A stretch of DNA of 64,000 nt from Paenibacillus azoreducens (GTDB taxonomy: Bacteria > Bacillota > Bacilli > Paenibacillales > Paenibacillaceae), in NCBI RefSeq assembly GCF_021654775.1, contig NZ_AP025343.1, positions 1,426,001 to 1,490,000 of the forward strand. Reading direction: 5' to 3'. Shown in pieces: positions 1-64,000 of the stretch. Made by a program: the position numbers and the translations under genes. Numbering within the stretch: the stretch's first letter is position 1; each line of letters opens with the position of its first letter. The notes under the pieces were generated by a model, which saw only the letters and a program-made list of their open reading frames with translations, did no database searches and was not told the origin of the DNA.

Positions 1-1
1 T

Positions 2-1126
2 AAACTCGATTCTGCTCCAATCGCCTTTACAATCGATGCAAATCAGTCCGCACCAAAACAAGTAACCGCGAAAAACGAAATTTATGTAGGTTCCGTCGAG
101 TTGACGAAGGTCGACGCCTTTAACAAAGCGGCACTGGCAGGTGCTAAATTCGACCTTAAGGACGCTGAAGGCAATACGCTGCATTCCGGATTAACGACAG
201 ATGCAGATGGAATATTGTCTGTGAAGAATCTGAAAGCGGGAAGCTACATGTTCATTGAAACAGCTGCTCCAGCAGGTTATGAACTTAAAAACGAACCGCT
301 AAAATTCGAGATTGTGGACGATCAGCTGCTGAAGCTGACGTTTGATAATGGCATGATTCCAGGATCGCTAAGGCTGACCAAAATCGAAACCGGCCGTCCG
401 GACATCCCGCTCAAAAACGCCCAGTTCCGGATTCTCGATGAGAACAAAAAGCCGGTTCTGGATGCCAACGGTAAAGAATTAGCCGGACTCTTGACGAATG
501 AGAAAGGCGAGCTTGCCATCTCGAACTTAAGACCAGGCAAATATTATGCCCAAGAAACAGCGGCGCCTTACGGCTATTGGATCTCGCGCGCATTAACCGA
601 GTTTGAGATCGTTCTGGGCAAGGAAACAGCAGTAACCATTGAAAATGCCAGAATCACGGGCGGCGGAAGCGTTGATCCGAATCCGCCGGGACCATCCAAT
701 CCTGATCCGAACCCGCCTGGAACCACGAACCCTCCAGGAACGACGACTCCGCCTACACCAGGCGGAACGACAACGCCTGGCGTACCTGGAACGATCGTTG
801 AGCCGGGAACAACGGTCCCAGGCACTCCTGGAACCGTAACGGAGCCTGGGAGACCAAGCGAACCGGATACGGATGCGGATAAACCAGCCGAGCTGGATGA
901 TAACAGTGAACCGCCTGCCGGCAACAACGAAGAGGGGCAGCCAGGCAAAGATAAGCCTGCTCCAGCCGGCGATGGCGACGACGGCAAGCCAACACCAGGT
1001 CCAAGCGGCGAAAGCTTGCCGAAAACCGGTGAAGACAGCCAGCTTTCACTCCAACTTGCAGGTCTCAGCTTGGTAATGGTCGGAGCGGCATTGGCAATCT
1101 ACAGAAAAAAACGCGTTAAACCATAA
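2..1126 (+). CDS. LPXTG-anchored surface protein with CnaB/SpaA-type repeats (5'-truncated by window)
   Basis: The frame is open to the window edge, so only the last 374 residues are seen. Two CnaB/SpaA prealbumin-like domains are visible. Each starts with a Lys-bearing strand (VELTKVD, LRLTKIE), has a central Glu motif (FIETAAPAGY, AQETAAPYGY) and ends with an Asn strand (FDNGM, IENAR). In this family these Lys, Glu and Asn residues make an internal isopeptide bond that stiffens cell-wall stalks. A long Pro/Gly/Thr-rich wall-spanning linker follows, then LPKTG, a hydrophobic segment and the tail RKKRVKP, which is the sortase sorting signal. It is probably an adhesin or pilin-like wall protein; the ligand cannot be told. 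A terminator follows 14 bp after the stop. Confidence 0.93.
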   Translation, partial: KLDSAPIAFTIDANQSAPKQVTAKNEIYVGSVELTKVDAFNKAALAGAKFDLKDAEGNTLHSGLTTDADGILSVKNLKAGSYMFIETAAPAGYELKNEPLKFEIVDDQLLKLTFDNGMIPGSLRLTKIETGRPDIPLKNAQFRILDENKKPVLDANGKELAGLLTNEKGELAISNLRPGKYYAQETAAPYGYWISRALTEFEIVLGKETAVTIENARITGGGSVDPNPPGPSNPDPNPPGTTNPPGTTTPPTPGGTTTPGVPGTIVEPGTTVPGTPGTVTEPGRPSEPDTDADKPAELDDNSEPPAGNNEEGQPGKDKPAPAGDGDDGKPTPGPSGESLPKTGEDSQLSLQLAGLSLVMVGAALAIYRKKRVKP

Positions 1127-1139
1127 GTATCATACAAAG

Positions 1140-1173
1140 GCAGCTTACCGATTTCGGTAGGCTGCTTTTTTGT
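1140..1173 (+). terminator. Rho-independent terminator of the LPXTG protein gene
   Basis: Arms GCAGCTTACCG and CGGTAGGCTGC pair over 11 bp with one G-T wobble and are followed by a run of T. I see nothing else supportable in the remaining bases up to the next gene at 1437. Confidence 0.9.
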
Positions 1174-1436
1174 GAAATCACGATTTTCACACAGAAATTG
1201 AACCATGTCTTAATAAATTTGAAGATCGAAATGACATAACCCAGGACTTTGAACTCTCTTAAAAGAAATTTTCGATGCTTGACCGTTCGTGGAAACAAGC
1301 ATACGATGATGAAAAACCTGGCAGTTCAGCTTTATGAGCGACTTCATCCGTCCAATCTTCACCGTCCGGACTGTTCAGGCTGACAGCATGAATAACAATA
1401 AATGAAACCCATTAATCATGAGGAGTCGATGCTGGA

Positions 1437-2258
1437 ATGAGGATTCGTTTTTTGGGCACGGCGGCTTTCGAAGGGATTCCTTCCTTATTTTGTCGCTGTG
1501 GGTTATGCTTGAAAGCAAAAGAGCTTGGAGGTAAAGAGATCCGTTCCCGAACTTCGATGCTGCTGGATGATGATTTGAAAATCGACTTTCCGCCCGATAC
1601 ATTTTTACATATGGTTCGGGACGGTTTGGATTTGGAGCGGATCAAGGATCTGATCTTTACGCATTCGCATTCGGATCATCTATACGCGGAGGATTTGGTT
1701 GCGAGGCTCCCGGGGTATGCGCAATCCGACGCTCATCCGATTCAAGTGTATGGAAATGATGCCGTTCTGCTGAGGATTAAGCAGACGCTTGATTTTAACG
1801 GCGGGCTGCAGGAGAAATTTGTGTTGAACCGGTTAAAGCCATTTGAGCGAAAGGAACTGCAGACGGCGGTGGTTGTGCCGCTTCCGGCCAGCCATGACCC
1901 CATTGAGGCTTGTTATGTGTATTACATTGAAAAGGACGGCAAGTCCATTTTGTACGGACATGACAGCGGCTGGTTCCCTGAAGAAACCTGGGACTGGCTT
2001 CGGGGCAAACAGTTGGATCTGGCCGTGCTCGAATGTACGGTAGGGAAGATCAACTATCGGCAAAGCCATATGAACGTAGATGCCGTTCTGGAAACAAAGC
2101 AGTTTTTTGCGGAAAATGGCGTACTGAAGCCGGAAGCCAATATCGTTGTGACCCATTTCTCTCATAACGGGCAGTTATCCCATTCCGATCTGACGGAAAT
2201 TTTCACGCCGCACGGGATCCAAGTGGCATACGATGGCATGGTCCTTGAACTTCCGTGA
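1437..2258 (+). CDS. MBL-fold metallo-hydrolase, PhnP-like
   Basis: 273 residues. The metallo-beta-lactamase signature HSHSDH lies near residues 76-81, and a late HFSH motif could supply further metal ligands. Close to the N-terminus is C-x-C-x2-C (FCRCGLC). PhnP of the C-P lyase pathway carries the same motif as a structural zinc site, following a similar G-x-P stretch. PhnP opens 5-phosphoribosyl 1,2-cyclic phosphate. The gene is monocistronic, with AGGAG 11 bp upstream and its own terminator. It lies about 3 kb before the phn operon, which has a PHP phosphodiesterase instead, so a shared or backup role is possible. Family membership is firm; the substrate is inference. Confidence 0.8.
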   Translation: MRIRFLGTAAFEGIPSLFCRCGLCLKAKELGGKEIRSRTSMLLDDDLKIDFPPDTFLHMVRDGLDLERIKDLIFTHSHSDHLYAEDLVARLPGYAQSDAHPIQVYGNDAVLLRIKQTLDFNGGLQEKFVLNRLKPFERKELQTAVVVPLPASHDPIEACYVYYIEKDGKSILYGHDSGWFPEETWDWLRGKQLDLAVLECTVGKINYRQSHMNVDAVLETKQFFAENGVLKPEANIVVTHFSHNGQLSHSDLTEIFTPHGIQVAYDGMVLELP

Positions 2259-2267
2259 AAAGATAGA

Positions 2268-2300
2268 AATCGCTGATGCGTGAAGCACCAGCGATTTTTC
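2268..2300 (+). terminator. Rho-independent terminator after the PhnP-like gene
   Basis: The stem AAATCGCTG / CAGCGATTT is followed by T residues, 10 bp after the stop codon. Confidence 0.85.
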
Positions 2301-2422
2301 TTGATCAATAAAAAGAATAAACTTAAACTTCAATGTCCTCATCCTGAAATAGTGAGAGAAGTTTTTACTAAAAGCAATCTGTCAGCAGCATGATTACCAT
2401 TCTGTTTTTTTGAAAATGACGT

Positions 2423-2560
2423 TCAAGGGGATGCTCCTTTGGGTGGTTTGACGGATGTACTGGGAACTTTATCGGCGCGTTTAGCCTCTGCGCATCCGAC
2501 AATCAGGATGCTGAAGGTCAGAACGGCTGCAACAACAGTATGCGTTTGCCTGGTTTTCAT
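2423..2560 (-). CDS. Small secreted or lipoprotein-like peptide, 45 aa
   Basis: A 45-residue frame on the minus strand preceded by GAGGTGGTG seven bases before ATG, a very good ribosome binding site. The N-terminus MKTRQTHTVV is basic and is followed by a hydrophobic stretch ending in ILIVGC, which resembles a signal peptide with a lipobox-like Cys. The remaining 22 residues are polar (K, P, S, T). Such layouts occur in small lipoproteins and in exported signalling pro-peptides. No Rap-type receptor gene lies next to it, so a quorum role is only a thought. No family is recognised. Confidence 0.5.
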   Translation of the reverse strand: MKTRQTHTVVAAVLTFSILIVGCAEAKRADKVPSTSVKPPKGASP

Positions 2561-2867
2561 AATTTCACCACCTCTTATATTCCGATCGATCATATCGTTA
2601 ATAATTAACCGTTTGGATACTTCACTTTACAATGAAAGGCCAATCATTTCCATATAGGCGTATACCTATATAACGCGTTATTTACCAATAAGTTCTATTT
2701 TTCAAGAAACGTTCACATTCTCTGCCAGCAGAAAGGGGCATGACGGATTGAGGGCTCGTTTCCTTAATGTATTAAACGTATGAATGAAGTCTTGGTTACA
2801 AAATAATTGATTTGGAGAAAGAGAATGCCTCGCGTAGATGGGCGGAAGACGATCGGCAAATAAAACA

Positions 2868-2896
2868 TAAAAAAGACCATCCATTTCGGACGGTCT
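2868..2896 (-). terminator. Terminator downstream of ybaK
   Basis: Read on the minus strand, AGACCGTCC and GGATGGTCT form a 9-bp stem followed by T6. It lies about 95 bp beyond the ybaK stop. Nothing else is recognised between 2561 and 2988. Confidence 0.85.
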
Positions 2897-2988
2897 ATAT
2901 GGTTTAAGGTACGCAATATCCCAGCCTGTATTCAGTTTGGCATCTTCAAAAAAACGGGGACGCCTTGATTATTTAATGGATGCATAAG

Positions 2989-3465
2989 CTAATGTATAAT
3001 CTCTTCAAAATTTGCATCTGTTACATTTTTTAATGCCTGTACACTTAGTTCAATCTGAACCCCAATTTTTCCGCCGCTGACGATAATTCGTTCAAGACTA
3101 GACGCACTATAGTCAATAAATGTAGGATATTTCTTTTTCATGCCTATTGGCGAACATCCGCCGCGGATATATCCCGTCCACTTTTGAATGTCCTTTACGG
3201 GCAGCATGTCCACTTTCTTCTCTCCGGCCGCTTTAGCAGCCTTTTTCAAATTTAATTCGGTCTCGACAGGAATGACAAACACATAAATATTCTCTTTCTC
3301 CCCATGCACAACCAATGTTTTATAAACCATGCCCGGATCTTTACCAATCTTCCTGGCTACAGAAACGCCATCAATTTTGTTATCGTTGGTTTCATACGTT
3401 ATGGCTTCATACGAAACATGATTTTGATCAAGGATTCGCATGGCATTTGTTTTGGCCTTTGACAT
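2989..3465 (-). CDS. ybaK: Cys-tRNA(Pro)/Cys-tRNA(Cys) deacylase, YbaK/EbsC family
   Basis: 158 residues, the full length of the YbaK family. These free-standing editing domains hydrolyse Cys mis-attached to tRNA-Pro. Visible family features are the N-terminal MRILDQNHVSYE segment, a catalytic-type Lys in VYKTLVV, and the loop YIRGGCSPIGMKKKYP that lines the pocket. AGGAGAAGG precedes ATG. A tRNA-Pro gene lies 325 bp upstream on the other strand; this may be coincidence but matches the substrate. The gene has its own terminator. Confidence 0.9.
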   Translation of the reverse strand: MSKAKTNAMRILDQNHVSYEAITYETNDNKIDGVSVARKIGKDPGMVYKTLVVHGEKENIYVFVIPVETELNLKKAAKAAGEKKVDMLPVKDIQKWTGYIRGGCSPIGMKKKYPTFIDYSASSLERIIVSGGKIGVQIELSVQALKNVTDANFEEIIH

Positions 3466-3652
3466 TTTTCCTTCTCCTTTTCAAAAATACCGTAAAGTAG
3501 TACGTCATTCTAGACTAAAAGATGATGGATATAAGGTCAAATGATGTAGCCGCTCATTTTATGGGCAGTTCCATCTTATTTAAGCGGAAGGAAGACTGAT
3601 TTTTGTGGTCCGAGCCCGTGATATTATTATGTTTTGGTGTACAGTTAATCTA

Positions 3653-3682
3653 TTGCAGGGGTACGCGCCCATACGTTATAAT
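3653..3682 (+). promoter_or_regulatory. Putative sigma-A promoter for tRNA-Pro
   Basis: TTGCAG and TATAAT are separated by 18 bp, about 110 bp before the mature tRNA start. No other candidate is visible between ybaK and the tRNA. Confidence 0.55.
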
Positions 3683-3790
3683 AGCGTTAAACATGGAAAT
3701 TGGATGAATTAACCAACATAACGGAATACCGCACAATGAACAGGTAAAACACCTCGCTATGCAGAAAACAACGTACAGACATTCTTTCAT

Positions 3791-3864
3791 CGGGGTATGG
3801 CGCAGTCTGGTAGCGCGCACCCTTGGGGTGGGTGAGGCCGTGGGTTCGAATCCCGCTACTCCGA
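3791..3864 (+). tRNA. tRNA-Pro (anticodon GGG)
   Basis: A full cloverleaf can be drawn. The acceptor stem is CGGGGTA/TACTCCG, the D stem GCGC/GCGC, and the anticodon stem CACCC/GGGTG with loop TTGGGGT gives anticodon GGG. The T arm is GTGGG-TTCGAAT-CCCGC. The discriminator is A, and CCA is not encoded. It reads CCC and CCU codons. Confidence 0.96.
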
Positions 3865-3930
3865 TAAAACTTTATGTATCAAGCTGTTTGTCTATTTATT
3901 CTTTTTTAAAAAGGTAGCAGAAGATAGATA

Positions 3931-3962
3931 ACCACTCCATTTAAGGAGTGGCTTTCTCTTTA
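3931..3962 (+). terminator. Terminator after tRNA-Pro
   Basis: CCACTCC and GGAGTGG make a 7-bp stem with a 6-base loop, followed by a T/C-rich tract. Confidence 0.7.
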
Positions 3963-4048
3963 AATACAGAAATTATGGCAAGTGTTTGGTGCAGGCTACT
4001 CGTGGTTTTAGCCATGAGAGGTCAAATATTGTGTTTGAGGTGTCAGAA

Positions 4049-4486
4049 ATGGATTTTAACGAATATATGGCATTTGTCAGAAAATGCAAGGAAGAACCTG
4101 TAAAAGAACTCAACGAATCAGACTTCGACGATATAGAGAAAACGGTGGGTGCAGAATTGCCCGTCGATTTTAAATCCTTTTATCTAAAAAGCAATGGAGA
4201 AGTTGAAAGCGAATATTATAGTTTCTCTCCCATTAAATATGGATTTTCAATAGAGAAACATATATATGTTTATGCTGAGCAAGGCATTTCTTTTGGGAAA
4301 AAGCTACCTTTTGCAACAGATATCCATGGACACACATATTTATTGTCTTTAGAAAATGATAGTTATGGACAAGTGCTTTTCCTACAACATGAATATGAAG
4401 ATGAACAAGATTATGATTTTGTCGCAAACAGCTTTACAGATTTTCTTAATGAATTTGTATCCAAAGAGAAAACATTTTTAATATGA
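4049..4486 (+). CDS. SMI1/KNR4 (SUKH) family protein
   Basis: 145 residues starting at MDFNEYM. This ATG has GAGGTG seven bases upstream; the longer frame from 3986 lacks a site. The order of features fits SUKH proteins: an acidic helix (ESDFDDIEKTVGAELP), the turn LPVDFKSFYLKSNG, then strands ending in SFTDFLNEF. SUKH proteins are commonly immunity proteins of contact-dependent or secreted polymorphic toxins. No toxin is adjacent. The codons are visibly more AT-rich than those of the neighbouring genes, suggesting transfer. It is a single gene with its own terminator. Confidence 0.8.
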   Translation: MDFNEYMAFVRKCKEEPVKELNESDFDDIEKTVGAELPVDFKSFYLKSNGEVESEYYSFSPIKYGFSIEKHIYVYAEQGISFGKKLPFATDIHGHTYLLSLENDSYGQVLFLQHEYEDEQDYDFVANSFTDFLNEFVSKEKTFLI

Positions 4487-4501
4487 ACTAAAGTCTTATA
4501 T

Positions 4502-4546
4502 AAAAAGCGTTTACCGAAAGCCGCTGCTTCCGGCGAACGCTTTTTA
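4502..4546 (+). terminator. Terminator after the SUKH gene
   Basis: AAAAAGCGTT and AACGCTTTTT pair at the base of a hairpin that also holds a GCCGC-rich inner part. Confidence 0.8.
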
Positions 4547-4564
4547 TGTTTGGCTTAGCATTGA

Positions 4565-4904
4565 TTAAATTTTGTTGATAGGGCGAAAGAATCGATCGCT
4601 GCGGCCGCGTCGCAAAAACTGATTGGCGGATACGATGACGGCACATTCCGTCCGGACGAACATTACGCGCGCAGAGATGACCGCCATGATTGTCCGAGCG
4701 CTGCACCTGCCACTGGATGAATCAGCAACCCCTGCTTTTACGGATAAACAGGACATTCCCGTTTGGGCGAAAGGTCCGGCGGCCGCAGCCGTAGAACAAG
4801 GCATCATCAAGGGGCTGAACGGTCAGTTTGCTCTCGCCCGTCTCGCGACGAGAGCCGAGGCTGCGGCGATGCTGATCCGGATGCGGCAGTCGGAAGGATT
4901 ATAA
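4565..4904 (+). pseudogene. Frameshifted remnant of an SLH-domain protein
   Basis: One frame opens after a TGA at 4562 and reads AKESIAAA...GGYDDGTFRPDEH, the first half of an S-layer homology domain. The expected continuation ITRAEMTAMIVRAL appears in a different frame from about 4659. This is followed by part of a second SLH unit (FTDKQDIPVWAK ... ATRAEAAAMLIRM) and a stop at 4902. The joint fits loss of two bases (cat-att to catt). No start codon or signal peptide precedes it, so this is the 3' tail of a decayed surface-protein gene. Confidence 0.85.
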
Positions 4905-4918
4905 TCGGTTTAGAAATC

Positions 4919-4965
4919 AAAGATCAGGGAATTCCGCGTGCGGATGGCATCCCTGGTCTTTTTTT
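4919..4965 (+). terminator. Terminator after the SLH remnant
   Basis: AGATCAGGGA and TCCCTGGTCT pair with one wobble, followed by a run of seven T. It survives from the decayed surface-protein gene. Confidence 0.85.
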
Positions 4966-5026
4966 GTTGTGCGATGACCGAATAGGACCCCCGATCCGAT
5001 GCTTGATTTTACAATTCCCCATTCCC

Positions 5027-5074
5027 GGCTTGTCTCTTAAGATCGCGAAGATCCGGTAAAGACAGGCTTTTTTT
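5027..5074 (+). terminator. Second hairpin with T tract
   Basis: GCTTGTCT and AGACAGGC pair with one wobble around an inner GATC/GATC match, followed by eight T. It would insulate the phn promoter from upstream reading. Confidence 0.55.
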
Positions 5075-5128
5075 TACGTGAGCCATTCCGTAGAGAACCC
5101 GGGAGCGATTTGACAAAGACGTCCTTTT

Positions 5129-5156
5129 TTTACAGATACTTTACAGTGATTTGACC
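5129..5156 (+). promoter_or_regulatory. Candidate PhoP box (three repeats)
   Basis: TTTACA at 5129, TTTACA at 5140 and TTGACC at 5151 lie exactly 11 bp apart, one helical turn each. The Bacillus PhoP consensus is direct TTWACA-like repeats with about 5-bp spacers. The box is about 90 bp before the first gene of the phosphonate operon, whose products release phosphate, so phosphate-starvation control fits well. Confidence 0.72.
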
Positions 5157-5161
5157 CTTGC

Positions 5162-5177
5162 AACTTGGCACCAAGTT
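5162..5177. promoter_or_regulatory. 16-bp palindrome, candidate PhnF operator
   Basis: AACTTGG-CA-CCAAGTT is a perfect inverted repeat six bases after the PhoP box, where it would overlap the promoter. The operon encodes a GntR/HutC-type regulator (6787-7506), whose relatives bind short palindromes. Assignment to that protein is inference. Confidence 0.55.
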
Positions 5178-5247
5178 AGACTGAAGCTACGAATTGCGGA
5201 TCGGGCTAAAACGTTTGTCTGCGCAGCGATTCCGATTCGTTGAATCC

Positions 5248-6117
5248 ATGGACAAGGTGGTGCTCAAGATCAAAACGGAACTGCATTGCCATACGAACAT
5301 TTCGGACGGCTCTTATTCTTTTGAGCAATTGGCCGAAGCGGCCCTGAAAGAGGACATCCGGGTGCTGGCGGTAACGAACCATGACACGACCCAAGGCCTC
5401 GCCCTAATGGCGGAACAGGGCGGCAGCCTCGGGCTCGAAATTATTCCGGCCATCGAAATTTCCGCTTGCGACCGGGAAAGAAAGACCAAGGTTCATATTT
5501 TGGGTTACTTTATCGAGCCCGGTCACCCTGCTCTTGAACGGTTATGCGCGCCTATGATCGCCAAACGCCACGAAACCTCGCGGCTGATGGTTGAACGTTT
5601 GGCCGAAGCGGGGTACCGCATTACTTGGGATCAGGTCCAGCGGTATGCGCTGGGCGGAACCGGAGTGTATAAGCAGCACATCATGCATGCCTTGATTGAT
5701 GAAGGCTACGCCGTTTCCATTTACGGGGAGTTGTACAAGAAATTGTTTGCCAAGGGCCAAAACGGGGAGGCGGGGATCGCCCATATCCCGCTGGAATACT
5801 TGCACGCCAGGGATGCCATCGATGCGATCCTTCAAGCGGGAGGGGTTCCGGTTCTGGCTCATCCGGGCCAATACGGCAATTTTGACTATATCCGCGATCT
5901 GGTAGGCATGGGGCTTCAAGGGATTGAGGTTTGGCACCCGCTTCATGATCAAGAAGACGAAGAGCGGGCAAAGGAGTATGCGAGGCGGTACGACCTCGTC
6001 ATGACCGGAGGCTCCGATTTTCACGGCTTTTACGGGGAAAAGGAAGTCCTGCTGGGCAGCAAGGACCCGGGCCTCGCCTGTGTCGACGAGCTCAGAAAAC
6101 GGAAAATCCACGCGTAG
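5248..6117 (+). CDS. PHP-domain phosphodiesterase of the phosphonate operon (PhnPP-like)
   Basis: 289 residues from ATG 5248; an in-frame TTG at 5194 is a weaker choice, and neither has a clear ribosome binding site. PHP metal-binding motifs are in order: ELHCHTNISDG, TNHDTT, IPAIEIS, a mid His segment, LAHPGQ and GGSDFHG. A PHP enzyme of this kind is known from Gram-positive bacteria to hydrolyse the cyclic ribose phosphate left by C-P lyase to ribose 5-phosphate, making PhnP and PhnN unnecessary. The operon has no phnN, which agrees. It is the first gene after the PhoP box. Confidence 0.85.
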   Translation: MDKVVLKIKTELHCHTNISDGSYSFEQLAEAALKEDIRVLAVTNHDTTQGLALMAEQGGSLGLEIIPAIEISACDRERKTKVHILGYFIEPGHPALERLCAPMIAKRHETSRLMVERLAEAGYRITWDQVQRYALGGTGVYKQHIMHALIDEGYAVSIYGELYKKLFAKGQNGEAGIAHIPLEYLHARDAIDAILQAGGVPVLAHPGQYGNFDYIRDLVGMGLQGIEVWHPLHDQEDEERAKEYARRYDLVMTGGSDFHGFYGEKEVLLGSKDPGLACVDELRKRKIHA

Positions 6118-6132
6118 AGGAGAGTGCCTCAA

Positions 6133-6784
6133 ATGGAACAGCATCAGGTGCACCGTCCTACAGAATCTAAACGGCTCACGGTCGAACCGGATATTCATCC
6201 GAGCGCGCATGTTCTTCACAGCACGTTCGGATCCTGGACCTCCATCGGTCCGGGCAACCAGATCATTGAATCCCATATCGGGGATTACACCTACACAATG
6301 GATGACGTTACCGTCAACTATGCCGAAATCGGCAAATACACCTCTATAGCTTCGCATGTCTGCATCAATCCGGTGGACCATCCGATGGAGCGGGTAACGC
6401 AGCATCATATGACCTATCGGCGCAGGGATTACGGTTTTGCCGCCACCGACGATGAGGTTATTTTTAACCGGCGCAGGGGCAACCGCGTAACCATCGGCCA
6501 TGACGTCTGGATTGGCCATGGCGCGATCATCATGAAGGGGGTCCATATCGGCATTGGAGCCGTGGTAGGGTCCGGCGCCATCGTGACCAAGGACGTCGAG
6601 CCGTATGCCATTGTCGTCGGCGTGCCGGCAAGACCGGTTCGAAAAAGGTTTCCCGATGAGGATCGCCCGGCTCATGGAGATAGCCTGGTGGGATTGGCCC
6701 CGGGAAGTCATGGAGGAACGGTTCGAAGAGCTGAATGATACGGAGGCTTTTATTCGGAAGTACGGAGTTGATATCCGGAGCTAA
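6133..6784 (+). pseudogene. Phosphonate-locus hexapeptide acyltransferase, frameshifted near its C-terminus
   Basis: AGAGGAG lies 10 bp before ATG 6133. The first ~175 residues are a left-handed beta-helix acyltransferase of the type found in phn operons, with hexapeptide turns such as VWIGHGAI and [12 protein letters not shown], and [14 protein letters not shown]. After GATGAG (about 6658) the frame changes to an unrelated tail ending at 6738. The adjacent frame gives [19 protein letters not shown] and then [20 protein letters not shown], stopping at 6784, which is the normal tail of this family. One extra G explains it. The enzyme may keep its catalytic core, or this may be a sequencing error. 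Confidence 0.85.
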
Positions 6785-6786
6785 AA

Positions 6787-7506
6787 GTGAAGGGAACGAG
6801 CGAAATGCGCGAGGAAATGGAGATCATGGATAAGCTGATATTCGATATGGAGGCAGGAGTTTATGAGCCCGATGACAAGCTGCCCTCCGAGAACGATTTG
6901 GCCCGACTGTTCAAGGTCCCACGAATGACCGCCCGCAAAGCCTACGAAAAGCTCCAGGACCTTGGTTACGTATATTCGAAGCAGGGGAAAGGCAGCTTTG
7001 TCCGGGATCAGCACCAGCGCATCCCGCTCCTTTTTTCCGGCAATGAAAGCTTTAGCTCCAAAATGCTTCAAATGGGGTACGATTACCAGTCCCGCAATCT
7101 GTTTTGCGATCCCATCGAATATAATCATAAAATTTATGAAACGCTCGGCGCGGACCCCGGAGAGAGAGTCTTCAAAATCGGCAGGCTGCGCCTCATCGGT
7201 AACCGGCCGATCGCGATTCATATCTCTTACGTGCCGGAATCCATGTTTGCGGACATCGGGCAGACCGGAAGGGATATTACCTCGATGTTCGAGTATTACC
7301 GAAGGAAGGGGTACATCGATTTCGGATCGATGAAGACGCTCCTCAGCGTCAAGTATCCCGGCAAAGCGGAGAGGGAACTGCTCGCCTGCACCGGCCTCAT
7401 TCCGCTGCTCGTGGTGGAAACGGGTTGCCTGGATAACCGGACGGGAAGGGCGCTTGAATATACGCGGATACTGTATAGGAGTGACTATTTTACGTATGAG
7501 CTCTAA
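6787..7506 (+). CDS. phnF: GntR/HutC-family regulator of phosphonate genes
   Basis: 239 residues from GTG 6787 with GGAG seven bases upstream. The N-terminal winged helix (about 10-75) contains LPSENDLARLFKVPRMTARKAYEKL and the wing GYVYSKQGKGSFV. A UTRA effector domain follows (about 90-235). Its place between the operon leader genes and phnG matches PhnF. It probably represses the operon until a phosphonate-related ligand binds; the palindrome at 5162-5177 is a candidate operator. Confidence 0.85.
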   Translation: MKGTSEMREEMEIMDKLIFDMEAGVYEPDDKLPSENDLARLFKVPRMTARKAYEKLQDLGYVYSKQGKGSFVRDQHQRIPLLFSGNESFSSKMLQMGYDYQSRNLFCDPIEYNHKIYETLGADPGERVFKIGRLRLIGNRPIAIHISYVPESMFADIGQTGRDITSMFEYYRRKGYIDFGSMKTLLSVKYPGKAERELLACTGLIPLLVVETGCLDNRTGRALEYTRILYRSDYFTYEL

Positions 7507-7524
7507 AACGGGAGGTTTGAAAGG

Positions 7525-7965
7525 ATGAAGCGAAGACGAAGAACCGAGATCCTGATTGAAGGATCCCGGGAGATAGCCTCGGCCATGGCGCAGGAAATTT
7601 CAGACCGGTACGAGGTGAGGCTAATCGAGGAACCGAATCAAGGGCTTGTCATGGCCAAGGTTAGGGAAACTGCTGAGCAAAGCCTGTTTTACATTGGCGA
7701 AGTGCTGGTAAGCGAGTGCAAGGTACAGGTGGAAGGATGCATGGGGCTCGGTATCGTCAAGGGACTTCATAATGATCTGGCTTATCAGCTGGCCGTTATC
7801 GACGCCGCTTATCAAGCCGGGCTGCGGGAGACCTTGGCCTGGGAGCCGCTTCTCGGCTCCGAAGAGGCGAAGCTCAGGGCACGGCGGGAGAAGGCGTTCG
7901 GCCAAATCGCCAAAACGAAGGTGGATTTCGAGACGATGGATACGGTTAAAGGAGGAGAGCGATGA
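7525..7965 (+). CDS. phnG: C-P lyase complex subunit PhnG
   Basis: 146 residues, normal for PhnG. It carries the PhnG segments around LIEEPNQGLVMAKVRETAE and GEVLVSECKVQVEG. In Escherichia coli PhnG joins PhnH, PhnI and PhnJ in the core complex that attaches phosphonate to the ribose of ATP. GGGAGG precedes the ATG, and the stop overlaps phnH by 4 bp, implying translational coupling. Confidence 0.93.
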   Translation: MKRRRRTEILIEGSREIASAMAQEISDRYEVRLIEEPNQGLVMAKVRETAEQSLFYIGEVLVSECKVQVEGCMGLGIVKGLHNDLAYQLAVIDAAYQAGLRETLAWEPLLGSEEAKLRARREKAFGQIAKTKVDFETMDTVKGGER

Positions 7966-8573
7966 GCTTTCATGCGATTCACGATATTCAGCGCGCTTAC
8001 CGCAAGGTAGTGGATTCCATGGCCCGACCTGGCCGGGTGTCGGATTTATCCGAGGAAGCTTCCAGGGCGGATGCCGGTTTCGGGAGTTATCCCTCCACTT
8101 GGGTACTGGCCGTCATGATGCTCGATACGGAAGTTACCTTCAAAATATACTCCCGCCGCGAAAACGAGCTTTCCCGGCTTTTTAACCAGCTGACCTTCGC
8201 AAGCCGGGCCGAGACGGAGAAGGCGGACTATATCTTTGTTCTGCACGATGCGGAAGAAGGCGCCGCGGAGGCGGCTTTGCGCAAAGCCAAAACAGGAAGC
8301 CTCGCCGATCCGCATGATTCGGCTTCCATCATTATCGAATCCGGCGACTTGTCGGACGGGTCCGAATGGAGGCTCACCGGCCCGGGAATCCGTGAGGAAA
8401 GTTTGGTCCGGCTGCCGCTGGAAGGCGGCTTGCTTCTGGCAAGGGCGGAGAGAAATGCGGAGTATCCGATGGGCCTGGATATGATCGTCGTTGACCGGAA
8501 GCATCGGCTGATATGCCTGCCCCGGACGACGCAAATTTCCCGGCGGGAGGTGCAGCTAGCATGGGATATGTAG
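7962..8573 (+). CDS. phnH: C-P lyase complex subunit PhnH
   Basis: 203 residues. The N-terminus FHAIHDIQRAYRKVVDSMAR with PGR is a clear PhnH hallmark, and the protein ends with the PRTT segment usual in the family. PhnH is a structural PLP-transferase-like subunit without PLP. ATGA overlap with phnG and a 13-bp overlap with phnI place it firmly in the operon. Confidence 0.93.
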   Translation: MSFHAIHDIQRAYRKVVDSMARPGRVSDLSEEASRADAGFGSYPSTWVLAVMMLDTEVTFKIYSRRENELSRLFNQLTFASRAETEKADYIFVLHDAEEGAAEAALRKAKTGSLADPHDSASIIIESGDLSDGSEWRLTGPGIREESLVRLPLEGGLLLARAERNAEYPMGLDMIVVDRKHRLICLPRTTQISRREVQLAWDM

Positions 8574-9715
8574 CGGTAAAAGGCGGAACGCTCGCGATTG
8601 AAGAATCGCTGAAGCGGATTAAATATGAACGGCTTAAAGGGGGCACCGTTCTCGATGTTCGCCGGATCGAAGGGGGCATGCGGGCTTTGGTCGATCAGGT
8701 GATGTCGGAGAGCAGTCTATACAGCGAGACGCTGGCGGCGCTGGCGCTCAAACAAGCGGAAGGGAGTCCGGAGGAGGCGGTGTTTTTATTGAGAGCTTAC
8801 CGGTCGACCCTGCCCAGGAAGCATTATTCCAGAGTGGCAAAGACAAGCGAAATGAGGGTTGAACGGCGGATTTCCGCCAGCTTCAAGGATATTCCGGGAG
8901 GGCAAATTCTCGGGGCCACCGTGGATTACAGCCATCGCCTGCTTGATTTTGACCTGATGGATGAGACGGACGAAGAAGCGGCGGAGTGGGTGCGCGGGTT
9001 CCAGGAAGAATTAAAGGATCAGCCGCCTGCAGCAGGGGAAGCCGAACTCATGAAAGTCGTGGATTATTTGATCCGGCAAGGGCTCATGGTACGCCGTGAG
9101 GATGACGATACCGAACCGGATGATGTCACGCGCAGAAGCGTAACGTTCCCGGCCAGCCGGAGTCAGAAACTGCAGATCCTGACGCGGGGACAGACTGGAG
9201 CGGTAACGTCCTTGGCCTATGCCGTTATCCGCGGGTACGGAGTTTCCCATCCGACCGTAGGCGAGCTGCGGGTTGGGCATATGCCGGTATCCATCGACGA
9301 CCCGCTGGGGATGGAAGGAGACGAGGACGACAGCTATTACATCGGCGAAATCAAGGTCACCGAGGCAGAAATGCTTATGTCGGCTTCCGCGTCGAAGGAA
9401 CAGGGCCGAAAAGAGCTCGCTTTTGAAATCGGCTACGGCTTGTGTTACGGCCAGAATGAGACCAAGGCGATTGCGATGGGCATTCTGGACCACAGCCTGG
9501 AACAGGGAGACGGCAGCCTCCCGACCCAGAATCATGAATTCGTGCTGTTTCATATCGATTCCGTGGAATCCACCGGATTCATGTCGCATCTGAAACTCCC
9601 GCATTACGTCACTTTCCAGTCCAAGATGAACGACGTGCGGAAAACGAAGGGAACAGTGAAGCCGGAAGAAACTGCGGCCGAGAAGACCGGGGAGGTGCAG
9701 GAAGCATGCACATAA
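8561..9715 (+). CDS. phnI: C-P lyase subunit PhnI
   Basis: 384 residues from ATG 8561 (MGYVAVKGG), with GGGAGG 10 bases before it. The family segments GYVAVKGGTLAIEES and SESSLYSETLAALALKQAEGS are present. With PhnG, PhnH and PhnL it makes the ribose-1-phosphonate triphosphate intermediate; PhnI is the nucleosidase-like catalytic part. It overlaps phnJ by 10 bp. Confidence 0.95.
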   Translation: MGYVAVKGGTLAIEESLKRIKYERLKGGTVLDVRRIEGGMRALVDQVMSESSLYSETLAALALKQAEGSPEEAVFLLRAYRSTLPRKHYSRVAKTSEMRVERRISASFKDIPGGQILGATVDYSHRLLDFDLMDETDEEAAEWVRGFQEELKDQPPAAGEAELMKVVDYLIRQGLMVRREDDDTEPDDVTRRSVTFPASRSQKLQILTRGQTGAVTSLAYAVIRGYGVSHPTVGELRVGHMPVSIDDPLGMEGDEDDSYYIGEIKVTEAEMLMSASASKEQGRKELAFEIGYGLCYGQNETKAIAMGILDHSLEQGDGSLPTQNHEFVLFHIDSVESTGFMSHLKLPHYVTFQSKMNDVRKTKGTVKPEETAAEKTGEVQEACT

Positions 9716-10569
9716 ACTACAATTTCGCGTTTTTCGATGAGGGCTCCAAGCGGGAAATCCGCAGAGCGACCCTGAAGGCGATCGCCATTCCGGGATATCA
9801 GGTTCCGTTTGCCTCCAGGGAAATGCCGATCGGGCGGGGCTGGGGAACGGGAGGTCTTCAGCTGACGCTCTCTTTGGTTGGCCGCGAAGACGTCGTGAAG
9901 GTGATCGATCAGGGGTCCGACGAATCGGTGAATGCCGTCAGCATCAAGAAGCTGGTTCAGTATACGACGGGGATCGAAACGACGGACGAAACCGCGGAAG
10001 CGACCTTGATTCAGTCCAGACACCGCGTTCCCGAGGCCCCGCTTCGGGAAGGTCAAATCCTTGTGCTGCAGGTGCCTACTCCTGAGCCGCTCAGGATGTA
10101 TGAACCGAGCGAGGCGGAGACCAAAAAGCTGCATGCGGAAAAAGAATACAGCGGCGCTTGGCTTATGCTGTTCGAGCAAATCATGAACTACGGCAGCATG
10201 ACGACCGGCGCAGACCACCCGGTGCTGGTTCACGACCGGTATGTTATGGCGCCAAGCCCGATTCCTAAATTCGATAATCCCAAGTTGGATGCGTCCGAAG
10301 CGCTTATTCTTCTCGGAGCCGGACGGGAAAAGAAAATTTATGCGGTGCCCCCGTATACCCAAATCGTATCGCTCGATTTTGAAGACCACCCGTTTGAACC
10401 GGAATCCTTCCAGGGCCGATCATGCAGGCTGTGCGGAGCTACCGGCGTGTTTTTGGACGAATTGTACGATGACATTGGCGGCATCGCTTATTTCCAATGC
10501 AACGACACAAGCTACTGTTTGGACCGGATGAACCGGCAAACCCGGGATGAGGGGGTAGGGAGCCGATGA
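9706..10569 (+). CDS. phnJ: C-P lyase catalytic subunit PhnJ (radical SAM-type)
   Basis: 287 residues. The family's four cysteines are kept as C-x2-C-x21-C-x5-C (CRLC ... QCNDTSYC), the spacing of the E. coli cluster ligands and the catalytic Cys. The glycine-rich stretch MPIGRGWGTGGLQ that supplies the glycyl radical is also present. The enzyme breaks the C-P bond of ribose-1-phosphonate 5-phosphate, yielding the 1,2-cyclic phosphate and the alkane. It overlaps phnK by 4 bp. Confidence 0.96.
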   Translation: MHINYNFAFFDEGSKREIRRATLKAIAIPGYQVPFASREMPIGRGWGTGGLQLTLSLVGREDVVKVIDQGSDESVNAVSIKKLVQYTTGIETTDETAEATLIQSRHRVPEAPLREGQILVLQVPTPEPLRMYEPSEAETKKLHAEKEYSGAWLMLFEQIMNYGSMTTGADHPVLVHDRYVMAPSPIPKFDNPKLDASEALILLGAGREKKIYAVPPYTQIVSLDFEDHPFEPESFQGRSCRLCGATGVFLDELYDDIGGIAYFQCNDTSYCLDRMNRQTRDEGVGSR

Positions 10570-11411
10570 CGCAAACGGAACAACCGATCATTTCCATTCG
10601 ACATTTAAACAAGCAGTTTGGGGAAGGCTGCGCGCACTGCGCAAGCCCCGGCAGCCGCCGGCTTCACCGGAATTTTTGCACGGTATGCGGAACGGTGTAT
10701 TCCTGCCAGGACGTCTCCTTTGATCTGTATCCGGGCGAGATTATCGGCGTGGTCGGAGAAAGCGGCAGCGGAAAGTCGACGATGATGCGGTGCCTGTATT
10801 TCGACCAAGAGGCCACCAGCGGCGAAGCTTATCTAAAGGAATACAAAGGTGGAAGCCAAAACCTGTTTACGGAATCTCCGCAGCAGAAGCGGTACATCCG
10901 CAACCACCTCATGGGAAAGGTGTATCAGAACCCGATGCTGGGCTTGCGAATGGGGTTCTCCTCTATCGGCAACATCGCGGAAAAGATGATCGCGGCGGGC
11001 ATCCGCCACGTGGGAGAGATGGAAGCCCGCGGCAAGGAACTGCTGGGCAAGGTCCACATCCCGCTCCACCGGATCAAGGAAGCCCCGAAGCATTTTTCCG
11101 GCGGCATGCAGCAGCGGGTGCAGATTGCCAAGGCATTATCCAATAATCCGCCTGTGCTGCTGCTCGATGAAGTCACGACCGGACTTGACCTGTCCGTTCA
11201 GGCAAGCGTGCTGGATTTGATCAAGTACCTGCAGCGGGAGCTTGGCATCAGCATCATTCTCGTGTCGCATGATCTCGGGGTGATCCGCATGCTCGCCGAC
11301 CGGACGCTAGTGATGCTTGACGGCAGGGTGGTTGAGGAAGGTTTGACCGACCAGATCCTAGAGGATCCGCAGGAAGCGTATACGCAGCAGCTCGTGCATT
11401 CTTTGCTGTAG
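10566..11411 (+). CDS. phnK: Phosphonate C-P lyase ABC-type ATPase PhnK, with Cys-rich insertion
   Basis: 281 residues. Walker A is GESGSGKST, the signature SGGMQQR, Walker B VLLLDE, and the switch His is in LVSHDLG. Compared with the E. coli protein there is an extra segment near residues 20-42 with C-x2-C-x12-C-x2-C (CAHC ... CTVC), placed before the first strand DVSFDLYPG. This looks like a zinc knuckle and occurs in many non-enterobacterial PhnK proteins. PhnK docks on PhnJ in the core complex rather than on a permease. Confidence 0.94.
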   Translation: MTQTEQPIISIRHLNKQFGEGCAHCASPGSRRLHRNFCTVCGTVYSCQDVSFDLYPGEIIGVVGESGSGKSTMMRCLYFDQEATSGEAYLKEYKGGSQNLFTESPQQKRYIRNHLMGKVYQNPMLGLRMGFSSIGNIAEKMIAAGIRHVGEMEARGKELLGKVHIPLHRIKEAPKHFSGGMQQRVQIAKALSNNPPVLLLDEVTTGLDLSVQASVLDLIKYLQRELGISIILVSHDLGVIRMLADRTLVMLDGRVVEEGLTDQILEDPQEAYTQQLVHSLL

Positions 11412-11434
11412 TTTATTTTGAAGGAGGAAGGGCC

Positions 11435-12682
11435 GTGTATCTCATTACGAACGGGCTCATCGTTACCGAAGAAACGATCCTGGATGGATACGACATTTTG
11501 ATTCAAGGCGATAAGATCGCGCGGATTTCCCCGCGCGGCGAAATCAAGGCGGATGGACGGACCGAGGTGATCGATGCGGGAGGAGGATACCTTGCGCCCG
11601 GGTTTATCGATATTCACTCCGATTACATTGAGCATATGGCCGCCCCGAGGCCGACATCTTTAATGGATTTCCGGCTTAGTCTCAGGGAGACGGAGAAGGA
11701 GCTGATCACCCACGGCATTACGACGATGTTTCATTCCTTATCCATCTACAAGTCGACGGAGTACAAATACCGCCCGATCCGCGAACCGGAAAATGTCCGC
11801 AGGCTGCTGGAGCTGATCGAGTCTTCGCATACGAGCAAGCATCTGGTGCGCCACCGCTTCCACGCCAGGTTTGAGATCGACAATGTGGTTGAGGTTGACA
11901 ATCTCAAAAGCTATATCGCGGCTAACAAAGTGCATCTGGTCTCGTTTATGGACCATACGCCGGGTCAGGGACAATATCGTGATCTGGAGGTATACCGGGC
12001 AACGTTAAGAGGTTACGACGATGTGACCGATGAGGGCATAGACGAGCTGATTCGGAAGCATATGAGCAAGGAGAAATTGACCGCCCAGGGCATCCGGGAA
12101 ATCGCCGGGATGGCGCTGGAAGCCGGAATTGCCGTCGCCTCGCATGACGACGATTCCCTTGAGAAGCTGGATCTGGTTAAGGGTTTCGGGGCAACCATCA
12201 GCGAGTTTCCGATCACCCTTGAGATCGCCCGGCGGGCAAAAGAACAGGGGATGTACACCGTGGCCGGCGCGCCTAACGTCATCCTTGGCGGTTCGCATAG
12301 CGGAAATCTGTCTGCCGCCGAGGCGATTCGGGAGAAATGCATCGATATCTTATGCAGCGATTATTATCCGGCTTCGCTCCTGCACGCCGTATTTTACCTT
12401 GCAGAACGCTGCGGACAGGACTTGGCGGACATGTTCCGGCTGGTGACGCTTCATCCAGCGCGGGCCGTCAAGATGGATCACGAAATCGGCTCGATCCGGG
12501 TAGGGAAAAAGGCCGACCTGATCCTGATCGCAATGATCGAGGAGGATTTTCCGGTGATCACGGCGGTGTTCGTCGATGGAAAGCTGATTCAGAGAACCAA
12601 CTACAGGGATCATGAAAGGGGGAACGACGTTGAAGAGCCTGCTGACGATCGAACATTTGTCGAAGACGTTCACTTTGCATAA
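11435..12682 (+). CDS. phnM: Alpha-D-ribose 1-methylphosphonate 5-triphosphate diphosphatase PhnM
   Basis: 415 residues from GTG 11435 with AAGGAGG upstream. It is an amidohydrolase-superfamily enzyme with metal motifs GFIDIHSDYIE, HRFHARFE, ASHDDD and ILCSDYYP. It removes pyrophosphate from the ribose-phosphonate triphosphate. The last ~18 codons extend past the usual family end and overlap phnL by 53 bp in another frame, an unusually long overlap. The gene order K-M-L differs from K-L-M in enterobacteria. Confidence 0.94.
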   Translation: MYLITNGLIVTEETILDGYDILIQGDKIARISPRGEIKADGRTEVIDAGGGYLAPGFIDIHSDYIEHMAAPRPTSLMDFRLSLRETEKELITHGITTMFHSLSIYKSTEYKYRPIREPENVRRLLELIESSHTSKHLVRHRFHARFEIDNVVEVDNLKSYIAANKVHLVSFMDHTPGQGQYRDLEVYRATLRGYDDVTDEGIDELIRKHMSKEKLTAQGIREIAGMALEAGIAVASHDDDSLEKLDLVKGFGATISEFPITLEIARRAKEQGMYTVAGAPNVILGGSHSGNLSAAEAIREKCIDILCSDYYPASLLHAVFYLAERCGQDLADMFRLVTLHPARAVKMDHEIGSIRVGKKADLILIAMIEEDFPVITAVFVDGKLIQRTNYRDHERGNDVEEPADDRTFVEDVHFA

Positions 12683-13337
12683 TTTGAATCAGCAGATCGA
12701 CGCCGCTCAGGATGTAAGCCTGCATTTGGACGAGGGCGAATTTATCGGCATTACGGGTAAAAGCGGCAGCGGAAAGTCCACGGTTCTCCGCTGCATCTAC
12801 CGGACCTATCTTCCGCAGGGGGGAACCATCCTGTACCAATCCGCAAAATACGGGGAAGTCGATCTAGCCCTGGCCCCGGATCGTACGATCATCGATTTGC
12901 GCAAGCATGAGATCGGCTACGTTTCCCAATTTTTGAACGTCATGCCGCGGACGACGGCGAGGGAACTGGTGAATCAGGCCCTGCTTGAAATGGGCAAGAA
13001 CCCGCTGACCGCCTCACAGGAGACTGAGGGCATGCTGGATCATTTTGAGCTGGACCCCGCCCTCAGGGACAGTTATCCCGCAACATTCTCCGGCGGGGAA
13101 AAACTGCGCCTCAACATCGCGAGAGCGATGGTTAAACGCCCGAGGCTCCTGCTCCTGGATGAGCCGACCGCCAGCCTGGACCAATCTTCCAAGTTGAAGG
13201 TGAAGGCGCTGATCGAGCAGCTGATGCGGGAAGGAACCACTATGCTTGGCATCTTTCATGACCTGGAATTTATGGAGGGCCTGTGCAGCCGCAGATACCA
13301 TATGCAGGACGGGCGCTTTCATGAAACCGCAGGCTAA
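12630..13337 (+). CDS. phnL: C-P lyase ABC-type subunit PhnL
   Basis: 235 residues from TTG 12630, chosen because AAAGGGGG lies seven bases before it; ATG 12612 has no good site. Walker A is GKSGSGKST, signature FSGGEKLR, and Walker B LLLLDEPTASLD. PhnL works with PhnG-H-I in forming the ribose-phosphonate intermediate. Its start lies inside phnM. It is the last gene of the first phn block; a 172-bp gap with a hairpin follows. Confidence 0.92.
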   Translation: MKSLLTIEHLSKTFTLHNLNQQIDAAQDVSLHLDEGEFIGITGKSGSGKSTVLRCIYRTYLPQGGTILYQSAKYGEVDLALAPDRTIIDLRKHEIGYVSQFLNVMPRTTARELVNQALLEMGKNPLTASQETEGMLDHFELDPALRDSYPATFSGGEKLRLNIARAMVKRPRLLLLDEPTASLDQSSKLKVKALIEQLMREGTTMLGIFHDLEFMEGLCSRRYHMQDGRFHETAG

Positions 13338-13345
13338 AAGGAGCT

Positions 13346-13378
13346 GTTCAAAAAGTTCGTTAACCGACCTTTTTGAAC
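13346..13378 (+). terminator. Intercistronic hairpin between phnL and phnD
   Basis: GTTCAAAAAG and CTTTTTGAAC form a perfect 10-bp stem with a 13-base loop. It lacks a downstream T run, so it may act as an RNA-processing or stability element rather than a full terminator. Confidence 0.5.
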
Positions 13379-13509
13379 ATGTATTAAAAGGGAAAAAGAG
13401 GTTTATATGAAAATATAATACAGGCTTATTCCTCGGTTAACAATCCACTGACCTTTCACCGGTATAGTAAATCTGTATCCATTAACTAAGGAAAAGGAGC
13501 GCCCAATCC

Positions 13510-14568
13510 ATGAAAAAAACCATTTCTCTTCTCTTGGTTCTGATCCTGGCCGCAGCGGTTGCCGGCTGTTCTTCCGGAGCTTCCTCGCTGGGCCTGAACG
13601 TCAATGGTTCAAAAGGCAAGGATACTCTCACGATCGTCTGGTACCCGAATGAATCGGCCGCCGATTTGAAGGATGCGCGGGACGAGATCGGGAGGATCGT
13701 CGAGAAGGCCACAGGCAAAAAAGTCGAGCATAAAATGACGACGGATTATAACATTGCGATCGAAGCCATAGCAAACGGAAGCGCGGATTTGGCTTACATG
13801 GGTCCGCAGGGTTACGTGGAAGCCCGGAACAAAACGGAGGACGTGAAGCCGTTGTTTACGAACAGCGGAGAGTCGGGAACGCTGGATGACGCCGTGTACT
13901 ACTCTTGGATCAATGTGAGAAAAGGGGACGAGGCCGGGTATAAAAACGGCGATAGTTTTGCCATCGACTCCCTAGCTGGTAAAAAGTTCTCCTTTGTTTC
14001 CAACAGCTCGACTTCGGGCTTTAAAGTTCCGGCTGCCGGCATTATCGGTTATTTCGGGAAAATGGATAAATATAAAAACCTGTCGCAGGATGATTTGATG
14101 CAGGGCGGCAAAGACAAGTTTTTCAGCGATGTCTTGTTCGGCGGTTCCCATCAGGGCTCCGCGGTCAACCTTCTGACAGGCAAAGCGGATGCGGCTGCTT
14201 TTTGCGATACGTGCGTGTCGAATTACGTGGAGCTGGCGGACGGAACCGCCAATAAACCCGGAGCGGTCTACAAGGTGAAGGAAGGTGCGGCAGAGCCCTT
14301 CAACACATTGGCAGGCAAAGAGTTTGTCGTCATTTCCGTCACGCCGGTGTTGAATTCCCCGTTTGTCGCCAATACGAAAACCGTGAGCGAAGAGGACCAG
14401 AAGAAGCTGGTGGATGCGTTCACTGCGGATGATGTTACCCATAACCCGAAAATTTTCCTGCCCAAAGATTCCAAAGCAACCGGTCTGTTCAAGCAAAAAA
14501 GCGGGAACGAGAGATTTTTGCCGGTAGAGGATGCCTGGTTCAATCCGATCCGGGAGCTGTCCAAATAA
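13510..14568 (+). CDS. phnD: Phosphonate ABC transporter substrate-binding lipoprotein
   Basis: 352 residues with a lipoprotein signal peptide ending AAAVAGC, lipid-anchored at Cys20. The PhnD fold segments ADLAYMGPQGYVEA, SNSSTSGFKVPA and FGGSHQGSAVNLLTGKADAA are recognisable. It captures phosphonates outside the membrane. AAGGAG precedes ATG. A TTAACA-N5-CTGACC pair at 13437-13453 is a weak PhoP-box-like candidate for a second promoter. Confidence 0.93.
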   Translation: MKKTISLLLVLILAAAVAGCSSGASSLGLNVNGSKGKDTLTIVWYPNESAADLKDARDEIGRIVEKATGKKVEHKMTTDYNIAIEAIANGSADLAYMGPQGYVEARNKTEDVKPLFTNSGESGTLDDAVYYSWINVRKGDEAGYKNGDSFAIDSLAGKKFSFVSNSSTSGFKVPAAGIIGYFGKMDKYKNLSQDDLMQGGKDKFFSDVLFGGSHQGSAVNLLTGKADAAAFCDTCVSNYVELADGTANKPGAVYKVKEGAAEPFNTLAGKEFVVISVTPVLNSPFVANTKTVSEEDQKKLVDAFTADDVTHNPKIFLPKDSKATGLFKQKSGNERFLPVEDAWFNPIRELSK

Positions 14569-14612
14569 CGGCGCCGTCTGGTTAGCCTTTCCAAGGAGCG
14601 CGGAGGTAAACG

Positions 14613-15401
14613 ATGACAACGTTATTGGAATTCAAGCATGTATCCAAGCAGTACGGCCACGAAACCCAAGCGTTAACGGACGTCAGCTTTTCGGTGGAAA
14701 AAGGGGAGTTCGTATCGATTATCGGCCCGTCGGGGGCCGGAAAGTCGACCCTGCTCCGGTGCATCAACCGGATGATCGACGCGAGCAGCGGCGAAATTTG
14801 TTTTGAAGGGAACAATGTGCTGGCATTCCGGAAAAGCGAGCTGAAAAAGCTGCGGAGAAGCATCGGCATGATTTTTCAGCATTACAATCTCGTCGAGCGT
14901 CTCAGCGTCATCGAGAACGTTCTTCATGGACGGCTCGGCTATAAGTCTACGCTTGCCGGAATGCTGGGCATCTACCGCGAAGAAGAGAAACGCCAGGCGT
15001 ATGAAATGCTCGGCATCCTTGGTTTGGAGGAGCAGGTTCACAAGCGCTGCGACCAGCTCAGCGGCGGCCAGAAGCAGCGGGTCGGCATCGCGAGGGCTCT
15101 GGTTCAGGGGCCGAAAATGCTGCTGTGCGACGAGCCGATCGCTTCCCTGGACCCGAATGCGTCGCGCGTCATTATGGATCATCTAAGGAGCATTTCCGTC
15201 AACCTGGGCATTACCGTCGTGATCAATCTCCATCAGGTGGAGACGGCGTTAAAGTATTCGGATCGGATCATCGGGGTCAACAAGGGAAAAGTGGTATATA
15301 ACGGATCTCCGGACCAGGTTACCGCCGGCGAGCTTCAGCGCATCTACGGAAACGAGAGGAGAGAGGCCGGTGCGGAACAGGGCGAGACGCAAGCAGGGTG
15401 A
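14613..15401 (+). CDS. phnC: Phosphonate ABC transporter ATPase
   Basis: 262 residues. Walker A is GPSGAGKST, the Q loop IFQHYNLVERLSVIENVLHGRLG is typical of PhnC, signature LSGGQKQR, and Walker B MLLCDEP. It powers the PhnDCE importer. The last codons overlap the first permease gene by 32 bp. Confidence 0.95.
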   Translation: MTTLLEFKHVSKQYGHETQALTDVSFSVEKGEFVSIIGPSGAGKSTLLRCINRMIDASSGEICFEGNNVLAFRKSELKKLRRSIGMIFQHYNLVERLSVIENVLHGRLGYKSTLAGMLGIYREEEKRQAYEMLGILGLEEQVHKRCDQLSGGQKQRVGIARALVQGPKMLLCDEPIASLDPNASRVIMDHLRSISVNLGITVVINLHQVETALKYSDRIIGVNKGKVVYNGSPDQVTAGELQRIYGNERREAGAEQGETQAG

Positions 15402-16179
15402 CTTCTTTGCAGTCAAAAGAAGGCATGCTTACCGTTTGTGGGGACTGCTTCTGTTACTGACTTATGGCGCGATGGTGTTGACGCAGTATGACGTCGTCCA
15501 AGGCCTGCGCTCGATACCGAAAGCGGCGGAATGGGGGATCACCCAGTTCTATCCGAACCGGGAGTCGTTCTCCAAGCTCCCCGACATTCTGCGTACCTTA
15601 CAGGAGACCCTGCTGATGTCCATTGCGGCATCGTCCGTCGCCGCCGTGTTCGCGCTGTTTTTCGCCATCATGGGATCACAGGCGGTGGGAATCAACGCGG
15701 GGCTGAAGCTGGTCAGCCGGACGATTGCGACCATATTTCGGAATATCGATATTACAGTGTGGTCGATGATTCTGCTGTTTTCGTTCGGACAAAATGTCAT
15801 GACGGGCTATTTTGCTCTTTTCTTCGGCTCCTTCGGGTTCCTGACCCGGGCTTTTCTGGAGTCGATCGACGAGTCCAGCGGCCACTCCGTGGAGGCGCTG
15901 CGCGCGACCGGGGCCGGGTACGCCACGATCATATGCCAGTCCGTCATCCCATCCGTGCTGCCCCAGCTGATCAGCTGGATTCTGTTCATGATCGAGACCA
16001 ATATTCGGAACGCCACCCTGATCGGAATACTGACCGGCACCGGAGTCGGCTTTTTGTTCAACCTGTACTATAAAAATCTGAATTACAGCGCCGCCAGTCT
16101 GATCGTGCTGATCATCGTGGCGTCCATCCTGATCATTGAATTTGCTTCAAACTATATTCGAAAGGTGGTCATAGGATGA
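15370..16179 (+). CDS. phnE: Phosphonate ABC transporter permease, first PhnE
   Basis: 269 residues from GTG 15370, with GAGGAGAG upstream inside phnC. Six or so hydrophobic segments are visible, and the cytoplasmic EAA loop reads VEALRATGAGYATIICQSVIPSVLP. The pair of PhnE-type permeases likely forms a heterodimer in the membrane. It overlaps the second permease gene by ATGA. Confidence 0.92.
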   Translation: MRNRARRKQGDFFAVKRRHAYRLWGLLLLLTYGAMVLTQYDVVQGLRSIPKAAEWGITQFYPNRESFSKLPDILRTLQETLLMSIAASSVAAVFALFFAIMGSQAVGINAGLKLVSRTIATIFRNIDITVWSMILLFSFGQNVMTGYFALFFGSFGFLTRAFLESIDESSGHSVEALRATGAGYATIICQSVIPSVLPQLISWILFMIETNIRNATLIGILTGTGVGFLFNLYYKNLNYSAASLIVLIIVASILIIEFASNYIRKVVIG

Positions 16180-17054
16180 GGATGAGCGCCGGTGCCGCCG
16201 ACAAAAACGCAACCGCAGAGCTGCTTCGTCCCTGGGAACGTACCGGCATGAGCGTTCCCCCGAAGAAGCCGTTTAATAAGGCCGTTTTTACGATCCGGCT
16301 GACGCTGCTGGCGTTGGGCCTATTAACCGTGTTTGCCTTCTTGACCTTCGATTATAAAGGGGTACAGGTATTTCAAGGAGTCTACGCGACTTTGCTAAAC
16401 TTGAAGACGATGTTCCTGCAGCCGAGGTTGCATCATTTCACGCTTATGGATGCGCTTTTTGAGGTTCTGATTACGTTGGGGCTGGCTTTTCTTGCGACGT
16501 TGTTCGGCGCGGTGATCGCCCTCTTTCTCAGCTTGTTTTCCGCCCGCAATTTATCTTCCCCGGTCGCTGTGGCCGTCATCAAGGGCGGGGTCGCGTTCGT
16601 CCGGGCCGTTCCTACGGTGATGTGGGTCCTCATTTTTGCCGTGGCGGCAGGTTTGGGAAGCGTGGCCGCGGTGATCGGCATGACCTTCCACTCCATCGGT
16701 TATTTGATTAAAGCGTATTCCGAAGCCTTCGAGGAAATAGACAAAGGCACGATCGAGGCGCTCAAGTCCAGCGGGGCGAACTGGTGGCAGATCGTATTTC
16801 AAGCAGTTATTCCTTCCTCCATGTCTTATTTGATGTCGTGGACGCTGCTTCGCTTTGAGATCAATTTCTCCGTAGCGGTCGCCATGGGGGCGGCGGCAGG
16901 GGCCGGCGGGATCGGTTACGACATGTTTATGGCCAGCAGCTTTTATTTTGACCTGAAGGAAATCGGAGCCATCACCTATTTTATTTTGGGATTTGCGATT
17001 TTGCTGGAGGTGGCGGCGGGCCGGGCCAAACGCAGGCTTAAAGCCGGGAAATAG
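16176..17054 (+). CDS. phnE: Phosphonate ABC transporter permease, second PhnE
   Basis: 292 residues. It has an N-terminal charged tail, membrane segments, and the EAA loop IEALKSSGANWWQIVFQAVIPSSMSY. It is longer at the N-terminus than the first PhnE. It is the last phn gene; 50 bp later an insertion sequence begins, so any original terminator has been moved to the other side of the element or lost. Confidence 0.92.
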   Translation: MRMSAGAADKNATAELLRPWERTGMSVPPKKPFNKAVFTIRLTLLALGLLTVFAFLTFDYKGVQVFQGVYATLLNLKTMFLQPRLHHFTLMDALFEVLITLGLAFLATLFGAVIALFLSLFSARNLSSPVAVAVIKGGVAFVRAVPTVMWVLIFAVAAGLGSVAAVIGMTFHSIGYLIKAYSEAFEEIDKGTIEALKSSGANWWQIVFQAVIPSSMSYLMSWTLLRFEINFSVAVAMGAAAGAGGIGYDMFMASSFYFDLKEIGAITYFILGFAILLEVAAGRAKRRLKAGK

Positions 17055-18922
17055 GACCGCGGGATGCCCAAGCTGTTATCATAAGGACTGATCCCTGCGA
17101 AAATGGGGCTGTCCAATAAGTCCCCAAAATAAAAAGTTGGACGGGAAAACGTCATGTTTTCCGTCCAACTTTTTTTGTTCTGTCGCTTTTGCAGGAAAGT
17201 GGCTGAGCGGATGCCCGCCACCTTCAGTAGATTGTGGGCCAAAGCCACAATCCCAAATTCGGTGTGAACCTTCTCCATCCCTCGCAAGGAGAAGCGACGG
17301 AACGAGCGATTGCCCTTGATGTGACCGAATACGCTTTCTACCTCGACTTTACGCCGAGCATAGATCGCAGATCTCTCGTCATCCTCAAGGGCTTTCTTGG
17401 CCTTTGCTTTTAACTCTTCCCAGATTGTATTCCAGTGTACCTGGCGGTTCCCCTTGGCCTTGGTGCAGCTTGCCTTGAGTGGACAATCACTGCAATCTTC
17501 ACATTCATAAATCTTAAAGCTTTGCTCCAGGCCAGACGCGTTTTTCTTCATTTGGTATTTCTTAAAGCGAACGTACTGGCCATTCGGGCAAATAAATCGG
17601 TCATCTTGCTCTTCATACGTCCAATTGGAGGCATGTCGGATGTCCTTCTTGTAGCGACGCGCTTTCTCTTTCATATAACTGCCGTAAGGAATGAGAAAAT
17701 CAAAACGAGGCTCTTTTTCTTCGCCCACCGCATACAAGTAATTTTCCTCGCTGCCATAGCCTGCATCGGCAATCACCGTTTTCGGCATCGGCAAAGCAGA
17801 CGCAGCCAATCGCTCCATATGGGGGATGAAGCAACGTGTATCTGTAGGTCGCTGATGAAGGCTGTAAAACAAAATGAACTGGTTTTCTGTCGCTATTTGC
17901 ACATTGTAACCCGGTTTCAGTTGACCATTCTTCATGTGGTCTTCCTTCATCCGCATAAACGTGGCATCTGGATCAGTTTTGGAGTAGCTGTTGCGATTGC
18001 CAAAGCAGGCTTTCTGCTGCTCATACTTGGCGAGCCGCGGAAGAAAGTCCTCCCAAATTTGTTTCAGTGGCTGCTTCAGGGCACTGCGCTCTTTGCGTAA
18101 GGCTTTTCTCGCTCCGCTGTCGTTTGCCTGAGCCATTTGTTCGGTGAAATCCTCCACTTTTTCTTCCAGTAGGGCGGCTGCTTCTTCGAGTCTTACAGGA
18201 AGTTCATCCGGGGCTGCCGCCGCGTATTCGTCGGCTTCTTGCTGTGTGAGCGTATGAATATGCGCAAGGGTCGCCTGTACCTTTTCCTTGAGCTTCTCTT
18301 CAAAGTGAAGGGTGGATTTTTTCCACACAAAAGAATACTTGTTAGCATCAGCTTCGATCTTCGTGCCGTCTAAAAAGTAGTTCTCCATCGTGATGTAATT
18401 GTCTGCGATGAGCTTTTGGATCATTGTTTCAAACAGCTCGTCCATAAATGCTTTCATACGCACGCCACGGAAGTCGTTCAAGGTACGGAAGTCGGGCTGT
18501 TGCATCGCCGCCAGCCACATCGCCGGGAGGTTCTCTTGCAGCAGCTTTTCAATGCCTCGGCAAGAGTAAACCTTTTGCGAGTAACCGTAAAGGATCACCT
18601 TGAGCATCATTTTGGGATGGTAGGGACTGCGGCCTCCGCCTGTGTAGTGGGCAAACAGTTGCTGATCTGGAATGGATTCGATCATTTCATCAATGACATG
18701 TGCCACATGGTGGTCAGGAATGAATAGTTCCAAATTCAGAATCATCTGAGCTTGCTTGTTATCGTACGGCTTGAAGGTAGGGGCAAGATTTCGTTTAGGT
18801 ATCACTTTTTCTTCCACATCCTCTAGAGGAAGTGTCACTTGCATGGTATACTGTTCGGTAGTAGTCGTTAGATTACGCAAAAAAATCGCCCTTTCCTGAG
18901 TTGGTTGTGTGGTAACTTCCAT
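16976..18922 (-). CDS. IS1182-family transposase
   Basis: About 648 residues if it starts at ATG 18922; a TTG about 39 bp later behind AGGAAAGGG is another choice. The N-terminal DUF772-type segment includes LFAHYTGGGRSPYHPKMMLKVILYGY. The central DDE region has FLDGTKIEADANKYSF and TVIADAGYGSEENY; a Cys cluster (CEDCSDCPLKASC) precedes the terminal ARRKVEVESVFGHIKGNR with the catalytic Glu. The frame has no stop inside the element. It runs through the left inverted repeat and ends 125 bp outside, antisense to phnE, so the last ~43 residues come from flanking DNA. Confidence 0.9.
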   Translation of the reverse strand: MEVTTQPTQERAIFLRNLTTTTEQYTMQVTLPLEDVEEKVIPKRNLAPTFKPYDNKQAQMILNLELFIPDHHVAHVIDEMIESIPDQQLFAHYTGGGRSPYHPKMMLKVILYGYSQKVYSCRGIEKLLQENLPAMWLAAMQQPDFRTLNDFRGVRMKAFMDELFETMIQKLIADNYITMENYFLDGTKIEADANKYSFVWKKSTLHFEEKLKEKVQATLAHIHTLTQQEADEYAAAAPDELPVRLEEAAALLEEKVEDFTEQMAQANDSGARKALRKERSALKQPLKQIWEDFLPRLAKYEQQKACFGNRNSYSKTDPDATFMRMKEDHMKNGQLKPGYNVQIATENQFILFYSLHQRPTDTRCFIPHMERLAASALPMPKTVIADAGYGSEENYLYAVGEEKEPRFDFLIPYGSYMKEKARRYKKDIRHASNWTYEEQDDRFICPNGQYVRFKKYQMKKNASGLEQSFKIYECEDCSDCPLKASCTKAKGNRQVHWNTIWEELKAKAKKALEDDERSAIYARRKVEVESVFGHIKGNRSFRRFSLRGMEKVHTEFGIVALAHNLLKVAGIRSATFLQKRQNKKSWTENMTFSRPTFYFGDLLDSPIFAGISPYDNSLGIPRSYFPALSLRLARPAATSSKIANPKIK

Positions 18923-19017
18923 TCTACAAGAATTGGCGTTTTTTTTGTTCCTTTTTTTAACATCCAACAAAAACGGGGCGTCCAGCATCAGCTTTTACTG
19001 ACTTTCTGGACAGCCCC
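17105..19017 (-). mobile_element. IS1182-type insertion sequence, ~1.9 kb
   Basis: The ends are inverted repeats: GGGGCTGTCCAATAAGTC at the left and, read inward on the minus strand, GGGGCTGTCCAGAAAGTC at the right, 16 of 18 matching. The flanking A/T bases extend the match. A convincing target duplication is not visible. The element carries one transposase gene on the minus strand and sits between phnE and the P450 gene. Confidence 0.88.
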
Positions 19018-19134
19018 ATTTTTTTAGGATTCAACGCTTTAGGCATACCTGTACCGGGCCAATGTTTGGGAACCCCACAGGAATGTGACGATTACCGTCG
19101 CAATGGCTGTTCATGATCCGGCCACATGAAAACG

Positions 19135-20259
19135 TTATTTCAAAATAATAGGCAGTTCCTTCAGCGCAAACATCACCGTGCTTTCCTGGCGCTCAAGCTC
19201 TACGGAATGGTCGCGGCGAAAATCCGGAAAACGTTCCAGCAGTGTTTCGATGGCAATTTTGGATTCAAGGCGGGCAAGCTGGGCGCCGAGACAATAATGA
19301 ATACCGCTGCCAAGGCCCAAATGAGGGTTGGGATTACGATGGATGTTAAATTCATCAGGCCGTTCAAAGACATCCTCGTCATGGTTGGCTGCAGCCATCC
19401 AAATATGCACGAACTGACCTTTTTTGAGTTCTTTGCCGCGCAGCACGGTGTCTTCTTTGACATGGCGGAACATCAATTGTACCGGTGAAAAATAGCGGAA
19501 TGTTTCTTCGATGGCTCCCGGGATCAGCGTCCGGTCGGCAAGCAGTTGCGACCTTACTTCGGGTAAACTGTCGATGGCAAGCATGGCTGAGGAGATCAAA
19601 TTGGTTGTGGTTTCATTGCCGGCCACGAGCAGAAGGATGCAGAAGCCGATGATTTCCAAATCGCTGAGATGTTCATTATCAATGCGCGCTTCCACCAGTT
19701 TGGTGATCAGATCATCTTGCGGATGGCGGCGCCGGTCCTCGGCAATGACCGAGAAATACTCGCTCATTTCCCGCTGGCACTGGTAATAGCTTTCTGCATG
19801 ATCGCCAACCAAAGCATCCGACCATTCCTTGAATTTTTGCCTGTCTTTTATGGACACCCCGAGCATTTCAGCGATGACGGTAATCGGAAGCGGACTCGTA
19901 AAATCGGCAACCGCGTCCATTTTGCCGTTTTTCTCGGCTTCATCAAGCAGGGAAGCGGTAATGGCTTGGATTTTCGGAGCGAGGGATTCAATCACACGCG
20001 GGGTAAAGGCCTGGGAAACAAGCTTGCGCAGCTGACGGTGTTTTGGCGGATCCTGCCGCAAAATGCTTGATTCAAGCGGATCTTCAACAGAAGGGGAACC
20101 TTGGGAAGAAAAAACTTCGTAATTCGTAAAGACAGCCTTGACGTCCTCGTATTTAAAAACGTTCCAGAACCCATTTTCTTCGGGTTGAACGACCGGGGAG
20201 TTCTCGCGCATTTGTTTGAACCATTCCAAGGGCAGCAAACCGTTTTTGTTCCATTCCAT
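19135..20259 (-). CDS. Cytochrome P450 (class I bacterial type)
   Basis: 374 residues, somewhat short for a bacterial P450 but with all core motifs. The I-helix is LLLVAGNETTTN, the EXXR motif ETFR is near 252-255, and the heme-binding loop GLGSGIHYCLGAQLARLE carries the axial Cys at about 323. It resembles the CYP109/CypA-like proteins of bacilli. The substrate is unknown and no redox partner is adjacent. It lies 78 bp downstream of a TetR gene on the same strand; the gap holds a perfect palindrome shared with the tetR promoter. Confidence 0.92.
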   Translation of the reverse strand: MEWNKNGLLPLEWFKQMRENSPVVQPEENGFWNVFKYEDVKAVFTNYEVFSSQGSPSVEDPLESSILRQDPPKHRQLRKLVSQAFTPRVIESLAPKIQAITASLLDEAEKNGKMDAVADFTSPLPITVIAEMLGVSIKDRQKFKEWSDALVGDHAESYYQCQREMSEYFSVIAEDRRRHPQDDLITKLVEARIDNEHLSDLEIIGFCILLLVAGNETTTNLISSAMLAIDSLPEVRSQLLADRTLIPGAIEETFRYFSPVQLMFRHVKEDTVLRGKELKKGQFVHIWMAAANHDEDVFERPDEFNIHRNPNPHLGLGSGIHYCLGAQLARLESKIAIETLLERFPDFRRDHSVELERQESTVMFALKELPIILK

Positions 20260-20294
20260 ATTTTAAAATCCTCGCTTTCATCCGCATTTTTTTG

Positions 20295-20310
20295 AACTGA
20301 CTGGTCAGTT
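20295..20310. promoter_or_regulatory. Operator of the TetR regulator, copy 1 (P450 side)
   Basis: AACTGAC-TG-GTCAGTT is a perfect palindrome between tetR and the P450 gene. An almost identical site (14-bp core) occurs in front of tetR itself. Confidence 0.8.
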
Positions 20311-20336
20311 TTATAAATTTAAAAAAGAAGGCCTTG

Positions 20337-20915
20337 CTAATCGATCGATATAAACAGGCCTTTAGTAATAACTGTGAAGATAAAATGCTCCAAGTCCTGG
20401 CGGGAATACTCATCCTGGTGGCTCAGATAGTAATTGCAGGCGCTCTCCATTGTGCCGACAATGCTGGCTGCGGCCAAATTTGCATCAAGATCGCGGAGCA
20501 GATTTTGTTCGCATTTGCCTTCCTCCAGGATTTTCGCCAGGAAGTTCAGATGCTCGCGTCTTAGCTGCTTTAATTCATCCAGGACATCCTGCTCGATTCC
20601 ATTTGAAATCTCATTAAAGACAATATGCGCAAAATGGCGGGATTCCAAAAATAAATCCAAATGATGACGTATGATCCGAAAAATCATTTCTTCAAGCGGA
20701 AGAGGAGCATTCAGATCGGCTTCCGTCCGCCGCATAATGTCTTCGAAGCCGGCTTTGACCACCGTTTTGAACAGCTGGGATTTCGAAGGGAAATTATAGT
20801 AGAGCGTACCTTTGGCGACCTGTGCCCGCAGGGCGATTTCGTCCATGCTCGCACGGTGGTATCCATTTTCGGAGAATACTTCGATGGCTGCGTGAATGAT
20901 TTTTTCTTTACTCAA
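20337..20915 (-). CDS. TetR/AcrR-family transcriptional regulator
   Basis: 192 residues from TTG 20915 with AAAGG upstream. The N-terminal helix-turn-helix (about 5-50) reads IHAAIEVFSENGYHRASMDEIA and VAKGTLYYNFPSKSQLF. The rest is a helical ligand domain. Twin palindromic operators flank the gene, one in its own promoter and one before the P450, so it most likely represses both itself and the P450. Confidence 0.92.
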   Translation of the reverse strand: MSKEKIIHAAIEVFSENGYHRASMDEIALRAQVAKGTLYYNFPSKSQLFKTVVKAGFEDIMRRTEADLNAPLPLEEMIFRIIRHHLDLFLESRHFAHIVFNEISNGIEQDVLDELKQLRREHLNFLAKILEEGKCEQNLLRDLDANLAAASIVGTMESACNYYLSHQDEYSRQDLEHFIFTVITKGLFISID

Positions 20916-20955
20916 GGGTATCTACCTTTCACAAGCATAATTCGCATTAAAATTA

Positions 20956-20971
20956 ATCTGACTGGTCAGTT
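20956..20971. promoter_or_regulatory. Operator of the TetR regulator, copy 2 (autoregulatory)
   Basis: ATCTGACTGGTCAGTT matches the site at 20295-20310 at 15 of 16 positions. It lies about 40 bp before the tetR start. Confidence 0.8.
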
Positions 20972-21169
20972 CAAAAAGAGAATAACATGCTGGGAAAAAT
21001 TAGTCAAATGGGTTAACATGAAGAAGAAGAAGAGGTCCGATGATTTGCTTTTTCCGTGCGTATCCTGTACATATGGACCATAGTAGTGTATATTTCAACA
21101 TCTGGTTCATTTATCGGTAGAAATGGATATGACTGAATCAAGAACAAAATAAGGTAACGGAGTGATCAC

Positions 21170-21358
21170 TTGAGCAAATCAAAAGGCAAGGGCGGAACAG
21201 GCAGGGGAACGGGCAAGAAAGGCTGGACCCGCTGGGATGCTAAAGCCCGCCGGATCAAAAGCGCCCCGAAGCCTTATACCAGTAAGGGGACGAAAAAAAC
21301 TGGTGAAGCCGCAGGCGATGGACCCGTCAAAAACGACAGCGACGCAAAGCGCGGGTGA
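21170..21358 (+). CDS. Small very basic protein (DUF3934-like)
   Basis: 62 residues starting at TTG 21170 behind ACGGAGTG. It is full of Lys and Gly (MSKSKGKGGTGRGTGKKGW). The N-terminal GKGGTGRGTGKKGW pattern resembles short Bacillaceae proteins grouped as DUF3934, function unknown. A nucleic-acid-binding role would fit the charge but is not shown. Confidence 0.6.
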   Translation: MSKSKGKGGTGRGTGKKGWTRWDAKARRIKSAPKPYTSKGTKKTGEAAGDGPVKNDSDAKRG

Positions 21359-21566
21359 CATTCATAAGGGGATGACATGCAAATTAAATACGGAAGTGGA
21401 AAGTAAACGCGCAAGCGGTCTGCCCGAAGAATTACAATGAACTAAAATGCCGCCAACCGCACGACGGACTGAAGAGAGCGGCTGGGCGTTGTCAAGCGGT
21501 TAGGCCAGGGGAAAAGGCAGCAAACGATTGACAAGCGCCGCCAACTACAATTTAAGGAGTGGTATT

Positions 21567-21872
21567 CTGAGAAAGCAAAAACCAATGTCATTTGAAGATC
21601 TGCTGAAAGAGCTGCAAGGCCAAAAAATGGTTCAGGAAGATCCGGATCATGTACCGCTGAACGAATTGTTTGATGCGTCGTTTATGCGGAAGCATTCTTC
21701 CTTCAACAGTTTTGGGGAGTTTGTAGAGAAGGGCAACTTCCAAATCGAGACGTATGCAGACATCGGCAACATCCCTGACGAGCTGTTTGACCGGCATATC
21801 TCCAGAGAGACCGACTTCGCGGACTGGAAATCCATGCTGGATCAAGCCAACGCGGAGTATAACGGGAAGTAA
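21567..21872 (+). CDS. Small acidic protein of unknown function; non-canonical start
   Basis: About 101 residues (RKQKPMSFEDLLKELQGQ...). The best ribosome binding site, AAGGAG at 21554, is followed seven bases later by CTG (21567), preceded by ATT at 21564. The nearest canonical starts are TTG 21528, which is upstream of that site, and ATG 21585, which is 25 bp past it. I therefore place the start at CTG. The sequence is helical and acidic, has no membrane segment, and I do not recognise the family. Confidence 0.55.
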   Translation: MRKQKPMSFEDLLKELQGQKMVQEDPDHVPLNELFDASFMRKHSSFNSFGEFVEKGNFQIETYADIGNIPDELFDRHISRETDFADWKSMLDQANAEYNGK

Positions 21873-21916
21873 GAGAATGCTCCGCATCTCAGTTTATAGA
21901 ACCTTGATCTTAGAAG

Positions 21917-21944
21917 AGCGCACCGATACAGGCTGCGCTTTTTT
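21917..21944 (+). terminator. Terminator between convergent small gene and hxlR-type gene
   Basis: AGCGCA and TGCGCT form a short stem followed by six T on the plus strand. Confidence 0.55.
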
Positions 21945-22287
21945 AAGTCCACCGTGCCGCCCATAACTTCATTTCATGGCAAATGACATGCAAATCCTGA
22001 CCTTTGGGCGTTAACGTATACTCAACGGTTACCGGAACGGTTGGGAAAACCTCACGTTCAAGGACGCCGTGCTCTTCAAGATGGCGAAGCGTACTGGTCA
22101 AGGCCCTCGGGCTTACGCTTGGAATCCGGCGCTGCAGTTCACCAAAGCGGAGCGTGCCGCCGAATAATTCGCGGATCACGAGAAAAGCCCATTTCCCGCC
22201 GAGCACATCAAGCGTTTTTTCGATATTGCATTCGATATGATCCGGGTTTTTCGGAATATAACTGCTGGCTTTTTTGATCGTTCCCAT
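21943..22287 (-). CDS. HxlR-family transcriptional regulator
   Basis: 114 residues starting at MGTIKK, nine bases after GGAGG; ATG 22293 is too near the site. The HxlR winged helix is clear: CNIEKTLDVLGGKWAFLVIRELF, LRFGELQRRIPSVSPRALT and the wing YTLTPKG. Cys22 in HIECNIE is at the position used for redox or electrophile sensing in relatives such as YodB. The gene is divergent from an aldo-keto reductase and shares a palindromic region with it. Confidence 0.9.
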   Translation of the reverse strand: MGTIKKASSYIPKNPDHIECNIEKTLDVLGGKWAFLVIRELFGGTLRFGELQRRIPSVSPRALTSTLRHLEEHGVLEREVFPTVPVTVEYTLTPKGQDLHVICHEMKLWAARWT

Positions 22288-22303
22288 AAGCATCCACCTC
22301 CAT

Positions 22304-22329
22304 TAGTATTTACTATACTTAGTATACTA
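22304..22329. promoter_or_regulatory. Nested palindromes, candidate HxlR operator
   Basis: Three overlapping inverted repeats lie here: TAGTA-TT-TACTA, TATACT-T-AGTATA and TAGTATACTA. They sit between the divergent hxlR and aldo-keto reductase genes, directly upstream of the hxlR ribosome binding site. Confidence 0.65.
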
Positions 22330-22436
22330 GATATCATCCGTATAATTAACTGAAAAACATTTCACTTCTTTTAATCGCATATAAACTTTTATAGAATGGA
22401 CAATGTATGCAGGAAATTTTAAGGAGGAATGTGAAC

Positions 22437-23375
22437 ATGAAATACCGGAGATTGGGCGGAAGCGGCCTTAAGGTCAGCGAAATCAGCTTGGGAAGCTGGC
22501 TTACATACGGCGGTTACGTAGAACGCGAAAATGCGGTAAATTCGATTAAAACGGCATATGATCTCGGCATTAATTTTTTTGATACAGCAAATGTGTATGA
22601 ACGAGGCGCGGCGGAGGAACTGGTTGGCGAAGCGCTGAAAGCGTATCCGCGTGAATCGTACGTGCTGGCGACCAAAGCCTTTTGGCCGATGGGCGACGGT
22701 CCCAATGACCGCGGTTTGTCGCGCAAACATATCATGGAGCAGGCCCATGCCAGCTTGAAGCGGTTGAATCATGACTATGTGGATATTTTCTACTGCCACC
22801 GTCATGACCCGGAAACGCCTCTCGAAGAAACGCTCCGTGCGCTCGACGACCTGGTTCGCCAAGGCAAAGTATTGTATGTGGGCGTGAGCGAATGGCAGGC
22901 TTCGCAGATTGCCGAAGCGCTTGGCGTAGCCGATCGCTACCTGCTGGACCGGATCGTGGTGAACCAGCCGCAATACAACATGTTCGAGCGTTATATCGAA
23001 AAAGAAATCATGCCGCTTTGCGAACGTTCCGGCATTGGCCAAGTGGTATTCTCGCCGCTGGCTCAAGGTCTGCTGACAGGCAAGTACACCTCCGCTTCGG
23101 ATATTCCGCAGGATAGCCGCGCCGCCAAGCTCGAATGGATGCGCAAAGGCATCACCGAAGAAAAAATCAACAAGGTAAAGCAGCTGGAGGGCATTGCGGG
23201 CGAACTCGGACTTTCCGTAGGCAATCTGGCTCTGGCCTGGATTCTGCGCAACAGCAATGTGGCCAGCGCGCTGGTTGGCGCAAGCCGTCCGGATCAGGTC
23301 ACAGAAAATGCCAAGGCTTCCGGCGTGGAGCTGAGTGCAGAGGTAATCGACCGCATCGAGGAAATTTTGAAATAG
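22437..23375 (+). CDS. Aldo/keto reductase (AKR6/KvBeta-like)
   Basis: 312 residues from ATG 22437 behind AAGGAGG. It has the AKR (beta/alpha)8 pattern: LGGSGLKVSEISLGSW, the catalytic Asp in NFFDTANVYERGAAEE, Lys in VLATKAFWP, and His in YCHRHDP. It reduces aldehydes or quinone-like carbonyls with NADPH. Divergence from an HxlR regulator with a shared operator suggests electrophile-induced detoxification. Confidence 0.92.
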   Translation: MKYRRLGGSGLKVSEISLGSWLTYGGYVERENAVNSIKTAYDLGINFFDTANVYERGAAEELVGEALKAYPRESYVLATKAFWPMGDGPNDRGLSRKHIMEQAHASLKRLNHDYVDIFYCHRHDPETPLEETLRALDDLVRQGKVLYVGVSEWQASQIAEALGVADRYLLDRIVVNQPQYNMFERYIEKEIMPLCERSGIGQVVFSPLAQGLLTGKYTSASDIPQDSRAAKLEWMRKGITEEKINKVKQLEGIAGELGLSVGNLALAWILRNSNVASALVGASRPDQVTENAKASGVELSAEVIDRIEEILK

Positions 23376-23436
23376 ATAGCATATCGTGGGCGAAGTAATC
23401 ATTGGTTTGAAGAGAACCTTTGATTGGCTTGCCATC

Positions 23437-23473
23437 AAAAATAGCGGCTCATGTAATTGGGTCGCTATTTTTT
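23437..23473 (+). terminator. Terminator after the aldo/keto reductase
   Basis: AAAATAGCG and CGCTATTTT form the stem, with extra T after it. Confidence 0.85.
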
Positions 23474-23550
23474 GTGTGTAAAAATATCTTCTCTTTGGAT
23501 TGTGGCCCTCTTCACGGGTTTCTTAGTGCGGTGCTGTCGCAATCTGTGCC

Positions 23551-23799
23551 CAATGTTTCGTTGGGGTATATCCCATATAAGCTAACGAAACAGAGAAGCG
23601 CTATTGCTGCTAAAAGGGAGCCGAATCCTGCGTAACGAAACTACATATCGTTATTTGGGCCAAAAGCGGTTTGATCTGCTCCAATTTTGGCGAATAACGA
23701 TGCACAGTTTCGTTAGGATATTTTAAGGCTGTATTTTGGCTTAATAGCGATATCCAGTTTCGTTAGAGCATCGCAATGTGATCCGTCCAGTTTCATTAG
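23551..23799. repeat. Scattered TAACGAAAC / GTTTCGTTA intergenic repeats
   Basis: The 9-10-base word CTAACGAAAC or its reverse complement appears at least five times, in both orientations, 30-80 bp apart. This is a gene-free stretch (23376-24075). Confidence 0.7.
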
Positions 23800-23862
23800 A
23801 GCGTCACAATGCAATCTGCCCGATTTTAAAGAGCATCACAATGTAAATGTACCCTGGTTGCG
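23765..23862. repeat. Degenerate ~32-bp tandem repeat, three copies
   Basis: Each unit begins AGAGCRTCRCAATG and runs 32-33 bp. No reading frame is maintained through it. Confidence 0.65.
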
Positions 23863-24075
23863 ATAGAAAACAGCGATGGGAATATCTCCCTGATTTCCCA
23901 CGTAATAGCTATAAAAGGATGGTTATATTTGGTTTATGTAAAATGCGACGCTTACTTTTGTATAGTTTCTGTAAAATCATATACTTAGTAGATTCAAGTT
24001 TGATATAGTGTTCATCAAGGTAACCGGATACCAGGAACGATACATTTATTTTTACTTCAAGGCGGTGCAGACAAC

Positions 24076-27000
24076 TTGTTATCTCAAAAATGGACACGAA
24101 TGTTATTGGCAGTTCCACTTACGTTGAGCTTGTTTGGACAGGGAGTGCCAGCGGCTTCGGCGAGCAGCGACAGTTCCGCGCAGGCGCAGGAAAGTCCGGC
24201 AGCAAGCGGCACGGGCAGATGGATGTCCGGGGAATTTCACGTACATACGTTTCAATCGGATGATGCGCAGACTTCTTTGAAGGATGTGCTTGATCATGCA
24301 TTTGACAAATACGGCTTCGATTGGATCGCGACCGCGAATCATTTGCGGTCTTCGAAGCGTGACGATAAAGGGAATGATATTCCGGGTGGACCGATCCCGT
24401 TTTCCAAAGGGGCGATGGAATACGAGGTGCCCGAAATCAAGAAACTTCAGGAACAAGGCAAATATGCAGGAAAAATGATTTTCTCCGGTTTCGAATGGGA
24501 TATGCCAAGCCATGAGCATGTGTCCATCGGAATTTTGGGCAACGAGCCGAATTCGGAAGCGACGCTGAAGGCGGCGAATCAGTTCGAATATTTGTTTACG
24601 AACCGGGATGCTTCCTGGTTCGATCCGGCAGATGTCGCCGAGTGGAACCAGCAGGATCAGCGGGCGTACACTACGCATGCGGATGCCTTAACCGCCATTA
24701 GCTGGCTCAAAAATAAATTTCCGCAAACGAGCTACGTGATTCTGAACCATCCGTCCCGTATCGTAGGCAAATACACGATTGCGGACATCCGCGACCTGAA
24801 TAACCTGGCGCCGGATATCGTGTTCGGGATGGAAGGCATGATCGGAGGTCAGATGGAGCCGGACCGGGGGGGTTATAATACGCCTTATACTTCGGCCGAC
24901 CCCCTGTTAGACCCGAAGGCCAAAAACAGATCTTACGGCGGTACGGACTACATGGTCGCCAAGGTCGGAGGCGTATGGGATGCATTGCTTGGCGAAGGGC
25001 GTCATTTTTGGAATTTCGCCAACTCGGATTTTCATTTTAAAATCAGGGGACCTTATTCGAGCGGATATTGGCCTGGGGAATATTCCAGGAACTATACCTG
25101 GACCGAAGGCAGCGACATGCAGTCGATCCTGAACGGTCTCCGATCGGGTAAATCCTTCTCCGTCTACGGAGATTTGATCAATGAACTGGATTTCCATGCC
25201 GCAAACGGCGGGGCGAAAGCCGATATGGGCGGCGATCTGCAGGTGACGGAAGGCGATGACGTCGAGCTTACGATCCGCTTCAAGAGCCCGGAAACGAATC
25301 ATTACGAATCGCCGGTAGACAGCGGGATATCCGGGCATGCGGTTCCGCAGGTCGATCATGTGGATCTGATTGCCGGGGACGTCACCGGAAAAACCGAGCC
25401 GGGAACTCCTGAATACAGCAAAGACACCAATGATTCCACCAAAGTGATCGCGACCTTCACAAGCAAAGATTGGACGACGGACAGCGAAGGTTACAACGTG
25501 ATCAAATACACAGTGAAATCCGCGGAGAAAAACCAATATTTCCGGTTAAGAGGCACTAATCTCGGCATGAATGTGGAAGGCGAGACCAAGGACGGCAATC
25601 CGCTGCTTGATCCGGTTACCGATGAAGCCGATAACGATACGCGTTTTAATGCGATCAACGACCGCAATTATAAGGATCTTTGGTTTTATTCGAACCCAGT
25701 GTTTGTGACGGTTGCCCCGAATGACCAATTTGCGGTTGAGGCAGCTAAAAGTGCTCTGGATCTGGGCGACTTAAGCTCTGTTACTACAGATATTTCTTTG
25801 CCGACTGAAGGTGAGCGCGGCACAAGCATACAGTGGACAAGCTCGCATCCGGACGTGATCGCAAATGATGGAAAGCTTGGAAATCGGCCGGAAAATAACA
25901 TATTGGTAACGCTGACCGCCGAAATTACGCGCGGCAGCGCGAAGGTAACCAAAACATTCCTGGCGGTAGTAGCCGGTATGAATCCTGCGACCGTTGAACT
26001 GCACAGCGCTATGTTTACCGCAGATGGAAAACCTTATGCTGATGGTGCGTGGACGAATCAGAGCGTGACGGCCAGCGTTTATGCCGATGTACATGAGCCG
26101 AGCACATCGGTGACCCTGGAGTTGTCGCAGGACGGCGGACAAACTTATGAGCCTTATACCGCTAATGAACCGCTTGTTTATGAGGAAGAAGGGGAGCGGC
26201 AGCTGCTGTTCCGGGCGACGGACGAAACGAATGTTCAAACGCTCTTGCCGTTAAAGATCAAAATCGATAAGACGCCGCCGGTGATCACTCTTATCGGTGC
26301 CGAAACGGTAACGCTGACCGTCGGTGATCAATACAAGGAGCAGGGGGCGAAAGTCACTGATCCGGTTGGAGTACCGGAAGAGGTTGTTATTACTGGGGAA
26401 GTCAATACCTCGGTTTCAGGCCAATATACGGTGCTTTACAATGCTAAAGATGCCGCAGGCAACGCTGCCGCGGAAGTAAAACGAACCGTTATTGTGAAGG
26501 AGAAGGACAGCGGTATGCCGCCTGCAGGGGGAGGTTCCAATGCCGGAGGCGGAACTGGAAACGGCGGTTCCGGCAGCGTAACGCCAACACCGCCAACGAC
26601 GACTTCGCCTTCCACACCTCCACCAACGCCATCCGTTCCGGAAGGTCCCAAACCGCTGCCATCCGCACAAGCCGATGTATCAGCTGCCCATGGTTCAACG
26701 GGAAGCATACCGGATGTCGCGAAATGGACGATTCCGGCAGGGGCGGTCCAGGTGGACCGTCAATTGAATGTAGCTGTCGTGACGGATAGCGGGGTGCCGT
26801 CTACGGGAACGCATAAAGTTATTGGTCCGGTTGTTGCTTTCACGAGCGCATCTGGCGGTACGCTTGCCAAACCGATGGATCTGACGCTTCACTATGATCC
26901 GAAGCAGCTCCCTTCTTCGCAGAAGCCAGCCGTATACTACTACAACGAATCCAGACATGCCTGGGTGTACCTTGGAGGGAAAGTAAACCCGGACGGCATG

Positions 27001-27612
27001 ATCACGGTTGAAACGAAGCATTTGGCAAAATACGCCGTGTTTGGTTTTGAGCCGGCAGCATTTACGGATTTGACCGGACATTGGGGAAGCCCGTTTGTGG
27101 ATCGTCTGGCAGGAATGGACGTGATTCGCGGTTACGACGAGCATTTATTCCATCCGGAGGATCAGGTGACGAGAGTACAGTTTGCGGTTATGCTCTCCAA
27201 AGCTCTGGGACTTGCGGTTGACGGGGACAACCTGTCGTTTGCCGACCGGAACCAGATTCCGGCCTGGGCCAAGGCGGATGTGGCGGCGCTTGTGAAAGCC
27301 GGATTGATTAGCGGATATTCAGGCAAGGAAGGCCTGGCTTTTAAACCGGATCAAGTCATCACGAGAGCCGAGATGGCCGTTATGCTGGATAAAGCGCTGC
27401 AGAGCGCGGGTGTGAATGCAGCTGTAAGTGCAAGCCCTGCATTTAGGGATGCGTCGCAGATTCCGGCTTGGGCCGCCGCATCGGTTCAATCTCTTACGGC
27501 AGCCGGGATTATTCAAGGTTACGGGGATCAGACCTTCCGTGCCCAAAGTCATGCGACCAGAGCGGAAGCTGCATCGATGCTGTACAAATGGCTTGAAGCC
27601 ATGAACATTTAA
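24076..27612 (+). CDS. Cell-surface protein: PHP/CehA-type metallohydrolase plus Ig-like domains and three SLH domains
   Basis: 1178 residues from TTG 24076 (AAGGCGGTG upstream). A signal peptide ends near ASASS. From about residue 50 lies a PHP-type metallophosphoesterase domain: GEFHVHTFQSDD (His55), ATANHLR, GFEWDM, ILNHPSR and NSDFHFK. Ig-like modules follow, then a DUF5011-like domain ending AKDAAGNAAAE, a Gly/Pro/Thr linker, and a ZU5-like segment (TIPAGAVQVD ... YAVFGF). SLH domains begin near residues 996, 1055 and 1123, each with an ITRAE-like motif, and bind pyruvylated wall polymer. It is probably an outward-facing phosphoesterase scavenging phosphate; the substrate is unknown. Confidence 0.88.
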   Translation: MLSQKWTRMLLAVPLTLSLFGQGVPAASASSDSSAQAQESPAASGTGRWMSGEFHVHTFQSDDAQTSLKDVLDHAFDKYGFDWIATANHLRSSKRDDKGNDIPGGPIPFSKGAMEYEVPEIKKLQEQGKYAGKMIFSGFEWDMPSHEHVSIGILGNEPNSEATLKAANQFEYLFTNRDASWFDPADVAEWNQQDQRAYTTHADALTAISWLKNKFPQTSYVILNHPSRIVGKYTIADIRDLNNLAPDIVFGMEGMIGGQMEPDRGGYNTPYTSADPLLDPKAKNRSYGGTDYMVAKVGGVWDALLGEGRHFWNFANSDFHFKIRGPYSSGYWPGEYSRNYTWTEGSDMQSILNGLRSGKSFSVYGDLINELDFHAANGGAKADMGGDLQVTEGDDVELTIRFKSPETNHYESPVDSGISGHAVPQVDHVDLIAGDVTGKTEPGTPEYSKDTNDSTKVIATFTSKDWTTDSEGYNVIKYTVKSAEKNQYFRLRGTNLGMNVEGETKDGNPLLDPVTDEADNDTRFNAINDRNYKDLWFYSNPVFVTVAPNDQFAVEAAKSALDLGDLSSVTTDISLPTEGERGTSIQWTSSHPDVIANDGKLGNRPENNILVTLTAEITRGSAKVTKTFLAVVAGMNPATVELHSAMFTADGKPYADGAWTNQSVTASVYADVHEPSTSVTLELSQDGGQTYEPYTANEPLVYEEEGERQLLFRATDETNVQTLLPLKIKIDKTPPVITLIGAETVTLTVGDQYKEQGAKVTDPVGVPEEVVITGEVNTSVSGQYTVLYNAKDAAGNAAAEVKRTVIVKEKDSGMPPAGGGSNAGGGTGNGGSGSVTPTPPTTTSPSTPPPTPSVPEGPKPLPSAQADVSAAHGSTGSIPDVAKWTIPAGAVQVDRQLNVAVVTDSGVPSTGTHKVIGPVVAFTSASGGTLAKPMDLTLHYDPKQLPSSQKPAVYYYNESRHAWVYLGGKVNPDGMITVETKHLAKYAVFGFEPAAFTDLTGHWGSPFVDRLAGMDVIRGYDEHLFHPEDQVTRVQFAVMLSKALGLAVDGDNLSFADRNQIPAWAKADVAALVKAGLISGYSGKEGLAFKPDQVITRAEMAVMLDKALQSAGVNAAVSASPAFRDASQIPAWAAASVQSLTAAGIIQGYGDQTFRAQSHATRAEAASMLYKWLEAMNI

Positions 27613-27629
27613 TTATACGACGTAAAAGA

Positions 27630-27660
27630 GGAAGCCTGCTGATCCTATCAGCAGGCTTCC
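27630..27660. terminator. Strong hairpin after the surface protein
   Basis: GGAAGCCTGCTGAT and ATCAGCAGGCTTCC pair perfectly over 14 bp with a 3-base loop. No T run follows. I see no supportable gene in the remaining stretch up to 27976. Confidence 0.7.
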
Positions 27661-27976
27661 GGCATGATATGCACTGGATTTAAGGCGCTGCCGCTGTGCC
27701 GGATCTTTTTAAGATAATGTTTAATTGGAGCTGAGGCGCAAAGTTTTTTATCTACTCAACAGGTTTCGCAAGCTTCGTTTACATAACCAAGCCTCTTATT
27801 TAACAATCGGAAAACAATTTGTCCATACGATGGAAAGAGAAGGAAGCTCCATTCAAGCTGAGTCGCCGACCGCGCGCAGCTTCCCGCACGCGGTGTGGCG
27901 TTGCATGACGAGGGCCACCGCCAAAAATTGCGGAAAGCATACGGGATAATCGAATCTTACGAAGGAGGCTGCATTT

Positions 27977-28588
27977 ATGCATGGCTTGATGACTAAAGAG
28001 GAATTTTACAAGCGGCTTACCGAACATAAGCGCATCGCCTCGGTCAAAGATCCGCGGCATATCGAGCTCGCTCTGAAACGGCGGAATCAGCTAAGCGGCA
28101 TTTTTTTGTTAATGGGACATATCGGAGTGGTAAAGGGATACGTTAATGTGTTCCAGGAGCACGGACTGCCTGTTTTCATGCATTTGGAGAAAATCGGAGG
28201 TCTCAGCACCGATCACTACGGGCTCGACTATTTGGCCAAAAGCATCCGGCCTTACGGGATCATTTCCACCAAAACCAATGTCGTCAAAAATGCGAAAAAA
28301 ATGGGACTGCTTACCGTCCAGCGTTTTTTTCTCGTCGATAGCGAAGGATTGGACAATATCGCCAAAAGCATTTCGCAAACCGAACCGGATATTATTGAAC
28401 TGATGCCTGCCCGGATCCCGGATATGATCTGCAAAGTGAAGTCTTTTACATCGATCCCGATCATAACGGGCGGGTTATTATATGAGGAATCCCACTGCGA
28501 AGACTGCCTGAACCATGGTGCAACCGCGATCTCTTCCTCGAGGCCGGAGCTGTGGGGCAAGCCGGGGAGAAAGTTGATGCAGATTTAA
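27977..28588 (+). CDS. glpP: Glycerol-3-phosphate-responsive antiterminator GlpP
   Basis: 203 residues behind GAAGGAGG. It is a TIM-barrel-like GlpP protein with IFLLMGHIGVVKGYVN, VFMHLEKIGGL, YGIISTKTNVVKNAKK, QRFFLVDS, IELMPARIPDMI and IITGGLL. In Bacillus, GlpP with glycerol 3-phosphate binds leader RNA and prevents termination before glp genes. Here it is directly followed by a leader terminator and a Ugp-type importer operon rather than glpF/K/D, so that operon is the likely target. Confidence 0.92.
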   Translation: MHGLMTKEEFYKRLTEHKRIASVKDPRHIELALKRRNQLSGIFLLMGHIGVVKGYVNVFQEHGLPVFMHLEKIGGLSTDHYGLDYLAKSIRPYGIISTKTNVVKNAKKMGLLTVQRFFLVDSEGLDNIAKSISQTEPDIIELMPARIPDMICKVKSFTSIPIITGGLLYEESHCEDCLNHGATAISSSRPELWGKPGRKLMQI

Positions 28589-28662
28589 TCTTTTGCCGGA
28601 ATAGTTTTAACACTTGTCCTTTATATTGGTTTTAACAAGTAAATAAAACGGTTGGAGCTTTG

Positions 28663-28722
28663 GAGAAACCTGATCTGCTGCGGGTGTGTGTAGTCACCGG
28701 CAGTACTTCAGGTTTCTTTTTT
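28663..28722 (+). promoter_or_regulatory. Leader terminator/antiterminator of the Ugp-type operon
   Basis: GAAACCTGA (28665) and TCAGGTTTC (28708) pair, followed by T6. The hairpin lies after glpP and 40 bp before the transporter operon, the arrangement of a GlpP-controlled leader. The inner part has further pairing (CTGC/GCAG). Control by GlpP is inference. Confidence 0.7.
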
Positions 28723-28767
28723 GCTGCTTCCGGCCAGATTCTACAAAAATAGGGTGGAGGAATGACT

Positions 28768-30081
28768 GTGTTTAAGAAGAAAATCACGGCTTTTACGCTT
28801 GCGGCTCTGATGGCGGTATCATTGGCAGGTTGCGGTTCAGGCGGTACGGACAACGCTGAAGGCGAAGGAAAGGCTGAAGCTGCCGGATCATCCAAGAAAG
28901 TTGTCATCAAATACTGGTACGCCTACGGGGACAAAATCGAGGAAGCAAAGCTGCACATGGTCAAAACCTTTAACGAATCGCAGGATAAATACGAAGTCGT
29001 AGCCGAACATCAGGGCGGATATGATGATCTTCATGCCAAAGTGCAGGCGGCTTTCGCTGCAGGCAATGCCCCGGCCGTTACGGATCTGGAGATTGCCTCG
29101 ACCGGCGTATTCGCCAATTCCGGCATGCTGGAAGAGCTGACGCCATATGTGGAAAAGGATAAGGATCAGGTGAAGCTGGATGATTTTATTCCGGGTCTGA
29201 TGGGGAATGCCTACGTGAACGGCAAGCTGTATGGGCTTCCTTTTATGCGCAGTACCCCGATTATGTATAAAAACGTGACGATGCTGAAAAATGCCGGGCT
29301 CGATCCCGCCGGTCCAAAAACATGGGAGGAGTTAGAGCAATACTCGCGTGTACTGAAGGAAAAAGGCAAGATTGGCATGACAATTCCGGTGGATATTTGG
29401 TATTACGAAGCGCTTGTTGCGCAAAGCGGCGGCCGCATGCTGAGCGAAGACGGCAAAACGGCTGCGTTCAACGATGCTGCCGGAGTTGCGCCGGTTGAGT
29501 TCTGGAAAAAGCTCTCCAGCGAAGGGCTCATCAAAATGCCTGTCGGCGACGAAGCCGGAGCGACTGCGGGCAAAGACTGGGCGAATCAAATGTCCGCCTT
29601 CAAAATCGGTTCGACTGCGGGCGTAGCTGAAAGCTTGGAAATCGCCAAAGGCAACGGCTTCGAGCTGCAAACGGCATTTATGCCAGCCAACAAGGATTAC
29701 GGCGTTCCGACAGGCGGCTGCCAGTTGGTCATCACATCCAAGAGCAAGCCTGAAGAAAAGGAAGCAGCATGGGAGTTTATTAAATGGATGACTTCCAAGG
29801 AAAACACGATTTACCAGCACAAGCATGTCGGCTATTTGCCAACCCGTACATCCGCTGCGGAAAGCGAAGAGCTTCAAGAGCATTTCAAGCAATTCCCGCA
29901 ATATAAGGTCGCTGTTGACCAACTTCAATATGCAAGACCGCGTCCGATGGAGAACGCTTATCCGGAAGTAGCCAATATTTTGAGCGACGCCATTCAAAAA
30001 GCGATCATCGATCCGAACACTTCACCGCAGGACGCCTTGAATCAAGCGGCAGAGAAAGCAAACAAACTGCTTGCCAAATAA
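28768..30081 (+). CDS. ugpB: Ugp-type ABC transporter substrate-binding lipoprotein
   Basis: 437 residues from GTG 28768; GGAGG is seven bases before it, while ATG 28762 is only one base away. The signal peptide ends VSLAGC with lipid anchor at Cys22. The mature part is a UgpB-like family 1 binding protein (KYWYAYG, GNAPAVTDLEIASTG, FMRSTPIMYKN). Position after glpP supports glycerol 3-phosphate or glycerophosphodiesters as ligand, though sugars cannot be excluded. Confidence 0.85.
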   Translation: MFKKKITAFTLAALMAVSLAGCGSGGTDNAEGEGKAEAAGSSKKVVIKYWYAYGDKIEEAKLHMVKTFNESQDKYEVVAEHQGGYDDLHAKVQAAFAAGNAPAVTDLEIASTGVFANSGMLEELTPYVEKDKDQVKLDDFIPGLMGNAYVNGKLYGLPFMRSTPIMYKNVTMLKNAGLDPAGPKTWEELEQYSRVLKEKGKIGMTIPVDIWYYEALVAQSGGRMLSEDGKTAAFNDAAGVAPVEFWKKLSSEGLIKMPVGDEAGATAGKDWANQMSAFKIGSTAGVAESLEIAKGNGFELQTAFMPANKDYGVPTGGCQLVITSKSKPEEKEAAWEFIKWMTSKENTIYQHKHVGYLPTRTSAAESEELQEHFKQFPQYKVAVDQLQYARPRPMENAYPEVANILSDAIQKAIIDPNTSPQDALNQAAEKANKLLAK

Positions 30082-30114
30082 GAATTTGCGTTCATCCTGA
30101 CATAAGAAAGGATC

Positions 30115-31032
30115 ATGCTCAATATGGCGGTAGACAACTGGCTCGAGGACATCAAGGTTGTTATTTTCGATATGGACGGTACTTTGTATCAGGAAGATAC
30201 CTATATGGAGCGGTATATTCGTTATCTGTTGGAAGGGACAGCGCATGAAGCGGACACGGAGACGGCGGTTGGCATGGGAAAAGCGTTGCGATCCGGAGAG
30301 CAGGTTTTCGGGTTCGGCCACTTTTACCATCTGCAGGATGACCTGCTGGTGATCCGGCTGGAAGACGGATTGGCGCGCGGATATGCATGGGACGGTTCAT
30401 CCGTCCCTGTCCGCAAAAAGGTATACAAGTTCGAATCCATCCCTGCTGCGGATTTGCTGCATATCGGTGATCCATGGGGCATCGTGACCATGTTCAGCCG
30501 CAAATACAAGCTTCCGGAGACGAAGCTGGCTGAAGCTTTTGACAGGGTGCGCAAGGAAATGCTTGCCGCACCCTACCGCTTCGAGATTCACGGTGGTTTG
30601 ATGCAAGCAATAGAACAACTCGGTGTGGAGAAAAAAGTGCTTATGACCAATACGCATTCAGAGTCTGGCGCCGAATTTTTGAATTTTATGCAGATACGCC
30701 ATGTATTTGACGAAATCTACTGCGGGGCGGGAAAGCCGGCGGGATTGGAGAGCTATCTGGCTTCCCTGCTCCGGCAGGGATACAAGGAGTATGAAATTTT
30801 GTCGGTCGGGGATAACCCATGGAATGATCTGCATCCGGTGAAACGGATCGGAGGCCGGACCTGCTTTATTTCCCCGTATCCAAGCCATGATCCCGAAACA
30901 TGGGATTTGCGGCTTGCGACATTGGATGAACTTGAACGGCTCATGCGTGCGATTGCAGAGCGGCAAATGAAGGAGGAAATTGACGATGGCACGGATTCTG
31001 CTGAAGGGAATCTGCAAGGAATTCAAGGATGA
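30115..31032 (+). CDS. HAD-superfamily phosphatase in the Ugp-type operon
   Basis: 305 residues from ATG 30115; ATG 30124 is also possible. HAD motif I is VVIFDMDGTLYQED, motif II the VLMTNTHS region, and the acidic motif IV is LSVGDNPWNDL. It has a large cap domain. The 3' end overlaps ugpC by 47 bp, so it is truly part of the operon. A phosphatase acting on imported glycerol 3-phosphate or a related phosphoester is the simplest guess. Confidence 0.85.
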   Translation: MLNMAVDNWLEDIKVVIFDMDGTLYQEDTYMERYIRYLLEGTAHEADTETAVGMGKALRSGEQVFGFGHFYHLQDDLLVIRLEDGLARGYAWDGSSVPVRKKVYKFESIPAADLLHIGDPWGIVTMFSRKYKLPETKLAEAFDRVRKEMLAAPYRFEIHGGLMQAIEQLGVEKKVLMTNTHSESGAEFLNFMQIRHVFDEIYCGAGKPAGLESYLASLLRQGYKEYEILSVGDNPWNDLHPVKRIGGRTCFISPYPSHDPETWDLRLATLDELERLMRAIAERQMKEEIDDGTDSAEGNLQGIQG

Positions 31033-32059
31033 AACCGTGATTCAGGACTTGAACCTGGAGATCAAGGACGGCTCCTTTACGGTGCTTGTCGGACCGTCGG
31101 GCTGCGGCAAATCGACCACGCTGCGCATGGTCGCCGGACTTGAGAAGCAAAGCGGCGGCGAAATATGGATTGATGATACATGCGTAAACGAAACGCCGCC
31201 CGGGCTGCGGGATGTCGCCATGGTGTTTCAAAATTATGCGCTGTATCCGACCATGACCGTGCGCGGCAATATCGAGTTCGGCCTCAAAAACAGAGGCGTC
31301 CCCCGCAGCGAGCGCGAGAAGCTGGTCAAGGACATTTCGGAAATCGTCGGTCTTGCCCCTTTTCTTGACAAAAAACCGCAGAGCCTGTCCGGCGGGCAGC
31401 GTCAGCGTGTGGCCTTGGCGCGGGCGATGGTCAAAAAGCCGAAAGTATTTATTCTTGACGAACCTTTGTCCAATCTGGACGCGAAGCTGCGCAACCAAAT
31501 GAGAACGGAACTGATCCAGCTGCATAAGCGGCTTGGAACTACGTTTGTATACGTGACCCACGATCAGGTGGAGGCGATGTCGATGGGCGACGAAATCGTC
31601 GTGATGAATAAAGGAGCGATTCAGCAGGCGGATTCCCCGATGACGCTTTACCAGGATCCGGCCAATCTGTTCACGGCCCAATTTATCGGTACGCCAGCGA
31701 TGAACATCATGAACATGAACGAAGTAAAAGGGCTGAACGTCCGTGCGGACCGCCCGGTAAGTTATGTGGGCTTCCGCCCGGAGCAGGCGCTTTTGAACCC
31801 TGACCAGCAGGTGGAAGGACTTGTTCTGAAAGGCGAGATTCTTACCCGCGAAAGCTTGGGGGCGGAAAATATTTATCAAATCCGTTCGGAGGCGGGAACG
31901 TTTTTCGTCAAAACCTTCCTGAAGCCGCTGGAGACCGCGGATGCAGTGAACGTGGCGGTTCCGTATGACCAGCTTTATTATTTCGGATCGGATGGGGACA
32001 GAGTATACGGGGCCATGCTGGAAACCAAACCTTTGGTTGCCGGAGGCGCATTCGTATGA
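30986..32059 (+). CDS. ugpC: ABC transporter ATPase, UgpC/MsmX-like
   Basis: 357 residues from ATG 30986 behind AAGGAGG. Walker A is GPSGCGKST, signature LSGGQRQR, Walker B VFILDEPLSNLD, and switch VTHDQVEAMSMGD. The C-terminal OB-like regulatory domain (about 235-357) includes YVGFRPEQALL. It overlaps the next permease by ATGA. Confidence 0.9.
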   Translation: MARILLKGICKEFKDETVIQDLNLEIKDGSFTVLVGPSGCGKSTTLRMVAGLEKQSGGEIWIDDTCVNETPPGLRDVAMVFQNYALYPTMTVRGNIEFGLKNRGVPRSEREKLVKDISEIVGLAPFLDKKPQSLSGGQRQRVALARAMVKKPKVFILDEPLSNLDAKLRNQMRTELIQLHKRLGTTFVYVTHDQVEAMSMGDEIVVMNKGAIQQADSPMTLYQDPANLFTAQFIGTPAMNIMNMNEVKGLNVRADRPVSYVGFRPEQALLNPDQQVEGLVLKGEILTRESLGAENIYQIRSEAGTFFVKTFLKPLETADAVNVAVPYDQLYYFGSDGDRVYGAMLETKPLVAGGAFV

Positions 32060-32928
32060 CGCTTTGGCATAAGCTTCGCCCCTATAGCATGGTTGCTCCG
32101 GCCATCATTGTTTTTTCGGTGTTTTTCATATATCCGATCTTTTACATGATTTATTTGAGTTTCTTCGATTGGAATTTCGTCAGTCCGACGAAAAGCTTCG
32201 TCGGAATACAAAATTTTGTGGATTTGCTTACCGAACCGGAATTCCGGCAGGTGCTTTCCAATACGACGCTGTACACGATTTTGACGGTAACGTTAACGAC
32301 GGGCTTATCCCTGCTGCTCGCTTTGTGGCTCAACCGCGGGAACTTCTTTTACGGCATCGTGCAGGGCGCCATTTTTAGTCCGCATATCATTTCGCTGGTA
32401 TCCATTTCGCTTTTATGGAGCTGGATCATGGACCCCGAATACGGGCTGCTCAACTGGGTTATCGGGCTGTTTGGCTTTGGAAAGCTGCAGTGGCTCGCCC
32501 ATCCAAGCACATCGCTCATTTCGCTTGTCATCGTTGCCGTTTGGAAGGGGATCGGTTACAACACGCTTGTGTTTATCGCCGGCCTGCAGAGCATTCCCGC
32601 AGATATTTACGAGGCGGCTTCCCTGGACCGCTCCCGGCCTTGGACGACGTTTACCAAGCTGATTCTGCCGATGTTGTCGCCGACGATTTTTTTCCTGGTG
32701 ATCATCAACATGATCGGGTCGTTCCAGGTGTTTGAGACGATCGCCATCATGACCCAGGGCGGTCCGGTCAATTCGACGAATACGCTCGTGTACTACATTT
32801 ACCAATACGGCTTCCGGTTCTTTAAGATCGGCTATGCCTCTGCCGCAGGCGTAATCCTGCTGGTGATCGTGGGCATTCTGACCATCATTTATTTCAAACT
32901 GCTGTCGAACCGGGTTCATTACCGCTAA
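32056..32928 (+). CDS. ugpA: ABC transporter permease, UgpA-like
   Basis: 290 residues with six membrane segments and the EAA loop YEAASLDRSRPWTTFTKLILP. The N-terminus carries the IYPIFYMIYLSFFDW segment of MalF-type permeases. It is coupled to ugpC by a 4-bp overlap. Confidence 0.9.
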   Translation: MTLWHKLRPYSMVAPAIIVFSVFFIYPIFYMIYLSFFDWNFVSPTKSFVGIQNFVDLLTEPEFRQVLSNTTLYTILTVTLTTGLSLLLALWLNRGNFFYGIVQGAIFSPHIISLVSISLLWSWIMDPEYGLLNWVIGLFGFGKLQWLAHPSTSLISLVIVAVWKGIGYNTLVFIAGLQSIPADIYEAASLDRSRPWTTFTKLILPMLSPTIFFLVIINMIGSFQVFETIAIMTQGGPVNSTNTLVYYIYQYGFRFFKIGYASAAGVILLVIVGILTIIYFKLLSNRVHYR

Positions 32929-32946
32929 GAAAAAGAGGTGAAACGC

Positions 32947-33867
32947 TTGAAAGCCGCAAACCGTGCCATCGAAGGCGGTCCCGTCGGGACTGCCGCCGGC
33001 AATCCGCTTAATGGAGTCCGGACGAAACAAGCTAGCCTGCGAAAAGCCATGACCCTCATTCTCCGTCTTGTCAATGCGGCAGGGCTGCTGCTGCTGGTGC
33101 TGATTTTCGCGATGCCTTTTGTCTGGATGTTGTCCACCTCCCTGAAAACATTGCCGGAGACGATGATTTTCCCGCCGGAGTGGATTCCGCGTCATCCCGT
33201 CTGGAAAAACTACATCGATGCCTGGAATACGGGACCGTTCCTGCATTATATAATGAACAGCGTCATCATTTCCGTAAGCATCCTGGTTCTGCAAATGCTG
33301 ACGATTATACCGGCTTCCTATGCGTTTGCGAGATATAAGTTTGCTGGATCGGGCTTTTTGTTCGGCGTCGTCATGGTGACGCTGATGATTCCGGAGCAGC
33401 TTATTTTCCTGCCTGTTTATTTGGAGCTCAGCACCTTCAAGCTGCTGAATACCCATCTGGGACTCATTTTGCCATTCGCTTCAAGCGCCTTCGGCATCTT
33501 CCTGCTGCGGCAGGCTTTCCGGCAAATCTCGGATGAACTGCTGGAAGCAGCCAGACTCGATCAGGCGAAGGAATGGAAAATCATCGTTCGGATTATGGTG
33601 CCGATGGTAAAGCCGGTGCTTGTCACCTTCGCTTTGTTCAGCTTCATCGCCCATTGGAATGATTATTTCTGGCCGCTGGTGATGACGACAAACGACGTCG
33701 CCAGAACGCTGCCGATCGGCATTGCGAAAATCCGCGAGGTCGAAGGCGTGGGAACATGGAATATTTTGATGGCGGGGAATTTGATTCTCGTAGCGCCGAT
33801 TTTGGCTGTGTTTTCCCTATCGCAGCGCCATATCATTAAGGCGTTTGTGTATAATGGCGTAAAATAA
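32947..33867 (+). CDS. ugpE: ABC transporter permease, UgpE-like
   Basis: 306 residues from TTG 32947, six bases after GAGGTG; GTG 32938 lies inside that site. After a hydrophilic N-terminus of about 35 residues come the membrane segments. The EAA loop is LEAARLDQAKEWKIIVRIMVP. It completes the importer and a terminator follows. Confidence 0.9.
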   Translation: MKAANRAIEGGPVGTAAGNPLNGVRTKQASLRKAMTLILRLVNAAGLLLLVLIFAMPFVWMLSTSLKTLPETMIFPPEWIPRHPVWKNYIDAWNTGPFLHYIMNSVIISVSILVLQMLTIIPASYAFARYKFAGSGFLFGVVMVTLMIPEQLIFLPVYLELSTFKLLNTHLGLILPFASSAFGIFLLRQAFRQISDELLEAARLDQAKEWKIIVRIMVPMVKPVLVTFALFSFIAHWNDYFWPLVMTTNDVARTLPIGIAKIREVEGVGTWNILMAGNLILVAPILAVFSLSQRHIIKAFVYNGVK

Positions 33868-33879
33868 TTCGGATAAGGG

Positions 33880-33926
33880 AAAAGCTGCTTTATCGTCTGC
33901 TCATGGCGGCATGGAGCAGCTTTTTT
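33880..33926 (+). terminator. Terminator of the Ugp-type operon
   Basis: AAAGCTGCT and AGCAGCTTT pair around a loop with its own GCCGCC-like fold; T6 follows. Confidence 0.8.
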
Positions 33927-33989
33927 GCTGTCGAATGATTCAATTCTCAGGTGGAATTATTCAAAGTGCGCGTCCTTTTTCGATGTTGG

Positions 33990-34078
33990 GTTAGACTCTA
34001 GTGTATGTGGAAAATTGGTTGAACTCTAGTGTGTGTGTATGAAAATTGGGTTAGACTCTAGTGTATGGAAAAGTATGG
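33990..34078. repeat. Three-copy ~30-bp tandem repeat
   Basis: Units start TTAGACTCTAGTGTATG, TTGAACTCTAGTGTGTG and TTAGACTCTAGTGTATG, each ending in a GAAAATTGG-like tail. The region is non-coding. Confidence 0.75.
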
Positions 34079-34174
34079 TGAGTAGCTTCATTTCACGCTC
34101 TGTATTTGGCTGGAAGGCGAGCCGTTGTGGATTCCAATTGTCTGAAATATTGAATTGTTGCGAAGTAGAGCGCG

Positions 34175-34312
34175 AAATTGTTGCGATAGTGCATCAATTT
34201 GACCATGAACCGCTTGGTTATGCTCAAAAAGTGGGAAAAACCTGCACTTTTGCAGGTTTTTCATCCATAACAAACTTAAGTGCCCAAAATAGATGTATTT
34301 TCGCAACAATTT
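34175..34312. repeat. 138-bp element with 12-bp terminal inverted repeats
   Basis: AAATTGTTGCGA at the left matches TCGCAACAATTT at the right perfectly. Near the middle is the hairpin AAAAACCTGCA/TGCAGGTTTTT. A further half-copy, TGAATTGTTGCGA, sits just upstream. This is MITE-like. Confidence 0.7.
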
Positions 34313-34463
34313 CCAAAGCGAGCCACCAATCGTTTATATTCGAGATTTTGCAAAAATCCAATAAGCGACTTTCAAGAATCAATTTCATCATGTCACTAAT
34401 CAAATACCCTAATTTATTATGAAAGGTTTATTCAAGCAATATGTAGAACACGACTGCAAAACT

Positions 34464-34688
34464 CTAACGGACACCTCGGCCGCTATTGAGAGCAATTTCG
34501 ACCATTTTGATTTCTAACGGACACAGATGCTGCTATTTGGTGAAAAATTCTCTTTTGGCGGTGTTTTGAGGCAATTAAGCGCTGTGGTGTCCGTTAGGAT
34601 TTAAAAACGGCTGTTTTTAGCCACTTAGCGGCCGTGGTGTCCGTTAGCCGCCGTGGTGTCCGTTAGCGGCCGAGGTGGTGTCCGTTAG
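34464..34688. repeat. Cluster of CTAACGGACAC / GTGTCCGTTAG repeats
   Basis: Six copies of the 11-base word occur, two in one orientation followed by four in the other. Several are bordered by GCGGCCG-like bases. It recalls the CTAACGAAAC cluster at 23.6 kb in word shape and layout. Confidence 0.75.
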
Positions 34689-34950
34689 GGCTATTTTCGT
34701 GTTAGTTCGTCTATGTATTCTTCCCGGGAGCGTCTGGAATCGAATTTTGCAAAATCTGATTCAAAAACAAATATGTCCCTTCAACGGTATTCCATTAAAG
34801 CTTAAGATGCGCATAGCTGCATCTGCCAGGCCGTGGGAAAGTCCGGAAGACTTTTGGAAACTTCCATTTTTATGTGGTGGCTTTTAAAACAAAGATCGAT
34901 TTAAACGATTCTCATGACCCCATTGTTGAGGCAATGTAGGCAAATCTTAA

Positions 34951-34976
34951 CCCCCTGCAAAAAACAGGGGGTTTTT
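34951..34976 (+). terminator. Hairpin with T tract in gene-poor region
   Basis: CCCCCTG and CAGGGGG pair, followed by T5. No supportable gene precedes it, so it may belong to a decayed gene. Between 34700 and 35240 I see nothing else. Confidence 0.65.
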
Positions 34977-35240
34977 CAGCAGCCTGGATATAGATCCAGC
35001 TTTTTTACGTATTGATATGTTCGCCAGTCCGGCGAGCTGGGGATAATGAAACACGGTGCCGGGGACCGTATACGTTCAGAGTTCGCACTTGAAGCGGCAC
35101 TTGATAAAGGTGCATCGCTATTTCCTCCCGTCTGGCCGTCATTGTTACATTAGCCTATTCGGCAGCGGGTATTTACGCGACATGTTGCTGAACGGTCAGA
35201 TTTGTCAGTTGAAGCTCCAGCGGGCAGAATCGATAAAATG

Positions 35241-35272
35241 AAAAGGACCCCCCCGGCAATCCGGGGAAGTCC
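35241..35272 (-). terminator. Terminator of the small secreted protein gene
   Basis: On the minus strand GGACTTCCCCGG and CCGGGGGGGTCC pair and are followed by T4. It lies 17 bp beyond the stop codon. Confidence 0.75.
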
Positions 35273-35288
35273 AGCTACTAATCAAACT

Positions 35289-35816
35289 TTACTCGCTATA
35301 TTTTTTTGCGTATTCCTCTAGCTTAGCTGTGTATTGAGCGATTAACTTACGTCCAGCTTCCAGTTTGTTGTTGGCTGGCGTCAGGCTCTTTTTCTTGTAA
35401 ATGGCCTGCTGCATCAGATCGAAGGCTTCCAGCTGCAGTTGCGTGCCTTTGACCATCAGGTTATGGATGGATTGCAGCTCCGCATTCGGCGCTTTCACTT
35501 TGGCAGTCATGCTGACGACTTTTTTGTAGTTGGGAATAACAACGTTGACGAGCGAATTGTATACGGTTTTCCGGTTGGACGTTGTCACGATCGAATATTT
35601 TTGATACTCAGCAATTGCCTTGTCTTCGTATACTTCAATCGGCGCAAGCATGTCTGCATAGTCCTGAAGTTCCTGCAGTTTCGGTGGAAGCGCTTCTTCC
35701 TCCTCAGCATTAACATTTACGGATGACGCGTCATTCGAGTTGTCGGGGGCCGCAAAAATGGTCGTTGGCATCAACAGGATGAATGCCATGAGAAGCAATG
35801 ATAACCGTTTTTTCAT
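35289..35816 (-). CDS. Secreted protein of unknown function
   Basis: 175 residues. A signal peptide (MKKRLSLLLMAFILLMP...) with likely cleavage after TIFA is followed by a short acidic linker (EEEE). The mature part is helical, with regular heptad-like spacing (LQELQDYADML ... LVKGTQLQLEAFDLMQQ-like). It has no Cys. I do not recognise a family; a helical bundle on or near the cell surface is likely. Confidence 0.7.
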   Translation of the reverse strand: MKKRLSLLLMAFILLMPTTIFAAPDNSNDASSVNVNAEEEEALPPKLQELQDYADMLAPIEVYEDKAIAEYQKYSIVTTSNRKTVYNSLVNVVIPNYKKVVSMTAKVKAPNAELQSIHNLMVKGTQLQLEAFDLMQQAIYKKKSLTPANNKLEAGRKLIAQYTAKLEEYAKKYSE

Positions 35817-36220
35817 TTTTTAAGCAATCCTTTCGTATGTATTGTCTGTACGCTATGAAGTCTGTCTATAGTTGTGTATCTATTAATCTTATTAGGTAAG
35901 ATAGAGAGATGTCAATACAATTATCTACAAAATATGACAAAACCTCCATATGGGGATGGGAAAATGATGAAATGGATCAGGCATCAGGCGAAAATAAGCG
36001 ATAGACCTTCGAAATCTTTTCGGCTAAAATAAGGATAATTCAGTTCAGGTCCACCGGACCCGCATAAGATTTAAAGAAGACTTGCTAAGACTCGCATAAA
36101 ACCCGAATAAAACCCGAATAAACAACGCATAAGAATTCCTCGGGATCAAGGTGCGCTGCCAATTGCCCATGGTCCAATCCATTCACCGCTTTCACAAGAT
36201 CTGCTTCAAGGCAATTTAAC

Positions 36221-36335
36221 CTTTACTTCTGTTACTTCTACATTTACTTTTACATTTACTTCTACATTTACTTCTACCTTAACTTCCATCTTGACTTCTA
36301 ACATAACTTCAACTTCAATTTCAATTCAGCTTTCA
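36221..36335. repeat. Degenerate ~12-bp T/A/C-rich tandem array
   Basis: The words TTTACTTCTACA and ACTTCTACATTT recur with drift for about 110 bp. The surrounding stretch 35817-36479 otherwise shows only a double AAAACCCGAAT word near 36090-36120 and a weak cre-like sequence at 36428-36442. Confidence 0.65.
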
Positions 36336-36479
36336 TTTGCATCTCTAACCATCACCCTGTAAAAAGCATGCATCTACCGCCGCTTTAAGAGAAAAATGAA
36401 CCGAACCAGATCCTTTTTTTAAAAAGAATGACAACGCTTACTTGAAAATGAATCTCGGCCTTCTTAAGGAGGGGAGAAG

Positions 36480-37673
36480 ATGAAGAGGAATTATTCCTAC
36501 TATAAAAAGGTATTCGAAGGTGTGCCAGGGCCGTTTGCATTCGTAGATTTGGATCTTCTAGATGAAAATGTCGAGCGGATTATCGCGCAGGCCGGCTCCA
36601 AAAATATTCGCATCGCCACCAAGTCGATTCGAAGCACGGCTCTCCTGAAACGGATTCTTCGTCAAAGTCCGCTGTTTTGCGGATTGATGTGCTTTTCGCC
36701 GCAAGAGGCCATATATCTGGTAAAGCAGGGGATGGATGACATCGTGATGGGATACCCGATCTGGGAGCCGTCAGCGTTATCCGGGTTGGCGGAGCTGATT
36801 CGCCAGGGCAAATCGGTCACGCTTATGGTGGACTCCATTCGGCATATCGAACATATTGAACGGATTGCTGAGCGCCATGGCGTCCGGTTTCCGGTCTGTC
36901 TCGACATGGATATGTCGATGGATTTTCCTGGGCTCCACTTTGGAGTATGGCGTTCGCCGGTCCGTACGACAGCGGAAGCGAAAGCGGTGGTGGAGAGGAT
37001 TGCTTCTTCGCGCGGCGCCGCTTTGGATGGCGTGATGGGGTACGAAGCGCAGATCGCCGGCGTTGGCGATCAATACCCCGGCATGGCTGCGAAAAACATG
37101 CTGGTAAGGAAGCTCAAGCAGCGATCAGCCAAGCAAATTGCCGTCAAAAGGGAGGAGCTTGTCGCCATGGCGGAGGAGGTTTTGGGTACGCCGCTGCGTT
37201 TTGTGAACGGAGGAGGAACGGGCAGCCTACGGACCACCACGCAGGAGCAAGCAGTGACTGAAGTTACGGTCGGCTCCGGTTTTTTTTCGCCGGGGTTGTT
37301 TGACAACTACAGGGATTTTCGCTATCAGCCTGCAGCGGGTTTCGCCGTGGAAATCGTGCGCCGGCCGGGACCATACCTATATACGTGCCTGGGCGGCGGG
37401 TATGTCGCCTCAGGCGCCGCCGGCAAAGATAAACTGCCGCAGCCTTATCTGCCGGCAGGAGCGGCTCTGATGCCCCTGGAAGGCGCCGGGGAAGTGCAAA
37501 CACCTGTATTCTACAGGGGGGAGGAGCGTTTGGAGCTAGGGGACCCGATTTTTTTCCGGCATGCCAAGGCCGGGGAATTATGCGAACGATTTAACAGCCT
37601 GTACGCGGTATCCGCAGGCAAAATCGTGGAACAAATCTCAACGTACCGGGGGGATGGGCAATGCTTTCTTTAG
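36480..37673 (+). CDS. Alanine-racemase-fold PLP enzyme (D-threonine aldolase/deaminase-like)
   Basis: 397 residues behind GGAGGGG. The fold type III PLP barrel begins PFAFVDLDLLDENV with a Lys in IRIATKSIRST as the likely Schiff-base residue. FVNGGGTGSLRTTTQ matches the phosphate-binding part of D-serine dehydratase-like or aldolase-like proteins. It overlaps the following flavoenzyme gene by 13 bp, so both proteins probably serve one pathway. The substrate is unknown. Confidence 0.8.
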   Translation: MKRNYSYYKKVFEGVPGPFAFVDLDLLDENVERIIAQAGSKNIRIATKSIRSTALLKRILRQSPLFCGLMCFSPQEAIYLVKQGMDDIVMGYPIWEPSALSGLAELIRQGKSVTLMVDSIRHIEHIERIAERHGVRFPVCLDMDMSMDFPGLHFGVWRSPVRTTAEAKAVVERIASSRGAALDGVMGYEAQIAGVGDQYPGMAAKNMLVRKLKQRSAKQIAVKREELVAMAEEVLGTPLRFVNGGGTGSLRTTTQEQAVTEVTVGSGFFSPGLFDNYRDFRYQPAAGFAVEIVRRPGPYLYTCLGGGYVASGAAGKDKLPQPYLPAGAALMPLEGAGEVQTPVFYRGEERLELGDPIFFRHAKAGELCERFNSLYAVSAGKIVEQISTYRGDGQCFL

Positions 37674-38974
37674 ATGAAAACCGAAAGGTATGGAAAAATT
37701 GGTCGGGGATCGTCAGCAGCACGCCAAGGCATATCGTTTATCCAAAGTCTGTCGAAGAGGTTACTGATCTGGTGCGGTCCTGCGCCAAGGAAAGCAGAAG
37801 GATACGTGTTATTGGCGCGGGACATTCGTTCACGCCGCTTGTTCAAACCGGGGATGTGCTGCTGTCGCTGGATCACCTGGCAGGCGTCGAACCCGTAGAC
37901 GAGATTTCGCGCAGCGTCTGGATTTGGGCCGGAACGAGACTGCGGGACTTAAGCGAGGCGCTTTATCGACAGGGATGGGCGCAGGAAAATTTGGGCGACA
38001 TCGACACGCAGTCGATTGGGGGCGCGATCGGAACGGGAACGCATGGAACGGGGATCCGTTTCGGTTCTTTGTCGACGCAAATGATCGAAGCGCAGGTGGT
38101 AACGGCCTCAGGGGAGCTGGTGACATGCAGCGAGCAGCATCACCACGAGATATTTAAGGCGCTGCAGGTTTCCTTGGGGATGCTCGGCATTATCGTAAAG
38201 GTTCGGCTGCGTGTGGTTCCGAGGACTGTGCTTCATTACCGGAGCGAACGTCTTTCTGTTCGAGAATGCTTCGAAAGATTGGCGGAATTCAGGGACAAAC
38301 ACGATCACTTTGAGTTTTTCTGGTTTCCCCACACGGATGTCGTGCAGGTCAAACGTTTGGATGAAACCGATGAAAAACCTTCGGAAAGCCGTTTCTGGAA
38401 CCGGATGAATCAACTTGTGATGGAAAATGGTTTTTTCGGATTGATGTCCGCAGGCTGCCGCATGTTTCCGGGGTTATGCAGGCCGGTCAGCCGGTTGTCG
38501 GCGCGTTTCGTTCCGACAGGGCAAGATGTGGCATACAGCCATCAGTTGTTCACCACGCAGCGACTGGTGCGTTTTAATGAAATGGAATACAGCGTCCCCG
38601 CGGAAAAAATGGAGGAGGTCGTCGCGGAAATCCATGCCTGCGTGGCGGCGCAAAATCATGCCGTGCATTTTCCGGTGGAATGCCGCTTTGTCAAAGGCGA
38701 CGATATTTGGCTTAGTCCGGCGTACGGGCGCGACTCTGCTTATATCGCCGTGCATATGTATAAGGGGATGGAACATCGGACGTATTTCCGGGATATCGAG
38801 GAAATTTTCCGGCGGTATGACGGGCGTCCGCATTGGGGGAAAATGCATACCCGAACAGCGGAGGAATTGTCAGGACTGTACCCCAAGTGGGATGCCTTTC
38901 AGGAAATCCGCAGGCAGTTGGACCCGCTGGGCATATTCCAGAACGATTATTTAAAGAAGCTGTTTGCCTTCTAA
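37661..38974 (+). CDS. FAD-linked oxidoreductase, D-arabinono-1,4-lactone oxidase type
   Basis: 437 residues. VAO/ALO flavoprotein features are in order: RVIGAGHSFTPL, GDIDTQSIGGAIGTGTHGTG binding FAD, and near the C-terminus the family motif PHWGKMHT followed by the FQNDYL tail. ALO-type enzymes oxidise aldonolactones or polyols with oxygen. No covalent-flavin His is obvious from reading. It is translationally coupled to the upstream PLP-type enzyme. Confidence 0.88.
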   Translation: MLSLDENRKVWKNWSGIVSSTPRHIVYPKSVEEVTDLVRSCAKESRRIRVIGAGHSFTPLVQTGDVLLSLDHLAGVEPVDEISRSVWIWAGTRLRDLSEALYRQGWAQENLGDIDTQSIGGAIGTGTHGTGIRFGSLSTQMIEAQVVTASGELVTCSEQHHHEIFKALQVSLGMLGIIVKVRLRVVPRTVLHYRSERLSVRECFERLAEFRDKHDHFEFFWFPHTDVVQVKRLDETDEKPSESRFWNRMNQLVMENGFFGLMSAGCRMFPGLCRPVSRLSARFVPTGQDVAYSHQLFTTQRLVRFNEMEYSVPAEKMEEVVAEIHACVAAQNHAVHFPVECRFVKGDDIWLSPAYGRDSAYIAVHMYKGMEHRTYFRDIEEIFRRYDGRPHWGKMHTRTAEELSGLYPKWDAFQEIRRQLDPLGIFQNDYLKKLFAF

Positions 38975-38983
38975 ATGAAAGAA

Positions 38984-39022
38984 AAAACCAAAGCCCACGA
39001 TTCCCCCGCGGGCTTTGGTTTT
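38984..39022 (+). terminator. Terminator after the ALO-type gene
   Basis: AAAACCAAAGCCC and GGGCTTTGGTTTT pair over 13 bp; the symmetry allows use from both sides. Confidence 0.85.
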
Positions 39023-39221
39023 GCGTTTTGCGGCTATGAATCTCACGAATACACTCTACGGCACAGCCACATAGCGATGCCAAGCGCTCCTGCCCTGCAA
39101 GAGCGACGAACATGACATAAACCCGCCTTTGTTTTGGTAACGGCATGCCGATCATAGAATTGCGGGCTGCGGTGTTGTATCTATACTTTATTCGCGCTTG
39201 GCCAATCCATATCCTTCAAAT

Positions 39222-41156
39222 TCACACCATAAGCTTGCGTAAACTGCGGATGTATTGCATGCGGACCAACAGGAAATAAACGGTCTGCACAGCGGTGAAA
39301 GCTGCTGCAGTGATGAGGATCGGCGGCAGGATATTGGTTTGATTCAAGCCGTGCAGGATTGGCACGACTACCACCAACGTTTCGACGATGGCCGCCAATA
39401 TCGGAATGTAAAAGAGCAGTGCAATTTGCGTTGTCGCGGCTTTCGACATTTCGCCTTCAGCAAGTCCGATTTTAGAAAGGGAGCGGTACATCTGCTGATC
39501 TCTTTGAAGCTCCGTATGCAGTTTGAAATACAGAAAGCTTGCCGATGACAACGAGAAAATAAGGGCGATAAAGACGCCGATAAAACCCATCATGGCCGTA
39601 CCCTGCCTGGAGCTCTGATAATGATCGCCTCGGGCATGTAACATGAGATTATAGTTATGTTTTGAAGTAACTGTCTGATTCCAGTCCACCAGCTTCGTTC
39701 CAATGGTCACTTCCGGATCGTGTCGGGACGGGGGCGCTCCATCCCAAGCCGGAATTTTATACAGATAATAAGTAACCTGGGAGAAAAGGTTCGGATCTTG
39801 AAGCAGTTCCTTATATACTGCATCGCTCACGATCAGAAACGGGGAAGAATACGGCCCGAAAGGCAGAATGTCTGTATTGATTTTCTGATTGACGGTAAGG
39901 CTCCGCTGTTTGGTTTGCAGGCGGGCTCCCGCAAAATCTTCATAATTTTGGACATTGGTGGTATGACTCAAGATCAGTACCCCATCCGAGCCGGATACAT
40001 TCTGAATGCCCGGCAGGCCGGTTTGTTCGGACAACAAGCGATATGCAGACAGCGGGAGCAGGTCAATGCCCCGTGGTTTGCCATTCAGTGTAAAGCCGCG
40101 ATAATAAATGAAATCCAGTTTTTGTTCGGTAAAATGGACTCCGCTGGCGTTCAGCTCCTTGACGATATGCCCGCGATCCCCTTTTTCGGAATTGGCGTTG
40201 CGGATCGTATAGATCAATGCATAAGGGGAATTTTTGTATGTCGTGCTATTGGTCTGGGCCATAAACAAAAGCACGCTGGAAACCATACAGGCAATCGCGG
40301 TGGCAACTGTAACCATGAACAGCATGCGCGCGTTATCCTTCAACTTGTAACTCATCTCGGAAATCCGGAGCAGGTTCGTGTTTCTCCACGTGAGAGAACG
40401 ATTTTTTTTTAAGAGTCGGACGATGACAACGGACAGCTGGGTGTAAAAGAAATACGTGCCGGCTATGCCCGTGACTGCGGCGTACATGAGCGTGTTTTTT
40501 GAAAATTTACTGGTAACGGCAATTACCCCGAGAATCAGGAGCGAAGCGCCCAGGATGGATAGAAACCAGGATACTTTGGGTTCTTTTTTGGGCATCACGC
40601 TGCCTTTGAGCAGTTCCAACACGTTTTTATGGCGAATAAAAACTAGCATGAATATCGAGACCGCGATAAAAAGCAGGAGAAACGCGATGGAAGTCACCAT
40701 CAGAGCTTTGCCCGGCCAATAAAAGCGAAGTTCGGCCTCTCCGATAATTTTGCTGGTGATGAGCAGAAACAGCTTGGAAATCAGCATTCCGCCCAGAATG
40801 CCGGTGACGATGGAACTTATGCCAATCAGCATATTTTCCAGGAAAATAAGCCGGTTGATCTGGCCCGTCCGCGCTCCCAGGATTGTGAGAATGCCGAATT
40901 CCTGATTCCTAGATTTCAGAAAAGCGCTGATCGAATAAAGCACAAAGAAAAAGGAAAAGACATAGACCACATAGGATGCGATCCGCATACCGGTCGCGAC
41001 AAAATTTCCGTAATTCGAATGGGCCAAATCCGGATGGTAAATGAACAGGGAATATGCGAAAAAGATCATGATCATGACGGCGCTGCTGAGGAAATACGTA
41101 AAGTAGGCCCGGAAATTGCGCCTGACGTTGTTAAACGCGAATTGAGGAAAGCTCAT
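39222..41156 (-). CDS. bceB: Bce-type ABC transporter permease (FtsX family)
   Basis: 644 residues from ATG 41156 (MSFPQFAFNNVRRNF), eight bases after GGGGAGG. It has the BceB layout: ten hydrophobic segments, with a large extracellular loop of about 200 residues between segments 7 and 8 (from SPYALIYTIRN to MLHARGDHYQ). That loop senses or binds the antimicrobial peptide. It overlaps the ATPase gene by 26 bp. The exact peptide specificity is unknown. Confidence 0.88.
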   Translation of the reverse strand: MSFPQFAFNNVRRNFRAYFTYFLSSAVMIMIFFAYSLFIYHPDLAHSNYGNFVATGMRIASYVVYVFSFFFVLYSISAFLKSRNQEFGILTILGARTGQINRLIFLENMLIGISSIVTGILGGMLISKLFLLITSKIIGEAELRFYWPGKALMVTSIAFLLLFIAVSIFMLVFIRHKNVLELLKGSVMPKKEPKVSWFLSILGASLLILGVIAVTSKFSKNTLMYAAVTGIAGTYFFYTQLSVVIVRLLKKNRSLTWRNTNLLRISEMSYKLKDNARMLFMVTVATAIACMVSSVLLFMAQTNSTTYKNSPYALIYTIRNANSEKGDRGHIVKELNASGVHFTEQKLDFIYYRGFTLNGKPRGIDLLPLSAYRLLSEQTGLPGIQNVSGSDGVLILSHTTNVQNYEDFAGARLQTKQRSLTVNQKINTDILPFGPYSSPFLIVSDAVYKELLQDPNLFSQVTYYLYKIPAWDGAPPSRHDPEVTIGTKLVDWNQTVTSKHNYNLMLHARGDHYQSSRQGTAMMGFIGVFIALIFSLSSASFLYFKLHTELQRDQQMYRSLSKIGLAEGEMSKAATTQIALLFYIPILAAIVETLVVVVPILHGLNQTNILPPILITAAAFTAVQTVYFLLVRMQYIRSLRKLMV

Positions 41157-41901
41157 GGCTGTGACCTCCCCAGAATGACAGCGCGTCGATAATATTTTGG
41201 AAAAAGGCTTGCCGGCTTTCACCGCGATGGATTTCGGCCGCGAGCCTTCCGTCCTTGATGAAGATAATCCGGCTGCAGTAGCTTGCGGATACCGGGTCAT
41301 GCGTGACCAGCATCAGCGTCGTTTGATCCTCACGGTTGACACGCTCAAGCGACTCCATGACATTCCTTGCCGAACCGGAATCCAGCGCTCCGGTCGGTTC
41401 ATCGGCCATGATGATGGCGGGCGAGGTAATCAGCGCCCGGGCTATGGCGGTCCGCTGGCGCTGGCCGCCTGAAATTTCGTAAGTGCGTTTCTTTAAAATA
41501 TCGGTAATGCCGAGTTTGTCCGCCACGCGCTTCAGAGAAGCTTCGATATCGGCCAGCCTCCGGTTGTCCAGGGTAAGGGGCAGCACGATATTTTCGGCAA
41601 CGGTCAGCGTTTCCAGCAGGTTGAAATCTTGAAACACAAAACCTAGTTTCCTGCGGCGGAAACGTGCCAGTTCTTTTTTATTCATGCGGTGCGGGCTTAT
41701 TCCTTCGACCAATACTTCTCCCGAACTAGGTTCATCGATGGTGGAGACCACGTTGAGCAGCGTCGTTTTCCCGCTCCCGGAAGGACCCATAATGCCTACG
41801 AATTCTCCCTGTTCAATATTGAAATGGATATCGGTTAAGGCTTGGGTGTTTACTTTTCCCGGATAGACCTTGCTTAAGGCTTTTACCTGCAGCAGTTCCA
41901 T
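41131..41901 (-). CDS. bceA: Bce-type ABC transporter ATPase
   Basis: 256 residues from the ATG giving MELLQVKALSKVYPG; an ATG two codons earlier is closer to the AAAGGG site. Walker A is GPSGSGKTT, signature ISGGQRQR, Walker B IIMADEPTGALD, and switch VTHDPVSASYC. It works with BceB to free lipid II-cycle intermediates from peptides such as bacitracin. A 99-bp repeat element lies between it and the kinase gene. Confidence 0.9.
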   Translation of the reverse strand: MELLQVKALSKVYPGKVNTQALTDIHFNIEQGEFVGIMGPSGSGKTTLLNVVSTIDEPSSGEVLVEGISPHRMNKKELARFRRRKLGFVFQDFNLLETLTVAENIVLPLTLDNRRLADIEASLKRVADKLGITDILKKRTYEISGGQRQRTAIARALITSPAIIMADEPTGALDSGSARNVMESLERVNREDQTTLMLVTHDPVSASYCSRIIFIKDGRLAAEIHRGESRQAFFQNIIDALSFWGGHSHELSSIRV

Positions 41902-42095
41902 AAACATTCATCCCTTTCATATCGTTTGGCAGCGGCTCCTCTGCTTGGAAGAGCCTGATATCAATCTACCAAACCCGAAAAAACCGAGCCATCGAATTGA
42001 ATTAACGTTTCCTTACAGCCGGGATAAGGTTATGTTCGTATGCGGAGCAGCACTTAACGCGCGAACAGCCCAGAATTTGTTGGCATCACTCAGTA

Positions 42096-42194
42096 TAAGT
42101 TGAACCAATGATGATTTTGCACGGATGAAGGCAGCCGAGTGGAAATGTTCTTTTTGAATCGCTGCTGCCTCCCTGTCTTTTTTAGTTCAACTTA
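42096..42194. repeat. MITE-like element inside the bce module, ~99 bp
   Basis: TAAGTTGAAC and GTTCAACTTA form terminal inverted repeats. The left 60 bases closely match, in inverse orientation, the right end of the 325-bp element at 60544-60868 (shared words GATTTTGCACGGATG-like and AAATGTTCTTT). Confidence 0.75.
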
Positions 42195-42201
42195 AGTGTT
42201 G

Positions 42202-43215
42202 CTAGCAGACATTACGAACAGGATGATGTCGAAAAACAAATCTTACCAATGTGCCTTGTCCCTGCACCGATTCAATCATTACTTCATGCTCTAGACGAGA
42301 GCAAATCTCTCGAACGAGATAAAGCCCCATGCCTGTGGATTCCTGGTATTGCCGTCCCCGTTCCCCCGTGAAGTAGGGCTGGAAAACCCGTTTTAGATCT
42401 TCTTTGCTGATGCCGATGCCCTGATCCCGAATGTCCAATATGATCTGTTGGCCTGATGTTTCAGCCATGATGGATACAGTTTGTCCCTTGCCGGCGGAAT
42501 AGTTGACGGCATTAATCAATATTTGATTAAGCATGAACCGCAGCCATTTGGCATCCGAATACACCGCTATCTCTTCTCCGATCCGGATATCCGGCTGAAT
42601 CCCTTTGCGTATAAAAAGCCGGCGGTTTTCCGTTACCGCGCCTTTGACGGCCTGCAGCAGCGGGATGCGCTCGATCCGGAAATCTTCCTCAAACCGGTCC
42701 AAACGGGAGGTGTACAGAATCATCTCCAACCCTTTGCGCAAGCGTTCAATCTCCTCCTGGATGCTGTCAGCCGCAGCGGATTGATCGATGTCGCGCAGGG
42801 TCAGCTGCATAACGGATAACGGGGTTTTCATCTGATGCACCCAACGGTTGATAAATGTGATATGCCGATCCATGCCGGTCGCATGCAAATTCAGCTTGTC
42901 CTGGTAATAACGGTCGTACACGCGCAGAAGTTCCTGAACCGCTGCTGGCATAGGCGCGCCGCCCAGCGGTTCCAGCGGCAGTTCCATATCCGCAGCAATA
43001 TTCCTTATGTTACTTAAATGAGCATAAAGCTTGCGGAATTGAATAAACCGGATAACAAGGTAAATGGCTAGTATGACGCTGCTGAGCAAAACGCCATAAG
43101 CGATGATGCGCAGCGGCCTGTTTTCGCCGGATAGCCAGTACAGCAGCGGGATCAGCAGCATTTGCGACAAATAGCAGACAAGAAGGGGGATCTGATCTTT
43201 CCAGAACAGTTTCAT
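42202..43215 (-). CDS. bceS: Intramembrane-sensing histidine kinase, BceS-like
   Basis: 337 residues. Two N-terminal membrane helices with almost no extracellular loop (LLVCYLSQMLLIPLLYW, ILAIYLVIRFIQF) mark this class. The H box is FINRWVHQMKTPLSVM, the N box LNQILINAVNYS, and the G boxes DQGIGI and STGMGLYLVREI. It gets its signal from the BceAB transporter. It overlaps the regulator gene by 4 bp. Confidence 0.92.
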   Translation of the reverse strand: MKLFWKDQIPLLVCYLSQMLLIPLLYWLSGENRPLRIIAYGVLLSSVILAIYLVIRFIQFRKLYAHLSNIRNIAADMELPLEPLGGAPMPAAVQELLRVYDRYYQDKLNLHATGMDRHITFINRWVHQMKTPLSVMQLTLRDIDQSAAADSIQEEIERLRKGLEMILYTSRLDRFEEDFRIERIPLLQAVKGAVTENRRLFIRKGIQPDIRIGEEIAVYSDAKWLRFMLNQILINAVNYSAGKGQTVSIMAETSGQQIILDIRDQGIGISKEDLKRVFQPYFTGERGRQYQESTGMGLYLVREICSRLEHEVMIESVQGQGTLVRFVFRHHPVRNVC

Positions 43216-43925
43216 ACGTTATCCCCACCGTCTGAGCGAAGCCGGTATCCCGCCCCCCGGACCGTTTCCACCATCCCATCCGCTCCCAGTGCCTTAAGTT
43301 TTTTCCGCACGCGGGTAATATACACATTCAGCGTATTATCATCGATAAACTGCTCGTCGCTCCACATCAGGTCCAGAAGCTGCTCCCTGCTGACCACACG
43401 GCCATTACGGTCCATCAGCGCCTCCAAAAGCAGCGACTCCTTTTGCGAAAGCTCCGCTGCCTTTCCCGCGAACTGCATGACATATCGTTCCGGGTAAAGT
43501 TTGAGCTCGCCCGCATCCATCGTTCGTTCTTCCAGGGACTGGGCATAAGAGCCGGATGCGCGGCGCAAGTTGCTGCGGATTTTGGCCACAACCACCTCAT
43601 AATGAAAAGGCTTGGTGATATAGTCATCCGCGCCGTTTTCCAGTGCCATCACCTGATCCATTTCATTCTCGCGCGCAGATATGAACAGGATCGGGCAGAG
43701 CGAGAACTTACGGATCTGCCTGCACCAGTAGAAGCCATCAAATTTGGGGAGGTTGACGTCAAGCAGCACCAGATCCGGTTGGCATGCCTCAAACGTCTCC
43801 ATTACACGATTGAAATCTTCCACCGCAATCGTAAGAAAATCATATTTTGTTAGATATTCGCTTAGCAGTCCGGCCAATTTCCGGTCATCTTCAATAATTA
43901 GGATGGTTTGTTGCAAAATGATCAC
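43212..43925 (-). CDS. bceR: OmpR-family response regulator, BceR-like
   Basis: 237 residues from GTG 43925; a TTG three codons later behind GGGTGAT is also possible. The receiver has the phospho-Asp in LVLLDVNLPKFDG, and SARENE, and Lys in ITKPFHYEV. A winged-helix DNA-binding domain follows (about 140-235: LSQKESLLLEALMDRNG, TLNVYITRVRKKL). It activates the adjacent ABC genes when peptide antibiotics are sensed. Confidence 0.92.
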   Translation of the reverse strand: MIILQQTILIIEDDRKLAGLLSEYLTKYDFLTIAVEDFNRVMETFEACQPDLVLLDVNLPKFDGFYWCRQIRKFSLCPILFISARENEMDQVMALENGADDYITKPFHYEVVVAKIRSNLRRASGSYAQSLEERTMDAGELKLYPERYVMQFAGKAAELSQKESLLLEALMDRNGRVVSREQLLDLMWSDEQFIDDNTLNVYITRVRKKLKALGADGMVETVRGAGYRLRSDGGDNV

Positions 43926-43950
43926 CCATTCTTCTGGATCAACATGTAAT

Positions 43951-44132
43951 TAGTACTTGAAAAGAAGCGAAGTAGCGGAGGGGACGGAATCGATCTGAAG
44001 AAGCGATAGCGTTCGCCTTTGTCTCCGAATTTCTACCTTTCTGAAAAATATAATCATAGAAATTTGGAGACAACAGCGATCGGAAGAACGATCCGGAGCC
44101 GCAGCGGTCAACTCGCATCATATCAAGCACTA
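43951..44132. repeat. 182-bp MITE-like element
   Basis: TAGTACTTGA and TCAAGCACTA are near-perfect terminal inverted repeats, imperfect for about 22 bp. Inside, GTCTCCGAATTTCTA (44021) and TAGAAATTTGGAGAC (44057) form a 15-bp hairpin. It lies between bceR and the htpG promoter. Confidence 0.65.
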
Positions 44133-44212
44133 TTTCAGTATTGTCTCATTCTAATTCCAAATTTTGTACTTTAATATCTTATCATGAAAACCTTGAAATA
44201 CTACGGTTTGTA

Positions 44213-44242
44213 TTGACTTCGAAAAACAAGGTATGATATATA
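44213..44242 (+). promoter_or_regulatory. Putative sigma-A promoter of htpG
   Basis: TTGACT and TATATA are 18 bp apart. The CIRCE operator begins 10 bp downstream, where HrcA would block the polymerase. Confidence 0.65.
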
Positions 44243-44252
44243 AAAATAAGAA

Positions 44253-44279
44253 TTAGCACTCATGATGATAGAGTGCTAA
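44253..44279. promoter_or_regulatory. CIRCE operator (HrcA binding site)
   Basis: TTAGCACTC-N9-GAGTGCTAA is a perfect match to the CIRCE consensus, 31 bp before htpG. Confidence 0.95.
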
Positions 44280-44310
44280 CATATCGTTTGAGCTGAAAGG
44301 AGCCTGACGC

Positions 44311-46191
44311 ATGGTTAAAAAAGAGTTTAAAGCTGAATCGAAACGATTGCTGGAAATGATGATTAATTCGATTTATACGCAAAAGGAAATCTTTTTAAGA
44401 GAACTGATCTCCAACTCCAGCGACGCGATTGACAAGATTTATTATAAAGCGCTCACCGACGACCAACTCGTATTTAATAAAGACGACTATTATATCCGCA
44501 TCACCGCCGATAAAGACAATCGCACATTGACCATCTCGGATACGGGGATCGGCATGACGCAAGAAGAGCTCGAAAACAACCTGGGCATTATCGCGAAGAG
44601 CGGATCGCTTGCATTCAAAACTGAAAATGAAGCAAAAGACGGCCATAACATCATCGGCCAGTTCGGAGTAGGGTTTTATTCCGCGTTTATGGTTGCCGAC
44701 AACGTGACGGTCATCAGTAAAGCGCTCGGCAGCGACCAGGCTTACCGTTGGGAGTCCGAAGGCACGGACGGATACATGATTGAACCATGCGAAAAGGAAA
44801 CAGTCGGAACGGACATTATTCTTAAAATCAAAGAAAATACGGAAGATGACCGATACGATGAGTTTCTTGAGGAATACAGGCTGCAAAGCATTATCAAGAA
44901 GTATTCCGATTTCATCCGTTACCCGATCAAAATGGAAGTGAGCGGACATCGTCCGAAGGAAGGCAGCGAAGGGGAATTCGAGGAATATAAGGAAGAGAAG
45001 ACCGTCAACAGCATGGTGCCGATCTGGCGCAAAAACAAAAGCGAGCTGACGCAGGAGGATTACGAGAACTTCTATGCCGAAAAACGGTACGGGTTCGACA
45101 AGCCGCTTACTTATGTCCATGTCAAAGCCGATGGGGCCGTCGTATATAATGCGATCCTGTTTATACCGGAGAGTACGCCATTCGATTACTATACAAAAGA
45201 GTACGAAAAAGGTCTTGAGCTGTATTCGAATGGCGTGCTCATTATGGATAAATGCGGGGATCTGCTGCCGGATTATTTCAGTTTCGTTAAAGGGATGGTC
45301 GATTCCGAGGATCTGTCCTTGAACATCTCCCGCGAAATGCTTCAGCATGACCGCCAATTGACGCTGATCGCGAAAAACATCAAAAGCAAAATCAAAAGCC
45401 AGCTTCTATCTCTGCTCAAAGACGATCGCGAGAAATACGAAACCTTCTACAAGGCATTCGGCAGACAGCTTAAATTCGGCGTATACAACGATTACGGCAT
45501 GAACAAGGACATGTTGTCCGACCTGCTGCTGTTTACGTCCTCGCATGAGAAAAAGCTGGTAACCCTCGATGAATATGTGTCGAGGATGCCTGAGGATCAA
45601 AAATATATCTATTACGCTACCGGAACTTCCGTGGAGCGCATCGAGAAGCTGCCGCAAACCGAACTTGTCCTTGATAAAGGTTATGAAATTCTGTACTTTA
45701 CCGATGACATTGACGAATTTGCGATCAAGATGTTGACGAATTTCAAGGAGAAGGAATTCAAATCCGTATCCAGCGGAGATCTCGGCATTGAGTCCGAAGC
45801 GGACGAAGCCGCAGCCAAAGCCGAGGCGGAAGAGAATAAAGAGCTGTTCGAAGCGATGAAGGATCTGCTTTCCGGCAAGGTGAAGGACGTGAAGGCTTCC
45901 AAACGGCTGAAATCTCATCCGGTTTGTTTGTCCGCTGAAGGCGAGCTTTCGATCGAGATGGAAAAGGTGCTGAATGCGATGCCGAGCAGCGAGGGCATTA
46001 AAGCCGACAAGATTCTGGAGATCAATGTGCAGCATGACGTGTTCCAATCGCTGAAAGCTTCTTTCGAACAAGACCGGGAGAAGCTGGCATTGTACACGAA
46101 CCTGCTCTATAACCAGGCGCTGCTGATTGAAGGGCTTCCGATTCAGGATCCGGTTGATTTTACGAACGATATCTGTAAAATCATGGTGTAG
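44311..46191 (+). CDS. htpG: Hsp90 chaperone HtpG
   Basis: 626 residues, the usual bacterial length. The ATPase domain (GHKL) has [12 protein letters not shown], the DTGIGMT loop and [15 protein letters not shown]. The middle domain has the conserved [12 protein letters not shown] and [15 protein letters not shown]. The C-terminal dimer domain lacks MEEVD, as in bacteria. AAAGGAG precedes ATG. Transcription is probably under HrcA through the perfect CIRCE upstream, unlike Bacillus subtilis htpG. Confidence 0.97.
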
Positions 46192-46213
46192 TCTTATTTT
46201 TATAACAGGCCTT

Positions 46214-46247
46214 ATGCTCCCGGCCTTCCGTGAAAGGACGGGGGCAT
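46214..46247 (+). terminator. Possible terminator of htpG
   Basis: ATGCTCCCG and CGGGGGCAT pair with one wobble and an inner TCC/GGA match. A T run appears only about 8 bases later, so termination is not certain. Confidence 0.45.
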
Positions 46248-46448
46248 GTACATATTTTTGATTCCATAAAATGCAAAATTATCCATATTAAAATACGTGT
46301 TCAAGAAGGTCGGTTTTCAGCACCGAGAAGGTTGAAAGAAGCTAGGGACGAAAGGAGCGGAGCGTACGTTTAGGTACGTGAGCACCGGAAGGCCCGGCTG
46401 AATTCAAGATTCGATGTCGAACCAGCTTCCTGATTCACTTCGTGTTAG

Positions 46449-46552
46449 ATATAGAATTTATACGTTATCTAGCTACGATTCTATATCGCATGAAAACCTA
46501 CCGTTGAATCGCGGTCGCTCATCCTAGGATTGACCTCGATTGGTTTTCTTAT
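46449..46552. repeat. Solo copy of the structured ~115-bp repeat
   Basis: It aligns by eye with the tandem units at 49905-50250: ATAGAATTTATA, GCTACG, ATTCTATA, TCGCA-GAAAA, GCGGTC and GGTTTTCTTA occur in the same order. It is more diverged than the tandem units are from each other. The stretch 46310-46440 before it holds other repeat-looking bases but no gene. Confidence 0.6.
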
Positions 46553-46664
46553 CAAAAGCGGACTTTTTGATAACCTCTAGAAGATGATTTTGCCGGAATA
46601 GTGTATAATGTGTAAAGGTGTGGCCAAAATGCCGCACATGCTTATCAATGTGGAAGAGGTGTAA

Positions 46665-47831
46665 ATGTTGGAAGACCCTAGGTTACAAATGGAAGAACGC
46701 AATATACAGCACGCCATCATTGGAGACGTGATGACCCGTTTGCCGGAAATTCTGCAAAGCTTGACCAAATCAAGACTCTCTTCGCTTGCTACCGTCAATC
46801 AAATTTCCGGACGTTCCAAGATGAAGAAGGAAGAGCTTGCGGATGCTCTTTCAGCATATTTGACCGATCCCGAACAGTTGAAGTCCATTGTTCTTGTTAC
46901 GGATGCGGACGAATGGGCTCTTCTGGAGAAGCTTGTTAAAGAAACTTCCATTCAGGATAATGAATTGCCTTTTGGACAATATTCCTATTTTCTGGAGCGC
47001 GGGCTGGTATTCAGCTTTTTTAGCGAAGGCAAGCTGCATGTACTGATGCCGGATGAAATCAAATCCGCCGTGTCCGGAATCGATTTGTCCCAACTGAAAG
47101 AAGAGCAGGGCTCCAAGCAGGGAGCTTATGAATATATTGCCGCTGCAGCTCACTTGTATGGTGTCATCAAGCTGGACAAGCTTGTTCATATATTCAACTC
47201 GCAAAACAGCGAGCCGATCACGACGGAAGAGCTTGCGAAATATGCGGGCGAGATGATGGAACGCGGACAAAATATCGTTCTCGATGATGACGTTCTTTTT
47301 AACGGTTTTTTGGCAAACGGCGCAGAGAAAGCCAAGCTGGCTGAACTCATTGAAGGGCTGGACGGCAAGTCGCTCTATGTTCCGGAGAAAGAAGAGCTTC
47401 TCCGCTATGCGGACATGGGCTACTTCGAAATGACGCCGCAGCTTGAGGAGCTTCAGAATTTTGTGCTGAACAATATGTGCAAGGATAAAGACCGCGTAGA
47501 AAACCTGATTGACGATATCCAATTAGGCTGCGTGCGCAAGTCTTCCATGCAGGATTTGATCGATGAGTTTAACCGGCACAAGATTCCTTTCAAAACGCCG
47601 GTGCATGCTCAGCGCGTGCTTTCCCTTTTGACGGAAGTTTATAACAACACGAGAATGTGGGGAAGCGGCGGATATACGCTGGTGGAACTGAGCGCCATGA
47701 ATGAAATCGATCCGCAAAAAGGTCTGGTAAGACTGGTGGATGAAAGCGAAAACGTTCTTCCTAAAGTCGGAAGAAATGAGCCTTGTCCATGCGGAAGCGG
47801 ATTGAAATACAAGAAATGCCATGGCAAGTAA
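46665..47831 (+). CDS. SEC-C motif protein of unknown function
   Basis: 388 residues with AGAGGTG before ATG. The C-terminus is a textbook SEC-C zinc motif, [17 protein letters not shown], as at the end of SecA. An N-terminal SAP/Rho-N-like helical stretch (about 35-70) reads [22 protein letters not shown]. The middle is helical and acidic with no known domain. It may be a nucleic-acid or ribosome-associated protein; nothing nearby narrows it. Confidence 0.8.
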
Positions 47832-47895
47832 GACCAATCCATAAATTGCATTTGTACATTGTTCATATGTAAAAGCCTTGACTAGGATTTAATCA

Positions 47896-47950
47896 GCACC
47901 CTGCAGTATGCGGACCCCTAAGTGTGGTCCGATGCTGCAGGGTGTTTTTA
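47896..47950 (+). terminator. Strong terminator after the SEC-C gene
   Basis: CACCCTGCAG and CTGCAGGGTG form the base of a long stem with GGACC/GGTCC inside, followed by T5. Confidence 0.9.
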
Positions 47951-48125
47951 TATGGCCATCTAACATTTTCACCCCATATTTCTAACAAAAAGACACCTTG
48001 GTGAGGAACGGTCCTGTTTTTCCAACAAAATGGCCGCCACCCGAAAAACAACTGACCGTTCCTGCTTTCCCGGATCGAGAGTACAATGAAAGCGTATTAT
48101 TCCCCTTGATGAAGGAGAGCAGCCT

Positions 48126-49832
48126 ATGAAATTCGATCTGAGCATTGTACCTTTCAGCCGGAGAGAGACCTTTCTCGCGGTGTCGCTCCTGCCTGAAGGA
48201 AAAAATAGACAAGAAGGCCTTTACCTTCGGACGGTCCGCGGCGGGGACGACAAGTTCGGAGAAGCATTCCGCATCGAACTGCTGGATTCGCACGGTACGC
48301 TGATCCTGTTCACGCCGGAGGCGTCACCTGAGGCAGTCAGGCTTAAGTCGCCCGCATCCGCCATCTTCGCGGAAATCTGCATTTCGGACAGCCGTACGGT
48401 CCGCTTCCGTTCGAAAGGCTGCGGCATCCGGCTGACCTTCATGCCGGCCGCTTACGATTATGCGTACGAAGTAAGCGAAGACAGCTGGGAGATGAACAGT
48501 TTTACCCATGAATGCCGCTTTATGCTGACACGACTGCTGGGTGGCATGAAGATGGAGGTACCATGGGACAAAATTAAAAGCTCGCGCGTCGTCGCCGAGT
48601 TCAATCCCGATCCGGACACGAATACCGCGGAGTTTGCCGTGGAGGAGTTTCGGACGGTATGGGAGCCGCGGGCTGCCTGGGAAACCTTTGACGAAGCCGT
48701 TCAGTCGGCGAAAGCGGATTTTGCTGCTTGGCTGGAGCGCAGCTTGTCCGTTCCCGAACGCTATAAGGAGGGACGGGAATTGGCGGCTTATATTACATGG
48801 TCCTGTCTCGTTCCGGCGGAAGGCTGCCTGACCAGGCCAGCCATGTATATGTCGAAGAACTGGATGACGAATATTTGGAGCTGGGATCACTGCTTTAATG
48901 CGATGGCCTTGGTACGGCATGACCCGAAACTCGCCTGGGACCAGTTCATGATCTTTTTCGACCGGCAGGATGAGAGCGGCCTTATCCCTGATTTTGTCAA
49001 CGACAAATACGAGCTGTGGAACTGCAACAAACCGCCGATTCACGGCTGGACGCTCGCCTGGATGATGCAGCGGACCGATTACATCAGGGAAACCCAACTG
49101 CGTGAGGTATACGGCCCGCTGTCCAAATGGACGAGATGGTGGTTCCGGTACCGCGACGGGGACGGAGACGGCATTCCGCAATATAACCACGGCAATGATT
49201 CGGGCTGGGATAACAGCACGGCGTTTAATAACGGAATCCCGATCGAAAGTCCGGATTTGGCCGCTTTCCTGATCATCCAGTCCGAACTGCTTGCCGAAAT
49301 CGCCGGTTTGCTTGGATTCGCGGAGGAATCCTCGGCCTGGAGGCGCCTCGCTGAGGATACGCTGACAAAAATGATCGCCCATTTTTGGCGGGACGGCAAA
49401 TTCATTTCCTGCCGCTCAGGCACGCATGAGCCGTCCGATGGCGACAGCCTGCTGCTGTTCATGCCGATCCTGCTCGGCAAACGGCTGCCTGATGAGATCC
49501 GCGCCGCGCTTCTTGCGGGACTGCGGGATGAAAACCGGTTCCTGACGGCAAACGGCTGGGCGACCGAAAGCGTAAGCAGTCCATACTATACGTCGGACGG
49601 ATATTGGCGCGGTCCGATATGGGCTCCTTCGACGATGCTGCTGGTGGAAGGCGCGGCTGCAGCCGGCGATCTCGAGCTCGCGCGCGAAGTATCGCGCCGC
49701 TTCTGCAGCATGCTGAACCGCAGCGGCATGGCGGAAAATTTCGATGCCTTGACCGGCGAAGGCCTCCGTGACAGAGCATTTACATGGACGTCAAGCGTAT
49801 TTCTTATTCTGGGGCATGAGTATACAACCTAA
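48126..49832 (+). CDS. Glycoside hydrolase, MGH1/GH63-like (alpha/alpha)6 barrel
   Basis: 568 residues without signal peptide, so cytoplasmic. An N-terminal beta-sandwich (about 1-185) is followed by the barrel. Marker segments are WSWDHCFNAMAL, QYNHGNDSGWDNSTAF, and near the end YWRGPIWAPSTMLL. These occur in mannosylglycerate-hydrolase-like and GH63 alpha-glucosidase-like proteins; the Asp in SGWDN is a likely catalytic residue. It stands alone between two terminators; the adjacent sugar operon may share its substrate. Confidence 0.8.
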   Translation: MKFDLSIVPFSRRETFLAVSLLPEGKNRQEGLYLRTVRGGDDKFGEAFRIELLDSHGTLILFTPEASPEAVRLKSPASAIFAEICISDSRTVRFRSKGCGIRLTFMPAAYDYAYEVSEDSWEMNSFTHECRFMLTRLLGGMKMEVPWDKIKSSRVVAEFNPDPDTNTAEFAVEEFRTVWEPRAAWETFDEAVQSAKADFAAWLERSLSVPERYKEGRELAAYITWSCLVPAEGCLTRPAMYMSKNWMTNIWSWDHCFNAMALVRHDPKLAWDQFMIFFDRQDESGLIPDFVNDKYELWNCNKPPIHGWTLAWMMQRTDYIRETQLREVYGPLSKWTRWWFRYRDGDGDGIPQYNHGNDSGWDNSTAFNNGIPIESPDLAAFLIIQSELLAEIAGLLGFAEESSAWRRLAEDTLTKMIAHFWRDGKFISCRSGTHEPSDGDSLLLFMPILLGKRLPDEIRAALLAGLRDENRFLTANGWATESVSSPYYTSDGYWRGPIWAPSTMLLVEGAAAAGDLELAREVSRRFCSMLNRSGMAENFDALTGEGLRDRAFTWTSSVFLILGHEYTT

Positions 49833-49843
49833 AACGCGGAAAC

Positions 49844-49890
49844 CGCACTTCCCCTGCTTTTTTTGAAAAGCGTCAAGGGGAAGTGCTTTT
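49844..49890 (+). terminator. Terminator after the glycoside hydrolase
   Basis: GCACTTCCCC and GGGGAAGTGC pair over 10 bp; T4 follows. Confidence 0.75.
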
Positions 49891-49904
49891 CCCGTTTCTT
49901 TGAA

Positions 49905-50250
49905 GATTATAGAATCCATAAGTCTCAGCAGAGCTTATAGATTCTATTATCGCAAGAAAAACATCCGCTTAACGCGGTCTGTCTTCTTTTAAAGTACGTC
50001 GATAGACGTTTTTCTTAAGATTATAGAATTTATAAATTTTCTTGCTACGCTGAACAATTCTATAATCGCAAGAAAAACATCCGCTTAACGCGGTCTGTCT
50101 TCTTTGAAAGTACGTCGATAGACGGTTTTCTTAAGATTATAGAATTTATAAATTTTCTTGCTACGCTGAACAATTCTATAATCGCAAGAAAAACATCCGC
50201 TTAACGCGGTCTGTCTTCCTAGAAAGTACGTCGATAGACGTTTTTCTTAT
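49905..50250. repeat. Three-unit tandem repeat of ~115 bp with conserved hairpins
   Basis: Units begin at 49905, 50019 and 50135. Each contains two inverted pairs. The first is TTATAGAATT/AATTCTATAA in units 2 and 3, looser in unit 1. The second is AAGAAAAAC paired with GTTTTTCTT (GTTTTCTT in unit 2), enclosing CCGC/GCGG and GTCT/AGAC stems. The whole could fold into a branched RNA or cruciform. It fills the gap between the glycosidase gene and the yesM-like gene. No frame is kept. Confidence 0.85.
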
Positions 50251-50409
50251 CGGCTTCCGATAAAGGTTCACCCTCCTATTTCACAATGGGTATGGGTAAA
50301 AATTCGCAATGTTGTAAGCGGTACCATCCAAATAATGTGTTTTCATCTATTCAAGGCCCGTCCGTGCTAAAATGCATATATACGCAACCGCATGTGGGGT
50401 GAACAATGT

Positions 50410-52137
50410 ATGAAATTCCAGTGGCTTCAGCAGTTTTATCGCCGCATTTTCTCCGGTTCTTATCGAAGCATCCGGACCAAACTGTTGTTTTCTTTTCTCG
50501 TTGTAACCCTTATTCCGCTGCTCTCCCTTGGGGCGGCATCTTATTATCAATCGGCTAAAACCATTAATTCGCAGTTCGGCAAATACGGTGAAAATGCCGT
50601 GGCCCAACTGGATCAGCAAACCAATTCGGCTCTCAGCCGGATGAAGCAGATGAGCGAAACGATCTATTCGTATTTGCTGGATCCGGCCCATAACGATCTG
50701 GGAAATCGTGTACCTGTTACCTACAATGAAATTATCGAAAAAAACGATTTTGAGGCTTTGCTTAAATCCATGCGCACCGAACAGACCGCAGGAATCTACA
50801 TTATTACCCCTTCCGGTTATTATTACGGGGAGAACAATCTGGATATCGCGAAGCTGGATAGCATTCCCTCCTGGAAAATGAAGCCGGCTTCATGGGAGGG
50901 GACGTATTGGCTCGGATTTTATCGGCAGGATCATGCGATGCGCAGCGACAGCAATATCGGCCAGCCGGTTCTCGGGCTTGCGGTGCCGATTCACAATTCG
51001 CACGGGCCTCAGGATGGCAGCATCATTTTGATCGAAGAAAAAGCCGGCGATTTGCTGCATATGTTCCGGATGTTTGAAGAAGACACCAATGCCCGATTGT
51101 TGATTAAGGCACCTGATGGAAGAGTCATTTATAAAAGCGATCTTGCATTTACGCCCAAAGACAGCGATATTGTGTGGGACCGGACGCTCGGCGTCAGTCA
51201 GTGGACCTTGGAAGCAAGGCTTCCGGCCAAAGAATTTTACCGGCCGTCGGGAATCATACGGTCCAATACGATTGTGGTGGCCTTCATTTCATGTTTGTTC
51301 GCTTTTGGCCTTGCTTATATTTTTTCTTCGCATTTTACGGCCCGAATCCGCTCGCTGAAGGACTCCATGCAAAAGGTCAGCTTCGGCAAGCTGGACACCC
51401 GGATGCCGATTGAAGGCGGGGATGAACTCGGAAGCCTTGATATGAGCTTTAACCGGATGGTAAGCAGGGTGCAGACGTTGATCCGGGAAGTGGAGCTAAG
51501 CGAGCGGCTGAAAAAAGAAGCCGAACTCAAGGCTTTCCATTACCAGATTAACCCGCATTTGCTGTTTAACACGTTGAATTCGATCCAGTGGAAGGCCCGG
51601 CTTGAAGGGGCCGAGGACATCCGCCAAATGCTGTATCATCTGACAATGGTGCTGGAGGGCAATCTCGATATTTCGCAGGAACTCATTTCTCTCGGCAGGG
51701 AGCTGCGCATGATTGAGCATTTCTTGAAGATCCAGGAGATCAGATATGGTCCCGTTTTCCGCTATGAACTGCACTGCGGGGAAGCGCTGAAAGAGTATCT
51801 GATTCCGCGGATGACGCTGCAGCCATTGTTCGAAAATATATTTTTTCACGGCTTCACCGACGGCATCGGCGTTATTGAGCTGGATATCCGCGAGGATCAG
51901 GAAGAACTTCTGCTTACTTTGAGGGATGACGGTTCAGGCATTTCGGAGGAAAAGCTGCAGCGATTGTTTGTCCCGGGTCCAAAGCGCAGCGGGCGCGGAG
52001 GGCTGGGCGTCCAGAACGCAGACCAGAAGTTTAAGCTGCATTTCGGCCCGCAGTATGGGCTTACGGTACATTCGACAAAGGGTGAGGGCACAACCATTTT
52101 CATCCGTTGGCCCAAAAAGGAGGAGCGCTTCCGATGA
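50410..52137 (+). CDS. YesM-type sensor histidine kinase
   Basis: 575 residues from ATG 50410, seven bases after GGGGTGA. Membrane segments lie near residues 20-45 and 290-310 and enclose an extracellular sensor. A HAMP domain follows, and the His_kinase region has the phosphorylated His in FHYQINPHLLFNTLNSIQ. The ATPase part has LQPLFENIFFHG, DDGSGI and GLGVQNADQK. The stop overlaps the regulator gene by ATGA. It likely senses the sugar (or its binding protein) imported by the following operon. Confidence 0.92.
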   Translation: MKFQWLQQFYRRIFSGSYRSIRTKLLFSFLVVTLIPLLSLGAASYYQSAKTINSQFGKYGENAVAQLDQQTNSALSRMKQMSETIYSYLLDPAHNDLGNRVPVTYNEIIEKNDFEALLKSMRTEQTAGIYIITPSGYYYGENNLDIAKLDSIPSWKMKPASWEGTYWLGFYRQDHAMRSDSNIGQPVLGLAVPIHNSHGPQDGSIILIEEKAGDLLHMFRMFEEDTNARLLIKAPDGRVIYKSDLAFTPKDSDIVWDRTLGVSQWTLEARLPAKEFYRPSGIIRSNTIVVAFISCLFAFGLAYIFSSHFTARIRSLKDSMQKVSFGKLDTRMPIEGGDELGSLDMSFNRMVSRVQTLIREVELSERLKKEAELKAFHYQINPHLLFNTLNSIQWKARLEGAEDIRQMLYHLTMVLEGNLDISQELISLGRELRMIEHFLKIQEIRYGPVFRYELHCGEALKEYLIPRMTLQPLFENIFFHGFTDGIGVIELDIREDQEELLLTLRDDGSGISEEKLQRLFVPGPKRSGRGGLGVQNADQKFKLHFGPQYGLTVHSTKGEGTTIFIRWPKKEERFR

Positions 52138-53321
52138 ATACAGCAAAGAAAATCAAAGTGTTGATCGTTGATGATGAAAGCATTGTACGCAAGGGACTGC
52201 GTTCAACCGTATCTTGGGAGAAGTTCGGCATGGAGGTTGTCGCCGATGCGCCTAACGGCCTCAAAGCCTGGGAGGCTTTTCTCGAACACCGTCCCGAAGT
52301 GGTCATAACGGATATTGTCATGCCGGAAATGGACGGGATTGAGTTGTCCCGCAAGGTGAAAGAGGCGGCCAAGGATACCAAGATCATTTTGCTCAGCTGT
52401 CACCGGGATTTCGAATATGCGCAGCAGGGAATCCGCCTCGGAGCTTCGGGTTATCTGCTGAAAACAGCTTTTGAAGACGAAGAGCTGGAGGAAATGCTCG
52501 GAAAGTTCGAACGGGAACTGACGGCACCGGTTTCCGCGGCTCCCCAGGATGGAGAAAGACTCGAAACGCTGCTTTTTGCCTGGCTTAATGGGCATAACGA
52601 CAAGTTTGCTTCAGAGTTCGCCCAGCTTCATAAAGACCAGTGGCATTATGGCGGGCAGCCTCTGCATATCTACCTGATCCGAACGGCTGAATGCGATTTA
52701 TCCTGGGGCGAGCTTGTGAGGGCAGCCGCTCAAAACGAGCGCTCTATCACCGAAGGGTCTCTCATTCCTTATGGGGAAGAATACTGCTATTGGGTTGTGC
52801 CCGATACGCTGCGCGAAGCGGCCGACGGCCTGCTTGTCGAGTGCAAAAGCAAATGCGGCAAGCTGCAGTGGAGCCGCCGCGGTTCTTTAATGCACAGCGA
52901 TGATTTGAAAGAGGCGTTCCAGGCGCTGCATAAAGAAGCGGAGTTGGAACGAATCTATGGAGTGTCGGGAGAGGACTGGCCCGAGCCGATTTGGAAAGCG
53001 GTCCACCTGCTTCATGCGAATCCTGCAGCCGACTGGTCGGCAAGCGATTTGGCGGAAGAGGTCGGCCTCAGCCGCAGCCACTTCTCCATTTTGTTCAAGA
53101 AGGCGGTTGGCGACAGCTTTATTGCGTTCCAATACAAGCGGAAGCTGCGTCTGGCATCCGGGCTGCTGCGAGACACGGCGCTAACGATGCAGGAGATAGC
53201 CGAGCGGACAGGGCTTGGCGACAGCAAATATTTCAGTAAATGGTTCAAGCGTTGTACCGGACAGACGCCTAGCCATTACCGATCAGAGCAACAAAAGGGG
53301 GACGTATCCCGAACAAATTGA
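52134..53321 (+). CDS. YesN-type response regulator with AraC DNA-binding domain
   Basis: 395 residues from ATG 52134 behind AAGGAGGAG. The receiver (1-125) has VDDES, phospho-Asp in VVITDIVMPEMDG and Lys in LLKTAF. A middle linker of unknown fold follows. The C-terminal AraC domain (about 295-390) has two helix-turn-helix units: DLAEEVGLSRSHFSILFKK and EIAERTGLGDSKYFSKWFKR. It presumably activates the transporter/lacZ operon. Confidence 0.93.
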   Translation: MNTAKKIKVLIVDDESIVRKGLRSTVSWEKFGMEVVADAPNGLKAWEAFLEHRPEVVITDIVMPEMDGIELSRKVKEAAKDTKIILLSCHRDFEYAQQGIRLGASGYLLKTAFEDEELEEMLGKFERELTAPVSAAPQDGERLETLLFAWLNGHNDKFASEFAQLHKDQWHYGGQPLHIYLIRTAECDLSWGELVRAAAQNERSITEGSLIPYGEEYCYWVVPDTLREAADGLLVECKSKCGKLQWSRRGSLMHSDDLKEAFQALHKEAELERIYGVSGEDWPEPIWKAVHLLHANPAADWSASDLAEEVGLSRSHFSILFKKAVGDSFIAFQYKRKLRLASGLLRDTALTMQEIAERTGLGDSKYFSKWFKRCTGQTPSHYRSEQQKGDVSRTN

Positions 53322-53376
53322 CACCCCCCTGCCAAATTCGAACAAAATCACAACAACATTCGAATAGATGAACGTT

Positions 53377-53416
53377 TTGAACCGCTTTCATAAGAGTTAC
53401 GATGAAAGCGGTTCAA
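53377..53416. promoter_or_regulatory. Perfect 15-bp inverted repeat before the sugar operon
   Basis: TTGAACCGCTTTCAT and ATGAAAGCGGTTCAA are separated by 10 bp. Each arm resembles a cre half (TGAAAGCG). It could be a weak terminator of the regulator gene, an operator, or a CcpA-type site. It is 38 bp before the binding-protein gene. Confidence 0.55.
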
Positions 53417-53453
53417 TTATTACTACACCTCATTTAACAGGGGAGCTGACAAT

Positions 53454-54719
53454 ATGAAAAAGAGAATTTCACTCATTGTCCTTGCAGCAACGATGATGGC
53501 ATCCGTACTGTCCGCTTGCGGCGGCAGCGGCGGAGATAGCGGAGCAAGCCAGGGAGACGGTGGATCAAACCAGAAGACGCTTCGCTTTGCAACCTGGGAC
53601 ACGGGAGACACGCTCAAGATCGAACAGGATATTGCCAAGAAATTTGAAGCAGAGCACCCCGGTACGAAGGTACAGGTGGAGGCTTACGCAGACGGGTTTG
53701 ACCAGAAGCTGGCTGCCGGTTTTGGGGCCGCGAATCCGCCGGATGTGATGTACATGTGGGACTTCCCGACCTATCATCAATCGCTGGAACCGCTAGACAA
53801 CTATGCAAATAAGGATCAGGATCTCAAAATAGATGATTTTTACAAAGGATTGTTTAACTACGGCAAAATCGACGGAAAGCTATACGGCATTCCGGCCGGT
53901 TTTACGACACGCGTCGTTTACTATAACAAAAAGATGTTTGATGCGGCGGGCGTTCCTTATCCTAAAGACGGATGGACCTGGGACCAATTCCAGGAAATCG
54001 CCCAAAAGCTGAGCGACAAATCCAAGAAGCAATACGGCTTTGGAGTTCGGGCCGAAAACGACACCTATGACCTGCAAGGACTTGTATGGAGCAACGGCGG
54101 CTCTTTTATTTCTCCTGACGGCAAAACGATCGACGGCTACATGAACAGCAAGGAAACGGCTGAAGCGATCCAAATGTTCGGGGATATGGTGAAAAACGGT
54201 TCCGCGGTTCTGACAGGCGGAAAAGGGCAGCAGAGCGGGGACGACATTTTCAAAGCCGGCAAAATCGCCATGTGGGAAAGCGGCATCTGGCCGCTCGAAT
54301 CATTTAGAAAAGCGGGAATCGACGTCGGCACCGTGGAAATGCCTGCCTTCCAGGGCAAACCGGTGAAGGGCGTGCTGGCCGAGTCGGCGCTGTCCATTGC
54401 CAAAGATTCCAAGCAAAAAGATCTCGCATGGGAGTTCATCAAATTTTATGTATCCGACGCATCGATTAAAATGCGCGTAGCCGACCTGCCCGTCCGCCAA
54501 AGCGTCGTCACCGAGCTGAAAAAGGACCAGGATCCGCTCTACAAGCCTTACTACACGATGCTTGAACGTTCGGACAACACGCCTGCCTTCCTGCTGAATC
54601 CGAAATGGAACGAAGTGAACCGCCAGCTGTCCGCAGCGGTCGAATCGGTCATGCACGGCGGCAATGCCCAAGAGGTACTGAACCAGGCCGTCAAGGATAG
54701 CGAAAGGTATCTGAAATAA
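53454..54719 (+). CDS. Sugar ABC transporter substrate-binding lipoprotein
   Basis: 421 residues. The signal peptide ends SVLSAC with lipid anchor at Cys22, followed by a Gly/Ser spacer. The mature part is a family 1 extracellular solute-binding protein (LRFATWDTGD, NPPDVMYMWDFP, IPAGFTTRVVYYNKKMFDAAGV). GGGGAG precedes ATG. With a GH2 beta-galactosidase in the same operon, a galactoside is the likely cargo. Confidence 0.9.
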   Translation: MKKRISLIVLAATMMASVLSACGGSGGDSGASQGDGGSNQKTLRFATWDTGDTLKIEQDIAKKFEAEHPGTKVQVEAYADGFDQKLAAGFGAANPPDVMYMWDFPTYHQSLEPLDNYANKDQDLKIDDFYKGLFNYGKIDGKLYGIPAGFTTRVVYYNKKMFDAAGVPYPKDGWTWDQFQEIAQKLSDKSKKQYGFGVRAENDTYDLQGLVWSNGGSFISPDGKTIDGYMNSKETAEAIQMFGDMVKNGSAVLTGGKGQQSGDDIFKAGKIAMWESGIWPLESFRKAGIDVGTVEMPAFQGKPVKGVLAESALSIAKDSKQKDLAWEFIKFYVSDASIKMRVADLPVRQSVVTELKKDQDPLYKPYYTMLERSDNTPAFLLNPKWNEVNRQLSAAVESVMHGGNAQEVLNQAVKDSERYLK

Positions 54720-54776
54720 ACACGTACAGTCCGAGTTGAAAAAGTTAACATCCTTTTGTAGAAAGAAGGTTAGGAG

Positions 54777-55762
54777 ATGGCTCAAACCTACCTGCAGCAT
54801 ACACGGGAACAGTCAGCCGCCCTTAAGCCCTCGAGAAAACGCAGATGGGGCGGGGCTGCTCCCTACCTCTTCATCTTTCCTTGGATCTTCGGGTTTATCG
54901 TTTTCACGTTAGGGCCGCTGCTGTTCTCTCTGATCATTTCGTTTTTTGATTGGCCGATTGTCGGCAAGGTCACGTTTATCGGTGTGGATAATTATGTTCA
55001 GATGTTTACGAATGATCCGATGTTCTGGAAATCCCTTTTCGTTACCTTGAAATTTGCAGCTTTGTTCGTTCCGCTCAATATTATCATCGCGCTGGGACTC
55101 GCCATGCTCCTGAATCAAAAAGTACGCGGGAGCGCGATATTCCGCACCGCCTTCTATTTGCCTTCGGTCATCTCGGGCGTAGCGCTCGCCATGATCTGGT
55201 CTTGGGTATACAGCGGGGATTACGGGATTCTGAATTACTTCCTGTCGCTCTTTGGCATCCAAGGTCCCGATTGGCTGAATGATACGAAATGGTCGCTTGT
55301 GGCGATGGTGGTCGCGAGCCTGTGGGGCCAAGGTTCGATGATGCTGATTTTTTTGGCGGGGCTCAAAGGCATTCCAAAGGATTTGTACGAATCGGCTTCC
55401 ATCGACGGCGCGGGTAAGATCCGCCAATTCTTCAGCGTGACGATCCCGATGATTACGCCAACGATTTTATTCAATCTGATTACATCCATTATCGCGGCAT
55501 TCCAGCAGCTGACTTTGGCCTTATTGCTGACGGGAGGCGGGCCGCTGAAGTCCACGTATTTTTATGCCATGTACATGTACGAAAACGCATTCAAATATTT
55601 CAAAATGGGTTATTCCGCCGCAAACGCCTGGTTTATGTTCCTGATCGTGCTTGTGCTGACGTTCCTCGTCTTCAAGTCATCGGAAGCGTGGGTATTCTAT
55701 GAAGGCGAAATGAAAAAGAATTCACAGAAGAAGCTGAAAGCCGGAAAAGGGGGGCAGACCGG

Positions 55763-55766
<4 letters not shown>
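54777..55766 (+). CDS. Sugar ABC transporter permease, MalF/LacF type
   Basis: 329 residues with a cytoplasmic N-tail, six membrane segments and the EAA loop YESASIDGAGKIRQFFSVTIP. The motif RTAFYLPSVISGVALAMIW is typical. It overlaps the second permease by 4 bp. No ATPase gene is in this operon; the UgpC/MsmX-like ATPase at 30986 or another could serve. Confidence 0.92.
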
Positions 55767-59705
<3,939 letters not shown>

Positions 59706-59716
59706 GGAGGAGAACC

Positions 59717-60499
59717 ATGCTAAATGCACAGGATGTTTTAAATTTATCCGGCAAGGTGGCGGTTATTACAGGCGGGGCTTCAGGGATTGGCCTTGCTACT
59801 GCCGAGCTGCTGGCGGATTTCGGAGCACATGCGGCATTGATCGATATTAATGAGGAAGCGGGCGAGAAAGCGGCCGCGGCCATACGGGCCAAAGGGGGGC
59901 AGGCCAGCTTCTACCGCTGCAACGTCACCTCGGCCGCGGATTGTGAACGCGTCGCCTCGGAGATCGCTTCCGCTCAAGGAGGCATTCACATCCTGTTTAA
60001 TAATGCAGGCGTGATCCGCCGCAAAACGGTAACCGAACTGGAAGAAAAAGATTGGGACCTGGTATTGGACGTATCGCTTAAAGGCGTTTATCTGCTCTCC
60101 AAGTACGTGATCCCGATTATGGAGCAAGGCGGAGGCGGCAGCATCATCAACACGGGTTCCGGTTGGGGCCTGAAGGGCGGAGACCGTGCCGCAGCCTACT
60201 GTGCGGCCAAAGCCGGTGTCGTCAACCTGACCAAAGCGATGGCCATCGATCATGGTCCGGCTAACATCCGCGTCAACTGCGTATCGCCTGGCGATACGGA
60301 TACGCCGCTCTTGCGCGACGAAGCTAAGCAGCTGCGGCAGGACGAGGCGGCATTCCTCGTCGCCTCCGCGGGCGGACGGCCGCTGGAACGCCTCGGAACG
60401 CCTCGCGATATCGCGAACAGCGTATTATTCCTGGCGAGCGACCTTTCTTCCTGGGTGACCGGAAGCGTGCTTGTTGTAGACGGAGGCGGTATTGCTTAG
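59717..60499 (+). CDS. Short-chain dehydrogenase/reductase (SDR)
   Basis: 260 residues from ATG 59717 behind GAGGAGGAG. The cofactor motif is TGGASGIG, then NNAG, catalytic Ser in NTGSGWG and YCAAK as the Tyr-Lys pair. The Asp in ALIDINEE points to NAD. It is 11 bp after lacZ, so it may oxidise the released sugar. Substrate unknown. Confidence 0.92.
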   Translation: MLNAQDVLNLSGKVAVITGGASGIGLATAELLADFGAHAALIDINEEAGEKAAAAIRAKGGQASFYRCNVTSAADCERVASEIASAQGGIHILFNNAGVIRRKTVTELEEKDWDLVLDVSLKGVYLLSKYVIPIMEQGGGGSIINTGSGWGLKGGDRAAAYCAAKAGVVNLTKAMAIDHGPANIRVNCVSPGDTDTPLLRDEAKQLRQDEAAFLVASAGGRPLERLGTPRDIANSVLFLASDLSSWVTGSVLVVDGGGIA

Positions 60500-60543
60500 G
60501 ACAGTTATTTCTTTTAGAGCTAAAGCGTTTTGAACACGCACTT

Positions 60544-60868
60544 CTATATAAGTTGAACTAAAGAAAAGCATAAGGAATAGGCAAGAGGGTTCAATATTCT
60601 AATGGAGAACCATTTTAGAATATTGAACCTAGGAGAAAGATTTACGGAGAAGCTAAAAGCTTTTTGAAAAAAAGCTGCTTCGGAAGCATATGCTTCGTTC
60701 GCCTAAAAGCTTTCCGTAGGAAAGCTAGCATCGTAAGCATACGCTTTGTGATCGGATTTCAACCATGAATTTAGTATAAATCAAAGAAATCTGGGAGCGG
60801 GCAGCGATCGAAAGAACATTTCACCCGACTGCCTGCATCCGTGCAAATCATTGGTTCAACTTATATAG
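60544..60868. repeat. 325-bp MITE-like element with 15-bp perfect terminal inverted repeats
   Basis: CTATATAAGTTGAAC and GTTCAACTTATATAG match perfectly at the two ends. Inside, GGTTCAATATTCTAA (60588) and TTAGAATATTGAACC (60615) form a 15-bp hairpin. The right 60 bp recur at 42096. No open frame. It fills the gap between the SDR and gcvPA-like genes. Confidence 0.8.
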
Positions 60869-60895
60869 TTTACCACACGAACGGAGGCGATCCAT

Positions 60896-62302
60896 TTGGC
60901 TGATAACAGAACTTATGCCCATCCCTATATTCCGAATACCGTTCCGGAGGTCCGGGACGCCATGCTGAAGGAAATCGGCCTGACATCGATAGATCAGCTG
61001 CATGATGCGATTCCGGACAACCTGAAGCTGGACCGGGAGATGAATCTCCCGCCGGCAATGAACGAATACGAGCTGCGCCGTCACATTGAGGGTCTGCTGG
61101 CGAAAAACAAGCATGGCGCCGACTATTTGAATTTCCTCGGCGCCGGCTGCTGGCAGCATTTCATTCCGGCCGTTTGCGACGAGATCAACCAGCGCTCCGA
61201 ATTCGTGACCGCATATGCCGGTGAACCTTACGAAGACCATGGGCGTTTTCAAGCGCTGTTCGAATACCAGAGCTTGGTTGCTGAGCTTGTGGACATGGAT
61301 GTCGTCAACGTTCCGACTTTCGACTGGGCCCAGGCGGCTTCCACCGCGATCCGGATGGCCGGCCGCATCACGGGCCGCAAGACAGCTCTGCTTCCGCGTT
61401 CCGTTGACCCCGATAAGGCAGCGATCATTCACAATTACTGCACGCCGGTGATGGAAATCGAGTATGTAGAGATCGACACGGTTACCGGAAAAATGGATCT
61501 AAGCGACTTGCAAAGCAAGCTGGGCGATCATGTTGCGGCCGTCTATTTTGAAAATCCGGGTTATCTCGGAATTATTGAGGATCAGGGAGCCGAGATATCG
61601 AAGCTTGCCCATGACGCAGGTGCCATATCGATCGTCGGGGTTGATCCAATATCCCTCGGTGTCCTGGAGCCTCCGGCACGTTACGGAGCTGATATTATTT
61701 GCGGCGACCTGCAGCCGCTTGGCATGCACATGAACTACGGCGGCGGGCAAGCCGGCTTTATCGCCACGCGCGATGAAGAGAAATACGTGATGGAATATCC
61801 ATCCCGCTTGTTTGGGATTGTTCCGACGGAAGCCCAGGGAGAGTACGGCTTCGGAGATGTCGCTTATGAGCGTACGTCGTTTGCTTTGCGGGAAAAAGGC
61901 AAAGAATCGGTAGGAACCCAAACCGCATTATGGGGAATTACGGCAGGCGTTTATCTGTCGCTGCTGGGACCGGGCGGGATGCAGGAAGTCGGCGCTACCA
62001 TCATCGAGAAGTCGCATTACGCCGCGAAGCTGCTGGCGGATATCCCAGGTGTTTCCCTTCGCTTTGAAGGCGCCTTTTTCAAGGAATTTGTCGTTGACTT
62101 TAATGATACCGGCTTGACGGTGGCCCAGATCAACCGCCGCTTGATGGATGAAGGAATATTCGGCGGCAAGGATTTGTCCGCAGGTTATCCGCAGTGGGGG
62201 CAATGCGCGCTGTATTGTGTGACTGAAATCCACACGCAGGCCGATTTGGAACGTCTTGCGTCGGCGCTCCGCGCGATTGCGGCATATCAACCGAGATCAT
62301 AA
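60896..62302 (+). CDS. GcvPA-like glycine decarboxylase subunit 1 (divergent)
   Basis: 468 residues from TTG 60896. The family layout is clear: IPNTVPEVRDAMLKEIGL, NFLGAGCWQHFIPAV, SEFVTAYAGEPYEDHGRFQALFEYQ-type segment, and GVLEPPARYGADIICGDLQPLGM. It departs from canonical GcvPA at conserved places, for example GAGCWQHFIP for GAGVYDHYIP, and FDWAQAAST for the usual YDGGTALAE. It sits directly upstream of a GcvPB-like gene with no gcvT upstream and no glycine riboswitch visible. It may act on an amino acid other than glycine. Confidence 0.75.
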   Translation: MADNRTYAHPYIPNTVPEVRDAMLKEIGLTSIDQLHDAIPDNLKLDREMNLPPAMNEYELRRHIEGLLAKNKHGADYLNFLGAGCWQHFIPAVCDEINQRSEFVTAYAGEPYEDHGRFQALFEYQSLVAELVDMDVVNVPTFDWAQAASTAIRMAGRITGRKTALLPRSVDPDKAAIIHNYCTPVMEIEYVEIDTVTGKMDLSDLQSKLGDHVAAVYFENPGYLGIIEDQGAEISKLAHDAGAISIVGVDPISLGVLEPPARYGADIICGDLQPLGMHMNYGGGQAGFIATRDEEKYVMEYPSRLFGIVPTEAQGEYGFGDVAYERTSFALREKGKESVGTQTALWGITAGVYLSLLGPGGMQEVGATIIEKSHYAAKLLADIPGVSLRFEGAFFKEFVVDFNDTGLTVAQINRRLMDEGIFGGKDLSAGYPQWGQCALYCVTEIHTQADLERLASALRAIAAYQPRS

Positions 62303-62320
62303 AAAGGAGGCGAAGGAGAC

Positions 62321-63898
62321 ATGAAACGGATTCAAAGAGACCATAAAGTTCGCCAGTTTCACCAAGCCAAATGGGATGAGCCGGTCATTTTCGAACTGCA
62401 CCGGCCCGGAGAGCGCGGAGTTATACCGCCGCGCACTGAATCCGCCATCGCGGAAGCCGTCGGCAGCGCGCAGGATCACATCCCCGCATCCATGCGGCGG
62501 AACGCAGCTCCGGCACTCCCGGAAATCGGGCAGGCCAAGGTGCTCCGGCATTATTTGAGACTGTCCCAGGAAACGCTCGGATCGGATTTGAACGTCGAGA
62601 TCGGGCAGGGAACCTGTACGATGAAATATATTCCGCGGATTAACGAGATGCTGATCAGAAATCCGCGCCTTACCGAATTGCATCCGCTTCAGGACGTCGA
62701 TTCCGTGCAGGGGATGCTGGAAATTTACCATAACCTCGATCTGGCGATGCGCGAAATTTCCGGCATGAACGCCTTCTCATTCCAGCCGAGCAGCGGCACG
62801 CAAGCGCTGCTGGCCATGGCCTCCATTGTCCGTGCCTACCATGATTCACGCGGTGAAGGAGAGCAGCGGGACGAGATTATCACGACGATCTTCTCACATC
62901 CTTCCCAGGCCGCAACTGCGGCGGTGAAGGGATACAAGATCATAACGCTGCACCCTGACGAAGACGGCTTCCCGGATCTCGAGAAGCTGAAAAACGCCGT
63001 CTCCGAACGGACTGCCGGTTTCGTTGTCGCTAATCCGGAAGATACCGGCATATACAACCATCGCATCCGGGAATTCACGGATGTGGTGCATGCAGCGGGC
63101 GGGATTTGTTATTATGACCAGGCCAATGCCAACGGTCTGCTCGGGATTACGCGCGCGAAGGAAGCGGGATTTGATATGTGCTTCTTTAATTTGCATAAAA
63201 CCTTCGCCGCGCCGCATATGTGCGGGGGTCCGGCCACCGGAGCGCTCGGCGTGACGGAGGAGCTGAAGCCGTTCCTGCCGGGACCGCTCGTAGAGCTTGC
63301 CGCAGATGGACGGTATGTGCTGACGGAACAGGGCGGCAACAGCATCGGCAAGGTGCGCAGCTTCCATGGCGTCGCCCAAACCGTGCTCCGCGCCTATGCC
63401 TGGATCATGAGCCTTGGCGCGGAAGGGCTCAAAGATGTGGCTCAGGTTGCGGTGCTGAACAACAATTATCTATATCACAAAATTTTGCAAATCCGCGGCG
63501 CAAGCGCTCCATATATTAAAGGACGCCGCCTTGAGCAGGTCCGCTACAGCTGGAAACAGCTCACGGATGAAACCGGAGTGACGACGGAGGACATTACGCG
63601 CCGGATGTGCGATTTCGGACTTCATTACTGGACCTCCCATCATCCGTACATCGTGCCGCAGCCGTTTACGCTGGAGCCGACGGAATCGTACTCCAAGGAA
63701 GACTTGGACGAATATATCCAGGCGCTGGAGCATATTTCGAACGAGGCTTACACGCAGCCGGAAATCGTCAAAACCGCCCCGCATAACAGCACCGTGCACC
63801 GCAACATAGAATCGTCCCTTGACGATCCCAAGCAGTGGTGCATTACCTGGCGCGCTTACTTGAAGAAAAGCCAGCCGGAACCAGCCGGGCAGAAGTAA
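62321..63898 (+). CDS. GcvPB-like glycine decarboxylase subunit 2 (divergent)
   Basis: 525 residues behind AAAGGAGG, longer than the usual ~490. It has the PLP-binding Lys in FFNLHKTFAAPHMCGGPATG; the canonical family reads LHKTF-x-PHGGGGPGSG, so two of four glycines are changed. Other family parts, HPLQDVDSVQGMLEIYHNLD and YYDQANANGLLGI, are present. It pairs with the upstream GcvPA-like subunit. Both changes fall near the active site, hinting at altered chemistry or substrate. Confidence 0.75.
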   Translation: MKRIQRDHKVRQFHQAKWDEPVIFELHRPGERGVIPPRTESAIAEAVGSAQDHIPASMRRNAAPALPEIGQAKVLRHYLRLSQETLGSDLNVEIGQGTCTMKYIPRINEMLIRNPRLTELHPLQDVDSVQGMLEIYHNLDLAMREISGMNAFSFQPSSGTQALLAMASIVRAYHDSRGEGEQRDEIITTIFSHPSQAATAAVKGYKIITLHPDEDGFPDLEKLKNAVSERTAGFVVANPEDTGIYNHRIREFTDVVHAAGGICYYDQANANGLLGITRAKEAGFDMCFFNLHKTFAAPHMCGGPATGALGVTEELKPFLPGPLVELAADGRYVLTEQGGNSIGKVRSFHGVAQTVLRAYAWIMSLGAEGLKDVAQVAVLNNNYLYHKILQIRGASAPYIKGRRLEQVRYSWKQLTDETGVTTEDITRRMCDFGLHYWTSHHPYIVPQPFTLEPTESYSKEDLDEYIQALEHISNEAYTQPEIVKTAPHNSTVHRNIESSLDDPKQWCITWRAYLKKSQPEPAGQK

Positions 63899-64000
63899 AA
63901 ATGCTCCGAAACAAACAATAGAGGTGCCCTAGTGCCCTGAAAGGGGCAAACTTGAATTAAGGATATTCAGTATGTACGATCACCTAATATGATGAAATAG

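Follow-up and report, generated by a model that had tools for sequence, protein, structure and literature searches.

In the usual description, phosphate starvation turns on the C-P lyase by way of the Pho regulon (PMC10574752, in the sections consulted). The phn operon of Paenibacillus azoreducens raises the question of whether phosphate alone decides: it carries the gene of a GntR-type regulator, and at its head direct repeats stand next to a palindrome. The stretch analyzed here, 64,000 nucleotides long and called the window below, contains this operon, on the forward strand. Its first gene codes for a PHP-domain phosphoesterase (5248–6117); the best NCBIfam match, phosphoribosyl 1,2-cyclic phosphate 1,2-diphosphodiesterase, scores 238.9 bits, below the cut-off of 500. 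The start of this gene may instead be the ATC at 5269, after a ribosome-site-like stretch, AAGGTGGTG; in four close relatives (L017, L018, L019 and L074) a TGA stands in frame two codons ahead of the ATC, with no ATG, GTG or TTG in between. There follow a phn_thr-fam hexapeptide transferase (6133–6738; TIGR03308, over cut-off), the phnF-like regulator (6787–7506), phnG (7525–7965) and phnH (7962–8573), both over their NCBIfam cut-offs, phnI (8513–9715; assigned by position and recognition with no HMM, start uncertain), phnJ (9706–10569), the C-P lyase marker in the surveys, phnK (10566–11411), phnM (11435–12682; NCBIfam over cut-off), phnL (12612–13337), a phnD-like substrate-binding protein (13510–14568; TIGR01098 over cut-off, PhnD TIGR03431 below), and phnC with two phnE-like permease genes (14613–17054). 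The names phnJ, phnK, phnL, phnC and phnE were given by recognition. An MBL-fold protein (1437–2258) encoded some 3 kb before the operon has a weak likeness to PhnP (73.8 bits, cut-off 272.25); after the operon, on the minus strand, a transposase-like ORF, also named by recognition (16976–18988), overlaps the closing part of the last permease gene.

The promoter region is compact. Three PhoP-type boxes on the forward strand, TTTACA (5129–5134), TTTACA (5140–5145) and TTGACC (5151–5156; TTRACC in many relatives), start 11 bp apart; the same positions were scored in relatives. The palindrome AACTTGGCACCAAGTT, the candidate operator, occupies 5162–5177, with arms of 7 around a CA center and a conserved core of ACTTG-N4-CAAG (5163–5175). 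A candidate −10 element, TAGACT (5177–5182), whose TAnnnT hallmark is kept in relatives, starts inside the right arm of the palindrome, so that its first base is shared. The sequence-only reading of this DNA had described the same repeats, the same palindrome and an operon with a GntR-type regulator of its own. Repeats and regulator stand as described; the palindrome is also where it was said to be, except that five bases (CTTGC), not six, separate it from box 3.

From the end of box 3 to the −10 candidate there are 20 bp, so no usable −35 lies at normal spacing, and a promoter scan of 4400–5400 found no sigma-70-type promoter; a TTGACA at 5110 was rejected as a −35 on the result of that scan. 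Pho-type sites are defined by 11-nt direct repeats (PMC4415409, in the part consulted); at this locus such repeats precede a −10 that lacks a usable −35, as in promoters of the Pho regulon. A −10 without a usable −35 fits an activator-dependent type of promoter. The 20-bp spacer also prompted the idea of a MerR-type spacer operator. MerR dyads are wider than the present palindrome, and no MerR gene was recognized among the ORFs inspected; this idea was dropped.

Could the arrangement be an accident of composition? With both strands counted, the window holds a single three-box TTNAC array of 11-bp pitch, and 20 first-order Markov simulations produced none. Palindromes with arms of at least 7 and a spacer of at most 4 are not unusual in the window (32, against 15–29 in five simulations); therefore, the palindrome alone proves nothing. 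In the 7.3-Mb genome the 16-mer has one exact site and no one-mismatch site. The PhoP-array pattern with up to two mismatches gives 12 matches genome-wide against 14 for the reversed control, that is, background level; the sole other exact match is a tandem repeat, TTAACACACCA (L082). A chance palindrome is thus something the window by itself does not exclude; conservation in relatives does, and it is this conservation of sequence, not the statistics of the window, that raises the site above chance. Among 394 genomes of the family the exact 16-mer has 18 sites in 17 genomes, and the reversed control none. Thirteen of the 18 lie at C-P lyase operons bearing the regulator, where two more operons (L022 and L047) are missed with one base changed; three (L072, L074 and L075) lie at degraded or orphan phn promoters, one being a truncated operon with the regulator, one a regulator remnant and one an orphan promoter; the remaining two, in coding sequence (L064, in a phnE-like frame, and L077), are taken as chance. 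In 40 relatives a search for ACTTG-N4-CAAGTTA gave 20 sites, while its reversed control gave 51; further targets, such as a wider regulon would have, are not indicated.

Within the family, operons were found through PhnJ. By this marker 28 of the 394 genomes have a C-P lyase operon, and 16 of these operons carry the same GntR regulator; one (L045) was left out because its contig ends before the promoter. In all 15 that could be assessed, boxes, palindrome core and TAnnnT precede the first gene and keep a fixed spacing, with a single left-arm base changed in L047 (GCTTG). Information content is 1.33 bits per column within the block, compared with 0.35 before it and 0.34 after it (16 rows: the 15 operons and L074). 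The other 12 family operons, without this regulator, have no site within three mismatches and no ACTTG-N4-CAAG; the 12 control phn loci also show no full TTNAC three-box array on the phn strand, and no palindrome core common to three or more of them. The contrast also holds among loci of similar PhnJ divergence: L053–L058 (PhnJ identity 64–71%) have another GntR protein, 22–28% identical, and lack the site; L211, L212, L215 and L217 (62–70%) have it, as does L216 with one arm mismatch.

Surveys of the order and the class extend the pattern. Searching by regulator in the order gave 31 of 392 genomes, 23 of them new, and ACTTG-N4-CAAG with a box score of 10–12 out of 12 is present in 23/23 new operons. 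All 38 family and order operons reach a score of at least 8 of 12, as do 0.27% of positions in the scored loci. Even with a regulator only 46% identical (L175) the site is there, reading ACTTGGCGACAAGTTA. The stretch around L156 showed no PHP gene, and there the module sits before the transferase gene; it goes, then, with the operon and not with the PHP gene. The class survey, again by regulator (E ≤1e-30), gave 22 of 398 genomes: the own genome, a remnant in G057 and 20 others. Of these 20 loci, 18 are linked to phn genes, including three without phnGHIJ in the stretch (L203, L204 and L210). ACTTG-N4-CAAG is present in 14 of the 18 (L198–L204, L206–L208, L211, L212, L215 and L217), where it precedes the PHP gene or phnG, except that L203 and L204 have it downstream of phnF; in the other four (L205, L209, L210 and L216) one arm base is changed. 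Two PhnF-like genes without phn neighbors (L213 and L214) have no site. L212 keeps the arms around a different center (ACTTGTTAACAAG); the site is accordingly defined by its arms more than by its center. The boxes are less uniform, box 1 being weak in L021 and L052 and box 3 degenerate in L211, L215 and L216. Two limits bear on these counts: the loci are not independent, as operons and regulators share descent; and because the regulator served as the query for order and class, only the PhnJ-found family set tests absence. The refuting condition that the sequence-only reading had named, a lack of conservation in related phn loci, does not hold: repeats, palindrome core and spacing were kept in 15/15 family and 23/23 order operons.

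Many loci carry a second unit of the same kind in the gap between phnF and phnG: TTTACA, TTAACA, an operator that is mostly [AG]CYTGGCAACAAGATA, and TAnnnT. It was found in 36 of the 59 loci scanned, with TAnnnT in all 36; at the front, 42 of 44 candidates have TAnnnT, the two exceptions (L207 and L217) being two-mismatch candidates regarded as spurious. Leaving those two out, 22 loci have both units. The own phnF–phnG gap is 18 bp long, and no second unit lies in it. The candidate scan required a box-like stretch and thereby dropped L166 and L211: scoring of boxes at fixed spacing finds the front unit in L166, and in L211 the site is present with two good boxes and a degenerate third. That scoring was fixed to the front spacing; the boxes of phnG units mostly lie one base further out, and these units (L203, L211, L215, L216 and others) therefore score low or not at all by it. 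Most of the more divergent class loci have the phnG unit only, though L175 and the remnant L210 have the front unit only; the front unit may be a later copy.

Some modules stand at degraded loci or apart from an operon. One genome (G081, at 2.175 Mb; L075/L177) has an orphan full promoter module, together with a ribosome-site-like stretch; the 12 kb around it showed no phn gene, and the phn operon of this genome lies elsewhere. Incomplete or degraded phn loci in G057 (L072/L178) and G072 (L074/L176), and likewise L210 and L204, retain the promoter module.

What protein, then, would sit on the palindrome? The product of 6787–7506 belongs to the GntR/HutC family, with GntR (PF00392, 55.4 bits) and UTRA (PF07702, 85.5 bits) domains both over cut-off. 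Its score against PhnF TIGR02325, 93.8 bits, is below the cut-off of 156.8; it is thus called phnF-like and not a member of the PhnF equivalog. The closest solved structures are those of NagR/YvoA. A residue survey, with positions set by the NagR alignment, covered 58 regulators (L053–L058, L213 and L214 left out): of the phosphate-anchor positions, R133, S88 and S166 are present in 58/58 and R135 in 57/58; H145 is likewise present in 58/58. In DasR and NagR, arginines and a serine are described as holding the phosphate (PMC4918961 and PMC4333415, in the parts consulted). The position of the glutamate that contacts the sugar in NagR and DasR is His145 in every one of the 58. The kept phosphate anchor, together with His for Glu, indicates the class of ligand: probably a phosphorylated or phosphonylated compound, judging by these residues, and not an amino sugar phosphate. 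L213 and L214, which lack the site, also have R133, R135 and H145; the pocket is therefore not specific to phn operons.

The operator itself is unusual for this family. HutC operators are given the consensus NyGTMTAKACNy, a GT-N4-AC palindrome (PMC4494728, in the part consulted), and ACTTGGCAYCAAGT contains no GT-N4-AC, a point on which the sequence-only reading made no remark. NagR is described as contacting guanines at −5 and −4 (PMC4333415, likewise); the nearest conserved G here is at −3, and the position of NagR Arg38 is Asn in 52 of the 58 proteins. Operator mismatch and Asn are counted as speaking, at the level of sequence, against the standard mode of binding and not against binding. 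One rival is that PhoP activates the promoter while the palindrome belongs to a regulator encoded elsewhere. In its favor, the operator departs from the HutC consensus and from the NagR contact geometry, and the link to PhnF is one of co-occurrence, with order and class loci found through the phnF-like gene in the first place. In the PhnJ-found family set, however, where the regulator was not the bait, the site tracks the GntR gene (15/15 against 0/12), and operons that carry a different GntR protein (L053–L058) do without it; a binder from elsewhere is unlikely. That the GntR protein binds as an activator, or as a helper of PhoP, would suit a site that adjoins the boxes and stands where a fourth 11-bp unit would be, but the same site overlaps the −10 and fills space that polymerase needs, and the HutC proteins in the published accounts examined are repressors; this seems very improbable. 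Least credible, and close to negligible, is a role for the palindrome as a hairpin of the leader RNA. A short stem from ACTTG-N4-CAAGT is conceivable, yet the arms of the front unit are nearly invariant and do not change in pairs. The palindrome would, moreover, lie upstream of the start site, as the −10 hallmark comes right after it.

PhoB-model matches in the own genome number 119, partial ones included, with none over cut-off, and OmpR-type regulators run to dozens. The best match was rejected as PhoP because its locus is ResD/ResE-like, and the second best because its locus is neither a pho nor an mdh locus. A sensor kinase and a response regulator do lie between icd-mdh and pstB, phoU and polA, with other genes in between (all named by recognition except mdh); by synteny with the gene order of B. 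subtilis we take this pair to be phoPR. Might the 11-bp repeats belong to another OmpR-type response regulator? The abundance of such regulators allows it, and so does the fact that the two pstS genes of the own genome (L110 and L121) have no significant three-box array. Against this, TTTACA-type three-box arrays with 11-bp pitch precede 11 of 30 pstS-family genes of relatives (30 loci out of 49 matches; an array counts as significant when fewer than 5% of mononucleotide shuffles equal it), for example TTTACACAGAGTTTACAAAACGTTAGTA in L093, and in the own genome a one-mismatch PhoP-type array (3536435; L083) precedes a gene for a binding protein whose best NCBIfam match, below cut-off, is that of a 2-aminoethylphosphonate transporter component. 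Assignment of the repeats to a regulator other than PhoP is thus decidedly doubtful. The L083 gene could possibly be a further Pho-controlled phosphonate uptake gene.

The reading we favor, and hold to be likely, is a promoter with two inputs, activated by PhoP and closed at the operator by the HutC-type GntR protein that the operon itself encodes. When phosphate runs short, PhoP~P would occupy the three 11-bp repeats and recruit RNA polymerase to a −10 that has no usable −35, with transcription starting near 5189. A dimer of the GntR protein would sit between box 3 and the −10, on the palindrome, and block polymerase, until a phosphorylated or phosphonylated ligand released it. Full expression would then need low phosphate and the ligand together; since phnF is one of the operon's genes, the repression would be autoregulated. 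Comparison supports two-input control well; the binding events are predictions. The sequence-only reading had proposed phosphate limitation through PhoP and a phosphonate signal through the PhnF-like protein. The pairing of a Pho response regulator with the GntR protein of the operon survives as the best reading (15/15 and 23/23 against 0/12); the second signal is narrowed only to phosphorylated or phosphonylated ligands.

That reading had also set this control against E. coli, with PhoB alone as the known regulator; such a contrast is too strong. In Mycobacterium smegmatis, phnDCE is described as upregulated via SenX3-RegX3 and repressed by PhnF (PMC7866108 and PMC5309233, in the parts consulted), so that this phn operon has, as proposed here, a Pho-type response regulator as activator and a GntR/HutC protein as repressor. 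For E. coli, a review calls PhnF a repressor of PhnCDE, and it mentions possible dual regulation of the C-P lyase in general (PMC10574752, in the sections consulted). The E. coli operon, phnCDEFGHIJKLMNOP, resembles the present one in coding for a C-P lyase, with a Pho box at the head and phnF inside (PMC7866108; PMC10574752); it differs in that control is given as Pho box and PhoB, and no operator of the present type appears in the accounts examined. The M. smegmatis system, by contrast with the C-P lyase, in-operon regulator and ACTTG-N4-CAAG of these Bacilli, lacks a C-P lyase and has a phosphate transporter, with phnF divergent from it. PhnF operators in M. smegmatis, TGGTATAGACCA, are of HutC type. 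NagR/YvoA of B. subtilis and DasR of Streptomyces coelicolor belong to the same family by sequence, with the phosphate-anchor Arg-x-Arg kept; the NagR site, GTGGTCTAGACCAC, is of the GT-N4-AC type (PMC4333415, in the part consulted), unlike the present operator.

No description of the present Bacilli promoter was found in the open literature, RegPrecise lying outside that search. New, as far as the literature searched goes, are the C-P lyase setting in Bacilli, the operator outside the HutC consensus, and the second module before phnG (22 loci). Taken together, we lean, if only somewhat, toward a portable AND-gate module of the Bacilli: PhoP repeats with a compact, non-canonical HutC operator, ACTTG-N4-CAAG, where a fourth PhoP unit would stand, and a −10 abutting it, copied to the front and to phnG in many operons, and placing the Gram-positive C-P lyase under both substrate and phosphate control. 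If this is true, phosphonate breakdown in Bacilli would need an inducer besides low phosphate; a protein of the HutC family would have a site outside the published consensus; and the ligand of a PhnF-type regulator would be open to direct test.
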